Positions 1-64,000 of a stretch of 64,000 bases of DNA are shown in pieces (within the stretch, counting starts at the first letter, position 1; the number at the start of each line of letters is the position of its first letter). Position numbers and translations under genes: made by a program. The notes below the pieces were generated by a model that was not told the DNA's origin, ran no database searches, and saw nothing but the letters and a program-made list of their open reading frames with translations. The stretch is from Chloroflexota bacterium (GTDB taxonomy: Bacteria > Chloroflexota > Dehalococcoidia > Bin125), in assembly GCA_009838735.1 (NCBI GenBank), contig VXQZ01000038.1:1-64000 (forward strand), read 5' to 3'.

Positions 1-128
1 CATGGCCCAATGACACTGGCAATGAGTGGCCTAAAGACCCTGGCGAACGACATTCTGTGTTTGTCAAGATGTGGGGAGGAAGGAACACTCAGACTCCGCT
101 GCCAGATTGCAGCCAGGTCGAAAATCAC

Positions 129-149
129 ATGCCTATGCTGTGAAGTGCC
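129..149 (+). promoter_or_regulatory. Conserved upstream element, copy 1
   Basis: This 21-base stretch is nearly identical to 14374-14394. Each copy ends 38 bases before the ATG of a winged-helix paralogue. The sequence between the element and the start has diverged, so the element may be a conserved promoter or operator, or simply the edge of the duplicated segment. The inference rests only on the repeat and its fixed spacing. Confidence 0.4.
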
Positions 150-186
150 AAGTGCTCCAACGCGATCATCGAAAGGACAGGCGGCC

Positions 187-702
187 ATGGTTGATTCCTT
201 CGCCGATCAACTGCGCTCAGAACTCGACGCCATTCAGGCCCAAGTGGATCGACTCGCCGCGAGACGCCGTCTGATCGAAGAGCTGCTCAGCCTCGAATCC
301 CCTGGCGACCACACCGCGCCGCAAGGGGCAGCGTCAGCCGGTCGGCCCGCGCGTCGGCGCGCCGCTAAAGCAGCGCCTCGCCGCCGCCCGCGCGGGCTGG
401 TCAGCGGCACGGTGCGCGAGTTCCTGGAACAGCGGAGCGAACCGGCTCACGCTACTGAGATCCTCGCCCATCTGCAGCAGCACGACGCTGCGCCGCGGTC
501 GGCCAAGCCGATGGCCACCTTGCAGTCCACGTTGCAGCGGATGAAGGAGCAGGGCGAGATCGAGAATACCGGCCGCAACCATTGGCGACTGAGCGCCGCT
601 CCGGCTACGAAACCTGATGTCGTCCCGCCCGCTGCACACGTAGGGACTCCGGTCGTGACCTCGACCACGACGTTCGGCGCACGGCCGTCGGCTACTCAAT
701 GA
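187..702 (+). CDS. Winged-helix DNA-binding-like protein, copy 1
   Basis: Predicted 171-residue protein. I start at the ATG at 187 because an AGGACAGG ribosome-binding-like stretch precedes it and because the paralogue at 14432 starts at the same residue and has exactly the same length. Residues 1-40 look like a coiled coil (QLRSELDAIQ, DRLAARRRLIEELL). Residues 55-80 are an Arg/Pro-rich basic linker. Residues 80-140 resemble a HARE-type winged helix (VREFLEQ, ATEILAHLQQ, STLQRMKEQGEI, NHWRL). A short tail, PVVTSTTTFG, is shared with the paralogue. This suggests a small DNA-binding or regulatory protein. The fold call is by eye. The gene faces the metalloprotease unit at 2902-6297, with an IS element in between. 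Confidence 0.7.
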   Translation: MVDSFADQLRSELDAIQAQVDRLAARRRLIEELLSLESPGDHTAPQGAASAGRPARRRAAKAAPRRRPRGLVSGTVREFLEQRSEPAHATEILAHLQQHDAAPRSAKPMATLQSTLQRMKEQGEIENTGRNHWRLSAAPATKPDVVPPAAHVGTPVVTSTTTFGARPSATQ

Positions 703-1218
703 AGTCTGCCAAGGCCGCATGGCACGGGTGACTCGCTTCGATTTCAGCGACCGAGCCGCAGCGTCTCGAGGCTCCATACGATGCCTCGGGGCCTTGTTGG
801 GAGTAGCTCGTGTTCTGGCTGAGCAGGATCAGGTGGTCGGAAAAAGCCACGCTGCGTCGGCCGGGCCAGCGACGAACACCGGTGTGATCTGGCCGCTGGC
901 CGGAGCTCCATCTGCTTGGCCAATCTCGATGCCCGCTCAGACTGATGGAACGGGCCTGACCTTGGCCTACACGCGTTAGCAGGCGCTGCCGGCCCCCAAT
1001 CCTCACCGACACGACTGATTGACGGTCCGAAGTCAATCCCGACGCAAACGCCATACGCGGCCTATCGAGAGCACTCCTTCGGAACTTCCATCACATCTCA
1101 CCGACCTCACGGTCAGCGCCCGTACATTTGCAGATGGATTCCTTTTCTCGACCGGCTAGGCCATGCATTGCCAACCACCAGGGAACTGACGATGCCATCC
1201 TTCCCTACAGGTACCCTA
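703..1218. other. Non-coding stretch before the IS element
   Basis: About 500 bases between the winged-helix gene and the IS left end. The open frames here are short and Arg/Ser-rich, as expected of antisense or random GC-rich frames. I see no RNA gene and no recognisable protein. Confidence 0.4.
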
Positions 1219-2528
1219 GCTGGCTGCTGAAAAAGGAGCACGTGAGACCATGAAGGAGGTGTTGGTCCGATAGCTGAGGGAGGTCGGCGATGCGCGGCGA
1301 GAGTGAGCGGCAGGCGACGATGATGCAGGGGGTGACGCCGGACGGGTTCGTGCCGAAGGACCACCCGCTGCGGCGGATCAAGCCGCTGGCCGACTCGGCC
1401 CTCAGGCGCATGTCGCCGCTGTTCGACGAGATCTACGCGGACAACGGACGGCCCTCGATCCCGCCCGAGCACCTGCTCAAGGCGAGTCGCTCGATGGCCT
1501 TCTACACGGTCCACTCGGAGCGCCAGTTCTGCGATCAGCTGCGCTGCAACCTGCTGTTCAAGTGGTTCCTGGACCTCAATGTCGAGGACGAGCCGTCCCA
1601 TCCAACCACGTTCACCAAGAACCGCGAGCGGCTGCTGGAGGCCGACGCGGCGCGGGTGCTGCTCAAGGAAGTGGTCAAGGAGGGGCGTCGCCGGCGGCTG
1701 CTCTCGGCCGACCACTTCACCGTGGACGGCACGCTGCTCGACGCCTGAGCCTCGCACAAGAGCTATCGACCGCGCGACGAGCGCCCGCCGATGGAGCGGG
1801 AAGGCGGCGGACGCAACCGGCCGCGGGACTTCACAGGCGAGCGCCGCCGCCGTGAGACGCACGAGTCGACCACCGATCCCGAGGCGCGGCTCTACCGCAA
1901 GGGCAAGCAGCAGGAGGCGCGGCTCTGCTATCTGGGCCATCTCCTGACAGAGAACCGTCACGGCCTGGTCGTCGATGTCGAGCTCACTGAGGCCGACGGA
2001 TACGCCGAACGCGACGCGGCCCTGGCGATGCTCAAACGCAGCGTCACAGGCCCCGCGACCGTGGGCGCCGACCGCGCCTACGACACGCGCGACTTCGTCT
2101 GGGACCTGCGCGCACTTGGAGTGACGCCGCATGTGGCCCAGAACGAGCGCGGCCGGCGCAGCGCAATCGACCGACGCACGACTCGGCATCCGGGCTACGC
2201 CCAGAGCCAGCGCCGACGCAAACTGGTCGAGGAAGTCTTCGGCTGGATCAAGACGGTCGGCCCCGGCTGCAAGCTGCGTTACCTCGGCCGGGCCCGCAAC
2301 AAGCTCTGGCTCGAACTGACCGCAGCGGCCTACAACCTCACCCGCCTGGCCAACCTCGAGGCGGCCGCTGCGTAATCGAACGGCGTCGCCTCGGCCTCAG
2401 GCACCTGCATAAGGCCCGACGATGACTCCTACCGCCCGACCGGAACGACACCCGGTCTGAGATCAGCCGTCGAGCGGACGTCAACGCGACCCGAACCAGC
2501 TGCGCGTATCACTACTTCAGCAGCCTGC
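1219..2528 (+). mobile_element. IS5-type insertion sequence, about 1.3 kb
   Basis: Imperfect terminal inverted repeats flank the transposase frame. The left end, GCTGGCTGCTGAAAAAG from 1219, matches the complement of the right end, CAGGCTGCTGAAGTAG ending at 2528. A CTA triplet abuts both ends (1216-1218 and 2529-2531) and is a candidate target-site duplication. Only one copy is seen in the window. The length fits IS5-family elements. Confidence 0.75.
1290..2375 (+). pseudogene. IS5-family transposase with one in-frame stop
   Basis: The product would be a roughly 361-residue DDE transposase, split at codon 153 by a single in-frame TGA (1746-1748). The N-terminal part (DGFVPKDHPLRRIKPLAD, SERQFCDQLRCNLLFKWFL) is the DUF772-type IS5 head. 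The catalytic Asp of the first DDE motif (FTVDGTLLDA) falls just before the stop. After the stop the same frame resumes with ASHKSYRP and continues through the second Asp (GADRAYD) and the Glu motif (EEVFGWIKT) to a normal end. Family members usually read EAWAS here, so the TGA replaces a conserved Trp codon. Most likely a recent nonsense mutation. UGA-as-Trp is unlikely because other genes in the window use TGG normally and TGA as stop. A downstream ATG at 1791 would make only the C-terminal part. Confidence 0.85.
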
Positions 2529-2531
2529 TAT

Positions 2532-2901
2532 GGGGTCAACGCCTGCTCCATGAGCCCATTCAGTCGTTCTTCAGGAACCTAGACAGAGGACACTGCGGTG
2601 AACACGGCGTTGCGGGGTCGGCAGCCGCGGTTCCTGTGGGTCAAAGCCAATACTCACTGCGTGCGGTAGGCCGCCAACAGGTGCCGGACACTGAGCTCGC
2701 TCACACCGAGCTTCTCAGCCACCTGTGGTGCTAACCGGTCGCTCGCGTCCTCACGCTCCAGCATGTATCACCGGGCCTCTTCCGACTGCGTCACCGTCCG
2801 TCTCCTACCATTTGCATGCTCAGGACTGACAGAGTCGCTGCTCGCTTGGTCACTGACCGAGTTGCTGCTCGTCGATAGACGTTGCGGGCGCTTCCTCCAT
2901 G
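2532..2901. other. Intergenic stretch with a possible HTH scrap
   Basis: Between the IS right end and metalloprotease A. On the minus strand, about 2655-2764 encodes some 36 residues (EKLGVSELSVRHLLAAYR) that look like a helix-turn-helix and then hit a stop. There is no clear start signal and a stop lies immediately upstream, so this is at best a fragment. Nothing else is recognised. Confidence 0.3.
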
Positions 2902-5667
2902 TCAGTTGCAGAAAGCGGCGGGGTTCTCGGGGAGGCGGAACTCGATGCCAGTTACTTGGGCATTAGAGACATGAATCTCATTGGCGTTGTTCAAGTTCGT
3001 GGTTGGTCCGCTACCGCTGTAGTGGAGATTGCAGCCGTCAATGAACACCGACAATAGGTAAGAACCGCTAGCCGGCACAGCGACTGAGAATGCTCCGTCG
3101 GAGTCAGTCGAATCTCTCGCCAATCCGGCGTTGCCGTGTGCCGCGACTGCGACACCCCCTCGCGGCGTTCCGTCTGCATTGAGCAATCGCCCAGAGATTC
3201 GGCGCCCGCACACTCCTTCTGCGAGTTGTACTTTCACGCCCGTGGCATTCGCGTCCGATACCCGGACCAGTGAGGCCTGCTGATGCGAGAGCGTCGCTCC
3301 GCTGTCTCTGTAGAAAACGCGGCATCCATCGATTCTGACGGACACGCGGTACTGCCCGTTCTCGGGCACGACCATGGCAAACGAACCGTCCGAATTCGTC
3401 CGCCCACGCGCGCTTGCTCCCCCTTCGGACAGCGCAGCGACTTGTTCCCCAGCGACAGGGCTGCCGTCGGCGTCTACTACTCGCCCAGCGATTGCGTAAC
3501 CGCAGGCGTCATCCTCAACCCGGATCTGCACGTCTACGACAGCACCATCCTCGGTTGACGCGATCGTCCCTCGACTGCCGTGCCAAACTCCCTCTGAACG
3601 TCCTACTCGATCCACAGTCGACAGTGGAATCGACAGTTGGCACTCATCGCGAAGCCTAATCGTAAGAGTGCCGTGCATGCTTCTAGCCAACAGCAGAGAA
3701 AAGCTGCCGTCGGAGTTTGATAAGTTAACATTAGAAAACTGAGCGGCCGTCGGATTCTGGTTGTCGCGGTTGGTGTGGTAGTCCAAAGGTCGCTGCACCG
3801 ATACGACGAGACCGGCAAGCGGGTGGCCCGTCGCATCCAGAAGGGTACCATGAACCCGCTCACTACAGGTTCTGCTCGACACCTTCAGTTCGAGATTCCT
3901 GATACTCGAGCTCTCTACCTGCAGGACATCGGCGTCATCTGGATCTTGCACTGCTTCGCCTTCCGCATAGTAGGCGACGCAAGACGGTTCGCCAAACTGG
4001 ACGGACAGCAGATTGCGACTGTTTGGCTCAACAGCCAACTCAAATCCCTCACCGGCGTTCATCCAGTGTTTCCCGCCAATGGAGTACTCGAGACCGTCTT
4101 CTGTACGTGTCCGCACTCTGATCTTCACCTTTGTCACATCCGGATCAGCGCCCTCAGCCAAGACGACGTATCCAGCCAAGGACGGCGCTGTGGCAGGGTG
4201 CTCGTGTGTCTGCGAGCCTGCCTGGCCGTTAGTGCCGCGCCAAGACTCGAACTCACGATAAAACTCCCCAATGGAACGGCCGAAGACATCGTTGAAGGCA
4301 TCCTGCCAGCGCGGCCAAGATTCCCATTGACCATGTGGCCCAAGACCTTGTGCCTTGAGTGTTCGGAAATACTCCAACAGCGAGTAATCGCTTGGACTCT
4401 CGGTAAGGAGGTGCGCCGCCGCCCGGCCAAGGACATACTCAAAGGAGTCACCCCCTTCCTCTAGTGAAGGCAAACCGATCGTTTGCTCACGCGCACGGTT
4501 GTGGATCTGCTCCCAGGTGCTTCCCTCTGATGCATACTCGAGTGCGTCTTGGATCCACATCGCCCAACCCTCAGTGATCCAACGAGGCGGTTCGTGGAAG
4601 GTAGGCGTGGCGCGCTTGAATCGGGCTCGATGGTCAACAAGATGATATTGCAGAATGTGCAAGTACTCGTGCGCCGTATTGGACCGGGGACTCCAGCGTT
4701 CCTGCAGCTGAGACTTGGACCAATGTTCCTGTTTGATCGCCATGTGGATATGACCGTCGCGCGCGCCTTCATCCGCCCAACCCGCCGCCACACTCCAGAT
4801 ATCCCTAATGTGGGCAAGTCTGTAAGTGTCCTGCAGAAGGCGTGCCTCAGCCGACAGAAGTGATCGGCCGCCGAGAGCCCTGTTGAGGTGTTCCGGAGAT
4901 CTAGCAACATAGATGATGAACTGGCTGAAGTCCGCCTCTATGCCATATTGGTCCCAATGGAAGTCGATCACAGCGCGGACATCGGCAATCACCCTGTTCT
5001 GCAGACTCGCGTCCGCGTGCCCGGCAAAGACGACCTCAGGGACGACGCCGGTCGGTTGCAACCAATTGACCGAACGTCCAACTTCAACCCAGAGCGCGTC
5101 TCCAAATGCCAGCGAAGGCTGGGCTTCTCTATTGGCGATGGTGTCGGCCCGATAGTGCAGGAACGCTTGGTCCTGTTCCGACCAGAGCCTAGCTCGCTTG
5201 AACTGCCGTCCGACCCCGGAGATGGCGCGGTCAAGTGGCGAGCCATCACGACCCAGCCAGGAGACCATGTTCCAGCCGACTTCGAGCTGCACCGTTCCCT
5301 GTGCTGGCCGTCTTGGACGCTCCCAATCAATTGACTCGACGCCAGTGACTCTAACTTGCAGTCCCATGCCGGGTGTCAGCGTGCGTAAGGACCAGAAGCG
5401 CTCTCGGATGGTGGGCGCGGCAAAGCGCCATCTCTGTTTTGTCGCATCCCATGCGTAGACGAGTTCGATCTCCGGCACCGCCTCGAACAGAGCATTGACC
5501 GGCGCCGACTGAGTGGTCCAGCCAACCAGGTTGTGACCCGGATACAATCTGGTGACAAACGTCTCTGGCTGATCGCTCTCCTCTTCCGCTGATGCACTAG
5601 GCAGTCCAACCGTCAGAAGAGCGGTAAGCCCAACGATCAGCCATACTGACGGGAGAAAGAGGCGCAT
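2902..5667 (-). CDS. Secreted HEXXH metalloprotease (gluzincin-like), paralogue A
   Basis: 921 residues. A signal peptide (LIVGLTALLTVGLPSASA) occupies roughly residues 10-27. Residues 38-205 contain two copies of a Trp-rich module (NLVGWTT...VYAWD and NMVSWLG...ALWVEVG). The catalytic-like domain carries HEYLH at 333-337 and a downstream Glu in WITEGWAMW (E366), the zinc-binding pattern of gluzincins of the peptidase MA type. The C-terminal third has three carboxypeptidase-regulatory-like beta domains (GTLLDATGHPLAG, GRVVDADGSPVAG, GRLLNADGTPRGG) and a terminal Cys. This suggests an extracellular or surface zinc peptidase; the substrate is unknown. It is paralogous to 15426-18125 and 19398-21455 and is likewise preceded by a decayed LLM gene. 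Protease activity is inferred from motifs only. Confidence 0.8.
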   Translation of the reverse strand: MRLFLPSVWLIVGLTALLTVGLPSASAEEESDQPETFVTRLYPGHNLVGWTTQSAPVNALFEAVPEIELVYAWDATKQRWRFAAPTIRERFWSLRTLTPGMGLQVRVTGVESIDWERPRRPAQGTVQLEVGWNMVSWLGRDGSPLDRAISGVGRQFKRARLWSEQDQAFLHYRADTIANREAQPSLAFGDALWVEVGRSVNWLQPTGVVPEVVFAGHADASLQNRVIADVRAVIDFHWDQYGIEADFSQFIIYVARSPEHLNRALGGRSLLSAEARLLQDTYRLAHIRDIWSVAAGWADEGARDGHIHMAIKQEHWSKSQLQERWSPRSNTAHEYLHILQYHLVDHRARFKRATPTFHEPPRWITEGWAMWIQDALEYASEGSTWEQIHNRAREQTIGLPSLEEGGDSFEYVLGRAAAHLLTESPSDYSLLEYFRTLKAQGLGPHGQWESWPRWQDAFNDVFGRSIGEFYREFESWRGTNGQAGSQTHEHPATAPSLAGYVVLAEGADPDVTKVKIRVRTRTEDGLEYSIGGKHWMNAGEGFELAVEPNSRNLLSVQFGEPSCVAYYAEGEAVQDPDDADVLQVESSSIRNLELKVSSRTCSERVHGTLLDATGHPLAGLVVSVQRPLDYHTNRDNQNPTAAQFSNVNLSNSDGSFSLLLARSMHGTLTIRLRDECQLSIPLSTVDRVGRSEGVWHGSRGTIASTEDGAVVDVQIRVEDDACGYAIAGRVVDADGSPVAGEQVAALSEGGASARGRTNSDGSFAMVVPENGQYRVSVRIDGCRVFYRDSGATLSHQQASLVRVSDANATGVKVQLAEGVCGRRISGRLLNADGTPRGGVAVAAHGNAGLARDSTDSDGAFSVAVPASGSYLLSVFIDGCNLHYSGSGPTTNLNNANEIHVSNAQVTGIEFRLPENPAAFCN

Positions 5668-5775
5668 CTTCTATTGTTTCGTCGGTAATGCCAAGGGGGA
5701 TCGGCCCACGCGGTGGCTCAGCGGTGCCTACACAGGTGTATCCGAACATGAACATATCGCAGCCGTTCGAATGCA

Positions 5776-6297
5776 GTGGTTGGTTCGTTGCTTGATCATG
5801 GTCGGGAACTCCTTCCGGCTAATGTCTCCGCCCATGTGACCGCCGAAGATCTTTTGGGCTCGCTCAACCGTCGGGCCGACCTTCTCGTCGTCGTCGACGA
5901 TCGTGACCAGGCACTGCTGCGAGACGCGGACTTCGGAGGGGTCGCGACCGAGACGCGCGGTGTGGCCGCGGAGGACCGAGATCTCGCGCTTGAAGTCGTC
6001 CTGGGCGCCGGCGGAGTTGTTCCAGATGTCGGCGTACCGCGCGGCGATGCACATGGTGGCCTGCTCGCCGCCGCCGACGAGGATGGGCAAGTCGCCCGGA
6101 GGCTTGGGCCCGGTGACGAGGTTCTCGGCGCGGAAGAATTCGCCCTCAAACGAGAACTCCTTCTGGTCGGCATCGAACATGCCCCTGAAGGCTTGCAGAC
6201 CCTCTTCGAGCTGACGCACGCGGTCGCGCGTGCCAACGAAGGGCATGCCGAAGTCGGAGAACTCGCGCGCCATCCAGCCGGAGCCGGGGATGATTGT
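5776..6297 (-). pseudogene. LLM-class flavin monooxygenase remnant A (5'-truncated)
   Basis: Homology to luciferase-like monooxygenases starts abruptly at IIPGSGWMAREFSDFG and runs through AENLVTGPKPPGDLPILVGG, IAARYADIWNNSAGAQDD and LVTIVDDDEKV to near 5776. The first 100 or so residues of the barrel, present in remnant B, are missing, and the frame upstream is unrelated. The remaining frame is intact but is unlikely to fold. It lies about 100 bases upstream of metalloprotease A on the same strand, the same arrangement as remnants B and C. An active truncated protein seems unlikely. Confidence 0.75.
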
Positions 6298-6681
6298 CGC
6301 AGGAGAAACCTCACTAAACGGTGGCATGACGGCGGCGCGCGTCAGCCCGGCCGCGGCATCGAACCGGCGCCTAGTCCGCATGCGCGAGACTCCATTGCAT
6401 CGCATCGCCACTTCCTCGCCAGCGCCTCGATGCCGATTCGGGTCGGGGGACCGACCCGCCGATACCACGCTCTACCACTCTGTAGAGTTTCAAAGCTAGT
6501 CGGATCCGAATAGGTTGAATGCGGCGGTGATTGCCGTTTGTCTTGACCGGTCGAGCTGCCCGGCCAATATGCCATTTCGATACTGAGCCCCGCTCCGCAT
6601 TGGCTGCCCGCAAGCCTTGGCCGGGGTCACCGGGCGCATCCGCAAGGCGCACACCGGCCTCCACGGCTAGCGTGTGCAGCT
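6298..6681. other. Intergenic stretch between LLM remnant A and the helicase
   Basis: Here remnant A has lost its 5' part and the plus-strand helicase gene begins. The open frames are low-complexity and Arg/Pro-rich. No conserved protein, RNA or strong promoter could be identified by eye. Confidence 0.35.
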
Positions 6682-9603
6682 ATGGCTTCAGTATTGGGAC
6701 CAAGCGGGGCCGCCGCCGTCAACGCTTCGGCACCGGGCCTCAAGGGGCTGCTGCTCAACCTCCGGCGATACCGCTCGATTCGAGTACACGACGTGTCCGT
6801 GGAGCTGGTCCGCCCGGCGACCGGCAGCAGCGACCGTGTCTCGATCGCCGCGATCGACGAGGTCGGTTGGCAGAGCGCCCGTTTCGGGGCGTGCGTCTGG
6901 CTCCGATCGGGCGGCCGTCGATTCGAGGTCGGGGGTCTCTCGGCCGATGATGCCGCTCAAGTCGCGGCGGCGGTCGAGCAGCGAGCCCGGGCGCTGGCGC
7001 GCGTCTTGGACGCGCAAGGCCAGTCGATCGCCGCGCGGCTGGATGACTGGTTCGCGGGCGCGGACTACCTGCGCGCCTCGCTGGCGCCGGCTGCGCGTGA
7101 GCAGTTGGACCGGCTCGGCGCTCGCGCACCCTCGCCCTCAGGCGCACTCACGCTGCGGCATCTGTCGCGGAAGAGCCGAACGGCGCTGTCCCGCCTGCAG
7201 GAAGTGACGGCGGAAGGCGGGTTCGAGCGTGCCCGCCGGAGGGCGAACGACCGGTTCGTCGAACGGGATTCGCGGCGCGCCGCGGACGCGATGGCGGGTG
7301 TGAGCGGGTTTCGGCCGATCCCCGAACAGGCCGAGGCGGTGGCGACGGACGAAGACGTGACCCTCGTCCTGGCCGGAGCGGGCACGGGCAAGACGGCCGT
7401 GATCGCTGGCAAGGTCGCGCACCTCGTCGCCAACCGCGTAGTTCCACCGGAGCGCATCCTGGTCCTGGCCTTCAACCGCAAGGCGGCCGCCGAACTGCGC
7501 GAGCGCCTCGAGGCCGATCACGCCGACGTTGATGTCGCCACCTTCCACGCCTTCGCCCGCCGCGTCGTCGCGCAGACAGCTCTCGCTCCCTCGATCTCGC
7601 CCCTGGCCGAGGACGAGCTGCAGCTGGGGCGGATGATCGACCGGACCCTAGAGTCGCTCCTGCGCGACCCCGAGCACGGCGCCGCCCTACGCGAGTTCAT
7701 CCTCTACAACCTGGGCGAGTACCGCGCCGCCCACGACTTCGAGCGGCCGTCGGACTACTTCGAGTACCTCCAGCGGGTTGAGCTGCGCACGCTCGGGGGC
7801 GAGCGGGTCAAGAGCCTGGAGGAGCTCAAGATCGCGAACTTCCTGGCGCTGCACGGCGTCCGCTACCGCTACGAGGCGTCCTACCCGGCGCCCACGGCGA
7901 CGACGGCGCAGCGCCAGTATCGGCCCGATTTCCATCTACCCGAGCACGACATCTACATCGAACACTTCGGCGTCGACCGGCGCGGCGAACCGCCGCCCCG
8001 CTGGCGCGAGGCGGAACGCGAGGAGTACCGCCGCGGGATCGAGTGGAAGCGGGCGATTCACGCCGAGCACGGCACCCTGCTCGTGGAGACCTACAGCTGG
8101 CAGCACCGCACCGGCATTTGGCAGCGCGCCTTGCGCGAGGAGATCGAAGCCCTGGGGGTCGAGCTGCAGCCGCGCCCCGCGGAAGAACTGATCGAGCGCT
8201 TGAGGGGCTTGATGCGCAGCTCGCAGTTGAGCCGCCTGCTGGTCTCATTCCTCAGACACGTCACATCAGGCGATTACGACGAGCAGGAACTCCGGCAACG
8301 CGCCTCCGAGGCAGCCGATCCCGAGCGGGCGCACACGTTCCTCGACCTCTTCGGGGAGGTCCACGCCGCCTACCGGAGGGCACTGGCTGGCGAGTTCGAC
8401 TTCGACGACCTAATCAACCGGGCCGCCCAGAAGATCGCAACGGGCGGCTGGGAGTCGCCCTACGACTACGTTCTGGTCGACGAGTTCCAGGACATATCCC
8501 GCGGCAGGATGAAGCTGCTCGCGGCGCTCAAGCGGCCGGGGGCAGCCTACTTCCTGGTCGGGGACGACTGGCAGTCGATCTACCGCTTCGCCGGCAGCGA
8601 TGTGGGCCTCTTGCGCGAGTGCGAGCGCTGGTTGGGTCGGGTGGAAGAGCGGACGCTGAGCCGCACGTTCCGCTTCGCAAACGGCATCCAGGCTCCCTCA
8701 AGCGAATTCGCTCAGCGCAGTCCCGCCCAGACGTCCCGACGGTTGCAGCCAGCCGATCGGACGCCGGACCACGGCGTCGCCGTGATCTGGGCGAACGAGG
8801 CGAGCATCGGACTCAACCAGGCCCGAGCCGATCTCGATCGCCTGGGCGTGAACCGGCAGGCTTCGGTCTTGGCCCTCAGCCGCTACCGGCAGAACCTGCC
8901 AATCTCTCCACGGAACGGTCGGGCCCTCCAACAGAGCACAGTGCACGCCGCTAAGGGCCGCGAGGCGGACTACGTGGTGGTGCTCGACCTCAACGACGAG
9001 CGGCGCGGGTTCCCCTCGCAGATCGAGGACGACCCGCTGCTCGACCTGGTCGCACCGCCGGCCGAGCCATACGAGTTCGCCGAGGAGCGCCGCCTCTTCT
9101 ATGTCGCCCTGACCCGCGCCCGCCACGGGGTGTACCTGCTCGCCGATCCGCTGCGTCCCTCGCCCTTCGTCACCGAGCTGCTTGAGCAGTCAGGAACCGG
9201 CCTGCGCATCGTCGGCGATGCCGCCACGAGTCCCCGGCAGATGCCGAAGTGCCCGCGCTGCGAGGGCGGCCGGCTGCTTCAGGCGCGCAGGGGGCAGTCG
9301 CTGCGCTGTAGCTTCTCGCCGCACTGCGATTACCTCGCCCCGCTCTGCGCCTGCGGCGCGGGACACATCCTGGTCGGGCCGGACTTCGGAGTCCGCTGCA
9401 CCAATGCCGCCTGCCGATCTGAGCCCAAGCACTGCCCCAGCTGCGTCTCCGGTGTGCTTGTTCAACGTCAGGGGCCGTACGGTCCCTTCTGGGGATGCTC
9501 CCGCTTCGGGTCCGACCCGTCTTGCGGGTACACGCGGGATCGCCGGACAATGAGCCGCGCTCCAAAAGCTGCGCGTCACCCTCGGCCCTCGCTGCGGCGA
9601 TAA
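6682..9603 (+). CDS. HelD/UvrD-like superfamily 1 helicase with C-terminal zinc ribbons
   Basis: 973 residues. Walker A AGAGTGKT at 231-238 follows the Q-motif-like FRPIPEQAEAV. Motif II is DEFQDIS at 600-606. Late motifs include TVHAAKGREADYVVVLDL and YVALTRAR. Between motifs Ia and II there is an insertion with YRPDFHLPEHDIYIEHFG (about 413-430), as in helicase IV relatives, where it resembles a PD-(D/E)XK nuclease core. The last 120 or so residues carry Cys clusters (CPRCEGG, CACGAG, CPSCVSG, FWGCSRF) typical of topoisomerase-type zinc ribbons. Likely a 3'-5' DNA translocase in repair or nucleic-acid defence. It has no partner gene beside it. E. coli helicase IV is about 680 residues, so the C-terminal extension and long N-terminus account for the extra length. 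Confidence 0.85.
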   Translation: MASVLGPSGAAAVNASAPGLKGLLLNLRRYRSIRVHDVSVELVRPATGSSDRVSIAAIDEVGWQSARFGACVWLRSGGRRFEVGGLSADDAAQVAAAVEQRARALARVLDAQGQSIAARLDDWFAGADYLRASLAPAAREQLDRLGARAPSPSGALTLRHLSRKSRTALSRLQEVTAEGGFERARRRANDRFVERDSRRAADAMAGVSGFRPIPEQAEAVATDEDVTLVLAGAGTGKTAVIAGKVAHLVANRVVPPERILVLAFNRKAAAELRERLEADHADVDVATFHAFARRVVAQTALAPSISPLAEDELQLGRMIDRTLESLLRDPEHGAALREFILYNLGEYRAAHDFERPSDYFEYLQRVELRTLGGERVKSLEELKIANFLALHGVRYRYEASYPAPTATTAQRQYRPDFHLPEHDIYIEHFGVDRRGEPPPRWREAEREEYRRGIEWKRAIHAEHGTLLVETYSWQHRTGIWQRALREEIEALGVELQPRPAEELIERLRGLMRSSQLSRLLVSFLRHVTSGDYDEQELRQRASEAADPERAHTFLDLFGEVHAAYRRALAGEFDFDDLINRAAQKIATGGWESPYDYVLVDEFQDISRGRMKLLAALKRPGAAYFLVGDDWQSIYRFAGSDVGLLRECERWLGRVEERTLSRTFRFANGIQAPSSEFAQRSPAQTSRRLQPADRTPDHGVAVIWANEASIGLNQARADLDRLGVNRQASVLALSRYRQNLPISPRNGRALQQSTVHAAKGREADYVVVLDLNDERRGFPSQIEDDPLLDLVAPPAEPYEFAEERRLFYVALTRARHGVYLLADPLRPSPFVTELLEQSGTGLRIVGDAATSPRQMPKCPRCEGGRLLQARRGQSLRCSFSPHCDYLAPLCACGAGHILVGPDFGVRCTNAACRSEPKHCPSCVSGVLVQRQGPYGPFWGCSRFGSDPSCGYTRDRRTMSRAPKAARHPRPSLRR

Positions 9604-10343
9604 CCGGGAGCCAGTGCATCGCAGCCGTTCCGATGCGACCATGAGAAGCGCGGTCAGAGGACTGCTCGCTCCTTCTTGAGGCAGTTTGTCTATGGGAGGC
9701 ATCGCCCTGACCTTCCGACTAGGCTTCGCCTGCTCGCCTCGGCAGGTTCGCCGCAGACCGCTCGCGCCAATCGTTCCGACCGCATTGACCTGAAGAGCAT
9801 CGTCGGTGGTCGCTGCTCGGACGGCGTGCTCCCGAAGGCGGCCTCCGATCCCAACCTGCGAAGCGCACCAGCGCTTCTGGCACTCGACGACGTTCCTCCT
9901 GATCACATGAGAACCTACACCTGCTGCGCCAGGAGATGCCTGGCGCAGCGCAAGGGCTTGGGTTCCGGCGCGTCACAGTGAGCAGATGCGTCCATCAAGC
10001 AGGAGCGCCCGGACACCAAGGCAACGGTGCTCCCTCCCTACAGGAACGGCGCACCCCAACGTCATCGCTTGTCAGTTGCACCGACTAGGTAGCTGATCTG
10101 CAAGAACATTGACATCCAATGCCGGCGATCCCGCTGTGTGAGCGAGTACGAAGGCCAACCACTGACCGCAGTGGGTCTGCCCAGTAGGTGCGGGACTCCG
10201 AGATTGGATCGTGACATCTCGAATCGGGACTCTTCGGTCAACTGGATGATGGAGCCATCGTCCGACGCCTCCGCGGTCAGCTTGCATTGAGTGCAAGGTC
10301 GACGCTCTTGACTCCAAGTCGACGGTCCTTCCTGCACTGAGGC
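9604..10343. other. 740-base stretch without a convincing gene
   Basis: It contains the hairpin at 9923-9949. A 91-codon minus-strand frame (10062-10337) begins 6 bases after the HEPN gene ends, but its composition is not convincing and I do not call it. No RNA gene is recognised. Confidence 0.35.
9923..9949. terminator. Perfect 11-bp hairpin, terminator-like
   Basis: GCTGCGCCAGG and its exact complement enclose the 5-base loop AGATG. No T-tract follows. It lies 320 bases past the helicase stop, so it could be a factor-assisted terminator or a processed RNA structure. Confidence 0.35.
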
Positions 10344-11333
10344 TCAGGCGGAGGGTGGCCCTGGGTCCTTCCTCAGCCGAATCGCCGGACCAGGGAGGCC
10401 AAGCGCCGGTAACCGTGGTCCGTTGCCTGCCAATGCCAGCAGTGCGTCGCGGTAGAGCTGATCTCGCTTCATCAGTTCCCCATTGGCCAAGAGTAGATCT
10501 CCATGTTCGTTGATTCTGATCCGCTCAATCCAGTTGATCCGCTTCGCGAGCGTGCCCATCGCCGACCGAACGACTACCGGCACATAGGCAAACACAGCAT
10601 TGGCGAACACCAGGCTGACCACGTACCAACTTGCATCCGTTTCGTCCAAGTGGTCGAAGACAACGCGCAGCGAGACGATTTCCGGGGTCGGTTTGGTGGT
10701 CAGCGATTCAAGTTGGTTCACGCGCCTTAGCCATCCGGCGGAGAGCGCGGATGCGCGAGAGCCAACCATACTGGGCGTCAGGCCAAGTTGATTGAAGAAG
10801 TCGAGTACGTGACGCATTTGGAGCTTCATCTCGACGCCGGACGCGAACCACACGAGCACACGGCACTTGCCGCTGTGTTCCCGGGACGCGACCGCACGAT
10901 TGTGAACCAGGTCGTTGCGAATGCGGCGAAGGTCGCCCAAGGCCTCGATCTCCGGTGGAATGATGTCACTGCCTGGTATCGCGCGCGTAATGTCTGCTCG
11001 ATGGGAAGATTCCCAAATCCGATAGATCCGTTCGACCCACCCTCGATAGGCGAGTTGCTCTGCCTCGCCCTCCAGGCCCAGCACTTCGTCTGGTTCGAAT
11101 CCGGCGCCATGCAGAGAAATGGGAATGTCGATGTACGAGAGCATCGGATAGAGAGTGGGGGCCGCCGCCTGCGCTCGGCGTGCAAGGGGCACAGACTGAA
11201 GGAATTCTGCCCTTCGTTGGCGTGCAGCTTCCATGCCCTCCAGGAGGAGCATCAAGGCCGCGGTGGCTCGGTATATGTCATAGCTCAAGGCGAGCCATGC
11301 CGTCGAGGCGTCTAGGTTGGGTCGATCAGTCAT
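10344..11333 (-). CDS. Protein with HEPN-like RX4H motif, function unknown
   Basis: 329 residues, no signal peptide. Mostly helical by composition. The segment LGDLRRIRNDLVHNRAV contains R-N-D-L-V-H, the RX4-6H signature of HEPN domains, many of which are RNases in toxin-antitoxin, abortive infection and CRISPR systems. A second half (MLRHVLDFFNQLG-like region, then LRVVFDHLDETD and WYVVSLVFANAVFAYVPVVV) is not recognised. No MNT-type nucleotidyltransferase or other antitoxin candidate is adjacent, so a solitary defence or stress role is speculative. Many HEPN-like proteins with RNxxxH are uncharacterised, and the motif alone is weak evidence. Confidence 0.6.
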   Translation of the reverse strand: MTDRPNLDASTAWLALSYDIYRATAALMLLLEGMEAARQRRAEFLQSVPLARRAQAAAPTLYPMLSYIDIPISLHGAGFEPDEVLGLEGEAEQLAYRGWVERIYRIWESSHRADITRAIPGSDIIPPEIEALGDLRRIRNDLVHNRAVASREHSGKCRVLVWFASGVEMKLQMRHVLDFFNQLGLTPSMVGSRASALSAGWLRRVNQLESLTTKPTPEIVSLRVVFDHLDETDASWYVVSLVFANAVFAYVPVVVRSAMGTLAKRINWIERIRINEHGDLLLANGELMKRDQLYRDALLALAGNGPRLPALGLPGPAIRLRKDPGPPSA

Positions 11334-11851
11334 GCTCTCTCCGGATGCATTTGTGTGTAGCGAGGTGCCGCGGCTACCGTGCCCCGTCAGACCAGCGGAC
11401 TCAGCAAAACTTGAAGACAGTTGTTCAACCAGATTGCACAGCAGTCAAGCCTTCAGCATGCTCCCGGCGGGCAGCTATTGGTCCTCGATATCTCGGTTGG
11501 GTACGACGGCTGTCGCCCCCCACTGGTCAGTAGACCCCGCCAGTACAGCGTCGTCAACGAAAAAGCGAGCTGCTCACTTCCTGCTGCTCTCGTCCGGAGC
11601 ACCGCCGCCACCGATGTGAGTGACTCGCCAACCCCCTTCTGGAGACCGACCATCGATCAGCAACCTCCCGGCCAGTTGCTCACTTCTATGGACGGTCCGT
11701 ACACGCTGATTGTCTCGATGAGCGGACAGCAAACTAACCATGTTGCAAGATTGGTCCGCCGGATTTCCGTGGCCGCAGGGGGTGCAAGCAGGAGACTCAG
11801 ACGCGTCACCGACTTCAGTGTGCCGCAGCTCCGCCGGAATAGGACTATCCC
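11334..11851. other. Intergenic stretch
   Basis: About 500 bases between the HEPN-motif gene and the stop of the RCC1-repeat gene. The short frames look random. No tRNA, repeat or conserved protein is seen. Confidence 0.35.
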
Positions 11852-13975
11852 CTAGTCACCATGTCCCAATGTGATCGCGGGCCGGTAGACCCACGAGTAA
11901 TCGCCCCAGCAGACCGTGTCGCCCCGCTCCCCCAGAGCGCACGTGTGCCTGTTTCCCGCCCGCACATCTCGGAAGCGCCCGGGCGGTGCATCGATCTGAC
12001 CGTGGGTGTTGTCGCCCCAGCAGAGCAGGCGTTGGTCTTCGCGGATACCGCAGCTGTGGTCCCCGCCTGCACTGATCTGACGGAACCGTCCCGTTTGCTG
12101 CTGGGATTGACCGGCGCTGTTCTCACCCCAGCAAATCGCCATGCCTGATTCAGCGACGCCGCAGCTGTGATCTCCGCCGGCGCTGACCTGACGAAACCGC
12201 TCACCGGGCGGGTCAGTCTGTCCGGCGCGGTTGGCGCCCCAACAGATCGCTTCCTGTTCCTCGCTCAGCGCGCAGCTATGCCGCGCGCCGGCGCTCACCT
12301 GAAGGAACCGTCCATCGGGCGGCTCAGAACGACCCGATGCGTTTGAGCCCCAACAGACCACCGACGAGTTTTGGCGCAGCGCGCAACTGTGCCTGCCGCC
12401 CGCACTCACGTGATCGTAGCCCCCCTCCGGCAGGTCCAACTGCCCGTCGGAGTTCACCCCCCAGCAGACGGCGCTGCCCTGGCCATTCAAAGCGCACGCA
12501 TGCTGCCCCCCCGCGCTGACCTGCGCGAAGCGCCCTTCCGGGGCCATCTGCAGGGCTTGAGCCGCCCGGCCCCAGCAGGCCAAGCTTCCATCCTCAGCGA
12601 TGGCGCAGCTGTAGCCTGCTCCGGCGCTCAGCCCCTGCGAGGCCCCGATCGGGACCAAGTTCTGAGCATCTTCGTTTGCACCCCAGCAGACCACATCCGC
12701 ATCTTCACGCAAGGCGCAACTGTGCGCCGTTCCCGCACTCACATGCGTGAATCGCCCCGATGGGGAATCTGACTGCCCGGCCCAGTTGCCGCCCCAGCAG
12801 ACAACGACGCCTCCGCCGGTCAGCCCGCAGGTGTGGCCTCCGCCGGTACTGATCCGCGCCAACGGCTGCGCTGGCGCCTCAAGTTGGCCCAGGCGTTCGT
12901 CACCCCAACAGACGGCCGTTCCGCGTCCATCCAAGGCGCAAACCCGAGACGGTCCGGCGCTCAGGTCCGTGAACGACCCCGCTGGCGGATCCGTGAGGCC
13001 GTACTCCTCGTTGCCCCAACAGACAATCCGTCCCCGGTCTTCGAGTGCACAGCTGTAGTAGTCGCCTGAGCTCACTTGGCTGAAGTTCCCCGCCGGGGCG
13101 TCCGACTGTCCGAACTCATTGCCGCCCCAGCAACTCACTTCGCCGTCGTCAGACAGCGCGCAACTGTGAGCATCGCCGACGCTCACGTGCTGATAGCGTC
13201 CTGGCGGCGGGCTCGACTGTCCGGCCCAATTGTCACCCCAGCAGACCACGCTGCCCTGCGAATCCACAGCGCAACTGTGGGCCCATCCGGCGCTAATCTG
13301 GACATGCGTTCCCTGTGGCGCCTGGGCCTGACCGCTCCAGTTCGCGCCCCAGCAGACCACGCTGCCTTGCTCGCCCAGGGCGCAGGTATGGGCGCCGCCC
13401 GCGCTCAACTCAACGATGCTGATTGACTCCGAGGGCGGCAGCGGCCCAGGCTCGCCGAGAGCGCGACCCTCGGTTCGCGCCGCCTGACTCTCTTCGGAGG
13501 CAGACGACGACTCCGAGACGCGGGACGACGCCCCCGGCTCCGTGCTTCGTTGGTTGGTGGCGCCTGGATCCTCTTGCTCATCGGCGGCAGCGTCGCTGTC
13601 TCGATCCGCGTGCTCTGCAGCGCCCTGAGATCGCTGCTCTGCATTCCCGCCGGACGAACTCTGGACAGCTGAGCGGGAAATCCGTCCCTGTTCGTGCTCG
13701 GCCGCCGCGATAGCTCCTTCCTCGGTTGCCCCGCTAGACCCTGACTGCGATTCGGCACGTCGGTTCTGATGGACCGTCTGATCCTCACCGGACTCGTGCG
13801 ATGCGGTCTGCGCCTCCGCAGTTGGATCCCTCTGTTCTACATGCTGCGCCTGGGGAGTCGTCCGCTGAGGCTCGTCTCCGCCACTGCAGCCAAGCAGCGC
13901 GATTCCCCCCAGGAGCGCAACCGCGAGATAGCACGCCCGTAGCGCCTGAGTGTTGAGACTGCATCGTGATCGCAT
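11852..13975 (-). CDS. RCC1-like repeat lipoprotein
   Basis: 707 residues from the ATG at 13975 (another ATG lies nine codons upstream at 14002). An N-terminal signal with lipobox (GGIALLGCSGG) predicts a membrane-anchored lipoprotein. Roughly residues 30-185 are a Ser/Glu/Gln-rich disordered spacer. The rest is 14 tandem repeats of about 37 residues built on AGxxHSCALxxxGxVxCWGxNxxGQ, the pattern of bacterial RCC1/BLIP-II-like beta-propellers. Each repeat has a Cys pair (SCAL and CWG). Fourteen units would make two seven-bladed propellers or one superhelix. Probably a surface binding protein; ligand unknown. It stands alone, without an operon partner. Confidence 0.85.
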   Translation of the reverse strand: MRSRCSLNTQALRACYLAVALLGGIALLGCSGGDEPQRTTPQAQHVEQRDPTAEAQTASHESGEDQTVHQNRRAESQSGSSGATEEGAIAAAEHEQGRISRSAVQSSSGGNAEQRSQGAAEHADRDSDAAADEQEDPGATNQRSTEPGASSRVSESSSASEESQAARTEGRALGEPGPLPPSESISIVELSAGGAHTCALGEQGSVVCWGANWSGQAQAPQGTHVQISAGWAHSCAVDSQGSVVCWGDNWAGQSSPPPGRYQHVSVGDAHSCALSDDGEVSCWGGNEFGQSDAPAGNFSQVSSGDYYSCALEDRGRIVCWGNEEYGLTDPPAGSFTDLSAGPSRVCALDGRGTAVCWGDERLGQLEAPAQPLARISTGGGHTCGLTGGGVVVCWGGNWAGQSDSPSGRFTHVSAGTAHSCALREDADVVCWGANEDAQNLVPIGASQGLSAGAGYSCAIAEDGSLACWGRAAQALQMAPEGRFAQVSAGGQHACALNGQGSAVCWGVNSDGQLDLPEGGYDHVSAGGRHSCALRQNSSVVCWGSNASGRSEPPDGRFLQVSAGARHSCALSEEQEAICWGANRAGQTDPPGERFRQVSAGGDHSCGVAESGMAICWGENSAGQSQQQTGRFRQISAGGDHSCGIREDQRLLCWGDNTHGQIDAPPGRFRDVRAGNRHTCALGERGDTVCWGDYSWVYRPAITLGHGD

Positions 13976-14431
13976 TCTCAGGATGGTTGCACCACGATTC
14001 ATCAGAGGGAGCTGCCTGGATGCTGGCAGCCAGGTCCCGTTGGCCTATCAATGCCACATAGGTTGGATCCGTGAGCGGTCCCTGTGTGTCTGGGTACCAG
14101 TGCGCGCTTTCCGGGTCAACCGCTTGCATTCGCCCAAGAATGCCTCCGTGCTTCGATGGCTGGTGCCCGGCGCTGGCGAGCGAGTCGAGGGGATCGTTGC
14201 CCAAGGACAAGTTAACGAACAGGTCGAGCCAGGCTTCAGGCTGGATGCATGAAGTGACCGCAAAGCTTGCCATCATATTAGGGGCCTGGACCAGTTTGTT
14301 GAGGCCCAGCTGCAGTAGGTAGTTGCCAGCTGTGACGGGGTCGTCATGAGAAAAGACAGAATCCGGTGAGCGCATGCCTATGCTGTTAAGTGCCTAGATG
14401 CGTAGGATCATTATCGAGAGGATGGGAGGCC
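13976..14431. other. Intergenic stretch with an unexplained minus-strand frame
   Basis: A minus-strand frame opens at 14375 and runs into the 5' end of the RCC1 gene. Its first 120 or so codons have protein-like composition (for example LLQLGLNKLVQAPNMMASFA and WLDLFVNLSLGNDPL), but I cannot assign it. It may be a remnant or a chance frame. The plus-strand winged-helix promoter element (14374-14394) lies at its edge. Confidence 0.3.
14374..14394 (+). promoter_or_regulatory. Conserved upstream element, copy 2
   Basis: This is the counterpart of 129-149, with a single T-for-G difference in the shared core. It ends 38 bases before the ATG at 14432, the same spacing as in copy 1. Confidence 0.4.
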
Positions 14432-14947
14432 ATGGCTGAACCCTTTGCCAACCAACTGCGATCAGAACTCGACGCGATCCAAGTGGATTTGGACCGACTC
14501 GCTGCGAGGCGGCGCCTGATCGAAGAGCTGCTGAGCCTCGAATCCGCCAGCGGTCGCCCCAGCCCGCAAGCGCCAGCGTCAGCCGGTCGGGCCGCGCGTC
14601 GGCGCGTTGTCAGATCGGCGCCTCGGCGTCGCCCGCGTGGGCTAGTCAGCGGCACCGTGCGCGAGTTTCTCGGGCAACGGACGGAGGCGGCTCACGCGAC
14701 CGAGATTCTCGCCCATTTGCAGCAGCGCGACGCTGCGCCACAGTCGGCAAAGCCGATGGCGACTCTCCAGTCGACGCTGCAACGGATGAAGGAACAGGGC
14801 GAGATCGAAAACACGGGTCGCAACCATTGGCGTCTCAGCGCCGCGCCGACTGATAGGACTGATTCAGCCCCGCGCGCTCCTACCGCAGGACCGCCCGTCG
14901 TAACTTCGACGACGACGTTCGGCACAGGACCATTGGCAGGCCGATAG
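14432..14947 (+). CDS. Winged-helix DNA-binding-like protein, copy 2
   Basis: 171 residues, the same length as the gene at 187-702 and colinear with it throughout: coiled-coil-like N-terminus (NQLRSELDAIQ), basic Arg/Pro linker (APRRRPRGLVS), winged-helix-like region (HATEILAHLQQ, LQSTLQRMKEQGEIENTG, NHWRL) and the same VVTSTTTFG tail. The ATG at 14432 follows GGGAGG, a good ribosome-binding site. It faces metalloprotease B as copy 1 faces metalloprotease A, so the pair looks like part of a duplicated segment. Substitutions are spread across the spacer while the winged helix and tail are conserved, suggesting continued selection. Its DNA target is unknown. Confidence 0.7.
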   Translation: MAEPFANQLRSELDAIQVDLDRLAARRRLIEELLSLESASGRPSPQAPASAGRAARRRVVRSAPRRRPRGLVSGTVREFLGQRTEAAHATEILAHLQQRDAAPQSAKPMATLQSTLQRMKEQGEIENTGRNHWRLSAAPTDRTDSAPRAPTAGPPVVTSTTTFGTGPLAGR

Positions 14948-15425
14948 GCATCAACGACTGCACTTGGCCCAGATGCTTCACTCCAGAAACTGCGATCGAA
15001 GCGCAAATTTTCTCAGCCAATCCGCAATCCCCTCCAGATCTTCAGCGACCTCGGGCGGGCCCTGCTCAAGCGGTTCATCGACGTTCGCCCCCTCGTATGC
15101 ACGGCGCTACACCCGCTGACTTGCTGACGATTGAGGCCCAGAAAAGTAGCTACTCTTTTCACCACCAGATCAAATGCGCCGATAGGCCGAAGAAATGGGG
15201 TTGTAACGGGTGGGGGCCATATGAGCAGCGACGAACACGGACGCCTAGGACAAGTGAATGCTTGACAACCTAAGTGGCTCTGCTTGATCCCTGCGGGAAC
15301 TAGACTGTATAAGCGGAGTCGAGGCATCTTGGGTTTGCAGGAACTGCCGTGTTCAACGAAGTGGAAAATGGTGAGGCACGCGAGACAGGGAATGCGTCAA
15401 CTATGGAGTGGCCAGGACGTAGGTC
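14948..15425. other. Intergenic stretch
   Basis: 478 bases between the convergent winged-helix copy 2 and metalloprotease B. No gene, RNA or clear terminator hairpin is seen. The open frames are short. Confidence 0.35.
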
Positions 15426-18125
15426 CTAGTTGCAGAATGTCGATGGATCCATGGGCAGGCGAAACTCGATACCGGAAACGTCGGCGTTTGAGATGCTAAT
15501 CTGCCGACCGCTGCTGGAGTTGATCACTGGTCCGCGGCTGCCGTGGAAAATAGTGCAACCATCGATCCACACTAACAACTGGTAAGTCCCCCGCGAAGGC
15601 AAAGGGACCGAGAACGACCCATCTGACCCCGAGTACGCCCCAGCGTTACCCGAGGTTCCTGCCGCCTGGACCCATTGGCCTGCGCGTGGAGACCCGTCAC
15701 CGTTGAGCAGTTTGCCGGATATCCGGTGCCCGCACATGCCCTCAGCAAGCTGAATGGTGATCCCGGTGGATCCTGAGTCGCCTACCCGAATGTGCGTTGC
15801 TTGGCTTTGGGACGCCACGGCACCGCCTCTGCTATAGTAGACTCTGCAGCCATGGATGCGCGTGCTGACTATGTACTCACCAGCCTCAGGCAGGAGCATG
15901 TGAAACTTGCCGTTCGACTTCGTTTCGACATATGACCCGAGGCCTCCCTGTTCAACTGACGCGAAGACTGTGGCATCCGCGATCGCTGTTCCGTCTGCAT
16001 CTACCAACTCGCCGTCAAGGGCGAACGTACACCAGGCATCGGGTACGGTCACGGTGAGGTACTGCCCCCGGCGCTCGTTCACCAAAAGAGAGCCACGAGC
16101 GACTCGCTGGTGAACCGCCTCCAGAGTCCCGTCCGCTAGAAGGTGTCCGACCTTGACCGGGTTGCAGTGATCGCTCAAATGCATCCACACATCCACCTCC
16201 GATTGGGGCCAAACGTAGAGGACCGCAGCGCCGTCGCGTTCCGTTAGTCCAGCAGTCTCATTCCTCAATACGGAACCCGGTTGCGACAATCTCACACTCA
16301 CTCCTGCCATGGGGATGCCGGATTCAGAAACGGTTCGGACGCGAACAGCTTCACTGCACGGATTGTCGAGAATAGATATCTGCACATTGCTGACCCCAAC
16401 TCCATCCACATCAAACACTTGAGCATCCCTTTGGCTCTGAACGAGTTCGCCGTCAGCCAAGAAGGCGCGGCATGAACCGTCCGGGAACTCGACGCTCACG
16501 TTGTACGAAACACCAGCGAAGACGGGAATCTCGAAGCCATCTCCAGCTTCGACCCAATCGAACGAGCCGCCAGACGTGGATCCCACATGGACCTTGAAGT
16601 ACTGGCCCGTGAAGGAGGGGCTCGCAACAACCATGCCAGAGATGAAAGGCGGTTCGTGTTTGTGGGTATGGACGCCAAGGCTCTTGTCGCTTGCGTGATG
16701 CTCTCGGTCGTAAGACTCGTAGAACTCGCCAAGAGTCGTTCCAAAGACCTCTGCGAACGCGCGACGCCAAGGCGTGAAGGTCGTTATTTGTTGAGCCGCG
16801 CCCGAGTGGGTCTTGCCGACGACGCGGAAGAAGTCGAACAGACCATTATCTGCTGGTGAAGGAGCCAATTGAAACGCTGCAGCGGTACCTTGCGTATAGT
16901 TGATGTCTGTGGACCGCTCAGCAGTCGCTAACGGGAGGCCGCCAAGGGCGTACTCTCTGGCCGTACTGCGAAGCTCGTCCCAGTTGTAGCCATTGCGAAA
17001 ATGGTGGACGTATCTAATCCAGACGGCCATGCCTTCCATCAGCCAGAGAGGCGGATACAGATCAGGCACGCCGTAGCCGACCGAAGAGAACCGCTCAGCA
17101 GGGTCCCGCGATTGCCCGCTCAACTGGAACTGCAGAACGTGGGCGTATTCGTGCTCCACAACTCCCCGGCCCGCGGAAACCGTGGGCGTTCCCGTTGGAG
17201 CCGTGCCTCCAGGCGGCCACAGGTCTGCCTTGACGACCATGTAGTCGATGCTTGCCCAGCCGGAGGAGCCCCATAAGGTCGAGACGAATCTGCGGTCAGA
17301 GTCAGGATCCGGTGGAAACACCATGTGCTCCTGCTTCGCCTTCACAAGAGCCTCAACGTCAGTGGGAATGTAGATCTGAAAGCGGGCGAAGTCGGCTTCG
17401 AGTCCGAACGCCTCGTAGTAGAAGTCGAGAGTCGTCTTGATGTCAGACCGGATCTGCTGTGTAGTATCGGCCGAGACTGATCCTGCAATGATGACTTCTG
17501 GAAGGACTCCTGTAGGCTGCAGCCACTTCACAGTACGGTTGACGTGGATCCACAGCGCCGCTCCGTATCGAACCTGGGTTGATTCAGATCCGACAACTGC
17601 CTCCGAATCGTGCAACGAGACCTTTTGCGAATCTGGCTCCCACAGGCCCAAATGCCGCAATTGTGAGCCTACGCCGCGTGCAACCCGACCGAGTGGGGCC
17701 GCATCACGCCCCATCCAGGCGACGAGATTCCAGCCGGCGTCCAGGCCGACTGTTCCTTGAGCCGGATGTCTGGGACGCTGCCAATCGACGGCGCGCCCAC
17801 CGGCAATGCGCAATCGCAGACCCATGCCCGGCGTCAGCGTATGGAGGGTCCAAAGATGGTCCGGGACGCTCGGTCCGGCGAACCGCCATTCGCGCCTCGA
17901 AGAATCCCAGGCCCAGACGACTCCAATTTGGGGAATCGCCTCGAACAGCGCTTCCACCGGCGTGGCATCGGTAGTCCAGCCGACCAGATTGTCTCCCGGC
18001 TGCAGACGGGTGATGAACGTCTCAGGTTTGCCGCTCTGCTCTTCCGCTGCGGCGACAACCAGCCCTGCCGCGGCGAGGAAGGCAAGACCGACAATCAATC
18101 CAATGAGCGAAGGGTGGTGGCGCAT
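15426..18125 (-). CDS. Secreted HEXXH metalloprotease (gluzincin-like), paralogue B
   Basis: 899 residues from the ATG at 18125. The reading frame stays open upstream into LLM remnant B, but that ATG directly precedes a signal peptide (LIVGLAFLAAAGLVVAAA), which decides the start. Two Trp-rich modules (NLVGWTT...VWAWD, NLVAWMG...ALWIHVN) fill residues 38-203. The zinc motif HEYAH is at 325-329, with E364 in WLMEGMAVW as likely third ligand. The C-terminal half has three carboxypeptidase-regulatory-like beta domains, the last (GKLLNGDGSPRAGQ) closely matching paralogue A, and ends in FCN like A. The N-terminus is nearly identical to paralogue C. Probably an exported peptidase of unknown substrate. 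Confidence 0.8.
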   Translation of the reverse strand: MRHHPSLIGLIVGLAFLAAAGLVVAAAEEQSGKPETFITRLQPGDNLVGWTTDATPVEALFEAIPQIGVVWAWDSSRREWRFAGPSVPDHLWTLHTLTPGMGLRLRIAGGRAVDWQRPRHPAQGTVGLDAGWNLVAWMGRDAAPLGRVARGVGSQLRHLGLWEPDSQKVSLHDSEAVVGSESTQVRYGAALWIHVNRTVKWLQPTGVLPEVIIAGSVSADTTQQIRSDIKTTLDFYYEAFGLEADFARFQIYIPTDVEALVKAKQEHMVFPPDPDSDRRFVSTLWGSSGWASIDYMVVKADLWPPGGTAPTGTPTVSAGRGVVEHEYAHVLQFQLSGQSRDPAERFSSVGYGVPDLYPPLWLMEGMAVWIRYVHHFRNGYNWDELRSTAREYALGGLPLATAERSTDINYTQGTAAAFQLAPSPADNGLFDFFRVVGKTHSGAAQQITTFTPWRRAFAEVFGTTLGEFYESYDREHHASDKSLGVHTHKHEPPFISGMVVASPSFTGQYFKVHVGSTSGGSFDWVEAGDGFEIPVFAGVSYNVSVEFPDGSCRAFLADGELVQSQRDAQVFDVDGVGVSNVQISILDNPCSEAVRVRTVSESGIPMAGVSVRLSQPGSVLRNETAGLTERDGAAVLYVWPQSEVDVWMHLSDHCNPVKVGHLLADGTLEAVHQRVARGSLLVNERRGQYLTVTVPDAWCTFALDGELVDADGTAIADATVFASVEQGGLGSYVETKSNGKFHMLLPEAGEYIVSTRIHGCRVYYSRGGAVASQSQATHIRVGDSGSTGITIQLAEGMCGHRISGKLLNGDGSPRAGQWVQAAGTSGNAGAYSGSDGSFSVPLPSRGTYQLLVWIDGCTIFHGSRGPVINSSSGRQISISNADVSGIEFRLPMDPSTFCN

Positions 18126-18237
18126 TGTCTGTAGTCTCGCCGCTGTCGCCAGCGCGGCCAGTGCATGGTGAGACCCGGCAGAGTGAGGCCCGGAGAACTC
18201 GACGAAAAACATCCGGCTTCCGACTTCAACCTGTTGG

Positions 18238-19042
18238 CTAGTTCGTCGCCTGATCATAGTCTGGGTTTCGTTCAGGGCCATGGCTCCGGCCTGGTTGGCC
18301 AAGTGACCTCCCAAGATCGTCTGAGTTTCCTCGCTCAGCGCACTGACCTTGCCGGCGTCGTCGACGATCGTGACCAGGTCCTGGTGCGAGACGCGGGTCT
18401 CGGACAGATGGCGGCCGAAGCGCTCGGCGTAGCCGTGGAGGACGCTCACTTTGTGTTCGAGGTCGTCCTGGGCGCCGGCGGAGTCGTTCCAGATGTCGGC
18501 GTACCGCGCGGCGATGCGCACGGTGACCCGCTCGCCGACGACGACGAGGATCGGCATGTCGCGCGGGGCTTGGGCTGGGTGACGAGGTTCTCGGCGTGGA
18601 AGAACTCGCCCTCGAACGAGAACTCCTCTTGGTCGGGGTCGAACATGCCCCTGAAGATCTGCAGGCCCTCTCCGAGCTGACGCACGCGGTCGCGCGTGCC
18701 AACGAAGGGCATGCCGAAGTCGGAGAACTCGCGCGCCATCCAGCCGGAGCCGAAGCCGGGGATGATGCGTCCACCGGCGATGTTGTCGACGGTGGCGATC
18801 ATCTTGCCGGTGTGGGCCGGGTTGCGCATGCCGACGGGGGTGACGAGCGTGCCGATTTCGGGCTTCTCGGTCACGGCGGCGATGCCGGCGGCGAGGGTCC
18901 AGGCCTCGAGCATGGGGATCGCCGGGGACTGCGGGCCATAGAGATGGTCGTTGACCCAGAGCGAGTCGAAACCCATCTCCTCGAAGGCGGACGCCGCGCG
19001 CCGCGTCTCCTGCCAGGTGCGCTTGATCTGAGAAACGGACAT
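18238..19042 (-). pseudogene. LLM-class flavin monooxygenase, frameshifted (remnant B)
   Basis: The best preserved of three related remnants. From the ATG at 19042 it reads FEEMGFDSLWVNDHLYG, the IGTLVTPVGMRNPAHTGK strand and GGRIIPGFGSGWMAREFSD, then loses frame near 18566, where comparison with remnant A shows one base missing in the stretch encoding PKP-(P)GD. The other frame continues with MPILVVVGERVTVRIAARYAD to LVTIVDDAGKV. No stop separates this tail from metalloprotease B, so a naive call would fuse the two. The family catalyses FMNH2- or F420-dependent oxidations. This copy is probably inactive unless the frameshift is an assembly error. Confidence 0.8.
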
Positions 19043-19397
19043 GCTTGATCTGAGAAGTCGTTCGCTCAGGTAACCCTCTCTCCGCACATCGGATGCTGGC
19101 CTGCATTGGTTGTAAACCAATCCGTGCTCGGTCGCTCGCAGACATACCTCGCCGCCGGGAGCGAACGAATGGCGAACTCAGTGACGCGCGTGTCAGCCAC
19201 CTCGCTCAGAACTGCGTCGTCGCAGCGCTTACGTCCACGGTAAAATTCCCATGCGGTCCACCAATCGGCCAGTGATGCCGCGTGCCGTTAGCCGGCGGGA
19301 GCAAGTGTCAGTACACAGCGGGATCACCGACCGACCACCCTCGAGACTGTGTAGGTCCAAGACGCATAGGGAGTTACGATTGGCGCGTGGCGGTAGG
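19043..19397. other. Intergenic stretch upstream of LLM remnant B
   Basis: About 355 bases between remnant B and the 3' end of metalloprotease C. Nothing recognisable. A short direct repeat, GCTTGATCTGAGAA, occurs twice around 19021-19055 at the remnant B start. Confidence 0.35.
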
Positions 19398-21455
19398 CTA
19401 CGAATCACACAACTGCTCGGGAAGCATGACTAGTATGTCCGCCACTCCTCCTCCAGCCACCTCAAATTTGCGCGCCTCACCGCGCCTGCCTAGGCCGCCA
19501 TCGTCGCGAACGTAACCGTTACACTCAGTTCCAAGCCGTTCTACACGGAGAATATAAGTTCCGGCATCGGGCACGAGAAATGCAAACGTCCCATCGGGAT
19601 TCGTTTCGCGAGCCCAAGTCACTTGCCGATGGTCCCGAGGGTCTGTCAAATGAACCTTGATTCGGTTAGTAACTTCGCCGCTCGCATTCGCCACTCGACC
19701 GGATATCTTCCACCGCCACCAGTCGTTGTGCAGCACGATTTCGATACTCGGATTCCTGCCTGTAGCAAATCGCAAATGCTCGCCGGCATTGAATGCGCTG
19801 ATACGGCCCTGCGGATCAACGAAGTCGTCCCCATCAATCAGGGTGCCATTCCGATAGTAGAAGCGCCCGACGAACCGCCCTTCCTCAGACATGTCTCCTA
19901 TCAGTACTGACGAGACACCGGTGACAAAGCGAACGATGGCACGGCCAGCATCGTCGGGGCTCACGTCATGTTCGGACCAACAACGGTGTTTAGTCGCGTC
20001 GGCCAACACGTGGTACTGCAGATTGGTCACTGGCGCTCCGTCGAGACGGCGCGCATGTACTGCGACAGGAATCAGGTCCGGCGCCGAGCCCACTTCCTCG
20101 AGCCACTGGTCTACAACCCAGCCCCGGACATTCTCGACAAACGCATCTACCCTGAGTTCGAAGGTCGCCTCAAAAGCGCTCGTCCAGTCGGCGTTGGCCG
20201 AGCCTCCCAAGCGCCGGAAGAACTCAATCACAGATTGTGTTCCATTCGTGATGACCATCTGATGCGTAGCCACGGTGCCTTCTGAGTATGACCATGCAGC
20301 CACGTCCTCGGGCAGTCGCCCGCACCCTGCGGAGCCGAGAAACTCCTCGGCGATTTCCGCGCTCCACAGGTCATTGGGCGGCTTGCCGCGCGCCCCACGA
20401 TCACGCTCCCACTTTTCGTAACTCAGGTGGGCCCATTGCGCTGTTCCCTCCAAAAGCCAAACCGGCAAGCTGTGATGGCCCAATTGCCGCTGAATGATGT
20501 GGAAGTACTCGTGCGGAAGTACGAATGGCGTCCCCTCGCTATCGCGCTGCCACGCCTCGGTCACAATGACCAAATCGTCTGCGACCCAACCAGCGGCGGT
20601 TCCCCAAAGTGTTCGGGCCCACTGCATCTGCCAATCGCGATCAACGTCATCGCCATCGCGGTAGTGGTTGAGCAGGGAATCGAGATCGGCAACGACCAGG
20701 ACGGAGAAATCGGCAAAATCTGCTTCGATGCCGAAGTTCTCGGCAAAGAAGTCCAGCACGCTCCGCATATCGCTGGGGAGTCTGTCTTGGACGCTGAAAG
20801 GCACCTCGCCGAGTAGCACGATGTCAGGCAAAGATCCTGTCGGCTGCAACCAGTTGACCGATCTGCCTACTTTTACCCACAGACCATCTCCGAACATGAG
20901 CTCCGTGACCTTGCCGCCTGATTCAATCGTATGGGGAGCGAAGATCTGCACTTCGTGCGTTGTCGTTGACCAGATGCCAACGCTCTCAGCTGTACGCCCG
21001 ATGCCTCGAACCGCGCGACCGACAGGCGCGTTGTCGGGACCAAGCCAAGCCACGAAGTTCCAACCAGGCTTCAATGTCACAGAGCCCTGCGACGGGCGAC
21101 GAGGACGTTCCCAGTCGACCGTCTGATCGCCGATCAGGCGAAGGCGAAGTCCCATCCCTGGCTTCAACTGGTCAAGCGTCCACATGCTGCGAGGGAGGTT
21201 TGGAGCGGCGAGTCTCCATTGCCGCCATTCCACATCCCAGACCCAGACAACTCCAATCTGGGGAATCGCCTCGAACAGCGCTTCCACCGGCGCGGCATCG
21301 GTGGTCCAGCCGACCAGATTGTCTCCCGGCTGCAACCGAGTGATAAACGTCTCAGGCTTGCCGCTCTGCTCTTCCGCTGCGGCGACAACCAGCCCTGCCG
21401 CGGCGAGTACGGCAAGACCGACAATCAATCCAGATAGCGCAAGGAGCCGATACAT
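19398..21455 (-). CDS. Secreted HEXXH metalloprotease (gluzincin-like), paralogue C
   Basis: 685 residues, the shortest paralogue. The signal peptide and first Trp-rich module are almost identical to paralogue B (GLVVAAAEEQSGKPETF), and a second module follows (NFVAWLG...GLWVKVG). The zinc motif is HEYFH at 315-319, with E336 in WLLEGTAQW. Only one carboxypeptidase-regulatory-like domain (GRVANASGEVTN to PDAGTYILRVE) remains at the C-terminus, against three in A and B. Exported zinc peptidase, substrate unknown. Preceded on the same strand by a heavily decayed LLM remnant. The spacing from the HEXXH to the Glu (about 20 residues) is shorter than in A and B but within the gluzincin range. Confidence 0.8.
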   Translation of the reverse strand: MYRLLALSGLIVGLAVLAAAGLVVAAAEEQSGKPETFITRLQPGDNLVGWTTDAAPVEALFEAIPQIGVVWVWDVEWRQWRLAAPNLPRSMWTLDQLKPGMGLRLRLIGDQTVDWERPRRPSQGSVTLKPGWNFVAWLGPDNAPVGRAVRGIGRTAESVGIWSTTTHEVQIFAPHTIESGGKVTELMFGDGLWVKVGRSVNWLQPTGSLPDIVLLGEVPFSVQDRLPSDMRSVLDFFAENFGIEADFADFSVLVVADLDSLLNHYRDGDDVDRDWQMQWARTLWGTAAGWVADDLVIVTEAWQRDSEGTPFVLPHEYFHIIQRQLGHHSLPVWLLEGTAQWAHLSYEKWERDRGARGKPPNDLWSAEIAEEFLGSAGCGRLPEDVAAWSYSEGTVATHQMVITNGTQSVIEFFRRLGGSANADWTSAFEATFELRVDAFVENVRGWVVDQWLEEVGSAPDLIPVAVHARRLDGAPVTNLQYHVLADATKHRCWSEHDVSPDDAGRAIVRFVTGVSSVLIGDMSEEGRFVGRFYYRNGTLIDGDDFVDPQGRISAFNAGEHLRFATGRNPSIEIVLHNDWWRWKISGRVANASGEVTNRIKVHLTDPRDHRQVTWARETNPDGTFAFLVPDAGTYILRVERLGTECNGYVRDDGGLGRRGEARKFEVAGGGVADILVMLPEQLCDS

Positions 21456-21569
21456 TGCCTACCGCTCCTCCCGCAGATCCAGCGCAGCCAACACTTGGTC
21501 TGACTCTGCAGCGTCGGGGTAGGGGTACTCAATCATGAAGATGTGTCAGCCCACCTCGGGTACTGGTTG

Positions 21570-22130
21570 GTTCGTCACTGGATCGTAGTCCGGTTTCTGG
21601 TTGGGGCCACATCTCCGGCCGCGTTGTCCATGTGACCTCCGAGAACTTCCTGGGCTTGCTCGACAATGGGCTGCACCTTGGCGTCGTCGTCGACGATTGT
21701 GACCAGGCGCTGCTGCGAGACTCAGATTTCCGTGGGTCCGGCCGAGACGTTCGGCGTGGCCATGGAGGACGGAGACTCTGTGCTTGACGTTGCCTTGCGA
21801 GCCGGCCGAGTTGTTACATGTGTCGGCGTACTGCGCGGCGATGCGCATGGTGATTTCGTCGCCGCCGCCGCAAACCAGGATCAACATGTCGTGCGCGGGG
21901 AGGTCTGCTGGGTGACGAAGTGCTCGATACGGAAAGCTCGACCTCGAACGAGAACGCGTTTTGGTCGGCGTCGAACGTGTCCTTGAGTATGTGCAGGCCC
22001 TCTTCGAACTGGCCCAAACGCTCGTGAGTCGAGACGAAGAACATACCGGAATCGGAGAGCTCGCGGTCGCCCGCGGGCCGTGGAAATGGTCGTCGACCCA
22101 GAGCGAGTCGAAGCCTTGTCTCGGTCGGTG
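21570..22130 (-). pseudogene. LLM-class flavin monooxygenase remnant C, multiply broken
   Basis: Pieces of the same LLM gene appear in different minus-strand frames: GFDSLWVDDHFHGP near 22100, then GQFEEGLHILKDTFDADQ near 21980, then MRIAAQYADTCNNSAGSQ near 21830, then IVDDDAK-like sequence near 21690. Compared with remnant B, about 70 codons are missing after the first piece and at least three frameshifts are needed. It is clearly dead. It precedes metalloprotease C as remnants A and B precede theirs. Confidence 0.7.
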
Positions 22131-22488
22131 TTCGAACGATCTGAGTTTGGAAGATGTCGGGATCGATGCGACAGGCAGAGCACCGGTCACGTTCGAACAG
22201 CGGCAGCTCCTGTCTTCGAGGACTCGGTGCATGGCTGTGCTGCGAGCAATCACGACCGGGGGTCCCTATTGCCTTTACACAGTGGACGCTGGAGCAACAG
22301 CGGCCGCAGGATCGCGATTGGCGGACACCAGGAAAATACGCATTCCGTTTCCGGTCCTTAGCAGAAGTAGGGCGTCCTCGAGAACGGTCCTTCATATCTC
22401 TCTATCGCGCCGAAGTCGAAGTCGGCTCGATGAGGACCCAGCAAAGAGCGTGCGGAACATACGTGGCGCCGTCTTCGTCATTGGCAGT
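22131..22488. other. Intergenic stretch before the SH3/propeller lipoprotein
   Basis: The plus-strand frame of the lipoprotein is open through this interval and through remnant C on the other strand, but no signal peptide or homology supports an earlier start. I see no gene of its own here. Confidence 0.4.
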
Positions 22489-24630
22489 ATGAGGCTCGTG
22501 CGCTTGTCCTTCGTGTTGCTTGTTGCCGCCGTGCTTACCGCGTGCGGCGGAGACGAACCAGCGTCGCTGCCGGAGCCGGGAGCTCAGCGGGAGCAGGCGT
22601 CAGAGCTGGTGGTGCGGCAAGCGGCTCAGCAGCATTCCTCGCCTCAGACGACGACACGAAGCGAAAATGCGATCCGCGCAGCCGGGTCGAGAGCCGGGCC
22701 ACCGCCCGAGGGCTTGCGGGGGCAGCACCCGCCAACAAGAACGTCAATCGCCGAGCAAGCAGCGCAAGAACACGAACCGGCGCCCGCCGAGATGACCGCC
22801 GCATCGGACCAGTTGGCTGTCGAGCCGGAACCTGAGGAATCGCCTGGGGATCTCACCGATGCACGGGCGACGATCGTGGAAGATGCCCACGTGCGCGCGC
22901 GACCCGGTTTGATCTGGCCGGTGATCGATCGGTTGGAGTCCGGAGCCTCGGTCGCGGTCCGGCATCATGCGGGCGGGTTCTACCGGGTGTTCTATGGCGA
23001 CGGCAGCGGGGGATGGATCCGGAGCAACAAGGCTGAGCTGAGCGACATTGAAGTCTGGGAACTCCGGGAACAGCCAGCGCCGCCCCTCGTCGCGGAATGG
23101 AAGGGGGAGCGCTACGGAGTCATGGGGCAGTCAGCGGACGGAGCCGAGTTGCGCCTGCTGATCTTGGATGAGGAGTATCCAGAGATCGTGGGCGCGCCGA
23201 TCGGTGAGAGCACGCTGTTGGCCAGGGACATCGTGCTGGACGACCTGCCCGTGCTGATCGGGGATGAGACGATCGTGTTCCCCGGCAACGATTTCCGGGC
23301 GGGGCAAGGCAGGATTCTACCCAGGGCAAATGAGTGGATGTGGCTGCCGTGGGGTTGGCTGCTGGCGCACAACGAAGAGCACATCTGGCAGTGGCGTCCC
23401 GAGGCGAGCGAGCTGCAGTTCATTCGCCGTCCGCAGGGCCCTGCCTGGCTTTCACCCGACGGAACACGAGTGGCGATCTTCCGGTGCAGGCGGGCGCCAG
23501 AACCGTGCTTTCCGCACGAAGACTTGACGTTCGTGCACCTCGACGGCACGACGCCGACATCGCTGCAAGCCCTCCTGACGAAGGCATATGGTGCCGACCG
23601 AACGAATGCTGGCTTCCAAACCGTCGACACCTGGAACCACGTGACCTGGCTCGGCGGCGGCAGGATCGCCTTGCTCTCGTCTGTCACGGGGAATGATGCC
23701 ATTGGCCAGACGGCCGTCTTCTTCGACGCCGCTGATGCGAAGCTGATTCCCTTCGGAAACGCGGAAGACGTTGAAGGCCGCGCCTGCTTGGTGCATCCAC
23801 CGGATATCGATCATTGGCAACGACCACTACTGGATGTAGGCGAAGTTCTGATCGGCCGCGGAAGCTGTTGGGACGACGACCAGGTGAGCGTGCAGGGATA
23901 TCTGCTGTTCGACCTGAATACGAACAGATACCGCCTGGTTGAAGCTGCCTATGGATATGAGTCGGAGTCGGGCGAAGAGGTCATCCGCTCGGCCGAAGGA
24001 GGTGAGGCGTTGGATAGGTACCTCGACATCCATTGGTCACCCTCTCGCAGTCGTGCCTTGGTGTTCGACTTCTGGGCTGATGCCATGTGGACTTACGACG
24101 GCGACGAGCAGCGCCTGAATCCCGTCCAAGATGCCACTGGCGAGATGAGCCCATTGGCGCTAGAAGCGTTCACTATGACTCGGGACGTGTATTGGCATAG
24201 CGACGATGCCGCCATGGTCCTATCGCGATGGAGTTTCAGCAAGACGGAGGGCGCGATGCTTCTTGACACTGCATCCAACGTGGGGCATCCGCTGCAACGT
24301 GACTGGATCAGCAACTGGGCTTGCCTGCCGATCGCGGAATGGAGCCCGAATGGCGAACTGTTCCAGACGACCTTCGCCAAGTACCCCTCCGACGGAGTCG
24401 GCGCCTCCGACAGTGCCGACTGGCACTGGGTTGACGGTACCGCCCGAATCCGAAACGCGACGTGGCAACACAACATCAGCTTCAGCGACGGCTCGCTGGT
24501 TAGCGCCTTACGGGGGATTGGCGGCGGGTCGTATAGCGCTCCGCACCACGTGGGCGCGTGGTCGCCGGACGGCCGGTGGTTCGCCCTGGGCGGACACCAA
24601 CAGTTCCACCGATGTGACAGGGGCTGGTGA
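22489..24630 (+). CDS. Lipoprotein with SH3-like domain and propeller-like C-terminus
   Basis: 713 residues from the ATG at 22489, chosen because MRLVRLSFVLLVAAVLTACGG is a lipoprotein signal with lipobox (LTAC). Residues 25-125 are a Pro/Glu/Ala-rich spacer like that of the RCC1 lipoprotein. About residues 126-185 (ATIVEDAHVRARPG to GGWIRSNKAEL) fit a bacterial SH3 domain, commonly wall- or peptide-binding. The remainder has repeated W/D-rich strands (AWLSPDGTRVAIF, HWSPSRSRALVFDFW, AEWSPNGELF, AWSPDGRWFALGG), the look of a WD40/TolB-like beta-propeller. Likely a surface-exposed lipoprotein of unknown role. The protein ends right after a propeller strand, so the 3' end may be eroded. Confidence 0.75.
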   Translation: MRLVRLSFVLLVAAVLTACGGDEPASLPEPGAQREQASELVVRQAAQQHSSPQTTTRSENAIRAAGSRAGPPPEGLRGQHPPTRTSIAEQAAQEHEPAPAEMTAASDQLAVEPEPEESPGDLTDARATIVEDAHVRARPGLIWPVIDRLESGASVAVRHHAGGFYRVFYGDGSGGWIRSNKAELSDIEVWELREQPAPPLVAEWKGERYGVMGQSADGAELRLLILDEEYPEIVGAPIGESTLLARDIVLDDLPVLIGDETIVFPGNDFRAGQGRILPRANEWMWLPWGWLLAHNEEHIWQWRPEASELQFIRRPQGPAWLSPDGTRVAIFRCRRAPEPCFPHEDLTFVHLDGTTPTSLQALLTKAYGADRTNAGFQTVDTWNHVTWLGGGRIALLSSVTGNDAIGQTAVFFDAADAKLIPFGNAEDVEGRACLVHPPDIDHWQRPLLDVGEVLIGRGSCWDDDQVSVQGYLLFDLNTNRYRLVEAAYGYESESGEEVIRSAEGGEALDRYLDIHWSPSRSRALVFDFWADAMWTYDGDEQRLNPVQDATGEMSPLALEAFTMTRDVYWHSDDAAMVLSRWSFSKTEGAMLLDTASNVGHPLQRDWISNWACLPIAEWSPNGELFQTTFAKYPSDGVGASDSADWHWVDGTARIRNATWQHNISFSDGSLVSALRGIGGGSYSAPHHVGAWSPDGRWFALGGHQQFHRCDRGW

Positions 24631-25047
24631 CGCTCGCTGGAGGAGCCCTGACTCGGCTGCGCCGAGTCTGTCCGTCCCGATAGAGGACTGCCGATGGCAA
24701 CTGCTCCACCTCCCCTGCAATGTTGGAAGACGTGGGCGGGCTCCCTGCTGGAGGATGCAAGTGCTTGGTAGGTGGGTCGGCTGCAGAGGACGATGGCATA
24801 TGAAGCGTGTTGGAAGCCGATGACGGCTCGATCCGACACTACCTTCTCGATCGCAACTGGCAGAGCATCAAAGCGCGACGGCCCACTCGAAAGTTCGCAG
24901 TTCGGTACACGACGGCCCACCAAACTTCCTAAAAGCAAGAACCTTCGAGTTGACGCTTCCGCTGGACCTGTGAGACATGGCCCACGGTCGCTCGCTAGCG
25001 AACTACCGATTGGTCACTCTCGGTCTCCAACGGGGAGGGCTTCGAGA
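24631..25047. other. Intergenic stretch, possibly eroded 3' end of the lipoprotein gene
   Basis: About 24820-24900, in another plus frame, encodes VLEADDGSIRHYLLDRNWQ, which resembles another propeller strand. This suggests the lipoprotein once extended further and was cut by frameshift. The rest is unremarkable. Confidence 0.3.
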
Positions 25048-25239
25048 CTCTTCTCAACGTTCATGGCGATGAACGTCACGACCGACGCAATCCAGGTCTG
25101 TGGCGGGGTTGGGTTCATGAGAGAACTCCCGCTGGAAGAGTGGATGCGAGACGCCAAGATCTTCCAGATCTTCGAAGGCGCCAATCAGATCCAGCGCATG
25201 GCCATCGCCCGCAACATCCAGAATCGGTACTTCGCCTAG
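25048..25239 (+). pseudogene. Acyl-CoA dehydrogenase C-terminal fragment
   Basis: 63 codons match the last helices of acyl-CoA dehydrogenases: FSTFMAMNVTTDAIQVCGG, VGFMRELPLEEWMRDAKI, FEGANQIQRMAIAR, then a normal stop. The upstream part of the enzyme, including the FAD and substrate domains, is absent, and the preceding frame is unrelated. A truncated relic left by a deletion or recombination. Confidence 0.8.
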
Positions 25240-25417
25240 GCCTCCTCAGTTCCGCTCGAAAACACCAACAGTTCCTTCCACAGAACAGGCGTGACGTCCG
25301 CGCCTGGGCCGATGACGGGTGGATTACACCACTGGCACTTGACTTAATCGAACGTGCATTCGCATAATCAAAGATATCAAAGTCGTACACACATTCTGTG
25401 TTGCAAGGAGTAACCCG

Positions 25418-27463
25418 ATGCCTGTGCTCGCCCATGAACCGCCGTTGATCGACGACGAACCGCGGTCGCCAATCTCAGCCACGACGTTGTCCGAGGCAGA
25501 CCTCAATCAGATCCTCGATCAGCTCGGCGGCAGTCGCGTTTCCCTGGATCGTGCCAGGGGAACGCCAGGCCGATTCGCTGCGTTGTACCAGCGCATACGT
25601 CACCGAGAGGCGCACCTGTACAACTCCAGCGAAGTCGACCCGGCATTTCCCGCCCCCTACCTCAAGGCGACGCCATGGCAGACTGACTTGCTTCGGCGGA
25701 CCTGGTCGCAACTACGACAGCGTCTGACCGAGCACCCGCTTCGTGTACACGTCGAGCCTCCAGACGACTCACCTTCCGCTCGTCAGGCCGCGGATAACCT
25801 GGAGCATGTCCTCGAGCAGGGATTGCGTCAGATCGAAGAGCGTTCGCATCTCTCGCTCCAGGCCGATCTCGGATACGGTCAAGTCTGTCTCTGTTTCGGC
25901 GTCCTGCACTGGCAACGGGCGGCCGATCGACTGCCGCCGCTTCCGGCCAGAGAACAGCGCGGATCGCGCCCTGAGGATCCGGATGAGCGGCGCCGGTTTC
26001 GTCGGGCGCGATCAGAGGACGGCCCGGCGCTGCCCTGGATCGAGACCGAAGCCAGCCGCCGTGACCGTGATCGGCAGCGCCAGGCAGCGGCCGGATTTCC
26101 CTGGGATGTTGAGGTGATCCGCCCCGACCAGTTCGCCTTCGTCGAAGACCACGGATCGGGCAACGGGCTCGGACTGGCGGTCGTGTTGCGCGAGGTTGGA
26201 CTGAGCGAATATCGCGATCGTTTGCGCGAACAGGACCGGCTACAGCTGAGAATGACTGCCATCGCCGGTGAGCGTTCACTGGGAATCTCACGGACCGTTG
26301 ATGTTCCGGGTGTGGAAGATCCATCTGGCGTCGGCTGGGGAGACCGAGTACGGGTCGCGTCGGTCTGGACCCGCACCGAGTATTACGAACTCGCGGCATT
26401 GGACACTGCAGGCGTTCACAGCGGCCGGGGTGCGGACGGCAACCTGCGGCACGAGTGGACGTTGATCAAGTCGCACTCGCATCCGTACGAGATGCCGCCG
26501 TTTGCCATCGCCGAGGCCGACACCAACGATCACCCCGACATGACATTTCGCTGGGAACCTACCCTGGAGGGGATCTACCGGGCCAAGCCCGGTTATGACT
26601 ATGAACGATCGCTCGGCCGCTACCTGGCGGAACAGACGGTTGTTCCGTTGTATTGGATTCAGCTCCCTGACGGCACCTACCAGACCGATGATGACGGCAG
26701 CCGGATGGAAGTACCTCTCGATTCGGCTGAGGTTCGGACATTGCCCGCCGGAGCATCGTTGCATCGGGTCGAGTTTCGCGTCGATCCCGCCTTCGTCGAG
26801 TTCCTGCGCATGTCGCACGACGAGTTGGTTGCGGCCGCGCCGGACTCAGGTTCGGTCGAACGCGGTGAGATTGGACCGAACACCCAGCCGCACACGCTGA
26901 ACCTGCTGCTCGGCTCGCGCAATCTCCAGGTACAGCAACTCAAACGGGCGCAGACCAGAGCCGTCCGCGTCATGCTGCGCAACATGGCGCTGGTCATGGC
27001 CAAGCCGCTCGCCGACGGCGGATTCGGCGCGCCGATCTGGGTGTTCGCCAAGGGCAAGAACCGCGGACTCAAGCGCCGCGAGACCGTCTGCGTCGAGCCG
27101 TCGGTGATTCCGTCGTTGGATATCGATGTGTGGATTGACCCGTACTCGGCGGCCCAACGTATAGCCGTCCAGGAGCATGGCCGGGCACGGCTCACCGACC
27201 CGCTCGATCCGTTGGACCAGCGGGCCTATCTGGAGCAGTACATCGGCGAGGAGCATGCCGAGCAGGTCCTGTCACGTCATCGACAGTGGCGAATGGAGCA
27301 GGCGCGTTTTGAGCGGGAGCTTCGCAGAGTTCGCGGCGATGCCGAGTCGCAGCCTGATGTCGAAGCTCGGACCGATGTTCCGGCATCAACCAGCCTGAAG
27401 GGTCACCTGACCCCACTGGGCCGGCTGACTGCCGTGGACGACGAGCGCACTGTCAACCCATAA
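25418..27463 (+). CDS. Phage portal-like protein
   Basis: 681 residues. The start at 25418 has an AAGGAG site 8 bases upstream. Soluble, Arg/Glu-rich and without signal peptide. Features that suggest a tailed-phage portal are a long helical N-terminal part (YQRIRHREAHLYNS), a beta segment around DVEVIRPDQFAFVED, a later stretch YLAEQTVVPLYWIQLPDG, and a C-terminal helical region (NLLLGSRNLQVQQLKRAQTR). The identification is by overall look and is not certain. No terminase, capsid or tail gene lies nearby. The only companion is the zinc-ribbon gene 33 bases downstream. It could be a domesticated phage gene or an island fragment. Confidence 0.5.
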   Translation: MPVLAHEPPLIDDEPRSPISATTLSEADLNQILDQLGGSRVSLDRARGTPGRFAALYQRIRHREAHLYNSSEVDPAFPAPYLKATPWQTDLLRRTWSQLRQRLTEHPLRVHVEPPDDSPSARQAADNLEHVLEQGLRQIEERSHLSLQADLGYGQVCLCFGVLHWQRAADRLPPLPAREQRGSRPEDPDERRRFRRARSEDGPALPWIETEASRRDRDRQRQAAAGFPWDVEVIRPDQFAFVEDHGSGNGLGLAVVLREVGLSEYRDRLREQDRLQLRMTAIAGERSLGISRTVDVPGVEDPSGVGWGDRVRVASVWTRTEYYELAALDTAGVHSGRGADGNLRHEWTLIKSHSHPYEMPPFAIAEADTNDHPDMTFRWEPTLEGIYRAKPGYDYERSLGRYLAEQTVVPLYWIQLPDGTYQTDDDGSRMEVPLDSAEVRTLPAGASLHRVEFRVDPAFVEFLRMSHDELVAAAPDSGSVERGEIGPNTQPHTLNLLLGSRNLQVQQLKRAQTRAVRVMLRNMALVMAKPLADGGFGAPIWVFAKGKNRGLKRRETVCVEPSVIPSLDIDVWIDPYSAAQRIAVQEHGRARLTDPLDPLDQRAYLEQYIGEEHAEQVLSRHRQWRMEQARFERELRRVRGDAESQPDVEARTDVPASTSLKGHLTPLGRLTAVDDERTVNP

Positions 27464-27496
27464 CTCAGAAGATGTCGCAGTAGGCAGGAGAAGCCG

Positions 27497-27667
27497 ATGG
27501 GCCGAGAACACGAGATCCGCTGCACCAACCAGGACTGTCCCAGCCGCAAGCATCGCGAGCGCGGAGCGCTCGCCTGCCGGGTAGAGGAACACGCCAACCA
27601 CGTCACTGTGGTCTGGAAGTGCCGTCGCTGCAAGCGCGGTCAGCGCACTCCGCTGCCAAAGTGGTGA
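27497..27667 (+). CDS. Small four-cysteine zinc-ribbon protein
   Basis: 56 residues. The pattern C-x4-C ... C-x2-C (RCTNQDCPSRK and WKCRRCKRGQ) predicts a single zinc ribbon. It resembles in size and layout the small Com-type zinc proteins of phages, but is too short for a firm family call. It follows the portal-like gene by 33 bases and probably shares its transcript. It ends 37 bases before the convergent recF. Confidence 0.6.
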   Translation: MGREHEIRCTNQDCPSRKHRERGALACRVEEHANHVTVVWKCRRCKRGQRTPLPKW

Positions 27668-27704
27668 GCGGTCGGCGCACAGCCCGGTTCGTCTGAGCCC
27701 CTGA

Positions 27705-28871
27705 TCAGGGCGCAAACTCCCCGTCGGATGGCGCGTCCCCGCTAGCGAGCAGCGCGCCGTCAACGATCGCGTAGGAGGCAGTCAGGTCGGATTGGGCAAA
27801 GGGCACGGAGGCGGGATCGGCGGTGGTCAGGATGACCTGCTCGACCGCCGAGACCGCCTCGGCCGTTCTGGTTCGTCGAGGCGGGTCGAGCTCGCTGAAC
27901 ACGTCATCGAGCAGCAGGATCGCTGAGTCGGCGGAGCGGGCAGCAAGGAAGTCAGCCTCCGCCAGACGCATACTGAGTGCGGCGACACGCTGTTGCGCGC
28001 GCGAGGCGAAGTTCGCCGCCGGTCGTCCGTCGAGATCGATCAGTAACTCGTCTCGGTGGGGCCCGACAGAGGTCGTACCACGCGCCAGGTCACGCCGGCG
28101 CGACTCTTGCAAGGTCTGCGCATTGGCCGGCGAGTACGACAGGCCCAGGACCTCAGCCGGATCGTCGGGCGAGCGCAGGGCCAGGTGCCGATCGGCCGCG
28201 AACGTTGAGAGTGAGGCCGCTGCTTCGGCGCGAGACTCCCAAATCGGCGTCGCCGACGCTTCCAGCAACTCGTCCCATTGCTGCAGCTCCGACTCAGCGG
28301 CTCGACCTTCAACGATGCGTTTGAGCAGAGCATTGCGCTGGGTCAACGCGCGTTGATAGCGGCTCAGGTTGCTGGCGTGCGGGCGCTGAAGCTGTCCGAC
28401 CGCCACGTCCAGGTAGCGACGACGAATTGCGGACGAACCAGTCAGCAGTTCGAGGTCGAGGGTCGTGAATTGCACGGCGCGAATCGATCCGAGCGCATCG
28501 GACGCCCGCTTCGCGACGCCGTTGACTCGAATCCGCTTGCTTGTCAGCGGAGCGCCGGAGCGCTGTCGGGCGGCCCCGGCGCCACCGCCCGTCCGCGCGG
28601 TCAGCGCGACCTCGACCTGCACGGGTTCGGAGTCAGCCAGGGCGGCGCCGGCGATTCGCATCACCTGCGGTGTCTCGATGTTCCAGCGAATCAGTTCGCC
28701 CTCAGTCTGCGCGCGCGTCGAGCGCAGCGAGGCGAGCATGTAGGCCGCTTCAATCAAGTTGGATTTCCCCGCGGCATTGGCTCCGCTGATCAGGGTGATC
28801 CCGGGCCGCAGATCCAGATCGAGCTCGGCCCAGGAGCGAAAGTTGGAGAGTTGCAGACGGGTCAGATGCAC
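27705..28871 (-). CDS. recF: DNA replication and repair protein RecF
   Basis: 388 residues, normal for RecF. This SMC-like ATPase loads RecA at gapped DNA with RecO and RecR. The N-terminus LTRLQLSNFRSWAELDL leads into Walker A GANAAGKSN (30-38). The QFTTLDLELLTGSSAIRRRYLD region, the signature-like TSVGPHRDEL segment, and Walker B SAILLLDDVFSELD are all in place. It is not beside dnaA, dnaN or gyrB as in many genomes. A possible small gene (28894-29181) lies 22 bases upstream on the same strand. Confidence 0.93.
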   Translation of the reverse strand: MHLTRLQLSNFRSWAELDLDLRPGITLISGANAAGKSNLIEAAYMLASLRSTRAQTEGELIRWNIETPQVMRIAGAALADSEPVQVEVALTARTGGGAGAARQRSGAPLTSKRIRVNGVAKRASDALGSIRAVQFTTLDLELLTGSSAIRRRYLDVAVGQLQRPHASNLSRYQRALTQRNALLKRIVEGRAAESELQQWDELLEASATPIWESRAEAAASLSTFAADRHLALRSPDDPAEVLGLSYSPANAQTLQESRRRDLARGTTSVGPHRDELLIDLDGRPAANFASRAQQRVAALSMRLAEADFLAARSADSAILLLDDVFSELDPPRRTRTAEAVSAVEQVILTTADPASVPFAQSDLTASYAIVDGALLASGDAPSDGEFAP

Positions 28872-28893
28872 ACGTCGGAGTGTATGGGGCGAG

Positions 28894-29181
28894 TCAGCCC
28901 CATACGGCGATTGCGGTCATGATGCCCGCAGTAGCAGCGGTGACGACTGTCACAAGCGCAGCGAACAGGCGCCAGGCAAGGGCACTCATGTCCGACCGCA
29001 GCTGCTGAATCTCCGCACGCAACGTCCCAAAGTTATCGTTGACCCGATCGTCTCGGGCCAGGCCCTCGCGGTCCGCCTCAGCAGACGGCGACGAACGGCA
29101 ACTGGTAGAAGACTCAAGATGGAGTGATACCAGAACAGCACTTGGCTGCATGGCATTGCTCTGTCCTGTACCATGCTCCAA
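28894..29181 (-). CDS. Possible small membrane protein with coiled coil
   Basis: Up to 95 residues. Only the last 50 are convincing: a heptad-like helix (FGTLRAEIQQLRSDMSALAW) followed by one transmembrane segment (LFAALVTVVTAATAGIMTAI). This is a common small bacterial membrane-anchor layout. The start is uncertain, and the N-terminal half overlaps the probable promoter of the divergent ferritin-like gene at 29223. If real it could be cotranscribed with recF. Confidence 0.4.
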   Translation of the reverse strand: MEHGTGQSNAMQPSAVLVSLHLESSTSCRSSPSAEADREGLARDDRVNDNFGTLRAEIQQLRSDMSALAWRLFAALVTVVTAATAGIMTAIAVWG

Positions 29182-29222
29182 ACGCCTATGCGGACCTCCC
29201 CGCCAGCCACTGGAGTGTTTTG

Positions 29223-30269
29223 ATGGCCACGATTCAGCACGATGTCCCTGGGATCAACCTTGACTGGCTCAATGTCGATACCGACCAGGGGATGGAGATC
29301 GAGACCGGCCGCAAGGGTCTGACCCTGGAGACCATCAACCAGATGACCTATGGGGTCGACGACCGCGACGAAGCACGGCACCGACAGTGGGCGCCGCGCG
29401 GCGCCACCGCCGATCCTCGTTCGCCCTCAAACAGCGTCCAGCACCTCAACAAGGCCGACGTCTGGACCGAGTCGGCGATGCTGCTCTACGAAGAGGCGCT
29501 CCAGCGGCAGTGGTCCTCGGCCCGTGACATCCCCTGGGACACGATCGAAGATCTGCCTCCCGACCTCGAGCGCGCGATGTGCACGCTATGCACCTTCCTG
29601 ACCCAGGTCGAATTCATCGCCGGCGACGTCCCCGGTCGCTACCTGGAGCAGATCCACCCCGAGTTCTTCGAGTCGCAGCTCTTCCTCGGCACCCAGCTGA
29701 TGGACGAGGCGCGTCACCTGGACGTGTTCCGCAAGCGCACCCTGATCAACGGTGGCGGCATGTCCGGCGCCGGTCTGGGCGCAGTGCAATTGCTTGGTTC
29801 TGATGACTTCACGGAGATGACCGCCCTGCTTCACCTCGTCGGAGAGGGCTTTGTCCAGACCCTCTTCCGGATGGGCGAGTTGATCGCCCAGAACGAGGCC
29901 GAGAAGCGCATCTTCCGCCTGTCAGCGCAGGACGAGTCGCGGCACCTCGCCTTCGGCGTGACGCACCTGAAGTACACGGTCGAGACCGAGCCCTGGCGCA
30001 AGGAAGAACTGCATCACATCCTCGACATGCAAGAGGCGCTGCTGACGCAGTCTCAGCAGACCTCCCTGACCACCAACCCGCTCACCGGCGAGGCGCTGGC
30101 GATCCTTTCAGGCGGCGGCATCGAGCACCTCGACGAGGGCTACAACATGGTCATGCTGATGCGTAAGAAGCAGTTCGTCGAGTACGCCCACCGGCTGGAA
30201 GTGATCGGGCTCGACCGCTCTGACCGCTTCGGGCCCGAGGTGTTGGAGCTGGTCGGCGAGAACAACTAG
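29223..30269 (+). CDS. Ferritin-like diiron protein with complete ligand set
   Basis: 348 residues from the ATG at 29223, preceded by GGAG at good spacing. Predicted four-helix ferritin-like/R2-like fold. The expected six carboxylate-bridged diiron ligands can be read: E130 (TQVEFIAGD), E162 and H165 (MDEARHLDVF), E208 (LVGEGFVQ), E238 and H241 (QDESRHLAFG). Such proteins activate O2 for oxidations or N-oxygenations; the AurF and R2lox families are relatives in a broad sense. The substrate is unknown. A paralogue lacking nearly all these ligands follows 155 bases downstream. Cytosolic, no signal peptide. Confidence 0.8.
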   Translation: MATIQHDVPGINLDWLNVDTDQGMEIETGRKGLTLETINQMTYGVDDRDEARHRQWAPRGATADPRSPSNSVQHLNKADVWTESAMLLYEEALQRQWSSARDIPWDTIEDLPPDLERAMCTLCTFLTQVEFIAGDVPGRYLEQIHPEFFESQLFLGTQLMDEARHLDVFRKRTLINGGGMSGAGLGAVQLLGSDDFTEMTALLHLVGEGFVQTLFRMGELIAQNEAEKRIFRLSAQDESRHLAFGVTHLKYTVETEPWRKEELHHILDMQEALLTQSQQTSLTTNPLTGEALAILSGGGIEHLDEGYNMVMLMRKKQFVEYAHRLEVIGLDRSDRFGPEVLELVGENN

Positions 30270-30293
30270 CTTGGCGACATGCACGTGTGCCGT

Positions 30294-30321
30294 GTAGGGG
30301 CGCCCTTTGTGGGCGCCCTAC
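30294..30321 (+). terminator. Hairpin between the two ferritin-like genes
   Basis: GTAGGGGCGCCC and GGGCGCCCTAC form a stem of about 11 bp with one bulged G and a short loop. Only a weak T-run follows. It may act as a terminator or attenuator setting the ratio of the two proteins. Confidence 0.45.
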
Positions 30322-30424
30322 GCGTTTCCGTCGCGCAGAACAGACCTGAGCGACGCTGATCGGATTCCAGGAAGGACCGCGCGCCAGAGCGGTCCGAGCG
30401 AAGCATCGATGGAAGAGCAGGCCA

Positions 30425-31663
30425 ATGGAACTGTCGACCACGACCAAAGTGCGCGCCAAGAAGGCGGGGTGGTCTGAGGAATTGATCGAGCGGATTGAGG
30501 GCTCCGCAGCCACGGACAAGCAAGTCGAGAACCTGGCCCGCGGCGAGCTCAGCGAAGAGAAGATCAGCGGCTGGCTCGACTTTCTCGAGAATCATCCTGA
30601 CAACCCATTCGGCAAAGCTCCCTTCAACATCTTCAACTCCCCGGCCGAGGTAGGTCTCAAGGCGACTCCGGGTCCCGACGGCTTGCGTCTGCGCGACATC
30701 AACATCGGCAGCTACGGCATTGTGCCTGACACGTGGCACCTGCCCAATGACGCGCCGCGGGGAACCGAGTCGACCGGCCTGATCATGGCGGCCGGCTATT
30801 CGATCTTCGACAAAGCGGAGGTCTGGTCGGAAAACGCGGTCGACCTGTACGAAGACGCGATCAAGGACCGCTGGATCCCGGCGACGGAACTCGACTGGGA
30901 GAACGGTCTGGAAGAGCTGCCCGAAGAACTTGAACGATCCATCGGGCAGATCTGCACGATCTACTCGAACAACGGCCTGGTCGAACAGAAAATCATCGGC
31001 CGCTGGCTGGAAGAAATCTCCTACGGCTTCCACGAGGTCAAACTGTTCCTTGCCACCCAGGCATTTGACGCCGGCCGCAAGGTCGAAGTGCTGCGCAAGC
31101 GTGCGCTGATGAACGGCGGCGGACTGGGGCAGGCGCCACTGGGACAGATTTATCGAGGCTGGTACCAGGGCCTGACCTTCACCGACATGCTGATCGCACT
31201 CAACGTCGTCTACAAGAGCTACGAAGTGGCGTTGTTCGAATCGGCGTCCGAGTGGGCGCAGACCGAAGTTGAACGCGACATCTTCGCCAAAATCGCAACC
31301 GACTCGCGCCGACACCTCGACTACGGGCTCGGCCACCTCGAGTGGTACACCCGCTACAAGCCCGAGGCCGATCGTCGACTGACCATCCAGTTCCTCCGCG
31401 CCGAAGCGTCCATGGTTCAGGAGATGCGGCTATCGACGACGGAACGCGAGGCGCTCATCGTCTTGCTGGCCGGCGGAGTTGAGAACCTTCAGTCCGGCGT
31501 CGACAAACTGAAGACGTTGCGGCAACGGCAACTCGACGTGTACACCGAGGGTCTGGCCTCGATCAACTTCGATCGCCCCACGGTGCATCCCGGTCTTGCC
31601 GGTCAGGTCAAGGACCCGCTGGAAGGCGGGATCGTCGCCGTCCGCGCGATAGCGCAGAACTAG
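30425..31663 (+). CDS. Ferritin-like paralogue lacking the diiron ligands
   Basis: 412 residues. It aligns over its C-terminal 290 residues with the preceding gene (shared KADVWTE/KAEVWSE, RKRTLINGGG/RKRALMNGGG, GG-IEHLDEG/GG-VENLQSG segments) and has an extra 65 or so N-terminal residues. At the positions of the partner's metal ligands it has G184, A216, K219, K264 and S294; only the last His (H297) is kept. It is therefore very unlikely to bind a diiron centre. The arrangement recalls multicomponent monooxygenases, in which a metal-free beta subunit pairs with the catalytic alpha subunit, but heterodimerisation here is inference. The frame is intact with normal codon use, arguing for function rather than decay. 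Confidence 0.8.
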   Translation: MELSTTTKVRAKKAGWSEELIERIEGSAATDKQVENLARGELSEEKISGWLDFLENHPDNPFGKAPFNIFNSPAEVGLKATPGPDGLRLRDINIGSYGIVPDTWHLPNDAPRGTESTGLIMAAGYSIFDKAEVWSENAVDLYEDAIKDRWIPATELDWENGLEELPEELERSIGQICTIYSNNGLVEQKIIGRWLEEISYGFHEVKLFLATQAFDAGRKVEVLRKRALMNGGGLGQAPLGQIYRGWYQGLTFTDMLIALNVVYKSYEVALFESASEWAQTEVERDIFAKIATDSRRHLDYGLGHLEWYTRYKPEADRRLTIQFLRAEASMVQEMRLSTTEREALIVLLAGGVENLQSGVDKLKTLRQRQLDVYTEGLASINFDRPTVHPGLAGQVKDPLEGGIVAVRAIAQN

Positions 31664-31665
31664 GT

Positions 31666-32649
31666 TCAGCCGCCCAACACCGACGCTGACGGATTGGGAC
31701 AGAGCACCCGCAAGGCCCGGGGTTCCACGTCGATGGCGTACGCCGTGTGCGGGCCGATCTCACCGTCGATCTGCATCGGCGGTGTCTCTCCGAGCAGGGT
31801 CACTTCCAGACGTCGGAACTTTACGTTGGAGACGCCTGGCCCATGCGGCAGCCATCCGTGCCGCGCAAATGGTGAGAGTGCGAGGGACCGCCACGGGGCG
31901 CCCTCAAACAACAGCAGGTCGAGTTCGCCGTCCACTACAGTCGCCTGCGGGTTGACCTCCAGCCAAGTACCCAACATGCGCGTGTTGCCGATCGTCATCA
32001 GCCCGACATCGACGGCGCGAGGCGGTTGGCCGTCAAGGCTGTAGGAGATCGACCAGGGCCGTCGTCCAATCGCCTCCTGCACCGCAGACAGGAAATAGGC
32101 TGGTTCGCCAAGCACGCGCTTGATTCGCCGGCGGCGTTCGCTACCGGCGATCCCGTTGACGGCGGCAGCGTCTAGCCCCCAACTCGCCATCAGTAAGAAT
32201 CGCTGCGAGGCGATCGATCCGTCGGCGCGAGTCAACCAGACGCGCCCACTGTCGATCCACATCGCCTCGCCCTGGGTTCCGTCCAGCGCGGCGAGCTGCG
32301 CCGTAACCGCGGCTAACGGCGTCATCGGCAGATGCGTTTCATAGGCCCACACGTTGGCTGTGCCCAGCGGGACCGCTCCCAGGGCAGTCTGTGAACCGAC
32401 GGGCAGGCCTTGCAGGATCGACGACAGAGTGCCGTCGCCGCCGCAGCCGAACATGGCAGCCGCACCGGCCTCGTGCGCTGCGAGCGCCGCCGCCGCAGCC
32501 TCCGCAGGATTCCTGGTCTCGACCACGGAGGCTCGGCGTCCAGCCTGTTCAGTCCCGGCCCGGCACATGGCCGTCAACTGGCGCGGGTGCAACGCATTGC
32601 CCGAGTTCGGGTTGATGACGAAGACGATGTCGCCTGGCTGAATCTGCAT
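31666..32649 (-). CDS. Diacylglycerol kinase-family lipid kinase (YegS-like)
   Basis: 327 residues from the ATG at 32649; an earlier in-frame start at 32709 would add 20 residues with no support. The N-terminus VFVINPNSGNAL and GCGGDGTLSSIL (GGDGT at about 70-74) are the nucleotide-binding signatures of DAGK/YegS/LCB lipid kinases, followed by LGAVPLGTANVWA. The C-terminal beta sandwich (QIDGEIG near the end) is present. It phosphorylates a lipid such as diacylglycerol or a related alcohol at the membrane face. It converges with the ferritin-like gene with only two bases between stops and is divergent from the VOC gene. Confidence 0.88.
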   Translation of the reverse strand: MQIQPGDIVFVINPNSGNALHPRQLTAMCRAGTEQAGRRASVVETRNPAEAAAAALAAHEAGAAAMFGCGGDGTLSSILQGLPVGSQTALGAVPLGTANVWAYETHLPMTPLAAVTAQLAALDGTQGEAMWIDSGRVWLTRADGSIASQRFLLMASWGLDAAAVNGIAGSERRRRIKRVLGEPAYFLSAVQEAIGRRPWSISYSLDGQPPRAVDVGLMTIGNTRMLGTWLEVNPQATVVDGELDLLLFEGAPWRSLALSPFARHGWLPHGPGVSNVKFRRLEVTLLGETPPMQIDGEIGPHTAYAIDVEPRALRVLCPNPSASVLGG

Positions 32650-32831
32650 CTGTGCAACATACGCCCAATCCTGACTTGACGGCAGACATATGACCGCCAG
32701 ACAGTTCACACGTCGTTGCCACGATCCAGTGCCGCAGACGCGGGCATGACGAACTCGCCGGATTCCCTCGACGCCGCCGAAATGGTGATGCGGAGCGTGG
32801 GATAAGATTGTCTCGATTGGAGCGGGGACGC

Positions 32832-33287
32832 ATGGCGGAGCAGAAGGGTCTTGGTTGGGTGCGGCTCGACCACCTGGCGATTGCAGCCGAAGACCCGAAG
32901 GCTGCCTCGCAATTCTGGGGCAAGCTGTTCGGCCTCGAGCTCGACCACTGGACCGTTTCCCATGAGGGCGGCTTCAGGGTCTCGCAGTTCCATTTCCCCA
33001 GGCGCCAGACGGGCCTGGAGATCATCGGTCCGTTCGACGAGTCGTCGTTCGTGCAGCGGTTCATCGACCAACGCGGACCAGGCATGCATCACATCACTGT
33101 CGAGGTGGAAGACGCGGACGCGGCCTGTGAGTTTGTGCGCGAGGAAATGGGCATCGAACCGCTCAGCGAGCCCTACACCGACTTCGAGTGGAAGCAGTTC
33201 TTCATCCATCCCCGAGACACCGGCGGCGTACTGGTCCAGATCTACTCCTGGCTGCCAGGACGCCGGCCGGCCGACTGGCCGGACTGA
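32832..33287 (+). CDS. VOC (glyoxalase/bleomycin-resistance fold) protein
   Basis: 151 residues with two beta-alpha-beta-beta-beta units. LDHLAIAAEDPKAASQFW begins the first and MHHITVEVEDADAACEFV the second. H18, E (LEIIG) and H (GMHHITV) fit metal ligands. The final position, where epimerases usually have Glu, is Gln (GGVLVQIYS). The layout is closest to methylmalonyl-CoA epimerase-type VOC proteins, but the Gln makes that function doubtful. The next gene starts 5 bases after the stop. Confidence 0.75.
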   Translation: MAEQKGLGWVRLDHLAIAAEDPKAASQFWGKLFGLELDHWTVSHEGGFRVSQFHFPRRQTGLEIIGPFDESSFVQRFIDQRGPGMHHITVEVEDADAACEFVREEMGIEPLSEPYTDFEWKQFFIHPRDTGGVLVQIYSWLPGRRPADWPD

Positions 33288-33292
33288 CGCAC

Positions 33293-33829
33293 ATGGCGAC
33301 GCGAACCGCTCAGAACACTCCGAGGCCGAGATATCGCGACGGCGATTTCGTGCCGACTCGCGAGGTGCCGTTCTCGGCTGAACTGGACGAGATGATCGCC
33401 GAGATTCGGGCTGGCAACGCCCCCAACATCGGCCGGTTCTGCGGCTATTGCTGCGCTCCCCTGGGAGATTCCGAATACTGCGGGGTATGCGACGAGACGA
33501 CCGATCGCACCCCGTCAGTCGACAAGATTGACCGCGACCTGGCCCAGATTTATCAAGCCAAACGCAAGCGCGAAGGCCTCTACGTGCATCTCGCGGCCTG
33601 GACCGGCATCCTGCTCGCGACCGGACTATCGATCTTGATGATCCTGCTGCTGCCTGGTTGGACCAAGGCGTTCGCGATCATCTTCCTCGTCCTGGGCGGT
33701 TACTTTGCCGGTGTCTTCTTCGGCAATGTGCTGATCCAGGGCATTGCCTATCGGGCGGGACTGAACATGTTCGCCAAACGCTGGGCCCAGTGGCGGGCTT
33801 CCGGCGGAGCGGCCCGGAGCGGGAGCTGA
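33293..33829 (+). CDS. Zinc-ribbon membrane protein, function unknown
   Basis: 178 residues. A cytosolic zinc ribbon (FCGYCCAPLGDSEYCGVC, about residues 44-61) is followed by a helical linker and two transmembrane segments (GILLATGLSILMILLLPG and AIIFLVLGGYFAGVFFG). The start at 33293 places it 5 bases after the VOC gene, so the two are probably cotranscribed. I do not recognise the family. Confidence 0.7.
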   Translation: MATRTAQNTPRPRYRDGDFVPTREVPFSAELDEMIAEIRAGNAPNIGRFCGYCCAPLGDSEYCGVCDETTDRTPSVDKIDRDLAQIYQAKRKREGLYVHLAAWTGILLATGLSILMILLLPGWTKAFAIIFLVLGGYFAGVFFGNVLIQGIAYRAGLNMFAKRWAQWRASGGAARSGS

Positions 33830-33965
33830 CCAACGCTCTCCTGTGTCCCAGGTTGGTTGCTTCCCCGCTCCGATTGACGCATACCCTGTTCCTTGTCTCT
33901 GCGTGTTGTGCAGCCGCGCTGCGTAAACGCACGAACACCGTGCGGCCGGGCACGAGGAGTCAGAA

Positions 33966-34700
33966 TTGCTGAACTTCGCGCTGGTCATGGCAAAGCGGCA
34001 CTTGGCCGCCGTTCGAGATCTGTTCCCGATCTTCGCCGTGATCCTTCTGTTCCAGCTGGTCGTGATCCGCCAGCCGTTTCCCGATGTGGCCAGCGTCGCG
34101 GTGGGGCTGGTGTGTGTCATTGTCGGCCTGGCGCTCTTCGTGCAGGGTCTGGAGAGCGGACTGTTCCCGCTGGGCGAGGCGTTGGCGCAAGGGATGGCGC
34201 AGAAGGGCAGCACATTCTGGCTGCTCGCCCTCGCCTTCTCGCTCGGGTTCGGCACGACGGTGGCGGAGCCGGCGCTGATCGCGGTGGCGGCCGAGGCCGC
34301 TGAAGTGGCGGCGGAAGCGAGGTTCATCGGTTACAGCGAAGCCGACCAGGACCAGTACGCCCTTGAATTGCGTGTGGTGGTCGCGGTCGCCGTCGGGCTC
34401 GCCATCGTGCTGGGAGTGCTGCGCATTCTGAAGGGTTGGCCGATTCACCGGTTCATCATCGGCGGCTACATCCTTGTCATGGTGATGACCGTGTTCGCGC
34501 CCGAGGAGATTGTCGGCGTGGCCTACGACTCGGGCGGGGTAACGACCAGCACCATCACCGTGCCGTTGATCACCGCCTTGGGCGTGGGACTGGCGTCTGC
34601 GATCCGCGGGCGGAACCCGATGCTCGACGGATTCGGCCTGATCGCCTTCGCCAGTCTCACACCGATGATCTGCGTGCTCGGCTACGGGATGGTGTCGTGA
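33966..34700 (+). CDS. DUF1538 membrane protein, first of pair
   Basis: 244 residues. A TTG start at 33966 is supported by GAGGAG 6 bases upstream and by homology at the very N-terminus to the second copy. About seven hydrophobic segments. Family hallmarks are [15 protein letters not shown] and [20 protein letters not shown], both repeated in the next gene. DUF1538 proteins are uncharacterised inner-membrane proteins, often in pairs. The stop overlaps the next ATG (TGATG), indicating translational coupling. The PII-like and CBS genes downstream suggest a nucleotide-regulated transporter or channel; this is inference. Confidence 0.88.
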
Positions 34701-35482
34701 TGCTGGATTCTCTGGCGCTGTTCGGGGAGACCTTGCTGTACACGCTTCGCGATGTATCGCCAATCATCGCGATCCTCGTCGTCTTCCAGGTGGCAGTGCT
34801 GCGCCGCAAGCCGCTCAACATTGCGGGCATCATCACGGGGTCCGTGATGGTGTTGCTCGGGCTGGCGCTCTTCCTGATCGGGCTGGACCAGGCGTTGTTC
34901 CCAATCGGGGAGACGATGGCGCGGCAACTGACGGATGAGGCACGGACGCTGGGCGGCGTGGTGCGCTGGGAGGACTACTGGCTGGTGTACCTCTTCGCGG
35001 GGGCGATCGGTTTTGCAGCGACCGTGGCCGAGCCGTCGCTCATCGCCGTGGGTTTGAAGGCCGAAGAAGTCTCCGGCGGCGCGGTCAAGGCGTGGGGCTT
35101 GCGGATTGCGGTGGCGGCAGGGGTATCCGCCGGCGTGGCTCTGGGCTGTTTCCGGATCGTGACCGGCACGCCGCTGCCGTGGTACATCGTTGGAGCCTAC
35201 GTGATCGTCATCGTGCAGACGTACCTGGCCAGCCGCACGATCGTCCCACTGGCCTACGACAGCGGAGGCGTCACGACCTCAACCGTCACCGTGCCTGTCG
35301 TAGCTGCCCTGGGGCTGGGACTGGCCGCCAACATACCTGGGCGCAGTCCGCTCATCGATGGCTTCGGACTGATCGCCTTTGCCAGTGTCTTCCCGATCAT
35401 GACGGTATTAGGCTATGCCATCAGTGCGGACTGGGTGGAGCGCTGGCGCAGGCGGAAGGAACGTCAGGAGATGGAACCATGA
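34700..35482 (+). CDS. DUF1538 membrane protein, second of pair
   Basis: 260 residues, paralogous to the preceding gene: GFAATVAEPSLIAVG and [17 protein letters not shown] occupy equivalent positions. The C-terminus ends in a basic cytosolic tail (WVERWRRRKERQ). Start and stop overlap its neighbours on both sides (TGATG and ATGA), so the two DUF1538 proteins and the PII-like protein are translationally coupled and probably form one heteromeric membrane complex. Conserved Gly/Thr/Ser-rich loops in both halves could line a substrate path, which is speculative. Confidence 0.88.
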   Translation: MLDSLALFGETLLYTLRDVSPIIAILVVFQVAVLRRKPLNIAGIITGSVMVLLGLALFLIGLDQALFPIGETMARQLTDEARTLGGVVRWEDYWLVYLFAGAIGFAATVAEPSLIAVGLKAEEVSGGAVKAWGLRIAVAAGVSAGVALGCFRIVTGTPLPWYIVGAYVIVIVQTYLASRTIVPLAYDSGGVTTSTVTVPVVAALGLGLAANIPGRSPLIDGFGLIAFASVFPIMTVLGYAISADWVERWRRRKERQEMEP

Positions 35483-35829
35483 AGATGGCGCTCGTTGTCG
35501 CGCTGGTGAGCGACGACAAAACGACTGAGGTCATCGACGCGGCGCGAGCCGGTGGCGCGACGGGCGACACGATCATCAGCGGCGTACGCGGCGAGGGACT
35601 GCGGCCCGAGAAGACCTTCCTGGGACTGGACCTGACGGCGCAACGAAACATGGTGTTGTTCATCGTTGCGGAGTCTCGGGCGCGGGACATCCTGGAACGC
35701 ATCGCGACAGCCGGCGGGATGGATCGCGAGCATGGCGACGGCGTCGCCTTCCAGATCAAGATCGAGGACGCAGTCGGACTCTCGACCCAACTGCCCACGC
35801 TGATGGAGGAGCTGAAGGAAGCCCAATGA
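35479..35829 (+). CDS. PII-like regulatory protein
   Basis: 116 residues, the PII length. It begins MKMALVVALVSDDKTTEVI and has a loop region around GEGLRPEKTFLGLDLT. RDILERIATAGGMDREHGDGVAFQIKIED fits the second beta-alpha-beta half of a ferredoxin-like PII fold. PII proteins bind ATP/ADP and effectors and gate transporters. This one overlaps the DUF1538 gene by 4 bases and the CBS gene by 4 bases, so its likely target is the DUF1538 pair. The uridylylated-Tyr T-loop motif of GlnB is not seen. Confidence 0.8.
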   Translation: MKMALVVALVSDDKTTEVIDAARAGGATGDTIISGVRGEGLRPEKTFLGLDLTAQRNMVLFIVAESRARDILERIATAGGMDREHGDGVAFQIKIEDAVGLSTQLPTLMEELKEAQ

Positions 35830-36236
35830 CCTCTCAGAGTGACCGTTCGGCCCTCCGCGTTTCCGACGTGATGGGGACGGAGCTGCACACGATCGATGGG
35901 CTAGCCACGGCGGCCGAGGCGATGGCGTCCATGAAACGGCTGCAGATCAGCTCACTGGTCGTCAATCGGCGGCACGACGACGATGAGCTGGGCCTGATCA
36001 CGGTGAGCGACCTGGCGCGGGAAGTGATCACGCACGATCGTGCACCGGAGCGAGTCAACGTCTACGAAATCATGTCGAAGCCGGCCCTGACGGTACGCTC
36101 CGGGATGCTGGCTCGCTACGCCGTGCGGCTGTTGGTGCGGTTCGGCGTGTCACGCGCGCTGGTGATCGATGACGAAGGCAGCCCGCTGGGCCTGGTGACG
36201 CTGCGTGACCTGGTGCTGGGCCTGTCCGCAACGTAG
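35826..36236 (+). CDS. Two-CBS-domain protein
   Basis: 136 residues, essentially one Bateman module. CBS 1 runs from VSDVMGTELHTIDG to LGLITVSDLAREVI, and CBS 2 from VYEIMSKPALTVRSG to LGLVTLRDLVLGL. Such modules bind adenine nucleotides. Coupled to the PII-like gene by a 4-base overlap and the last gene of the DUF1538 operon, it probably adds adenylate sensing to the same membrane system. It converges with the VWA gene 35 bases downstream. Confidence 0.88.
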   Translation: MTSQSDRSALRVSDVMGTELHTIDGLATAAEAMASMKRLQISSLVVNRRHDDDELGLITVSDLAREVITHDRAPERVNVYEIMSKPALTVRSGMLARYAVRLLVRFGVSRALVIDDEGSPLGLVTLRDLVLGLSAT

Positions 36237-36271
36237 GTGTGTCGCGAATGCGATGAAGGCCAGCCCGGCGA

Positions 36272-38437
36272 CTACGAGCGCGAAAGCGTCTTCCGCCGAT
36301 GGGTGACAAAGTCGTGCAGCACGTATTCGCCTAACTCGTCCGGCTGGCTGTAGAACACGCGGCCGCCGTTGATCCGCGCCACGCGGTCGACGAATTCCTT
36401 CAGGTAGTAGCTGCGATCGAGCATGAAGACATTGATCACAATGTCCTTTTTCGTGCAGTGTCGAACTTCCTTGAGCGTTTCGCGGATGGTGATCGGCGAC
36501 GGCGGATAGGCAAAGTACGAGCGTCCCTGCTCGAGGTGCGCGGTCGGCTCGCCGTCGGTAATCATGATGATCTGGCGAGTACCGACCTTGTGCTTGGCCA
36601 GCAGTTGCTGGGCGATCAGCAGCGCATGGTGCATGTTGGTGCCCAGGACGGTCTCGTCCCAGCGGACGTAGGGCAGCTGGTCGGCCTTGAGCTCGCGAGC
36701 GTACGCGCTGAACCCGATCAGATAGAGCGAGTCGCGCGGGTACTGCATCCGGATCAGGTTGTTGAGCGCCATCGCGACCTTCTTGGCGGCCTGGAAGGAA
36801 CCGCGCAGCGCCATCGACCAGGAGAGGTCGAGCATCACGACTGTCGCCGTCTGCGTCAGTGTTTCCGAGCGGAACACTTCGAAGTCGTCCGGCGTGAGAT
36901 TGACCGGCACCTGTGGCCCGCCTTCGGGCGCGGTGCGCAGGATGGCGTTCGAGATCGTTTCCTTGAGATTGAGATGGAACGGGTCGCCGAATTCGTAGAG
37001 CTTCGTGTCGTCGGCGCGGTCGCCGTAGCGGCCGGTCTCCGGGACGTTGTGCTTGCCGAAGTTCTGCCGCTTGAGATTGGCGTAGATCTCGGCCAGCGCC
37101 TTCTCGCCGATCCGACGATTGCCGCGCGGCGTCAGCTCCCAGGCATTGCCCTTCTTTTCGAGGTAACCCGCTTCCTCCAATAGTTCGAGCAATTGCTTGA
37201 GCTGCTCCAGGATCTCCCGCGCCTCTTCGCCCATCAACTCTTCGAGCTGATCCGGGTCGATGTCGTCAATGTTGCCGCCGTACTGCACCCGCTCGAGGGC
37301 GCGCTCGAGCTCGTCGAGCTGCTGCATGTCGCCCATCAGCGACATCGCGGCCTGCAGGTCGATTTCTTCCTGTCCACGGAAGGGATATTGGTTGAGCAGG
37401 TCGCGCATCGGGTAGAGCGATTCGAGATTCTGCGCGAGCTGGGCCAGTTCCTGTTCCATGCCCATCTCGCCCATCAGCTGCTGCATCATGTCGCCCAGCT
37501 GCTGACGCATGTCGCCCGGAAGCGACGACATCAGGTTCTGCATCTGCGCGGCCTGGCGCTGCATCTGCTCGACCAGTTCGTCCAGCGACTGCGGCGGATC
37601 GTCGCCGAACATGTCGCCCCATTTGTCCATGAACTCATCGAAACGCGGATCTTCGCCGCGACGCTGACGCTCCAGCATCTCGTTGAGGTCGCGCATCATT
37701 TCGCGCATTTGCTCCATGTCCTCGGGTGACATGTCGGACATCATCTGGCTCATGTCCTGGAAGAAGCGGTTCATCATCGACTGCTTGAGCTGTTCCAGCA
37801 GTTCCTCATACTTCTGCCGCGCTTCATCGTCCTCGAACTCGTACTCCTGCAGCTCCTTCACCTGCCCAGCCGCATCTTCCGGCAGACGGTCTATCTGCTC
37901 CTGCTTTCGCTCCAGCCGCTGCCGCAACGCTTCCTTGAGTCGCTCCATCTCGTCTTCGGTCAGTGGCGAAGCCTGCTGCTGTCCGCCCTGCTGCTCTCCC
38001 TGCTGACCGTCCTGCTGGTCGCTCATCTGACCCTGAGGCTGACCCTGCTGATTCGGGTCACCGGGCATCTGGTCCCCGGTTGGCTCTTGAGGTTGCGGGC
38101 GGGGACCGACCTCGTCCAGGCGATCGTCGAGCGTGTCCCGCTCCATATCCAGGATCTCGTCGAGCTGACGCTGAATGTCGTCAAAGACCGAGGAGAGGTC
38201 GAAGCGTTCGAGCTGCTGCCGCCGTTGTTGGCGCAGGCGCTGGAGCAGGTCGCGCATACCGTCGGTGCGGTCGCCGTCGGGTGTGCGAATCCCGCGCTGC
38301 ATCATGTTGCGCAGCGCCTGCTGCAGATCGCCGAACGAGAGCAGGTCGTCGGAGAGCGATTGCAGGACATCGTCGGCGTCGAGCGCCGGAATGTCCTGCG
38401 TGCCATCCCATTGTGAGAACCGGAATCGGGCGGGCAT
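36272..38437 (-). CDS. VWA-domain protein paired with AAA ATPase
   Basis: 721 residues. The N-terminal two thirds are Gln/Met/Glu-rich and helical, with a Q/G-rich linker at about residues 125-160 and many QMMxxM-like repeats. The C-terminal VWA domain has the MIDAS sequence DLSWS (VVMLDLSWSMALRGSF) and IIMITDGEPTAH. It follows the AAA ATPase gene by 42 bases. MoxR- or chelatase-type AAA plus VWA pairs act as metal-insertion or maturation chaperones. The client is unknown; no chelatase H subunit lies in the window. Confidence 0.8.
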   Translation of the reverse strand: MPARFRFSQWDGTQDIPALDADDVLQSLSDDLLSFGDLQQALRNMMQRGIRTPDGDRTDGMRDLLQRLRQQRRQQLERFDLSSVFDDIQRQLDEILDMERDTLDDRLDEVGPRPQPQEPTGDQMPGDPNQQGQPQGQMSDQQDGQQGEQQGGQQQASPLTEDEMERLKEALRQRLERKQEQIDRLPEDAAGQVKELQEYEFEDDEARQKYEELLEQLKQSMMNRFFQDMSQMMSDMSPEDMEQMREMMRDLNEMLERQRRGEDPRFDEFMDKWGDMFGDDPPQSLDELVEQMQRQAAQMQNLMSSLPGDMRQQLGDMMQQLMGEMGMEQELAQLAQNLESLYPMRDLLNQYPFRGQEEIDLQAAMSLMGDMQQLDELERALERVQYGGNIDDIDPDQLEELMGEEAREILEQLKQLLELLEEAGYLEKKGNAWELTPRGNRRIGEKALAEIYANLKRQNFGKHNVPETGRYGDRADDTKLYEFGDPFHLNLKETISNAILRTAPEGGPQVPVNLTPDDFEVFRSETLTQTATVVMLDLSWSMALRGSFQAAKKVAMALNNLIRMQYPRDSLYLIGFSAYARELKADQLPYVRWDETVLGTNMHHALLIAQQLLAKHKVGTRQIIMITDGEPTAHLEQGRSYFAYPPSPITIRETLKEVRHCTKKDIVINVFMLDRSYYLKEFVDRVARINGGRVFYSQPDELGEYVLHDFVTHRRKTLSRS

Positions 38438-38479
38438 GGCTCACTCCATCAATGAGGTCGGCGGCAAGGTGCCCGCAGT

Positions 38480-39889
38480 CTAGGCGCGGTAGAAGACGTT
38501 ACCGCCGACGACATCCTTGTTGAGTCGTTTGTTCAGGTGCAGCCCCTCGAACAGGAACTCGACCGCAGCAGCTAGCGAGGCGGCGTCCTCGCCGACGTTC
38601 AGCGGCTGTAGTGCCTCGTCCAGACCCTCGACGCGGCCGACGATGGCCGCATAGTCTCCAGCCTTGAGCGCTTCGCCTACCTCGACCGCGAGCCCCGACT
38701 TGAACTGCGCAATCACCGGCTCCAGCTCGCCGAGCTCGAAGTAACGACCGAAGACGACGGCAATGGCCCCGGCAATCAGCTTTTCGATCACCTTCTCGTC
38801 GGCACCCTCGTCAACGGTCTCCAACTCCATCTTGCCTTGCAGCGCAGGAGCCAGGTGCCAGAGGTCGCAGATGCGCGGGGCGATCTGATCCTCGCCGCCG
38901 AGGATGCCGCGCCGCATCGCGTTGGCAGTCAGCGTCTCGTATCCGGAGATCGACGCTCGCACGGAAACGCCCGAACGCTGTGACACGTCCGGGCTGCGAC
39001 GGGCCAGGCGCACAATCTCAGCCACGATCTCGGCCATGTAGTCGGGCATGTTGATGTTGCGACCCGGCGCAGCCATCGGCGCCGCTTCCTGGGAGACAAT
39101 CTCCAGTTCCGTCTCAAGCTCGGACGGGTAGTGCGTGCGGATCTGGGCGCCGTAACGGTCCTTCAGTGGCGTGATGATCCGGCCGCGATTGGTGTAGTCC
39201 TCGGGATTAGCCGATGCCACGATCAACACGTCCAGCGGCAGCCGAACGCGGAAGCCGCGAATCTGGACATCGCGCTCTTCCATGATGTTGAGCAGCCCTA
39301 CCTGGATCCGTTCCGCCAGGTCAGGCAGTTCGTTAATGCAAAAGATTCCCCTGTTGGTGCGTGGGATCAGACCGAAGTGGATCGTCAGCTCGTCCGACAG
39401 ATAGCGACCTTCAGCCACTTTGATCGGGTCCACCTCGCCGATCAGGTCGGCGATCGTGATATCGGGCGTCGCCAGCTTTTCGCCGTAGCGGTCACCGCGC
39501 GCCACCCAACGGATCGGCGCGTCGTCTCCGAGTTCTTCTGCCTTCTGCCGACCCTCGAGTGAGATCGGCGCGAGGGGTTCCTCGTAGATTTCGACGCCTT
39601 CAAGCGCCGGGATCTCGTCGTCAAGCAGTCCGGTCAAAGCGCGGATGATGCGGCTCTTGGCCTGGCCCCGCTCACCGAGGAAGATGACATCTTGCTCCGC
39701 CAGCAGCGCGTTCTCGAGCGCCGGGACGACCGTGTCCTCATATCCGTGAATCTCCGGGAACAGCGGTCCGCCTTCCTCGAGTCGGGCAATCAGATTGTCG
39801 CGAATCTCTTCACGGACGGTTCTGGGTTGGTAGCCGGATTCCTTTAGCTGCCCAACGGTGGCCGGTTTCCCGTTCACATGTGCGCTCAC
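38480..39889 (-). CDS. MoxR/magnesium-chelatase-like AAA ATPase
   Basis: 469 residues from a GTG at 39889, preceded by AGGAG at 5-base spacing; the open frame upstream overlaps the AIRS gene and has no homology. Walker A is degenerate but present (FLGERGQAKSRI), the Walker B region is GIFCINELPDLAERIQ, and sensor 1 is IVASANPEDYTNRG. These fit the ChlI/BchI- and MoxR-like AAA clade, whose members work with a VWA partner, here the next gene. An arginine-finger-type helix and a C-terminal lid follow. Cytosolic chaperone role by analogy. Confidence 0.82.
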   Translation of the reverse strand: MSAHVNGKPATVGQLKESGYQPRTVREEIRDNLIARLEEGGPLFPEIHGYEDTVVPALENALLAEQDVIFLGERGQAKSRIIRALTGLLDDEIPALEGVEIYEEPLAPISLEGRQKAEELGDDAPIRWVARGDRYGEKLATPDITIADLIGEVDPIKVAEGRYLSDELTIHFGLIPRTNRGIFCINELPDLAERIQVGLLNIMEERDVQIRGFRVRLPLDVLIVASANPEDYTNRGRIITPLKDRYGAQIRTHYPSELETELEIVSQEAAPMAAPGRNINMPDYMAEIVAEIVRLARRSPDVSQRSGVSVRASISGYETLTANAMRRGILGGEDQIAPRICDLWHLAPALQGKMELETVDEGADEKVIEKLIAGAIAVVFGRYFELGELEPVIAQFKSGLAVEVGEALKAGDYAAIVGRVEGLDEALQPLNVGEDAASLAAAVEFLFEGLHLNKRLNKDVVGGNVFYRA

Positions 39890-39941
39890 ATCGACTCCTG
39901 TCCGCTGCCAACCTGCTCGCTCGAACTCGGTTGGCGCCACA

Positions 39942-40853
39942 TCACGGTGTAGAACGCCGGGTATCTTCGGACACCCGCAACGCCTCGTCGCGCACGAAGC
40001 GCGGAAGCGGTCCCATCCGACCGCCGGATCTGAGTGTAGCGCGTGACCCGGCCGTGACCCGGCCGATCGGCGATGCTTGCACACTCGCGTTGGACAACTC
40101 GGCGAGCGCACGATCCAGGCTCTCGGGCGAGACGGCGGCCAGCAATGTGCCCGAGCCGAGCAGCCCCAACGGATCCAGATCACGCTCTTCGCGCAAAGCC
40201 AGTGTCTCCGGCAGCCAGATGATGCCTTCGGCATCCAACTGCGGCTGCAGGCCGGCAGCCTCCGCCAACTCGAGCGCTGCGGTTGCAATGCCGCCCTCGG
40301 TGACATCGTGCATCGCATGGACCCCCTCAATCCCTCGAAGCGCCCTCGCGGCCGCAGCGATGCTTACGCCCGGATCGTCGATGAGCTGCGGATGGCCCAG
40401 GATCGCCGTGCCTTCAACCGCTGCCGCACCGGCCTGAACGATGACGTCGCCGTCCACTGCGCCATTCGAGGGGATGATCTGCTCCAGCGGCGCACTGCCA
40501 ATCATGGTGCAGGAGACGACGCTGCGCACGACAGCATCGGTAATCTCTGTGTGGCCCCCGACCAGCCCGACTCCCGACTCATCGCAGGCCAGGGACAGAT
40601 CGGCAAGGAGCGTCCGAATCACTTCGGCGTCCACGCCTTCCGGCGTCAGAACCGTTGCCAGCATCCACTCAGGCTCGGCGCCGACCGAGAAGACGTCGTT
40701 GGCATTGACCGCGACGGCCAACCGACCCGCGTTGGCGTCGACAAAGGTGATTGGGTCGGACGCCGCGACCAGAGCGCGATCCCCCCACTCAATGATCGCG
40801 GCGTCAAGTCCGACCCCCGCACCCTGAACAACCCGCGAATCCTGCGTCGCCAT
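39942..40853 (-). CDS. AIR synthase-like (PurM/HypE fold) protein
   Basis: 303 residues from the ATG at 40853, chosen because GAGGTG lies 5 bases upstream and the family motif follows at once (GAGVGLDAAIIEWGD); an earlier in-frame start at 40943 would add 30 residues. AASDPITFV and LAVAVNANDVFSVGAEP are the N-terminal ATP-binding signatures of AIRS/HypE/ThiL-type proteins, and HAMHDVTEGGIATAALELAEA the C-terminal domain hallmark. A HypE role (NiFe hydrogenase maturation) is possible but no hydrogenase genes are here, and the HypE C-terminal PRIC motif is not evident. It lies 52 bases upstream of the AAA/VWA pair on the same strand. Confidence 0.78.
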   Translation of the reverse strand: MATQDSRVVQGAGVGLDAAIIEWGDRALVAASDPITFVDANAGRLAVAVNANDVFSVGAEPEWMLATVLTPEGVDAEVIRTLLADLSLACDESGVGLVGGHTEITDAVVRSVVSCTMIGSAPLEQIIPSNGAVDGDVIVQAGAAAVEGTAILGHPQLIDDPGVSIAAAARALRGIEGVHAMHDVTEGGIATAALELAEAAGLQPQLDAEGIIWLPETLALREERDLDPLGLLGSGTLLAAVSPESLDRALAELSNASVQASPIGRVTAGSRATLRSGGRMGPLPRFVRDEALRVSEDTRRSTP

Positions 40854-40994
40854 GAACACCTCAGACAGCAGAGCGATCGGTGCCTTACCAGTCGGCAGGG
40901 CTCTCTGGTTCTCAGATCGATCAGGGTCGGGCACAGATGCCAACTCTCCACCAGTTCAATCGCAGGCTGCCGAATCCTTGCATATGCTGAGCGT

Positions 40995-43112
40995 ATGAAT
41001 GCGACGTTAGCGGAGCACACTGGCGGTCTGGCCTGGTCGGAGGACCCGCTCGGCCGAGATCTGGCTGCGCTACGGATCGACTTCGAGGGCGCAGCTCCGC
41101 GCTCGGTGTCGTTGCCGCGTCGCGGCCCAATCAGCATCTCCGACTACGGCGACGCTGAGACGCTGACCGCGGTGCGCGAGGAACTGCTTGACATCGAGCG
41201 TGAGTTGGGCGGACCTGCTGTGCTGCGCTGGCGAGCCTACGGCTCCGGGAACATCGACGCCAGCGACGCCCGTCTCATCGACGACCCGCTGCCCTGGGGC
41301 GGCGGCCCGGGACGCGGGATGCCTCACATTCAGGGAGAACTCGACCGTTGGTCGCGGGCCAACGCCGGCGAGGTGATCCCGAATGTGATGACTCCGTTGA
41401 GCTGGTCGGTGATCGCCGACGCCCTGGATCGCGGCTTCCACGCTCCCTGGGGCGATTGGACGGAGGGACGGCGGTTCGTCGCCCTGTACAACGGCTACGC
41501 CTACTTCAACATCGGCCTGATGATGGAGATCATCCAGACGCGGTTGGGGCTGACCGGCACACATTTCCTCGAGGCCGTCGGCGGGCCGGAAGCAGCCGAA
41601 GTCGTTCGTCCCGGCGGTAACGGACAACGTTCCACGAAGATTCAATGGTTCACGATGTTGGGACAGCTTCCCTTCATGATCCGTTGGTTGCGCGACCAGG
41701 ATCAGCTGCCCAAAATCTGGCCGGCCGAGCGGCAATCCTGCGAAGACGAACGCGACCGACTCAGGTCGCTCGACAAAGCCAACCTGTCCGATCGAGAAAT
41801 CTTCCGAGAGCTGTCGCGCTCCAGTGCGGAAAGCGAACGCCAGACCATTTTCCTGATGCGCGCCCAGTCGGCCGTGTTCAGCGCCGCTCAGGGCCTGCTC
41901 TGGGCCACCGACCGCTGGCTCGGCTCGAACCAGCGCAGACTGTCCCTTGGGGTGATGCAGGGACTGCCGGGGATCCGGACTCAGGAGGGCAACATCGCAC
42001 TCCGGCGCGTGGCCCATCGTGCAGCGCAGGACGCACAGGCCACCAGTTTTGTCCGAGACGAAGACGCCGGCAGTCTTTGGGGCGCGGTCCACAGCAAGCG
42101 ACTGCCCGACGCGATCGCGTGGCTGCGTGACGACCTCGACGATTTCATGGCTGAGTATGGCCATCGCGCTGCAGGAGAACTTGAGGCGGCGGAACCGCGT
42201 TGGGTCGAGCAACCAGAACTGATCCTCGACACCTTCCGCGACTATGTGCTGCATCCGGAGAGAAACGATCCGGACGAATTCATCGAACGCCAACAGGCCG
42301 CACGCCGCGACGCCGAAGCCGAAATCCAGGAGCGTCTCTCTCGACATCCCATGGGACGCCTGCGCTGGCGCCTGTTTCGAGCGCAGATTACGCAGGCCCG
42401 CCGCCTCCAGCCGCTACGCGAGAATCCTAAGTTCACGCTGTTGGAACTCTCGCTGCAACAGAGACTCTTGTGGCGCGAGCTCGCCGACCGTTGGATCGAA
42501 CGAGGACTGATCGACGATCCCAACGATGTCTACTACCTGCTGTTCGAGGAGTTGGCGACACTCACACGGCGTTCTGGCGACCCGAGGATTGCCGCCCGGA
42601 TGCGCAGCCGCATCCGACGTCGTCGATTGCAATTCGAGGAGTGGAAGAAATCGCTGGCGCCGCCCCTACGCGATCGATACGGCGATCCGATCGCTGCCGC
42701 GTCCGCTGAAACAGCAGAAGAGTCGTTTGCAGAAAACCAGATTGACGATCCGGAAATTGAGGCTGAACAGGACCCAGATCTGCCGCTAACACTACGCGGC
42801 ATTGCTGCATCGACCGGCGAGGCCGAGGGCCGAGCTCACGTCGCCGAGAACGCCGCAACTGGTCGCGAGTTGACGCCAGGACAGATCCTCGTCGCTCGCT
42901 TTACTGACCCGGGCTGGACGCCAATCTTCCCGCTCGCCGCCGCCGTCGTAACGGAAATCGGTGGCGTGCTGAGCCACGGAGCGATCGTCGCCCGAGAGTT
43001 CGGCATCCCGGCGGTCGTCAACGTGCAGAAGGCCACGCAGCAGATTCGCTCCGGGGACCTGCTCAGGGTCGACGGATCCAGCGGTCAGGTGACAATCGTC
43101 GAGCGGGCGTAA
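40995..43112 (+). CDS. PEP-utilising-enzyme-like protein with phosphohistidine domain
   Basis: 705 residues from the ATG at 40995. The C-terminal 80 or so residues are a swivelling phosphohistidine domain with catalytic His at about 661 (EIGGVLSHGAIVAREFGIP), as in PEP synthase, PPDK and rifampin phosphotransferase. The central region (about 100-560) is helical, with YNGYAYFNIGLM and DVYYLLFEEL segments typical of the middle part of such proteins. An N-terminal ATP-grasp domain is not present in this frame, and no separate one is adjacent. Either a partner elsewhere supplies it or the protein transfers phosphate differently. Divergent from the AIRS-like gene. Confidence 0.8.
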   Translation: MNATLAEHTGGLAWSEDPLGRDLAALRIDFEGAAPRSVSLPRRGPISISDYGDAETLTAVREELLDIERELGGPAVLRWRAYGSGNIDASDARLIDDPLPWGGGPGRGMPHIQGELDRWSRANAGEVIPNVMTPLSWSVIADALDRGFHAPWGDWTEGRRFVALYNGYAYFNIGLMMEIIQTRLGLTGTHFLEAVGGPEAAEVVRPGGNGQRSTKIQWFTMLGQLPFMIRWLRDQDQLPKIWPAERQSCEDERDRLRSLDKANLSDREIFRELSRSSAESERQTIFLMRAQSAVFSAAQGLLWATDRWLGSNQRRLSLGVMQGLPGIRTQEGNIALRRVAHRAAQDAQATSFVRDEDAGSLWGAVHSKRLPDAIAWLRDDLDDFMAEYGHRAAGELEAAEPRWVEQPELILDTFRDYVLHPERNDPDEFIERQQAARRDAEAEIQERLSRHPMGRLRWRLFRAQITQARRLQPLRENPKFTLLELSLQQRLLWRELADRWIERGLIDDPNDVYYLLFEELATLTRRSGDPRIAARMRSRIRRRRLQFEEWKKSLAPPLRDRYGDPIAAASAETAEESFAENQIDDPEIEAEQDPDLPLTLRGIAASTGEAEGRAHVAENAATGRELTPGQILVARFTDPGWTPIFPLAAAVVTEIGGVLSHGAIVAREFGIPAVVNVQKATQQIRSGDLLRVDGSSGQVTIVERA

Positions 43113-43303
43113 AATCGGTCCGAAACCTCCTAACCGACACCTAACAGATGGCCGGCACAGTTGGCCAGCCAGCCGATCTTCCATAGACAAAGGCAATCAC
43201 GTCCATAGAAATTCAAGGTCTTTGCCGACCATTTGACGATATGCCGTTAGCGTGTTGCTCACCGTGTTAGTTCTGTGTAGCTAAGCAAGACTTGAAGGAC
43301 TGA

Positions 43304-44527
43304 ATGATGAAATCACGATTGATGTGGCTGGTGCTCGGGATTGGATTGACGGCCGCTGTGATGGGAAGTGTCTGGGCCGCAACCTCCGGAGAGGTGGAAG
43401 TGCGGGTGAATGCCCGCCACCTCGAAGACGGCCGGGTCGAAGTCGCCGTTCAACAGCATGACGGCGACAGCTGGGGAGATCGCCAGCGCCCTGACTCTCG
43501 ATTCGTCCCCGCCGGCGCTCAGGCGAATCACTGGTACTCCAGTAGCGCAGTCTCAATCGAGGTCCCCGTTCCCGAGGATGAGTTGTTCTGCCTGGTCACG
43601 CATGCCCAGCCCGGCGACGATGGGTTCTGGACCTACAAGTTCGAAGCCATGGCCCACCGTTGGGACGTCTATCACGATGGCATCACCGTCCAGGTGATGC
43701 ACGGAGCGACGCCCCAGATCCAGGCAGAGATGCTCCAACAGTGCCTCGACGATGGTGCAACCGCGGTGGGCTCATCGCTCGCAGATCCGGAGCCACTCAG
43801 GGATGTCCTGCTCTCGGCTGTAGACGCAGGCATCACTGTTGTCACCTTCAACTCCGGCCTTCAGGACTACCAGTCGGTCGGCTCCTCTCGACACGTCAGT
43901 GTGAACGAGCCGGAAACCGGCAGACAGGTCGGCGCGCTGCTCGTCGAGCGTGGCGTCACCGGCAACGTCGCATGCGTCATCCATGAAGCTCGCAACGTCG
44001 GCCTCGACGAGCGCTGCGACGGCCTCGAAGAGGGCTACACCAACGGTTCAATCGAGCGGTTCCATGTCACCGGCGTGGGAGACATCGAAGCTACAAAGGA
44101 CAACCTGAGAGAACGACTCGTGGGCGAAGATGGTGAGCCCCTGTTCGGCGGTGTCGTCACCCTGAACTCCGACATCGGCAGCGCCGCTCTAGCAGTTGTG
44201 CGTGAAACGGGCGCAGACATCAAGATCGCGACCTTCGACGAGAATCGAGAGGTGCTCGAGGCGATCAGGGACGGCGAAATCCTCTTCTCGGTTGATACCG
44301 TGCCGCAGTACCAGGCCTTCTACGCCTTGAGCTCCATGCTGCAGCTCGCCCGCACGATTCCGCGAATCCTTGAGCTGTACAAGGTCGACGATCCTCACGC
44401 CCTGCTGTCTCAGTTGCCGGTCTTGCTCGGGCCGCGCCTGTACACCTCCGACAATGCGCGCGAGTGGCTGCAGACGGTCTATGGGACCGACCGTTCCGTG
44501 ATTACCACGGAAGTGGATGACAACTAG
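43304..44527 (+). CDS. Periplasmic sugar-binding-like protein (Peripla_BP_4 type)
   Basis: 407 residues. A signal peptide (VLGIGLTAAVMGSVWA) without lipobox. After a 60 or so residue beta-rich N-terminal extension, the main part fits type I periplasmic binding proteins: VQVMHGATPQIQAEMLQQC, ATAVGSSLADPEPLRDVL, GITVVTFNSG, GALLVERGVTGNVACV, AALAVVRETG and IKIATFDEN. Such proteins deliver sugars or related small molecules to ABC importers or signal relays. No permease or ATPase gene is in the window, so it is an orphan here. It ends at a strong hairpin shared with the convergent next gene. Confidence 0.8.
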   Translation: MMKSRLMWLVLGIGLTAAVMGSVWAATSGEVEVRVNARHLEDGRVEVAVQQHDGDSWGDRQRPDSRFVPAGAQANHWYSSSAVSIEVPVPEDELFCLVTHAQPGDDGFWTYKFEAMAHRWDVYHDGITVQVMHGATPQIQAEMLQQCLDDGATAVGSSLADPEPLRDVLLSAVDAGITVVTFNSGLQDYQSVGSSRHVSVNEPETGRQVGALLVERGVTGNVACVIHEARNVGLDERCDGLEEGYTNGSIERFHVTGVGDIEATKDNLRERLVGEDGEPLFGGVVTLNSDIGSAALAVVRETGADIKIATFDENREVLEAIRDGEILFSVDTVPQYQAFYALSSMLQLARTIPRILELYKVDDPHALLSQLPVLLGPRLYTSDNAREWLQTVYGTDRSVITTEVDDN

Positions 44528-44550
44528 TAGGGCTAGTAGGAACGCGGCAT

Positions 44551-44590
44551 TGCTCGAACCGTCACGCCAACGGCGCTGACGGTTCGAGCA
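44551..44590. terminator. Perfect 14-bp bidirectional hairpin
   Basis: TGCTCGAACCGTCA and its exact complement flank an inner CGCC-AAC-GGCG stem, making a near-continuous 18-bp hairpin. It lies between convergent genes and overlaps the last codons of the minus-strand gene (44562-45491). Likely a bidirectional terminator. Confidence 0.7.
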
Positions 44591-45491
44591 GCGTTCTGAT
44601 CTGACCGTCCACCAGCAGCGGCATGTAATCCCAGCCAGCGAGGATCATTGGATCGATTCCGCGCAGCGCAGTTGTGACCAGTTCCCGGTCGAGGCTGTTG
44701 GCCAGTGTGACCATCGACGCAATGCGGAAACCGCTCGCGCCGCCGATCGCCTCCTCCGCCTCACGCAGCGAGCGACGCATCAGTCGCCGGACCATGCGCC
44801 CATCAACGACCGACGTCGGTGGCGCGCAAACGACGATCGGCTCTTCGACGCCGCCGAGCCGCTGAATTCGCCAAGTGTCCTCTCCCTTGACCGTCGTCGC
44901 CACGCCTTCCTTGCGGATGCCGTTGGCGACGAGGACAAGGAAATCGACCATCTGCGTGACCTTCTGCTCATCTTCGGGCAGGCGATGAATGTTGGATGCG
45001 TCGAGCTGGTACTCACCCATCACCTGGTTCGTGAAACGAGCCCATTGCTGCGAAAGCCCGCCCAGCACGCTCATGTATGAGCCGTCGCTGCCCGTCTTTC
45101 GCACCGCGACGTCGACCTTGAACGTCACTTCGCCCTTCTCGCCGACCTCCAGGTCGCGGGCCGCATCGGCGATCTGTCCGGCCGCATGATCGGCGTCGTC
45201 CGGAAGTGGCGCGCCGGGGGGGACCCAGAGCACCAGATCACGGCCGCCGTACGCATGCAGCCGTTCCTCAAGCCCAACCTTGCGCGCGAGCGTCGGACCG
45301 TCGCCTTGTAGCGCCGCGACATCAAACAGGGGGCAAGCGGCCATGTATCCACTTGAGCCGTTGGCGCTGAACGGTGTCGCCAACGAGCCCGCAACCGGGG
45401 GCTCAAACGACACCGCAGACGCGCCGGTTGCAACCAACGCGTCGCGAGTCATCGCTGCCGTCAGAAGCGTCAACTGCTGCCGGGGATCCAT
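44562..45491 (-). CDS. Conserved-looking protein of unknown function
   Basis: 309 residues from the ATG at 45491 (MDPRQQL); an upstream in-frame start at 45554 would overlap the nucleoside transporter gene. No signal peptide or membrane segments. The order of strands and helices (TFKVDVAVRKTG, WARFTNQVMGEYQLD, QMVDFLVLVANGIR, PIVVCAPPTSVVDGR, LLVDGQIRTLLEP) looks like a real folded alpha/beta protein, but I do not recognise a family. It follows the CNT transporter gene on the same strand, with its start inside a 40-base interval. Confidence 0.6.
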   Translation of the reverse strand: MDPRQQLTLLTAAMTRDALVATGASAVSFEPPVAGSLATPFSANGSSGYMAACPLFDVAALQGDGPTLARKVGLEERLHAYGGRDLVLWVPPGAPLPDDADHAAGQIADAARDLEVGEKGEVTFKVDVAVRKTGSDGSYMSVLGGLSQQWARFTNQVMGEYQLDASNIHRLPEDEQKVTQMVDFLVLVANGIRKEGVATTVKGEDTWRIQRLGGVEEPIVVCAPPTSVVDGRMVRRLMRRSLREAEEAIGGASGFRIASMVTLANSLDRELVTTALRGIDPMILAGWDYMPLLVDGQIRTLLEPSAPLA

Positions 45492-45531
45492 GGCAGGCAG
45501 CGTATCGCAGGTCCGGCACAGGTCCGGCCCG

Positions 45532-46782
45532 TTACCAGAACAGCAGCCCCGCAAGGGCGCCCGTCATGCAGGTCGCCATCGTGCCCGCAATGATCGACTT
45601 AAGCCCAAGCTGCGCCAGTTCGCCGCGACGCTCGGGCACGATCGCCGCCAGACCGCCGATCAGAATGCCGGCGCTGCCGAAGTTGGCAAATCCGCAGATG
45701 GCATAGGTCATGATCAACGCGCTCTTCTCGCTCAATGCACCTTGGGGCAGATTGGACATATCGATATAGGCCACCAGCTCGTTGAGCACCACCTTCGTGC
45801 CCAGTAACTGACCGGCGTCGATGGCGTCGGACCAGGGAATGCCGAGCACCCAGACGACCGGGGCCAGCACCCAGCCAAAGATGCGTTGCATCGTGAGATC
45901 GGCGCCGTCGACATCGGGAAATGCGCCAAGGATGATATTGGCCAGCTCGACCAGCGCGACGAACACGATCAGCATGCCGACGATGTAGGCGAACAGCCGT
46001 AAGCCGTCAATCGTGCCGCGAGTCAACGCGTCGATTCCGTTGTCATACAGCTTCGCGAACTCGACCCTGGTTTCGTCGACCGTATCGTCGGCGCGAGGGA
46101 TCAGGATCAGCGCGATCACCACGGCGGCGGGCGCACTGATGATCGACGCCGTGAGCAGATGTCCGGCGGGATCGGGAATGATTCCTTCCAGAATCACAGA
46201 AAACAGGACGAAGACCGTTCCTGCGATCGTCGCCATACCACCGGTCATGACGATGAACAGATCGGAACGGCTCATGTTCTGCAGATAAGGCCGGATAAGC
46301 AAGGGCGCCTCGACCATGCCGATGAACACGTTGGCAGCGGTCGAGAAGCTGGCTGCGCCGCTGATGTTCAGGGTCTTGCTCAAGACGAACGCGAATCCTC
46401 GCACGATCAACGGCAGCACCCGGTAGTGGTACAGCACGGCCGAGAGTGCACCGATGAAGATGACCAGCGGCAACGAGCGGAAGGCGAAGACAAACGCGGC
46501 GCCGGGATACGACTCCTCGAACGGAAGCGCTCCACCGCCGAGAAATCCAAAGACCAGGGTCGTCCCTGCCTCCGTCGAGCGCACCAGCGCGTCAACGCCG
46601 TCGCCGATCCATTCGAACACAATCTGCGAACCAGGCACCTTGATCAGCAGGGCTGCCAGCGCAAACTGTATGGTCAGGCCCACCGCGGCAGTCCGCCAGG
46701 GAAATGCGCGCCGATTCTCACTCAATACCCACGCCAGGCCGACGATCAGGATGATTCCGAGTACGGCCTGGAAATAGAGCAT
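45532..46782 (-). CDS. Concentrative nucleoside transporter (CNT/NupC family)
   Basis: 416 residues, the usual CNT length, with about eight to ten transmembrane segments. Family signatures: FALAALLIKVPGSQIVF, GFLGGG (GALPF), FIGALSAVLYHYRVLP, SGAASFSTAANVFIGMVEAP, MTGGMATIAGTVFVLFSVI and, near the C-terminus, GFANFGSAGILIGGLAAIVPER. It imports nucleosides with H+ or Na+. It lies 88 bases downstream of the histidine kinase gene on the same strand and 40 bases upstream of the unknown gene. Confidence 0.92.
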   Translation of the reverse strand: MLYFQAVLGIILIVGLAWVLSENRRAFPWRTAAVGLTIQFALAALLIKVPGSQIVFEWIGDGVDALVRSTEAGTTLVFGFLGGGALPFEESYPGAAFVFAFRSLPLVIFIGALSAVLYHYRVLPLIVRGFAFVLSKTLNISGAASFSTAANVFIGMVEAPLLIRPYLQNMSRSDLFIVMTGGMATIAGTVFVLFSVILEGIIPDPAGHLLTASIISAPAAVVIALILIPRADDTVDETRVEFAKLYDNGIDALTRGTIDGLRLFAYIVGMLIVFVALVELANIILGAFPDVDGADLTMQRIFGWVLAPVVWVLGIPWSDAIDAGQLLGTKVVLNELVAYIDMSNLPQGALSEKSALIMTYAICGFANFGSAGILIGGLAAIVPERRGELAQLGLKSIIAGTMATCMTGALAGLLFW

Positions 46783-46870
46783 TGCTTGGTCGTTCGGATC
46801 AGATGCGCAATTCCGTGCAAGCTAGCGCAGTACCTTCACTTCAAGGGTTTTGGGGAACCGACAGCAGCGG

Positions 46871-48238
46871 TTAGCCAGGCAACCAGACCACGATCGTGGT
46901 GCCTGCGCCTAGATCGCTGTCCGCCGTGATCCGGCCGCCGTGCGCTCGGACGATCTCGCGGGAGATCGCCAGTCCCAGCCCTGCTCCCGGACCGGAGCGT
47001 GACTCCGGCTGCCAGAATCGATCAAAAAGGCGCTCAAGGTCCGCAGGGCTAATGCCCTCCCCGGTGTCACTGACGCTGAGCTCCAGACCATCATCAGCTC
47101 CCCGCGCCGAAACTGTGATCGCGCCCGCTTCGGTGTGGCGAAGTGCGTTCTCGATCAGGTTGTTCAGCACTTGCACCAGGCGGTCATAGTCAGCCTCAAT
47201 AGTCGGGGCGGCCGGCGAGATATCGAGTCGCATGTCAATCCCCTGTGCCCGGGCTCGTGCGGAGAACATTGAATCGACGTAGCCGAACAGCTCGTCCAGA
47301 TCGATCGACGTGCGCTGCAAGCGCGACTGACCCGCTTCCAGCCGCGAGAGATCCAGCAGCTGCTCGATCATGCGCAGCATTCGCTGGGTCTCCTCATGGA
47401 CGACCTCAAGCGACGACGCCTGTCGCTCGGGATCGGTCGCCGTGCCATCGCGCAACGCCTCAACGAACCCCCGGATCGAGGTCAACGGCGTTCTCAGTTC
47501 GTGAGAGACATCGGCGATGAAGCCTCGCATCGCCCGCTCGTTGTCCGCCACGCGGTCGGCCATGGCGTTGAATGCCGAGGCCAGTTCGCGTACCTGCGAC
47601 GGACCGCTTTCCGCCGCTCGCATGTCGTACCGGTCGGGACCAAAGCGGCGCACGACGACAGTCAATGCCTCCAACGGGCGCATCAGTTGTCTTGAGAGAA
47701 CCATCGCGATGACGACTGCAGCTGCCAACCCGGCCAGGCCTGAGACGATCAGTCGGCCGACCAATTCGTCCAGCGATCCGAAGCCGCGTCCGTCGCCAAA
47801 CGTGACCGTCATGAGCACACCGGAATCGGCTCTCCTGGCAGCGCCCGGGGGAATCAACACTCTGACCAGCGACGGCCGCCACTCGCCTCCAATGTGCAGT
47901 TTGGCGTCGAACCAGCCGTTGATTTCGCCCTGACTGGCGATGTCCTCATAGCTCACGTCGGCATGACCTGCCTTGAAACCGGGGCTCGGCTCGAAGCCCT
48001 GGATCACGTGGCCCTTGCCGTCGGTCAGGATCACGATCAGCCCGGCGTGTTCGGCCTGTTCGCGGATCAGGGTGACCAACTGCTCTCGGTCGTAGTCGGC
48101 CGCCCGTCGGAGGATGCGGATGATCTCGACGCTCAGCGCATTTCCGGCGGTGCGCAGCTCAGAACGATCGATGTCATCTCGGTACCCGCCGAAGAGGGAG
48201 AGGAACACGACGGCGGACACGACCAACATGACCAGCAC
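46871..48238 (-). CDS. Sensor histidine kinase
   Basis: At least 455 residues. The first usable in-frame start I can see is the GTG at 48238, which lies inside the first transmembrane segment. The frame continues upstream another 22 codons to a TAG, so a non-ATG start (for example CTG near 48286) may be used. Layout: TM 1, an extracellular sensor of about 130 residues, TM 2 (LIVSGLAGLAAAVVIAMVL), HAMP (RQLMRPLEALTVVVRRF), HisKA with phospho-His in FIADVSHELRTPLTS, and HATPase (NLIENALRH, DTGEGI, GAGLGLAI). Cognate regulator: 48537-49325. Confidence 0.9.
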   Translation of the reverse strand: MLVMLVVSAVVFLSLFGGYRDDIDRSELRTAGNALSVEIIRILRRAADYDREQLVTLIREQAEHAGLIVILTDGKGHVIQGFEPSPGFKAGHADVSYEDIASQGEINGWFDAKLHIGGEWRPSLVRVLIPPGAARRADSGVLMTVTFGDGRGFGSLDELVGRLIVSGLAGLAAAVVIAMVLSRQLMRPLEALTVVVRRFGPDRYDMRAAESGPSQVRELASAFNAMADRVADNERAMRGFIADVSHELRTPLTSIRGFVEALRDGTATDPERQASSLEVVHEETQRMLRMIEQLLDLSRLEAGQSRLQRTSIDLDELFGYVDSMFSARARAQGIDMRLDISPAAPTIEADYDRLVQVLNNLIENALRHTEAGAITVSARGADDGLELSVSDTGEGISPADLERLFDRFWQPESRSGPGAGLGLAISREIVRAHGGRITADSDLGAGTTIVVWLPG

Positions 48239-48420
48239 GATGCCGGCGAAGCCGGCGAAAAGTCTGAGTCCATATCCGCCGGTCAGGATGTTGCACTTCC
48301 TCTCCCACTACTCACATCACGGCTGGAATCGAACTGGACGTTGCGGGGGATGTTCGGGCGCGGAATTTCGGGTGGGATGGGCTGATTTGCAGTGCTGGAC
48401 TGGAGATCGTTCGTTTTGGT

Positions 48421-48470
48421 GTTCAGATTTGTCCAGATTTGTCCAGATTCGTCTGGAATCGTCCAGTTCA
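48421..48470. repeat. Five tandem decamers between regulator and kinase genes
   Basis: Five consecutive 10-base units: GTTCAGATTT, GTCCAGATTT, GTCCAGATTC, GTCTGGAATC, GTCCAGTTCA. The spacing is close to one helical turn. A GAACTGGAC at 48331-48339 is the inverse of the last unit. They could be operator sites for the OmpR-type regulator encoded upstream. Confidence 0.6.
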
Positions 48471-48536
48471 TTCCACCTGTGTGCAGCACAATCTGTGTGA
48501 TTCCGCGAGCGTCTCGACGAAGATTCCGACCCGGCT

Positions 48537-49325
48537 TCAGTTCGAGGCGGGACCACCGGTCTCCACCAGCTTGTAGCCGACGCCCCTGACCGTGACGATG
48601 GCCACGCCGGGATCGTCGTCGTTGGGCGCGAGTTTGCGGCGGAGCTGATTGACGTGCACGTCGACCGTCCTGGTCTCGCCGAAGTACTCGTAGCCCCAGA
48701 CCTGTTCGAGCAGCTGCTCTCGGGTGAGTACGATGCCGCAGTACTCGGCCAGCTGCCTGAGCAGTTCGAATTCCTTGTTGCGCAGCCTGAGCGTTCGTCC
48801 CGAGATCGTCGCCTCCCTCCGGTCCCAATCGATGCGCAGCGGGCCGACGTCGATCCTGCCGCGGGAAGCGTGCGGGACGCCGCGCCTCTCCGATGATGAA
48901 GCCCGGCGCAAGATCGCTTTGACCCGGGCGGTCAGCTCACGCGGGTGAAACGGCTTGCCCAGGTAATCATCGGCGCCCAGTTCCAGGCCCACGATGCGGT
49001 CGACGTCTTCCGAACGTGCGGTCAGCATCAGTATCGGGACCAGGCGAATGTCGCCGGCATCCGCGCGCAGCTCGCGGGTCACTTCGAACCCGGACTTGCC
49101 CGGCAACATGAGATCGAGCACGATCAGATCGGGCGATTGCTCCCGGGCGGCGCTCAGCGCAGACTCTCCGTCGTTGGCCGTGATCACGGCGAATCCGTCG
49201 CGCTCGAGATAGAGCGCGCAGAGTTCGCGGATGTTCGCCTCGTCATCAACCACGAGGACGGTCTTGCCGCTGTTGTCGATAGGTGGCACGACGCCCAGAC
49301 CTTTCGCTGCGATCAACAGTCTCAA
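48537..49325 (-). CDS. OmpR/PhoB-family response regulator
   Basis: 262 residues as drawn; the REC domain begins near residue 20 (KTVLVVDDEANIRELCALYL), so the real start may lie a little downstream. Phospho-acceptor Asp in LIVLDLMLPGKSG, switch Thr in ILMLTARSED, Lys in YLGKPFHPRELTARV. The C-terminal winged helix has LRNKEFELLRQLAEYCG, VLTREQLLEQVWGYEYFG, TVDVHVNQLRRKL and VRGVGYKLV. It pairs with the histidine kinase 3' of it, with about 250-300 bases and five decamer repeats in between. Target genes unknown. Confidence 0.92.
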   Translation of the reverse strand: MRLLIAAKGLGVVPPIDNSGKTVLVVDDEANIRELCALYLERDGFAVITANDGESALSAAREQSPDLIVLDLMLPGKSGFEVTRELRADAGDIRLVPILMLTARSEDVDRIVGLELGADDYLGKPFHPRELTARVKAILRRASSSERRGVPHASRGRIDVGPLRIDWDRREATISGRTLRLRNKEFELLRQLAEYCGIVLTREQLLEQVWGYEYFGETRTVDVHVNQLRRKLAPNDDDPGVAIVTVRGVGYKLVETGGPASN

Positions 49326-49419
49326 GGTCGAGGGTACGCAGCTACATCAGGCCAAGGTCAGGCCCTGGTCAGGATTGAGTAAACAGGAATGAAGTCGGTT
49401 GCAGGAACAACCGACGGAA

Positions 49420-49632
49420 TCAGCGAGGCATTCGCGGACGGCGAACCTTGACCATCGCCCGTCGCCGACGACGCGCGGCCCGGCGTTCCGCCTGGCGTTG
49501 CTTTTCTCGATTGCTGATAAATCGGCGTCGTCGCCTCGACTCTTGCAACACGCCGTCGCGCTGCACCATCTTGTTGAAGCGGCGAATCAGGGCTTCAGGA
49601 CTCTCCTGATCCTTGCGGGTCACCAATAGCAT
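49420..49632 (-). CDS. rpsU: Small ribosomal subunit protein bS21
   Basis: 70 residues, the bS21 size, extremely basic. PEALIRRFNKMVQRDGVLQE is the family signature, followed by SRRRRRFISNREKQRQ and a polybasic C-terminus. bS21 sits at the 30S platform near the anti-Shine-Dalgarno and helps initiation. Monocistronic here. Confidence 0.93.
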   Translation of the reverse strand: MLLVTRKDQESPEALIRRFNKMVQRDGVLQESRRRRRFISNREKQRQAERRAARRRRRAMVKVRRPRMPR

Positions 49633-50050
49633 GTGCGCTCAGTTCCTCTAACTCTGCAACTCTCGCTCTCGCGCAATCAACTCTCAGGTTAGCAGCACCA
49701 TTTGCCCGCATCGCACCTGCGATGCGCCCAATCCCGGGCAATCGTCTCAACAGCAGTCGACAACACGATGGTCGCCGCCGTCACGCCGCCATTCCGGGCT
49801 GTCGTTTCGGTATAGGCGCGTTTGGAACCGGCGATTGACGGTTACCGGACGATCGGCTGCTCCCAGGGGCGGAATCCAGGCCCATCATTTGTCGGCGTCC
49901 CCGCTGCTTCCAGTTCGACATCGGTCTGTTTGATCGCGTCCTGATGTCTGTCAACTTCAGGCGATTCATCGAGCGCATCGTCTGACTCTCCACCTGGTGC
50001 TGCCTGCCGCTGGTGTCGGCTGGCGAGCCTTCCGCTGGTTGTTCCACGGA
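49633..50050. other. Intergenic stretch upstream of rpsU
   Basis: Presumably holds the rpsU promoter. On the minus strand about 49860-50040 is open in a frame with acidic, protein-like composition (ESDDALDESPEVD) but without a start codon. It could be the extended reading of a frameshifted end of the 50051-50905 gene. I do not call it. Confidence 0.3.
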
Positions 50051-50905
50051 CTATTGCGATGACTGATCCCTGCGGCGGCGCATGAGCAGCAACACGCTGG
50101 TGACCATCGCGCCGAGCAACGCGACCGTACCGACAACGAGAGACCAGTTGGTCCCGGTGCGCTCGGTGTCAAGACCACCCGAGCCGGTCCGGGGAGCGTT
50201 AGGGCGCAGCGGTTCGGGAGCCGCTTGACCGTCTGCGGCGTCAGCCGCGTCGTCCAGCTCGTCGCGTTCGGGCTCCTCTTGCATCATCTCGTCGTCCGAT
50301 TCCGCTTCATCCTCCTGAGGTGCAACAGACTGATCGGATTGCTCCTCCATCAGGTCGTCCGCCTGGTCCTGCTCGTCGGCTTCCAGCTGACCAGTCTGTT
50401 GCGCCGGCGCGGGAGGATCGTCCGATGAAGCCGTATCCGCCGAGGACAGCGAGAGCCGCACTTGGATATCGCCGCAACCCTTCTGGTACGTGAACTCGTC
50501 CGACTGAACCGGGTTGGCTTGACGCTGGCTCCGGACCAGGTACACCACCTTGCAGTCGCCGATCGCGGGCTTGCTGACATCGTGTCGGAATGTGACGAAG
50601 AACCCGTTGTCCTGGACCTGGGCGGGTTTAACCGCGTCGCCATTGAGAATTGGCGTGATCGAGTCGCCTGGCTGCAGGGCCTCGCCGTCGATGGTGACAT
50701 CACGTGCGTAGCCGTAGAACTGGTAGTAGTAGTGGTCCGGGCTCTGGGACGAGTCGGACTGGCTCTGCGCCTGGACGCCGGCAACCAGTCCGGCAGCCAG
50801 AAGCCACAGCCCCGCTGCAGCCATCGCTACCGCGACTGCGAGGCGAAGCAGATTGCCCCAATCGCGGAGGTCGCGCAAGCCGCCTGTGGCGTCGCCTGTT
50901 GGCAT
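50051..50905 (-). CDS. Surface protein with C-terminal anchor, paralogue 1
   Basis: 284 residues. A start with AAGGAAC upstream. N-terminal signal/anchor (LAVAVAMAAAGLWLLAAGLV), then a beta-rich domain of about 100 residues (YYYQFYGYARDVTIDGEAL, FFVTFRHDVSKP, one Cys pair), a 90-residue Asp/Glu/Gln-rich spacer, then LRPNAPRTGSGG, a single transmembrane helix (SLVVGTVALLGAMVTSVLLL) and RRRRD. This tripartite end resembles sortase-type signals. Same layout as the next gene upstream at 51022-51726. Ligand unknown. Confidence 0.75.
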   Translation of the reverse strand: MPTGDATGGLRDLRDWGNLLRLAVAVAMAAAGLWLLAAGLVAGVQAQSQSDSSQSPDHYYYQFYGYARDVTIDGEALQPGDSITPILNGDAVKPAQVQDNGFFVTFRHDVSKPAIGDCKVVYLVRSQRQANPVQSDEFTYQKGCGDIQVRLSLSSADTASSDDPPAPAQQTGQLEADEQDQADDLMEEQSDQSVAPQEDEAESDDEMMQEEPERDELDDAADAADGQAAPEPLRPNAPRTGSGGLDTERTGTNWSLVVGTVALLGAMVTSVLLLMRRRRDQSSQ

Positions 50906-51021
50906 CGCTCGTTCCTTTCAGCAGTGCTCGCGTTGCGCGATGCGAACGACTGGTTGTCGATTCATTGCTCCCCGGTCACATTCCTCACGCGAATCCTGAG
51001 TTATGTCTGGCAGGTCGAGTT

Positions 51022-51726
51022 TCACTGCGTACTGTTCGTGCGACCGCCCATCAGCAGCGCGATGAGAGCGATGCCGAAGGTCAGCAGCGCAGTAATGGCG
51101 ACCGCGCGCGGCCAGTTCGTCGATTCCTCGGCGTCGAGCACGCCCCCGGTCCCGGTGCTGGGAGCCCCAGGTCGGACGATGTTCCGTGACTGCTCGACTC
51201 CCGTGTCCTCTTCGGTCTCGGTTGTTGATTCATCGGCGTCGTCCTGCTCAGCGCTCGCCTGCGAGCCGCTCTCCCCGTTCGCGTCGGCAGGTTGGCTCTG
51301 CACCGCTTCGTCTTCCTCGCTCTCCTCCAGCGAGTCAGGTGCGCTGCTGGAGTCGCCATCCTGACCGTCGCGCACCAGTGCAAGTCGTACCCTCGCCTCG
51401 CCGCAATGCCATTCGTCCGGAGCGCGGAGACCGTCCACGACAAGCGCCATGGTGCAGGAGTCGGGACCCAGGTCGTGCACGTAGATATCGAGGATCCAGG
51501 CGCCCGCCTGGTTGACCGTCGTGCTGCCGATCTCTTCGTCGCCGACCATCGCCGCAATCACCGTGCCCGGGCCCACCGGTTCGCCATTGATCGTGACATC
51601 GCCGCTGAACCCGAAGAACCGCACAATCGGATCAGACGATTGGGCCGACGCGACGACTCCGAACAGGACGATCGTCACGGCCGTCAGAACCACGATCCAT
51701 CGCTGGACACCGGTCGCGACCTGCAT
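51022..51726 (-). CDS. Surface protein with C-terminal anchor, paralogue 2
   Basis: 234 residues from the ATG at 51726 with AGAGGACGAG upstream. Signal peptide (VVLTAVTIVLFGVVASA), a beta-rich domain (IVRFFGFSGDVTINGEPVG, AGAWILDIYVHDLG), an acidic Glu/Asp/Gln spacer, then IVRPGAPSTGTGG, a transmembrane helix (AITALLTFGIALIALLMGG) and a short tail. It shares the FxGxxxDVTIxGE core and the end signal with paralogue 1, 116 bases downstream on the same strand. Function unknown. Confidence 0.75.
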   Translation of the reverse strand: MQVATGVQRWIVVLTAVTIVLFGVVASAQSSDPIVRFFGFSGDVTINGEPVGPGTVIAAMVGDEEIGSTTVNQAGAWILDIYVHDLGPDSCTMALVVDGLRAPDEWHCGEARVRLALVRDGQDGDSSSAPDSLEESEEDEAVQSQPADANGESGSQASAEQDDADESTTETEEDTGVEQSRNIVRPGAPSTGTGGVLDAEESTNWPRAVAITALLTFGIALIALLMGGRTNSTQ

Positions 51727-52010
51727 CAACTCGTCCTCTCGCGAAGCGCTGTTTGCACTTTGCGTCCTGAGGACGAAGGCAAGCAACCGATGCGTTACTC
51801 GCACCAGTACCGCTTTACGCAGCCTCAACAATCAACACTGCCCAGACGGCACAGAACGATCGGCAAGCATCACGTGGTCAAGCGAAGACTGTTCATAAGG
51901 ATTTCGTGTGACGATGGCAATTGTTACCGGTCACGAGGACCGGACAACGGCGCGCACGCTCCGCCAGGCAGGGCTCAGGGCCAGAAATGCGTTGTCCGAA
52001 GCCAGGTCGG

Positions 52011-53342
52011 CTAGGTCGGGTTCTGAACCGTCGCCATCGCCGCCGGTGAAATTCCGACCGCTTCCGAATCCTCGGGGAGGTCGAAGGGACCGGGCAGGTC
52101 AAGCTCCTGCGCCATCTCCCGGACGGCGGGCAACACTTCCTCGCCCATCAGGCGGAGCGAGCGCATGGAGTCCTCGTGAGACATCGACCCGTCCCCGTCC
52201 CAGAAACAGATACTGCCGGGACGGATGAACTCCAGGACATGCCGGATCTTCGGGATCACCGTCTTTGGAGTGCCGGAGATGATGCTGTAAGACTCTTCCA
52301 GCCCGCGGTACGTGTCCTCTGTCTCGACAAAGCCCTCGGCGGCGTCCAAAGTCAACCGCTTGTAGTCGTCCGGATTGACCTGGCTCGCGCCGCGCGACTC
52401 CTCAACGTGCCGCACGCCTGCCGTCGGCAGCAATCGCCGACGGTCGATCATGCCTGGCAGGTTCTGGATGTGACGCTTGACGTCACCGCGCGAACCTTCG
52501 AGGAAGATGTTGCCTGGACCGGTGAGGTACTTCCGACCGACTTCCTCAGCCAGCTCCTCCGTCTCGTCAACGTGGACCTTCCACAGGTAGCCGCGATGCT
52601 GCGGTCCGGCCTCATAGCCGAATTCTGCCGCGACTTTGTCGTAGTAGGCAAACGAATCACGCGTAGGAGCGAGCCGGGTCGCCAACATCACGTAGGGATA
52701 TCGGCGCTCGGCCGCCCACGCGACGGTGCGCTGGGAGACCGCGCCGGGAATCCAGATTGGCGGATGCGGTTTCTGTAGGGGCTTCGACCACGGATTCACG
52801 TAGCGGTAGTCGTAGTGTTCTCCCTCCCAGCGGAAGGGTCCGGCGTCAGTCCAGGCCTTGACCACCAGGTCGTGCGCCTCCTGATAGCGCTCCCAGTTGT
52901 ACGGCGACTGCGAGTTGTGCGCGAGCGATTCGCGTCCCGTCCCTCGCACCCAGCCGGTGATCAGCCGTCCACCCGAGATCATGTCGATCTCGGCCAGCGT
53001 TTCGGCCAGCCACAGCGGATCCTCCCAGATCGGCAGGATGTTGCCCAACAGGCAAATCTTCGCCCGTTGGGTGATTCGAGCCAGGATCGCCGCTTCAACG
53101 TTGATCACCGAACCCATGCAGAACGGCGTCGAGTGGTGCTCGTTGAGCACGATGCCGTCGAATCCTGCCTCCTCGGCAGCGACCGCCTCGTCCAGATAGC
53201 GGTGGTACAGATTGGCGCCCAGTACCGGGTCATACTCGTCATTTGACGAGTCAAGGTCGGTCAAGCGCCGTCCGGTCCGTCCCCACCACGACGCCTCAGG
53301 ATCCTGATACGGCCGCTCCGTGAACCAGCCAATGAACATCAT
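52011..53342 (-). CDS. LLM-class flavin-dependent oxidoreductase
   Basis: 443 residues, intact, longer than average for the family. TIM-barrel signatures: YLDEAVAAEEAGFDGIVLNEHH, ICLLGNILPIWEDPLWLAE, MISGGRLITGWVRGTGRE and WIPGAVSQRTVAWAAE. Such enzymes use FMNH2 or F420 with O2 or other acceptors. It is unrelated in detail to the three decayed LLM genes at 5.8, 18.6 and 21.8 kb. Not obviously in an operon. Confidence 0.88.
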   Translation of the reverse strand: MMFIGWFTERPYQDPEASWWGRTGRRLTDLDSSNDEYDPVLGANLYHRYLDEAVAAEEAGFDGIVLNEHHSTPFCMGSVINVEAAILARITQRAKICLLGNILPIWEDPLWLAETLAEIDMISGGRLITGWVRGTGRESLAHNSQSPYNWERYQEAHDLVVKAWTDAGPFRWEGEHYDYRYVNPWSKPLQKPHPPIWIPGAVSQRTVAWAAERRYPYVMLATRLAPTRDSFAYYDKVAAEFGYEAGPQHRGYLWKVHVDETEELAEEVGRKYLTGPGNIFLEGSRGDVKRHIQNLPGMIDRRRLLPTAGVRHVEESRGASQVNPDDYKRLTLDAAEGFVETEDTYRGLEESYSIISGTPKTVIPKIRHVLEFIRPGSICFWDGDGSMSHEDSMRSLRLMGEEVLPAVREMAQELDLPGPFDLPEDSEAVGISPAAMATVQNPT

Positions 53343-53520
53343 CCGCTCCCAACGCCGATCCGCAACTCAGATGCCCTGCAAGGTAGCGCACGGCCGGTTT
53401 CCGTCAGCTCAGCAAGATGTCCACTCGGATGGGGCAGACAGCTGCTATGGACAGCTGGCAGTGTGCCGGACGGGTCGAGAGACGCGATTGTAATCTGAGC
53501 GCAATTCGGGCATGGTGGTA

Positions 53521-53596
53521 TGGCACGCCCGGAGGGAATCGAACCCCCGACCCCCAGGTCCGAAGCCTGGTGCTCTATCCGCTGAGCTACGGGCGC
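53521..53596 (-). tRNA. tRNA-Arg (anticodon TCG), CCA encoded
   Basis: A full cloverleaf on the minus strand: acceptor GCGCCCG/CGGGCGT (with one G-U), D-arm AGCTCAGCGGATAGAGC, anticodon stem CCAGG/CCTGG around CTTCGGA, and T-arm GGGGGTTCGATTCCC. The 3' CCA is encoded at 53521-53523. Confidence 0.93.
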
Positions 53597-53651
53597 ACGG
53601 CCTCAGCTTACTCCGCAGGGTTCGGCCCGCCCGCATTTGGCGGATTCGCAT

Positions 53652-55049
53652 ATGGCCCAACGAACGCCCAGTCAACACGCTCGATCCACTCGTGGCGCCG
53701 GCCTGGGAACCGAACCGTCTTCGGCCGTGTGGGATGTCGTCGCCCGGGTCGATACCGGAGAGCTGGCCACCGCCGCCGCGTTGTTGCACAACCTGCACCC
53801 CGCCGACCAGGCGGACGCGCTGGCCGCGCTCGACGGCCGGGAGCGGCGCCGCCTGCTCGACCGAATCGACTCCCACACGCTCGCCGAACTGCTCCCGTTT
53901 CTCACCCCCGAAGAGCTTGAGCATGTCGCTCCGGACGTTGCCCTCCCGCAGCTGACTGCGGCGCTCGACGAGACCCCGGCCCAACTGGGCGCCGATGTCC
54001 TCCACGCCATCCCCCTGACCGACGCTGAGCTGGTGCTGGACCGCTTGCCCAAGGCGGGTCTGGTAGAGCCGCTGCTTCAACATGACGACGACTCGGCCGG
54101 CGGGATCATGGCGCCCGAGCTGATGGTGCTGGGACCACACCTCGCCGCCGAGCAGGCACTCACCGTCCTGAGAGCCGCTGCGCCCGCACCGACCGTGCGC
54201 GACACCGTCTACATCGTCGACACGGAGGGTGTGTTGCTCGGCTCGATCGGTCTGCACTCGCTGGTCTTCGCGCCACCAATGACCGCGCTGCGCGACTTGA
54301 TGGAGCCGATTGGCCCCACGGTGACCACCGACATGGACCAGGAGGATGCGCTCAAGATCCTGCAGCGGTTCGGCCTCCACGCGCTGCCGGTTCTCGACGA
54401 CGACGGCCGTCTTGTCGGCGTCACGACGTCGGACGATCTGCTTGATATCGCCCAGCAGGAGGCCACCGAGGATATGTACCGTCTCGTTGGGCTCGTGGAC
54501 GACCAAGCGCTGACCACGCCCGTGACGACGGCGCTTCGGCGCCGTCTGCCATGGCTGCTCCTGAACCTCGCGACAGCCTTCGCCGCGGCTGCCGTCGTCG
54601 CCGCCTTCGAGAGCACCCTCGCGCGCGTCGCCGCGCTCGCGATCTTCTTGCCGATCATTGCCGGACAAGGCGGCAATGCCGGTATGCAGGTCACGACGCT
54701 CGCGGTCCGGGCGATGGCGCTGGGCGAGTTTGATCGACACTTCACGCGGCTGGTGCTGCCTCGCGAGACAATCATCGGCATCGTCTCCGGCATTGCATTC
54801 GGGTTGCTCGTTGGAGTCGTTGGATGGGTCTGGCAGGACAATCCCTGGCTGGGCGTTGCCGTCGGGGCGGCGATGCTGGGCACAATGGTCGTGGCCGGTC
54901 TGTTTGGCCTGCTGATCCCGATCATCCTGCGCGGCCTCGGCGCCGATCCGGCCCTCGCGGCCAGCATCTTCGTCACCACGGCCACCGACATGCTGGGATT
55001 TCTCTTTTTCCTTGGGCTCGCGGCTCTGCTCATTCAACGAATCGCTTGA
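53652..55049 (+). CDS. mgtE: Magnesium transporter MgtE
   Basis: 465 residues from the ATG at 53652; a TTG 5 codons upstream is an alternative. N-domain with repeated helical hairpins (ALLHNLHPADQADALAALD, LLPFLTPEEL), paired CBS domains (DDSAGGIMAPELMVLGPH to LHALPVLDDDGRLVGVTT) and five transmembrane helices at the end with the pore-lining signature (FLPIIAGQGGNAGMQVTTL). It imports Mg2+ and is gated by cytosolic Mg2+ through the CBS and N domains. It starts 55 bases from the divergent tRNA-Arg. Confidence 0.92.
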   Translation: MAQRTPSQHARSTRGAGLGTEPSSAVWDVVARVDTGELATAAALLHNLHPADQADALAALDGRERRRLLDRIDSHTLAELLPFLTPEELEHVAPDVALPQLTAALDETPAQLGADVLHAIPLTDAELVLDRLPKAGLVEPLLQHDDDSAGGIMAPELMVLGPHLAAEQALTVLRAAAPAPTVRDTVYIVDTEGVLLGSIGLHSLVFAPPMTALRDLMEPIGPTVTTDMDQEDALKILQRFGLHALPVLDDDGRLVGVTTSDDLLDIAQQEATEDMYRLVGLVDDQALTTPVTTALRRRLPWLLLNLATAFAAAAVVAAFESTLARVAALAIFLPIIAGQGGNAGMQVTTLAVRAMALGEFDRHFTRLVLPRETIIGIVSGIAFGLLVGVVGWVWQDNPWLGVAVGAAMLGTMVVAGLFGLLIPIILRGLGADPALAASIFVTTATDMLGFLFFLGLAALLIQRIA

Positions 55050-55142
55050 CCCGATTGACATTCGCGCGCAGCGGTCGGTGATACTCTGACCTGACGCGGC
55101 AGCGGAAGACCCCCGTGTCGAGCTGACGCAATCTCCGCGCGT

Positions 55143-55220
55143 GGTGGGCGTCGCCTAGAGGCCTAAGGCGCCAGGTTGTGGCCCTGGTATTCGTGGGTTC
55201 GAATCCCACCGTCCACCCCA
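55143..55220 (+). tRNA. tRNA-His (anticodon GTG), CCA encoded
   Basis: Cloverleaf with the extra 5' G (G-1 at 55143) pairing with C73, acceptor GTGGGCG/CGTCCAC, anticodon stem CCAGG/CCTGG around TTGTGGC, and T-arm GTGGGTTCGAATCCCAC. CCA is encoded at 55218-55220. Confidence 0.92.
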
Positions 55221-55265
55221 TACGCCGCGGACCGTCATCGCAGTCCAGCGCTCGAGAGACCGCCC

Positions 55266-55772
55266 ATGACCAGACGAATCCCGATCATCTTGATCCTGCT
55301 GATCACGCTGGTTGGCGGATTCGCAGCAGCATGTGACAACAGCGACGACGAGGAACGACTGGCCGCCCAGCGGCTGTTCCGCAACTACCTGCTGATCTCA
55401 GACCGCACGGCAATCGCCGATGTCCGAGTACAGGGCCTGGTCGACGAACTCCCACCCAGCTTCCCGGAGCACGAAGCGCTCGACCTGCTCGGTTCGGCCT
55501 TTACCGACACCCAGAATCGTCGCGAACTGATCGTCGGCTGGCAGACCGAAGAGGAGGAAGCCGACGATCTGTTCAACTGGTTCCGTTCGAAGCTCGACAC
55601 CGATCCCTGGCGCGTGACTGCCGACCCCCAGCGCGCCGGCGTTGATTTCATCACCTTCCGCGACGCCGACAATCCAGCGTTCCGGGGCGAGTTGAGAATC
55701 TCCCAGGAGGGCGAACGAGCGATTGTCGTCCTGATCGCCGTGGAAACCCTCACATCCGACGACGGCGCATAG
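55266..55772 (+). CDS. Small lipoprotein of unknown function
   Basis: 168 residues. The start at 55266 gives a lipoprotein signal (IILILLITLVGGFAAACDN). The mature part is acidic and alpha/beta (ELIVGWQTEEEEADDLFNWF, PWRVTADPQRAGVDFITFRD, GELRISQEGERAIVVLIAVE). It may bind at the membrane surface. The family is not recognised. It lies 45 bases downstream of tRNA-His and converges with the beta-helix gene. Confidence 0.7.
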   Translation: MTRRIPIILILLITLVGGFAAACDNSDDEERLAAQRLFRNYLLISDRTAIADVRVQGLVDELPPSFPEHEALDLLGSAFTDTQNRRELIVGWQTEEEEADDLFNWFRSKLDTDPWRVTADPQRAGVDFITFRDADNPAFRGELRISQEGERAIVVLIAVETLTSDDGA

Positions 55773-55801
55773 AGGCTCGCTGCAAGCTTCGGGCGCGGGC
55801 A

Positions 55802-58252
55802 CTAGGGGAGAGTCAACTCCCCGTCCCGGATCGCCCGGATCCAGAGGGCCGGGAATGCCCACCAACCGGGATCCCATGCCCGCCTCAATCGCGGCCAGAT
55901 CAACGCCCACGAGTCGCCATCCCACTGCCAGACGTTGCCGATCAAGCCGGATTGCGCCGCGTCGATCTCCGCGAGCGCGTCAAGTGAGTCGACCCCACGG
56001 CCCAACCAGGTCACGCTGTTAATGCCCTGCTTCAGGGCCGGCACCGTCGGCCGTTCGACTACGCCTCCCGCAGGGACGAAGAAGTCGCCCGAGGCACGAG
56101 ATGACAGCTGCATCCTGACGACATCGCCCGTCTCCAACATCTCCAAACCGCCTTGCGGATCGGCCGGAGCAGATGACACCAGCGGCGACCAGCCGAGCCA
56201 GCGTTCCTCCGCTGACTTCCAGACCCAGACGGTTTCCAGCCGCCGCAACAGCGGCGACATCGCCTCTTCGATGCCCATCGCCGGACCAGTCCAGGCGAAC
56301 CAGTTCACGCCGCCGACAAGTTTCACACGCTGCGAGGGCAGGAACGCTGGAGAGAACTCGGATGTCGCGCCGGCCGTCGTCACCGCGAGCGCTCGGACTG
56401 CCCCCGACGGGATCACGGCCGTGCTGACTTCCCACTTGCCTCCGCTGTTGGCGGGCTGACTTCTGGCGTGTTGTCGTTCGCCTGAGGCGTCCAGCACGAA
56501 GATATGCACCCGGCTGCCCGGAGTCGCCGTTCCGCTGAACGTCGACCGGTAGCTACCGGCGCTGATTCGCCTGAGCGTGTGTCCAACCAACACTGGATGG
56601 TTGAGCAGGCGGTTCGGGCCATTGTCACGATCGCGCAGATCGTTCTCTGTCGGACCATCCGCGCCAAGATCAATGTCCAGGTTGTTTCCCGAGAACTGAT
56701 TTTGGCCCAACGTAGTCCGCGACGAGACGGCGCCAATCAGCAGATTGTCCTGAGAGTTCGACCCGACAACCGAAATCCCCGCTCCCGACGAGTCACTAAT
56801 CAGGTTGCCGCTGACCTGAGCCCGCACGACGGCGTCGTCGAGGCGAATCGCCCAGGTCAGCCGTTCGTCGCTGTCGAACCGGACCCGGGACGCGACGCTG
56901 GCGCCCACGGAGTTCGAGTGCACCTTCGGCTCTTCGGTATTCGCTAGTCGAATCCCGAACTCCGCGCCGCAGACGTGATTGCCGAATCCTGCATCGTCGC
57001 CGATCGTGATCTCGGTCCCGGCGCGAACATCAATCGCCGCCTCGGTCGGTCCCTGGCGAGAACCGGCAACAACATTGCGAGTCAGGCTCACACGTGTGGT
57101 GTTCACGTCGTCAACGACGACGCCGAAGTCGCCTGCTGCCACAACGTTGTTGCGTAGCTCAATCTTGGCTGCTCCGGCAATAACCGAGATGCCTCGCTCA
57201 CGGTTTGGCCTGATCACTGCGTGGGGCAAGGCCAGTGGAGTTACTGGTTCCAATGGATCGCGCGGGGCCAGGCCGACCCAGTTGTTTTCGATCTGCGCCT
57301 CGCGAGCGCCCTGTTCGACGGCGATCCCCACTCGGTTGCCGGCCACAAGATTGGCCTCCCGAATGCCAACACGAGCCAACGCCGAACCCGGGCCCAGGAA
57401 CAGACCCACATCGTTGGCAGCCACCGCGCCGTCGCGTCTGATTCCGATCCGATTCCCGTCGACTTCGATCACCTCGCGCGTGTCCCGCAACTCAATCCCC
57501 GCCACCCTGCTATTGCCAATCGTGTTGTCACGGATCGTCGCCTGGGCAGAGTCGACGACCAGGATTCCATCATCGTTGGGCAGCGGCGAGCCGTCTCCGC
57601 TGATCCCGATCACGTTGCCGGACACGACCGCGTCAACGCTGCCTCCACCACCGATGACAATGCCGTGTCCGGTCCGTTCTTGCACGCTGTTGCCGGCGAT
57701 TCGATTGTTCGACACCCGCGCCCCGCTGGCCCCACCGATCACCGCGACGCCGCTCAGACGGTTTGCCGATGCCGTGCCGTCGGGTCGCAGCCCAATCCAG
57801 TTGCCGTCGATCGTGACCTGACTCGCATCGACGCCTACCACCCCGATTCCGTAGCGCTCGAAGCCGAAGACACCGATGCCACGAACCATGCTGCCCGCTG
57901 CGACGATTTCAACGCCGGCAGCGTCGCCGGCGCGAGCGCCATCAATCCAGATTCGCGGGGCGACGTCGGGCGACACATCGCCGCTCGACCCATCGATTGA
58001 AATGTTCTCGCCGGTGAGCGCCGGTAGCGCCGAACGCGGCCGGATGGTCATCGCACCGCTGAAGCTAATCACATCGTCACCGGGCGAGTCGTTCGCACCA
58101 TCGATCGCCCAGCGCAGCGTGCCCTGGCCCGAATCGGCGCTCGAAGTCACGACCCACTCCTGCGAGGATTGGGCGGAGACTTGAGCGGCTAGCAGAACCA
58201 GACCGGCGACGAGCGGGAAGAGTACGACGACCCATGCGCTGCGGAGCATCAC
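55802..58252 (-). CDS. Secreted right-handed beta-helix protein with Trp-rich C-terminal modules
   Basis: 816 residues with a signal peptide (WVVVLFPLVAGLVLLAAQVSA). About residues 30-570 carry repeated NxI/VxGN-type coils (SNNRIAGNSV, VSGNVIGISGDG, IRDNTIGNSRVAGIEL, LTRNVVAGS) characteristic of parallel beta-helix (CSLREA/pectate-lyase-like) surface proteins. The last 170 residues contain two Trp-rich modules (VNWFAWTGPAMG...VWVWKS and INSVTWLGRGVD...VWQWDG) like those at the start of the three metalloproteases. Extracellular or wall-associated; ligand unknown. Confidence 0.8.
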   Translation of the reverse strand: MMLRSAWVVVLFPLVAGLVLLAAQVSAQSSQEWVVTSSADSGQGTLRWAIDGANDSPGDDVISFSGAMTIRPRSALPALTGENISIDGSSGDVSPDVAPRIWIDGARAGDAAGVEIVAAGSMVRGIGVFGFERYGIGVVGVDASQVTIDGNWIGLRPDGTASANRLSGVAVIGGASGARVSNNRIAGNSVQERTGHGIVIGGGGSVDAVVSGNVIGISGDGSPLPNDDGILVVDSAQATIRDNTIGNSRVAGIELRDTREVIEVDGNRIGIRRDGAVAANDVGLFLGPGSALARVGIREANLVAGNRVGIAVEQGAREAQIENNWVGLAPRDPLEPVTPLALPHAVIRPNRERGISVIAGAAKIELRNNVVAAGDFGVVVDDVNTTRVSLTRNVVAGSRQGPTEAAIDVRAGTEITIGDDAGFGNHVCGAEFGIRLANTEEPKVHSNSVGASVASRVRFDSDERLTWAIRLDDAVVRAQVSGNLISDSSGAGISVVGSNSQDNLLIGAVSSRTTLGQNQFSGNNLDIDLGADGPTENDLRDRDNGPNRLLNHPVLVGHTLRRISAGSYRSTFSGTATPGSRVHIFVLDASGERQHARSQPANSGGKWEVSTAVIPSGAVRALAVTTAGATSEFSPAFLPSQRVKLVGGVNWFAWTGPAMGIEEAMSPLLRRLETVWVWKSAEERWLGWSPLVSSAPADPQGGLEMLETGDVVRMQLSSRASGDFFVPAGGVVERPTVPALKQGINSVTWLGRGVDSLDALAEIDAAQSGLIGNVWQWDGDSWALIWPRLRRAWDPGWWAFPALWIRAIRDGELTLP

Positions 58253-58296
58253 AGACTCACTCTATGACGGGTTGGCGTTGCGGCCACCAGCGACGC

Positions 58297-59943
58297 TTAG
58301 CGTCGCTGGACGTTCTCCAATAGCGCCGCCGAGCGCAACACGAGGTAGAACCGATCGCCGGGGCTGAGGGTAAAGTCGACTGCCCCAGGGACATCGGCCG
58401 TGAACCAGGCCTGCCATCCTCCCGCCTCGGTCCGCAACCAGGCTGCCGAGACCACGCTCGAGATACTGGCGACAGCCTCACTCACGGGAATCTCCGGCCC
58501 CAACCAGGTCAGATCATTCCAGCGCGCGCGCAGCGGCTCACCCGGTCCCAGCAAATTGCCAATGAGGCCGTTGTTGTTGACCTGCGCCTTGGCTATCAAC
58601 CAGGCCTGCACGGAGGTCGATTCGGGATACGGCCTGCCGTCAACGTGCTGCAAGTCGAAGATCGCTGTCGCCACGCCGTCTCTGGTCTCACTGACTTGCG
58701 GATACACCTGCGCCCCGGCTCGGGATACGACCGGCCACCAGCGGACCTGGTACGTACCCGCTACCCGCTGGCCGAGCCGGTCGACCACTTCGGCGTACAG
58801 GCGATATCGCGTCGACGAGGCAAACTCTTCGATCAGCACCTCATCGACCTCAGCCCGCGTGACCTCTGCCCATAGGTACAGCGTGGTCGGCGTACCGGTC
58901 ACCCTGACGGGCAGACTGTGGCCGAGCGTGCCTCCACCGCCGAACCACGTCGCCGAAACGGTCGACACACCCAACCGCGCGCTTCGGCTATCCAGGTGCA
59001 CGCGCGCGGTTCCGGAATCATCGGTGACCTGCGACTCGCCGTCACCGTCCCAACGCACGACGAGACCGCTTTCGGCGCTGAACACGATCCGCTCGTTCGG
59101 GACTCCCTGTCCACGTTCATCTTGCAGCAACACCTGGATCGAGCCTGCGTCTCCAATGCTGCCGAACTCCATGGCCGGCTCAGAGATCGGAACCAACCTC
59201 AAGCGATCTGGCGCTCCATAGAGCTGGAACTGCATCGTCAGTGACGCCACCCCGCTCGTCGCCCTGATCGTGACGTCACCGGGGTCCGACGACAGGAACA
59301 CCGACGCTCGGCCGCTGACATTCGTCGTGATCGGGAGTGATGTCGTCGACGTTGTCGCACCGCTGCGTAAGGTTGCACCCGTCGGCGCCTCCACTATCTC
59401 GAGAAAGATTTGCGACGACGGCGCGCCCAACCCGGTGCTGTCCGCGGCGGCCAACCGAATCAGGTGCGGCTCAGTCGCATCCAGTCGCGCTCGGTTATCT
59501 GGCTCGTCGAGACGAATCGTAGTCGTCACGCCCACGAATCGAATGGTGACGGTATCGACGAGCGAACCGACCTGAGCCTGGACGACGGTGGAACCCGTGC
59601 GACCGTCTCCAACAAGAATCGCTGAAGCGCCCAATAGGCCATTGCCCACGTCGAACAGTCGCGCGTCGATCACTGGTGGACCACTGGCCGAGCCGAAAGC
59701 ACCCAACTTGGTCGACAGTGAGACGCGGGATTGATCGCCAGCGGCTTCAACAGGAATGCGAACCGTGATTCGAGATTCGCCCCCGCGCGCCTCGACAGCC
59801 AATGGATATGCGGTCACCGACAGGACCCGCTGAGAGTTGGCCGAAGACGATTCGGGCCAGACCGACGACGCCCAGGCCGACAACACGACCACGGCGAACA
59901 GGGCGACGAACCGCACATGCAAGCGGATTCGGGGGCCGATCAT
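58297..59943 (-). CDS. Secreted Ig-like-domain protein with C-terminal Trp-rich module
   Basis: 548 residues from the ATG at 59943. Signal/anchor region LFAVVVLSAWASSVWP. The body is a chain of invasin/Big_1-like Ig domains (AVEARGGESRITVRIPV, LLGASAILVGDGRTGS, SGRASVFLSSDPGDVTI, VLLQDERGQGVPNERIVFS, DDSGTARVHLDS). The final 80 residues (NDLTWLGPEIPVSEAV to LSPGDRFYLVLRS) are one copy of the Trp-rich module. A surface stalk or adhesin-like role is likely but inferred. 44 bases separate it from the beta-helix gene downstream on the same strand. Confidence 0.75.
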   Translation of the reverse strand: MIGPRIRLHVRFVALFAVVVLSAWASSVWPESSSANSQRVLSVTAYPLAVEARGGESRITVRIPVEAAGDQSRVSLSTKLGAFGSASGPPVIDARLFDVGNGLLGASAILVGDGRTGSTVVQAQVGSLVDTVTIRFVGVTTTIRLDEPDNRARLDATEPHLIRLAAADSTGLGAPSSQIFLEIVEAPTGATLRSGATTSTTSLPITTNVSGRASVFLSSDPGDVTIRATSGVASLTMQFQLYGAPDRLRLVPISEPAMEFGSIGDAGSIQVLLQDERGQGVPNERIVFSAESGLVVRWDGDGESQVTDDSGTARVHLDSRSARLGVSTVSATWFGGGGTLGHSLPVRVTGTPTTLYLWAEVTRAEVDEVLIEEFASSTRYRLYAEVVDRLGQRVAGTYQVRWWPVVSRAGAQVYPQVSETRDGVATAIFDLQHVDGRPYPESTSVQAWLIAKAQVNNNGLIGNLLGPGEPLRARWNDLTWLGPEIPVSEAVASISSVVSAAWLRTEAGGWQAWFTADVPGAVDFTLSPGDRFYLVLRSAALLENVQRR

Positions 59944-60102
59944 CACAATTTCAGTGTACGCACCGCTCTTCACATCACCGTCGACCGACGAGTCCGACGC
60001 GTTCAAATCTGCGTGGTTTTACTGTCAATTCACGAGCCGCCTTAGACTTGCCATCAGTAGCATTCACATCCCATCCCGCCTCGCCATCTGAAAGGCCGAC
60101 CC

Positions 60103-60930
60103 ATGTCAAACCACGAATCCTGGCCCGACGCGCCGACGCCGCTCGCCGATGGGGAATGGCAGGTCACGATCTGGGATGTCAGCGAAGAGGGAGTGCTCGC
60201 GATCACCTTGAATCGTCCCGAGCGCTTAAACGCGCTCTCGTTCCGCCTGCTGCGCGAGATGCAAGCGCTGGTCGACTTCGCAGCAGCCAGGCCAGACATC
60301 CGGGTCGTCACCCTGCGCGGGGCCGGCCAGCAAGCATTCTGCTCCGGCGACGACCTCTACGGCATGGACCCAACCCCCGGAATCGACTCCTCGATCACAG
60401 TCCACCACCCCTTCCTGGTCTCGCTGCGCGACCTGAAGAAACCCGTCGTCGCACTGATCAATGGCTGGGCGCTCGGGCACGGCTGGGAGATCGCCTGTGC
60501 CTGTGACATCAGGCTCTGCGCCGACAACATTGAAGTTGGGGACCACAGAGCCCAGCGCGCCATCGGCATGAACGGCGGCACGACCTGGTTCGCCCCGCGA
60601 ATCATGGGTCGTGGACGCGCACTCGAACTGCTGATGACCGGCCGCCACATGTTTGCCGAGGAAGCGCTCCAGTGCGGCTGGGCCAACCGGGTCTGGCCGC
60701 TGGAAGACTTCGATCGAGAAGCCGCCAACTACATCGACAACCTGACCAGGCTGCCCACCCTCAACATCTCCGCCTTCAAGGAGATGATCGACTACTCCGC
60801 CGAGCACTCGCTCAAGGACAGCCTCGCCCACGAGGTCCACGTCTCCGACCGCTACCGCTACACCGACGACGCCGACGAGGGTCGTCGAAGCTGGCGAGAG
60901 AAGCGCCCATCCGTGTTCCGCGGCTACTAG
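60103..60930 (+). CDS. Enoyl-CoA hydratase/isomerase family protein
   Basis: 275 residues of the crotonase fold. LNRPERLNALSFRLLREM, GAGQQAFCSGDDL (first oxyanion-hole region) and ALINGWALGHGWEIACACDIRL (second) are diagnostic. The Glu that acts as second catalytic acid in true hydratases (PE before the GGT loop) is replaced by HRA here, so isomerase, hydrolase or other crotonase chemistry is possible. C-terminal half normal. First of three CoA-related genes at this end of the window. Confidence 0.85.
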   Translation: MSNHESWPDAPTPLADGEWQVTIWDVSEEGVLAITLNRPERLNALSFRLLREMQALVDFAAARPDIRVVTLRGAGQQAFCSGDDLYGMDPTPGIDSSITVHHPFLVSLRDLKKPVVALINGWALGHGWEIACACDIRLCADNIEVGDHRAQRAIGMNGGTTWFAPRIMGRGRALELLMTGRHMFAEEALQCGWANRVWPLEDFDREAANYIDNLTRLPTLNISAFKEMIDYSAEHSLKDSLAHEVHVSDRYRYTDDADEGRRSWREKRPSVFRGY

Positions 60931-61014
60931 CTGAAACCCGACGGGTTTGCGTGATCCCGAACGCGGATTCGAGCTGACGTAGCATGGCACCCAGCAGTAG
61001 GAGCTGAGTGCGCA

Positions 61015-61362
61015 ATGGCCGAGAGCTACCACGAAGCAAGCCTCCATCTTCTGGAACAGGCGGACACAGAGCTCATTGCTGGCGATTTCCGCCAGGCGGC
61101 CGAGAAGGCGTGGGGTGCTGCCGCACAGATCACCAAAGCAGTCTGCATCAAGCGCGGTTGGTCCCACCAAAGCCATGCAGCGCTTCGCGGAGCCAACAAG
61201 CGCCTTGCCGACGAACTCGGCGACAACGAGATTCGCCTCTTGTTTACTGCCGCGCAGAACCTACACAAGAACTTCTATGAGGACTTCTATAACGAGGCAG
61301 AAGTGTCCGTCGGCATCCGCGATGTGCAGCAACTCGTAGAGAAGCTACGACCCCTGGCCTGA
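61015..61362 (+). CDS. Small HEPN/PaREP1-like helical protein
   Basis: 115 residues, all helical. FRQAAEKAWGAAAQITKAVC, HQSHAALRGANKRLADEL and FTAAQNLHKNFYEDFYNEA have the look of PaREP1/HEPN-type four-helix proteins, which often dimerise or accompany nucleotidyltransferases. No canonical RX4-6H RNase motif is seen. It lies between the crotonase and thiolase genes on the same strand with short gaps (84 and 37 bases), but any metabolic link is unclear. Confidence 0.65.
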   Translation: MAESYHEASLHLLEQADTELIAGDFRQAAEKAWGAAAQITKAVCIKRGWSHQSHAALRGANKRLADELGDNEIRLLFTAAQNLHKNFYEDFYNEAEVSVGIRDVQQLVEKLRPLA

Positions 61363-61399
61363 TACCCTGCCTTGAGACCACAACCAACCTGGAGTAACC

Positions 61400-62626
61400 A
61401 TGCCCAAGACTTACATTCTCGGCGGATACCAGTCCGACTTCGCCCGCAACTGGCGCAAGGAGGAACACAACCTGCGCGACGTGATGGCCGAGTCCGTCTA
61501 TGGCGCGCTCGACGCCGTCTCGATGGAGCCCGGCGACATCGACACCGCACACGTTGGCAACTTCGCCGGCGAGCTCTACTCCAAGCAGGGGCAGATGGGC
61601 GGCTTTTTCGCCGAGATCAGTCCTGACTTCGGCGGCCTGCCGACATCTCGCCATGAGGCTGCTTGCGCCTCCGGGAGTATCTCGATCCTGATGGCCTCGG
61701 CCGAGCTCGAGGCCGAGCGCTACGGCACGGCGCTGGTGCTCGGCGTCGAGCAGATGAAGACCGTCAGCCCAGTCGAGGGCGGCGACTTCCTCGGCACCGC
61801 CGGCTGGTACGAACTCGAGGCGGAAGGCGTCGAGCTGCCCTTTCCCAAGCTCTTTGGTCGGCTCGGCGATGTCTACGACGATCGCTACGGTCTGGACCCG
61901 GCCCACCTGCAGCGCCTGGCCGAGCTCAACTACGAGAACGCGCAGCGCAACTCTGCGGCGCAGACCCGCAAGTGGCTCGGCGATGTGCCGTCTGATTTAT
62001 CGGAAGGCAAGTACGTCGCGCCGATCACCGGCCGTCTGCTCCTGCGCGACTGCTCCCAGATCACCGACGGTGCCGCCGCGCTGATCCTCGCCAACGAAGA
62101 ACGAGCGGCCGAATGGGCCGAGGCGCGCGGCATTGACCTCGCCGACGTCCCAACCCTGCAGGGCTGGGGCCACCACACCGCCGCATTGACCTTCGACGAG
62201 AAGATCTCCCAGGCGCAGGGCGACGAGTACGTCCTGCCGCATACTCGCCGAGCGATCACCGACGCATATGACCGCGCCGGCATCGACGGCCACACTGACC
62301 TCGACGCGATCGAGACCCACGATTGCTTCACGACCAGCCACTACATGGCGATCGACCACTTCGGCATTACCGCGCCAGGCAAGAGCTACGAGGCGATCGA
62401 AGACGGCCGGATCGACTTCAACGGCGAGATTCCGATGAACCCGTCCGGCGGTCTGATCGGTGGCGGCCACCCTGTCGGCGCGACTGGCGTCCGGCAGGCC
62501 CTTGACGCCTGGAAGCAGGTCACTGGCAACGCCGGCGACTACCAGGTCGAAGGCGCCAGCCGAGCCGCAACCCTCAACATCGGAGGATCCGGCACGACAT
62601 CGGTCTCGCTGATCATCGGTCGCTAG
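61400..62626 (+). CDS. Thiolase-family (SCP-x-like) acyl-CoA acetyltransferase
   Basis: 408 residues. Active-site Cys at about 89 in HEAACASGSISILMAS, second half with ETHDCFTTSHYMAIDHFG and the C-terminal GGLIGGGHPVGATG. These place it in the SCP-x/non-specific lipid-transfer thiolase group, which cleaves or forms beta-ketoacyl-CoA, often for branched or steroid-like chains. Cytosolic. It converges with the CoA-transferase gene across a hairpin terminator. Confidence 0.9.
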   Translation: MPKTYILGGYQSDFARNWRKEEHNLRDVMAESVYGALDAVSMEPGDIDTAHVGNFAGELYSKQGQMGGFFAEISPDFGGLPTSRHEAACASGSISILMASAELEAERYGTALVLGVEQMKTVSPVEGGDFLGTAGWYELEAEGVELPFPKLFGRLGDVYDDRYGLDPAHLQRLAELNYENAQRNSAAQTRKWLGDVPSDLSEGKYVAPITGRLLLRDCSQITDGAAALILANEERAAEWAEARGIDLADVPTLQGWGHHTAALTFDEKISQAQGDEYVLPHTRRAITDAYDRAGIDGHTDLDAIETHDCFTTSHYMAIDHFGITAPGKSYEAIEDGRIDFNGEIPMNPSGGLIGGGHPVGATGVRQALDAWKQVTGNAGDYQVEGASRAATLNIGGSGTTSVSLIIGR

Positions 62627-62648
62627 AACGAACCTGGCAGGCGCAAAT

Positions 62649-62675
62649 GAAGGGCGGTCCTGGCGGCCGCCCTTC
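62649..62675. terminator. Hairpin between convergent thiolase and CoA-transferase genes
   Basis: GAAGGGCGG and CCGCCCTTC form a perfect 9-bp GC-rich stem around a 9-base loop. No T-tract is obvious on either strand. Its position between two convergent stops fits a shared terminator. Confidence 0.65.
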
Positions 62676-62701
62676 GCCGTTGGCTCCGGGAAGTTGGCTG
62701 C

Positions 62702-63928
62702 CTAGCCAATCACGCCATCAGCCGACAGCGACGCCAGTTCATCTGCAGACAGGCCCAGGCGCTCCGTCAACACCTCGCCCGAATGCTCGCCCAACTCGGG
62801 CGCATCCCGGCGCAGGGTCGCCGGCTGACCGTGCAGCAACACCGGATGCGTCAAGGTCTGGGTTGGACCGAAATGCCGGTGGTCGCGGCTCACGAGGTAT
62901 TCGTTGGCAATCACGGCGGGGTCACTGGTCAAATCGCCGATCTGCTGTACACGGGTGAAGATCAGGTTCGGCTCGGTCAACAACCGCTGTTCCCACTCCT
63001 CACGAGGCGCCGAGGCGAATCGCTCCTCCAAAAGTGCAATCAGCTCCTCGCAGTGCTCCCCAATTGCCGCCAGGGTTCCGAAGCGCTCGTCATGGACAAT
63101 CTCATCAAGCCCCATCGCACGGCAGAAGGATTCCCAGTCTCTCTCGGCTTCGAGGATGCCAAGCATCAGCCACTTGTCGTCGCCGCAGCGGTAGAGATTC
63201 CAGAGCGGATTCGCTGCATTGCTACGATCGAATCGGGGCCACAGGTCCAGGCCCTGCATCATACTCACGCTGATGCCCCAGAATTGCAGCCACATCGTCG
63301 CCATGATGTGCGACACCTCGATCCGCTGCCCCTTGCCGCCATTCAGCTCCCGACCTGAGATTGCAGCCAATACGCCGTAGGCTAGGCAAGTCGCGCCCAT
63401 GACGTCGGCAATGCCCAGTGTGTTCCAGTTCGGCGGGTCGTCAGGGCCGCCGCCGGAGTACATGAACCCACCGCGTGCCTGCCCTACCGCATCCAGGGCC
63501 GGCAAGTGCGACTCCGCTCCCTTGAAGCCGTAGCCGGCCGTCGCTGCGTGGATCAGGCGAGGATTGATCTCCATCAATGCCTCGGTCGACAATCCGAGCT
63601 TCTCAAACGTCCCCGGCCGATAGTTCTCGATGAACACGTCCGTGTCCACGATCAAATCTCGGAACAATTCCCGGCCCCGCTCCGACTTGAGGTCAAGCGC
63701 CAGCGATCGCTTGTTGCGGTTCACCGCCTCGAACAACGCCGAGTGCCCATCGGGCATCATGTTGGGAATCCCCGCCACCGATTCGACAAACCGCGCCGCG
63801 TCGGGACGCGTGGGCGACTCGATTTTGATCACGTCCGCGCCGAGGTCGCCCAGCATCATCCCACCGATCGGGCCAAATCCCCAGGTCGAGCACTCCAGAA
63901 TCTTAATCCCGTCCAGCGGGCCGGCCAT
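62702..63928 (-). CDS. CaiB/BaiF family (class III) CoA-transferase
   Basis: 408 residues, the family length. It begins MAGPLDGIKILECSTWGFGP and continues with MMLGDLGADVIKIESP, RNKRSLALDLKSERGRELF, DVFIENYRPGTFEKLGLS and ARGGFMYSGG, all class III landmarks. D146 in ALDAVGQARGG is the likely acyl-anhydride-forming Asp. It moves CoA between carboxylic acids, typically in catabolism of carnitine, bile acids, aromatics or dicarboxylates. Donor and acceptor cannot be read from sequence. Confidence 0.92.
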   Translation of the reverse strand: MAGPLDGIKILECSTWGFGPIGGMMLGDLGADVIKIESPTRPDAARFVESVAGIPNMMPDGHSALFEAVNRNKRSLALDLKSERGRELFRDLIVDTDVFIENYRPGTFEKLGLSTEALMEINPRLIHAATAGYGFKGAESHLPALDAVGQARGGFMYSGGGPDDPPNWNTLGIADVMGATCLAYGVLAAISGRELNGGKGQRIEVSHIMATMWLQFWGISVSMMQGLDLWPRFDRSNAANPLWNLYRCGDDKWLMLGILEAERDWESFCRAMGLDEIVHDERFGTLAAIGEHCEELIALLEERFASAPREEWEQRLLTEPNLIFTRVQQIGDLTSDPAVIANEYLVSRDHRHFGPTQTLTHPVLLHGQPATLRRDAPELGEHSGEVLTERLGLSADELASLSADGVIG

Positions 63929-64000
63929 GGCGCATTCCTCTCGCTCAGTCGCTGATGCTTCCCACCGACTAGAGCACGACGTGTTCCTGATGCTCGCCGA

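Follow-up and report, generated by a model that had tools for sequence, protein, structure and literature searches.

The hydroxylases of the bacterial multicomponent monooxygenases (BMM) contain a pair of ferritin-like subunits, alpha and beta, of which one is active and the other inactive, and in yeast RNR an active R2 protein (Rnr2, or beta) is likewise accompanied by a ligand-lacking paralogue (Rnr4, or beta'). In the Paa system, the phenylacetyl-CoA epoxidase, PaaA, PaaC and PaaB are the catalytic, structural and bridging subunits of a 2:2:2 complex of solved structure, in which PaaA shares only 17% identity with PaaC (PMC4498308). R2lox, the R2-like ligand-binding oxidase with an Mn/Fe site, has been described as one polypeptide. 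Its metal ligands are E69, E102, H105, E167, E202 and H205, and it carries a Val-Tyr ether cross-link between V72 (E69+3) and Y162 (E167-5) (PMC6060897). Alkane hydroxylation has been reported for an R2lox (PMC10867098).

Here we analyse two tandem genes, A and B, from the genome of a member of the Dehalococcoidia, together with a third gene, C, that recurs beside them in related genomes. By profile search, none of the three proteins reaches the threshold of a known Pfam or NCBIfam family, and we found no account of the A/B family in the literature.

The tandem genes A and B

Both genes lie on the forward strand of the window, by which we mean the whole stretch of 64,000 nucleotides that was analysed. 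Their products are paralogous (33% identity across 320 residues, BLASTP E 3e-46) and both frames are open, as a sequence-only reading of the window had claimed in calling them an intact tandem ferritin-like pair. The features discussed below are as follows.

29223-30269, + strand: open frame of subunit A (P0001), 348 aa, a ferritin-like dimetal protein with six ligands
29610-29612, + strand: codon for E130 of A (B counterpart G184 at 30974-30976)
29706-29717, + strand: E162 to H165 of A, a D-E-x-R-H motif (B counterpart A216 to K219 at 31070-31081)
29844-29846, + strand: codon for E208 of A (B counterpart K264 at 31214-31216)
29934-29945, + strand: E238 to H241 of A, a second D-E-x-R-H motif (B counterpart S294 to H297 at 31304-31315)
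30298-30318, + strand: GC-rich hairpin in the A-B gap (30270-30424), from folding and genus comparison
30425-31663, + strand: open frame of subunit B (P0002), 412 aa, a paralogue of A without five of the six ligands
30425-30630, + strand: N-terminal helical extension of B, not in A but found in several other B proteins

The ligands of A are E130, E162, H165, E208, E238 and H241, the EEHEEH set of a ferritin-like bundle, from which a di-iron site is predicted; the corresponding residues of B are G184, A216, K219, K264, S294 and H297. In AlphaFold models the six columns fall in four long helices of each protein, these being residues 113-141, 146-177, 196-216 and 225-255 of the bundle in A (mean pLDDT 78) and 167-197, 200-231, 252-277 and 281-311 in B (mean pLDDT 89). 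The residues that flank the ligands of A, D161/R164 and D237/R240, are retained in nearly all B proteins (as D215/R218 and D293/R296 in the window), the second couple being present in 42 of 42 B rows of the family-wide alignment. Since these DxxR anchors are common to A and B they fix the register, and the ligands of B cannot be restored by realignment. The earlier claim that five of six ligands are replaced in B thus survives with the same residues (G, A, K, K, S and H), and a structure-supported alignment did not bring the ligands back, an outcome that would have refuted it. One helix turn ahead of E208, A also has H204, which is found in 92% of A proteins, is mostly gone in B, and could be a second-shell residue or a seventh ligand. 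Conserved features specific to B include the Y200-G201 region; the N-terminal extension has no match in Pfam.

GC-rich inverted repeats occur in the A-B gap of seven other aligned genus members too, with differing sequence and in some cases with a short T-rich stretch (TTGTTT) after them; fold z-scores ranged from -1.1 to -5.6 in those members that were folded. We infer that the hairpin may be a partial terminator or an mRNA processing site that sets the A:B ratio. The gap of a second pair in the same genome, on contig 19 (L032 8006-8155), contains repeated TCTGGAC-like units.

Around A/B pairs lie genes for an SDR, a CoA-transferase, a luciferase-like monooxygenase and a hydrolase, named by inspection with only partial family searches; no background was computed for these neighbours and so no substrate is claimed. 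The window itself encodes a 681-aa protein without a Pfam match (25418-27463, + strand), which also stands beside the pair in other genus members and in G017 (L024, L088, L091), and a luciferase-like flavin monooxygenase (52011-53342, - strand; Pfam Bac_luciferase, E 3.7e-33). Two further window genes (2902-5667 and 19398-21455, both - strand) encode secreted-looking paralogues, 30% identical over 726 columns (E 3e-86), which have in common an N-terminal 'PETF-TRL-PG-NLVGWTT' region and a metallopeptidase-like HEYxHI(L/I)Q motif.

Comparison with described systems

Searched with Foldseek against the PDB, A found its best folds in R2lox chains (TM about 0.5-0.6), then in RNR R2 and methane monooxygenase hydroxylase (MMOH), and B in RNR R2, MMOH and PaaAC. 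The best NCBIfam match of A is also R2lox, at 30.8 bits against a cut-off of 194, and other A-type members score 27-32 bits. A has the four-Glu/two-His set and helix order of R2lox, which B does not. The cross-link pair, however, is absent from A, where spacing from the ligands places A133, a nearly invariant Ala, at V72 and L203 at Y162. Because these residues are missing and the score is far below the cut-off, A is not assigned to R2lox; moreover, A is accompanied by a pseudo-subunit and a small protein, in contrast to the single polypeptide described for R2lox.

Both A and B have MMOH chains among their fold matches, and the ligand pattern and models agree with an arrangement of active plus inactive same-fold subunits as in BMM, although physical association of A and B is inferred. 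The sequence-only reading had drawn this parallel with multicomponent diiron oxygenases while remarking that the family looked different, and on both counts our results concur: no recognised Pfam or NCBIfam family matches above threshold, and neither A nor B hit the phenol/methane hydroxylase families of BMM in Pfam at E up to 1, or in NCBIfam. The subunits are of about 350-410 aa, compared with about 510 for MMOH alpha, and among the partly annotated neighbours of A/B no gamma subunit, effector or reductase gene was identified, with only C and sometimes an FmdB zinc-ribbon protein recurring beside B. With Paa, apart from the fold matches of B, the parallel is at the genetic level only, in that a catalytic ferritin-like protein, a structural protein of the same fold and a small bridging subunit would correspond to A, B and C. 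A and B are closer to one another (33% identical) than PaaA and PaaC, have no Pfam or NCBIfam match to either, and no PaaE-like reductase was seen beside the pair. Rnr2/Rnr4 differs in being a eukaryotic nucleotide reductase, and A has no R2 match in Pfam or NCBIfam.

Recurrence and evolution of the pair

The genome that contains the window has three tandem A-B pairs, in the window, on contig 19 (82988-85360) and on contig 35 (62039-59799), a repetition that the sequence-only reading missed; in all three the first protein is intact and the second degenerate. Members of the A/B family are present in 15 of 15 genus genomes examined and in 97 of 394 Dehalococcoidia genomes sampled, about a quarter, and tandem pairs extend to numerous other families of the class and, beyond it, to at least one further family of the Chloroflexota. 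Outside the phylum, sampling was confined to short peptide patterns from B and to plasmids, and no A relatives were found on the latter.

Ligand counts are bimodal among 192 members read, some loci being counted twice where they were fetched by two routes: the full set of six is present in 104, the remaining 88 retain two or fewer, and none has three to five. The replacements in B vary by lineage (GAKKSH, GALDIH, AAHGKH, ALHDRL, AYHTLQ and others), so that the common denominator is loss of metal binding and not any one substitution. All 58 linked pairs have A upstream of B, and the two genes are unlinked in several genomes. Co-occurrence of both genes, which had been proposed as a check on the pair and whose absence elsewhere would have refuted the claim, was observed in 49 of the 53 genomes with loci read, and B was never found alone (0/53). 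A-type genes with no B seen were found in G023, G049, G072 and G165; the first two have a single A-type gene and no C, while G165 has B-like pieces only at contig ends, one with C directly after. One G090 locus has C immediately after an A-type gene and lacks an intervening B (L202 6365-8186); an A-B pair lies elsewhere in the genome (L201). On the evidence of this locus and of the A-type genes without B, B is possibly dispensable for some A proteins.

Several other loci were noted in the survey. G165 has two A-type genes near each other on one strand (L151 6970-9920), with two more elsewhere, and contig 24 of the window genome encodes a distant, partnerless ferritin-like protein with six ligands (L034 5872-7278 in G000, E 5e-13). 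A B orthologue in G017 (L076 1066-2335) and an A gene in G180 (L142 6912-8175) are frame-broken, whether as pseudogenes or through assembly errors; other pairs are intact in both genomes.

Between the window and eight genus relatives, dN/dS is 0.03-0.13 for B and 0.03-0.07 for A. B changes at about twice the rate of A, and its ratio, far below 1, indicates that it is not decaying. Given the recurrence of the pattern in two further pairs of this genome and in dozens of others, with B under purifying selection, the combination of an intact A with a ligand-poor B is not the product of chance or decay.

Phylogenetic trees place the B proteins, minus two of family f30, in one strongly supported clade and the A proteins in another, while solo proteins from related genomes fall outside both; one of the trees was built with the ligand columns omitted, and a first rooted tree was set aside after a very long row (L200) was drawn into the B clade. 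With solo proteins outside both clades, the pair most likely arose by duplication inside its own R2lox-like family and was not inherited from BMM alpha/beta or PaaA/PaaC. We do not claim a single origin for every B protein, since it is undecided whether the f30 sequences (L083, L158) have the same origin as the main B clade (AU p 0.35). Subclades of A and B match, including several cases in which A and B are unlinked, and over 36 linked pairs the distances among A proteins and those among B proteins have a rank correlation of 0.82, where the best of 2000 permutations reached 0.41. Common ancestry inflates both the mirror trees and the co-occurrence.

A probable third component and the proposed enzyme

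A third component, missed by the sequence-only reading, probably belongs to the system. C is a protein of ~145 aa with 16 columns that are invariant across 16 diverse members. In about 25 loci, spread over many families, its gene comes immediately 3' of B, even where B is separated from A; some lineages encode a zinc-ribbon protein of FmdB type between B and C. C is found in 94 of the 394 class genomes and together with the A/B family in 92 (Fisher p 6e-81, without correction for phylogeny), the two being discordant in 7 of the 99 genomes that have either. When a sample of 61 relatives is counted by genus, 9 genera have both, 35 have neither and 1 and 1 are discordant (p 9e-8). In the window genus the three pairs are matched by a single C gene, which lies away from them (at contig 23:110188-110616 in the window genome); C is likewise unlinked in family f33. 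A relationship of C to SCP2 was considered and rejected: a PDB search returned two SCP2 chains only at E about 0.9, Pfam gave no match, and comparing profiles with the sole SCP2 found in a relative was unsuccessful (probability 0.1).

We consider it probable that A, B and C form one multi-subunit, O2-activating dimetal oxidase or monooxygenase (di-iron or Mn/Fe), although the metal identity, the oxygenase activity, the roles of B and C and the A-B heteromer itself are inferred, the last from genetics. A would bind the metals and perform the chemistry. B would be a structural or regulatory pseudo-subunit that keeps the bundle and second-shell scaffold without the metal site; most likely it would sit where the second A would be in an R2-like dimer, and there would stabilise A, shape its substrate or electron entry, or dock C. 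C may be an accessory protein with a bridging, effector or substrate-presenting role. By analogy, the three would work like PaaA, PaaC and PaaB without belonging to the Paa family. A haem-copper oxidase is encoded in 93 of the 97 A/B genomes, compared with 119 of 297 others, and the four without it are 84-89% complete; the association is confounded by lineage but is as expected of an enzyme that uses O2. With less assurance, though still on the favourable side of the balance, we regard the system as an undescribed three-component dimetal family, in which an active/pseudo pair evolved separately from those of BMM and Paa, out of an R2lox-like ancestor, C is a new accessory protein of no known family, and in some genera three catalytic pairs share one C.

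Of the other readings, the one that survives best, although we think it unlikely, is that B is a neofunctionalised stand-alone protein that merely adjoins A, binding a ligand or lipid or holding a new mononuclear metal site through the retained histidines. Of the 88 B-type members 64 retain H241 and 33 retain H165, so that a two-His site is possible in some lineages, and the Y200-G201 region, the N-terminal extension and the unlinked genes would all suit an independent protein. Yet the window type has Lys in place of H165, and Gln or Ala sometimes replaces H241, which leaves no metal set common to all B proteins, and a protein of separate function sits poorly with the fixed gene order, the mirror trees and the absence of any genome with B alone.

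A and B might also form a heteromer that is no oxygenase, serving instead in iron or oxygen/peroxide handling, as a radical-generating R2-type partner or as an electron-transfer scaffold. Functions of this kind exist in the ferritin-like superfamily, and the gene clusters repeatedly found next to the pairs, whose neighbours are only partly annotated, yielded no recognisable reductase or ferredoxin; the nearest folds, however, are of oxygenase/oxidase and R2 types and not ferritins, and we hold this reading to be improbable. It is doubtful, too, that C is a genome-level passenger of the same aerobic lineages and not a component of the A/B system: phylogeny is partly behind the co-occurrence, and the lack of linkage in the window genus and f33 would allow it, but the position directly 3' of B in many families, kept where B has left A, and the low discordance speak against it. 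That B is a pseudogene product or functionless, decaying duplicate, as the lost ligands, the faster rate and the frame breaks of the G017 orthologue could suggest, is scarcely credible for a gene with low dN/dS, an open frame in nearly all genomes, retention over many families of the class and a conserved motif of its own.

Pairs of catalytic and dead subunits are rare landmarks among ferritin-like oxygenases (BMM, Paa and yeast RNR), and A/B adds one more that seems to have arisen independently. Its numerous natural pairs, the solo outgroups and a third component defined by genetics bring the reason for metal-free twins within reach of a test. The Dehalococcoidia are known best for anaerobic dehalogenators, and the substrates of their oxygen-using members are poorly known; the family reveals what is probably an oxygenase in roughly one in four of the genomes sampled from the class. 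The recurrence of an active/dead pair with C points to an undescribed multi-part enzyme that uses oxygen, and whose 'dead' part is retained for a reason.
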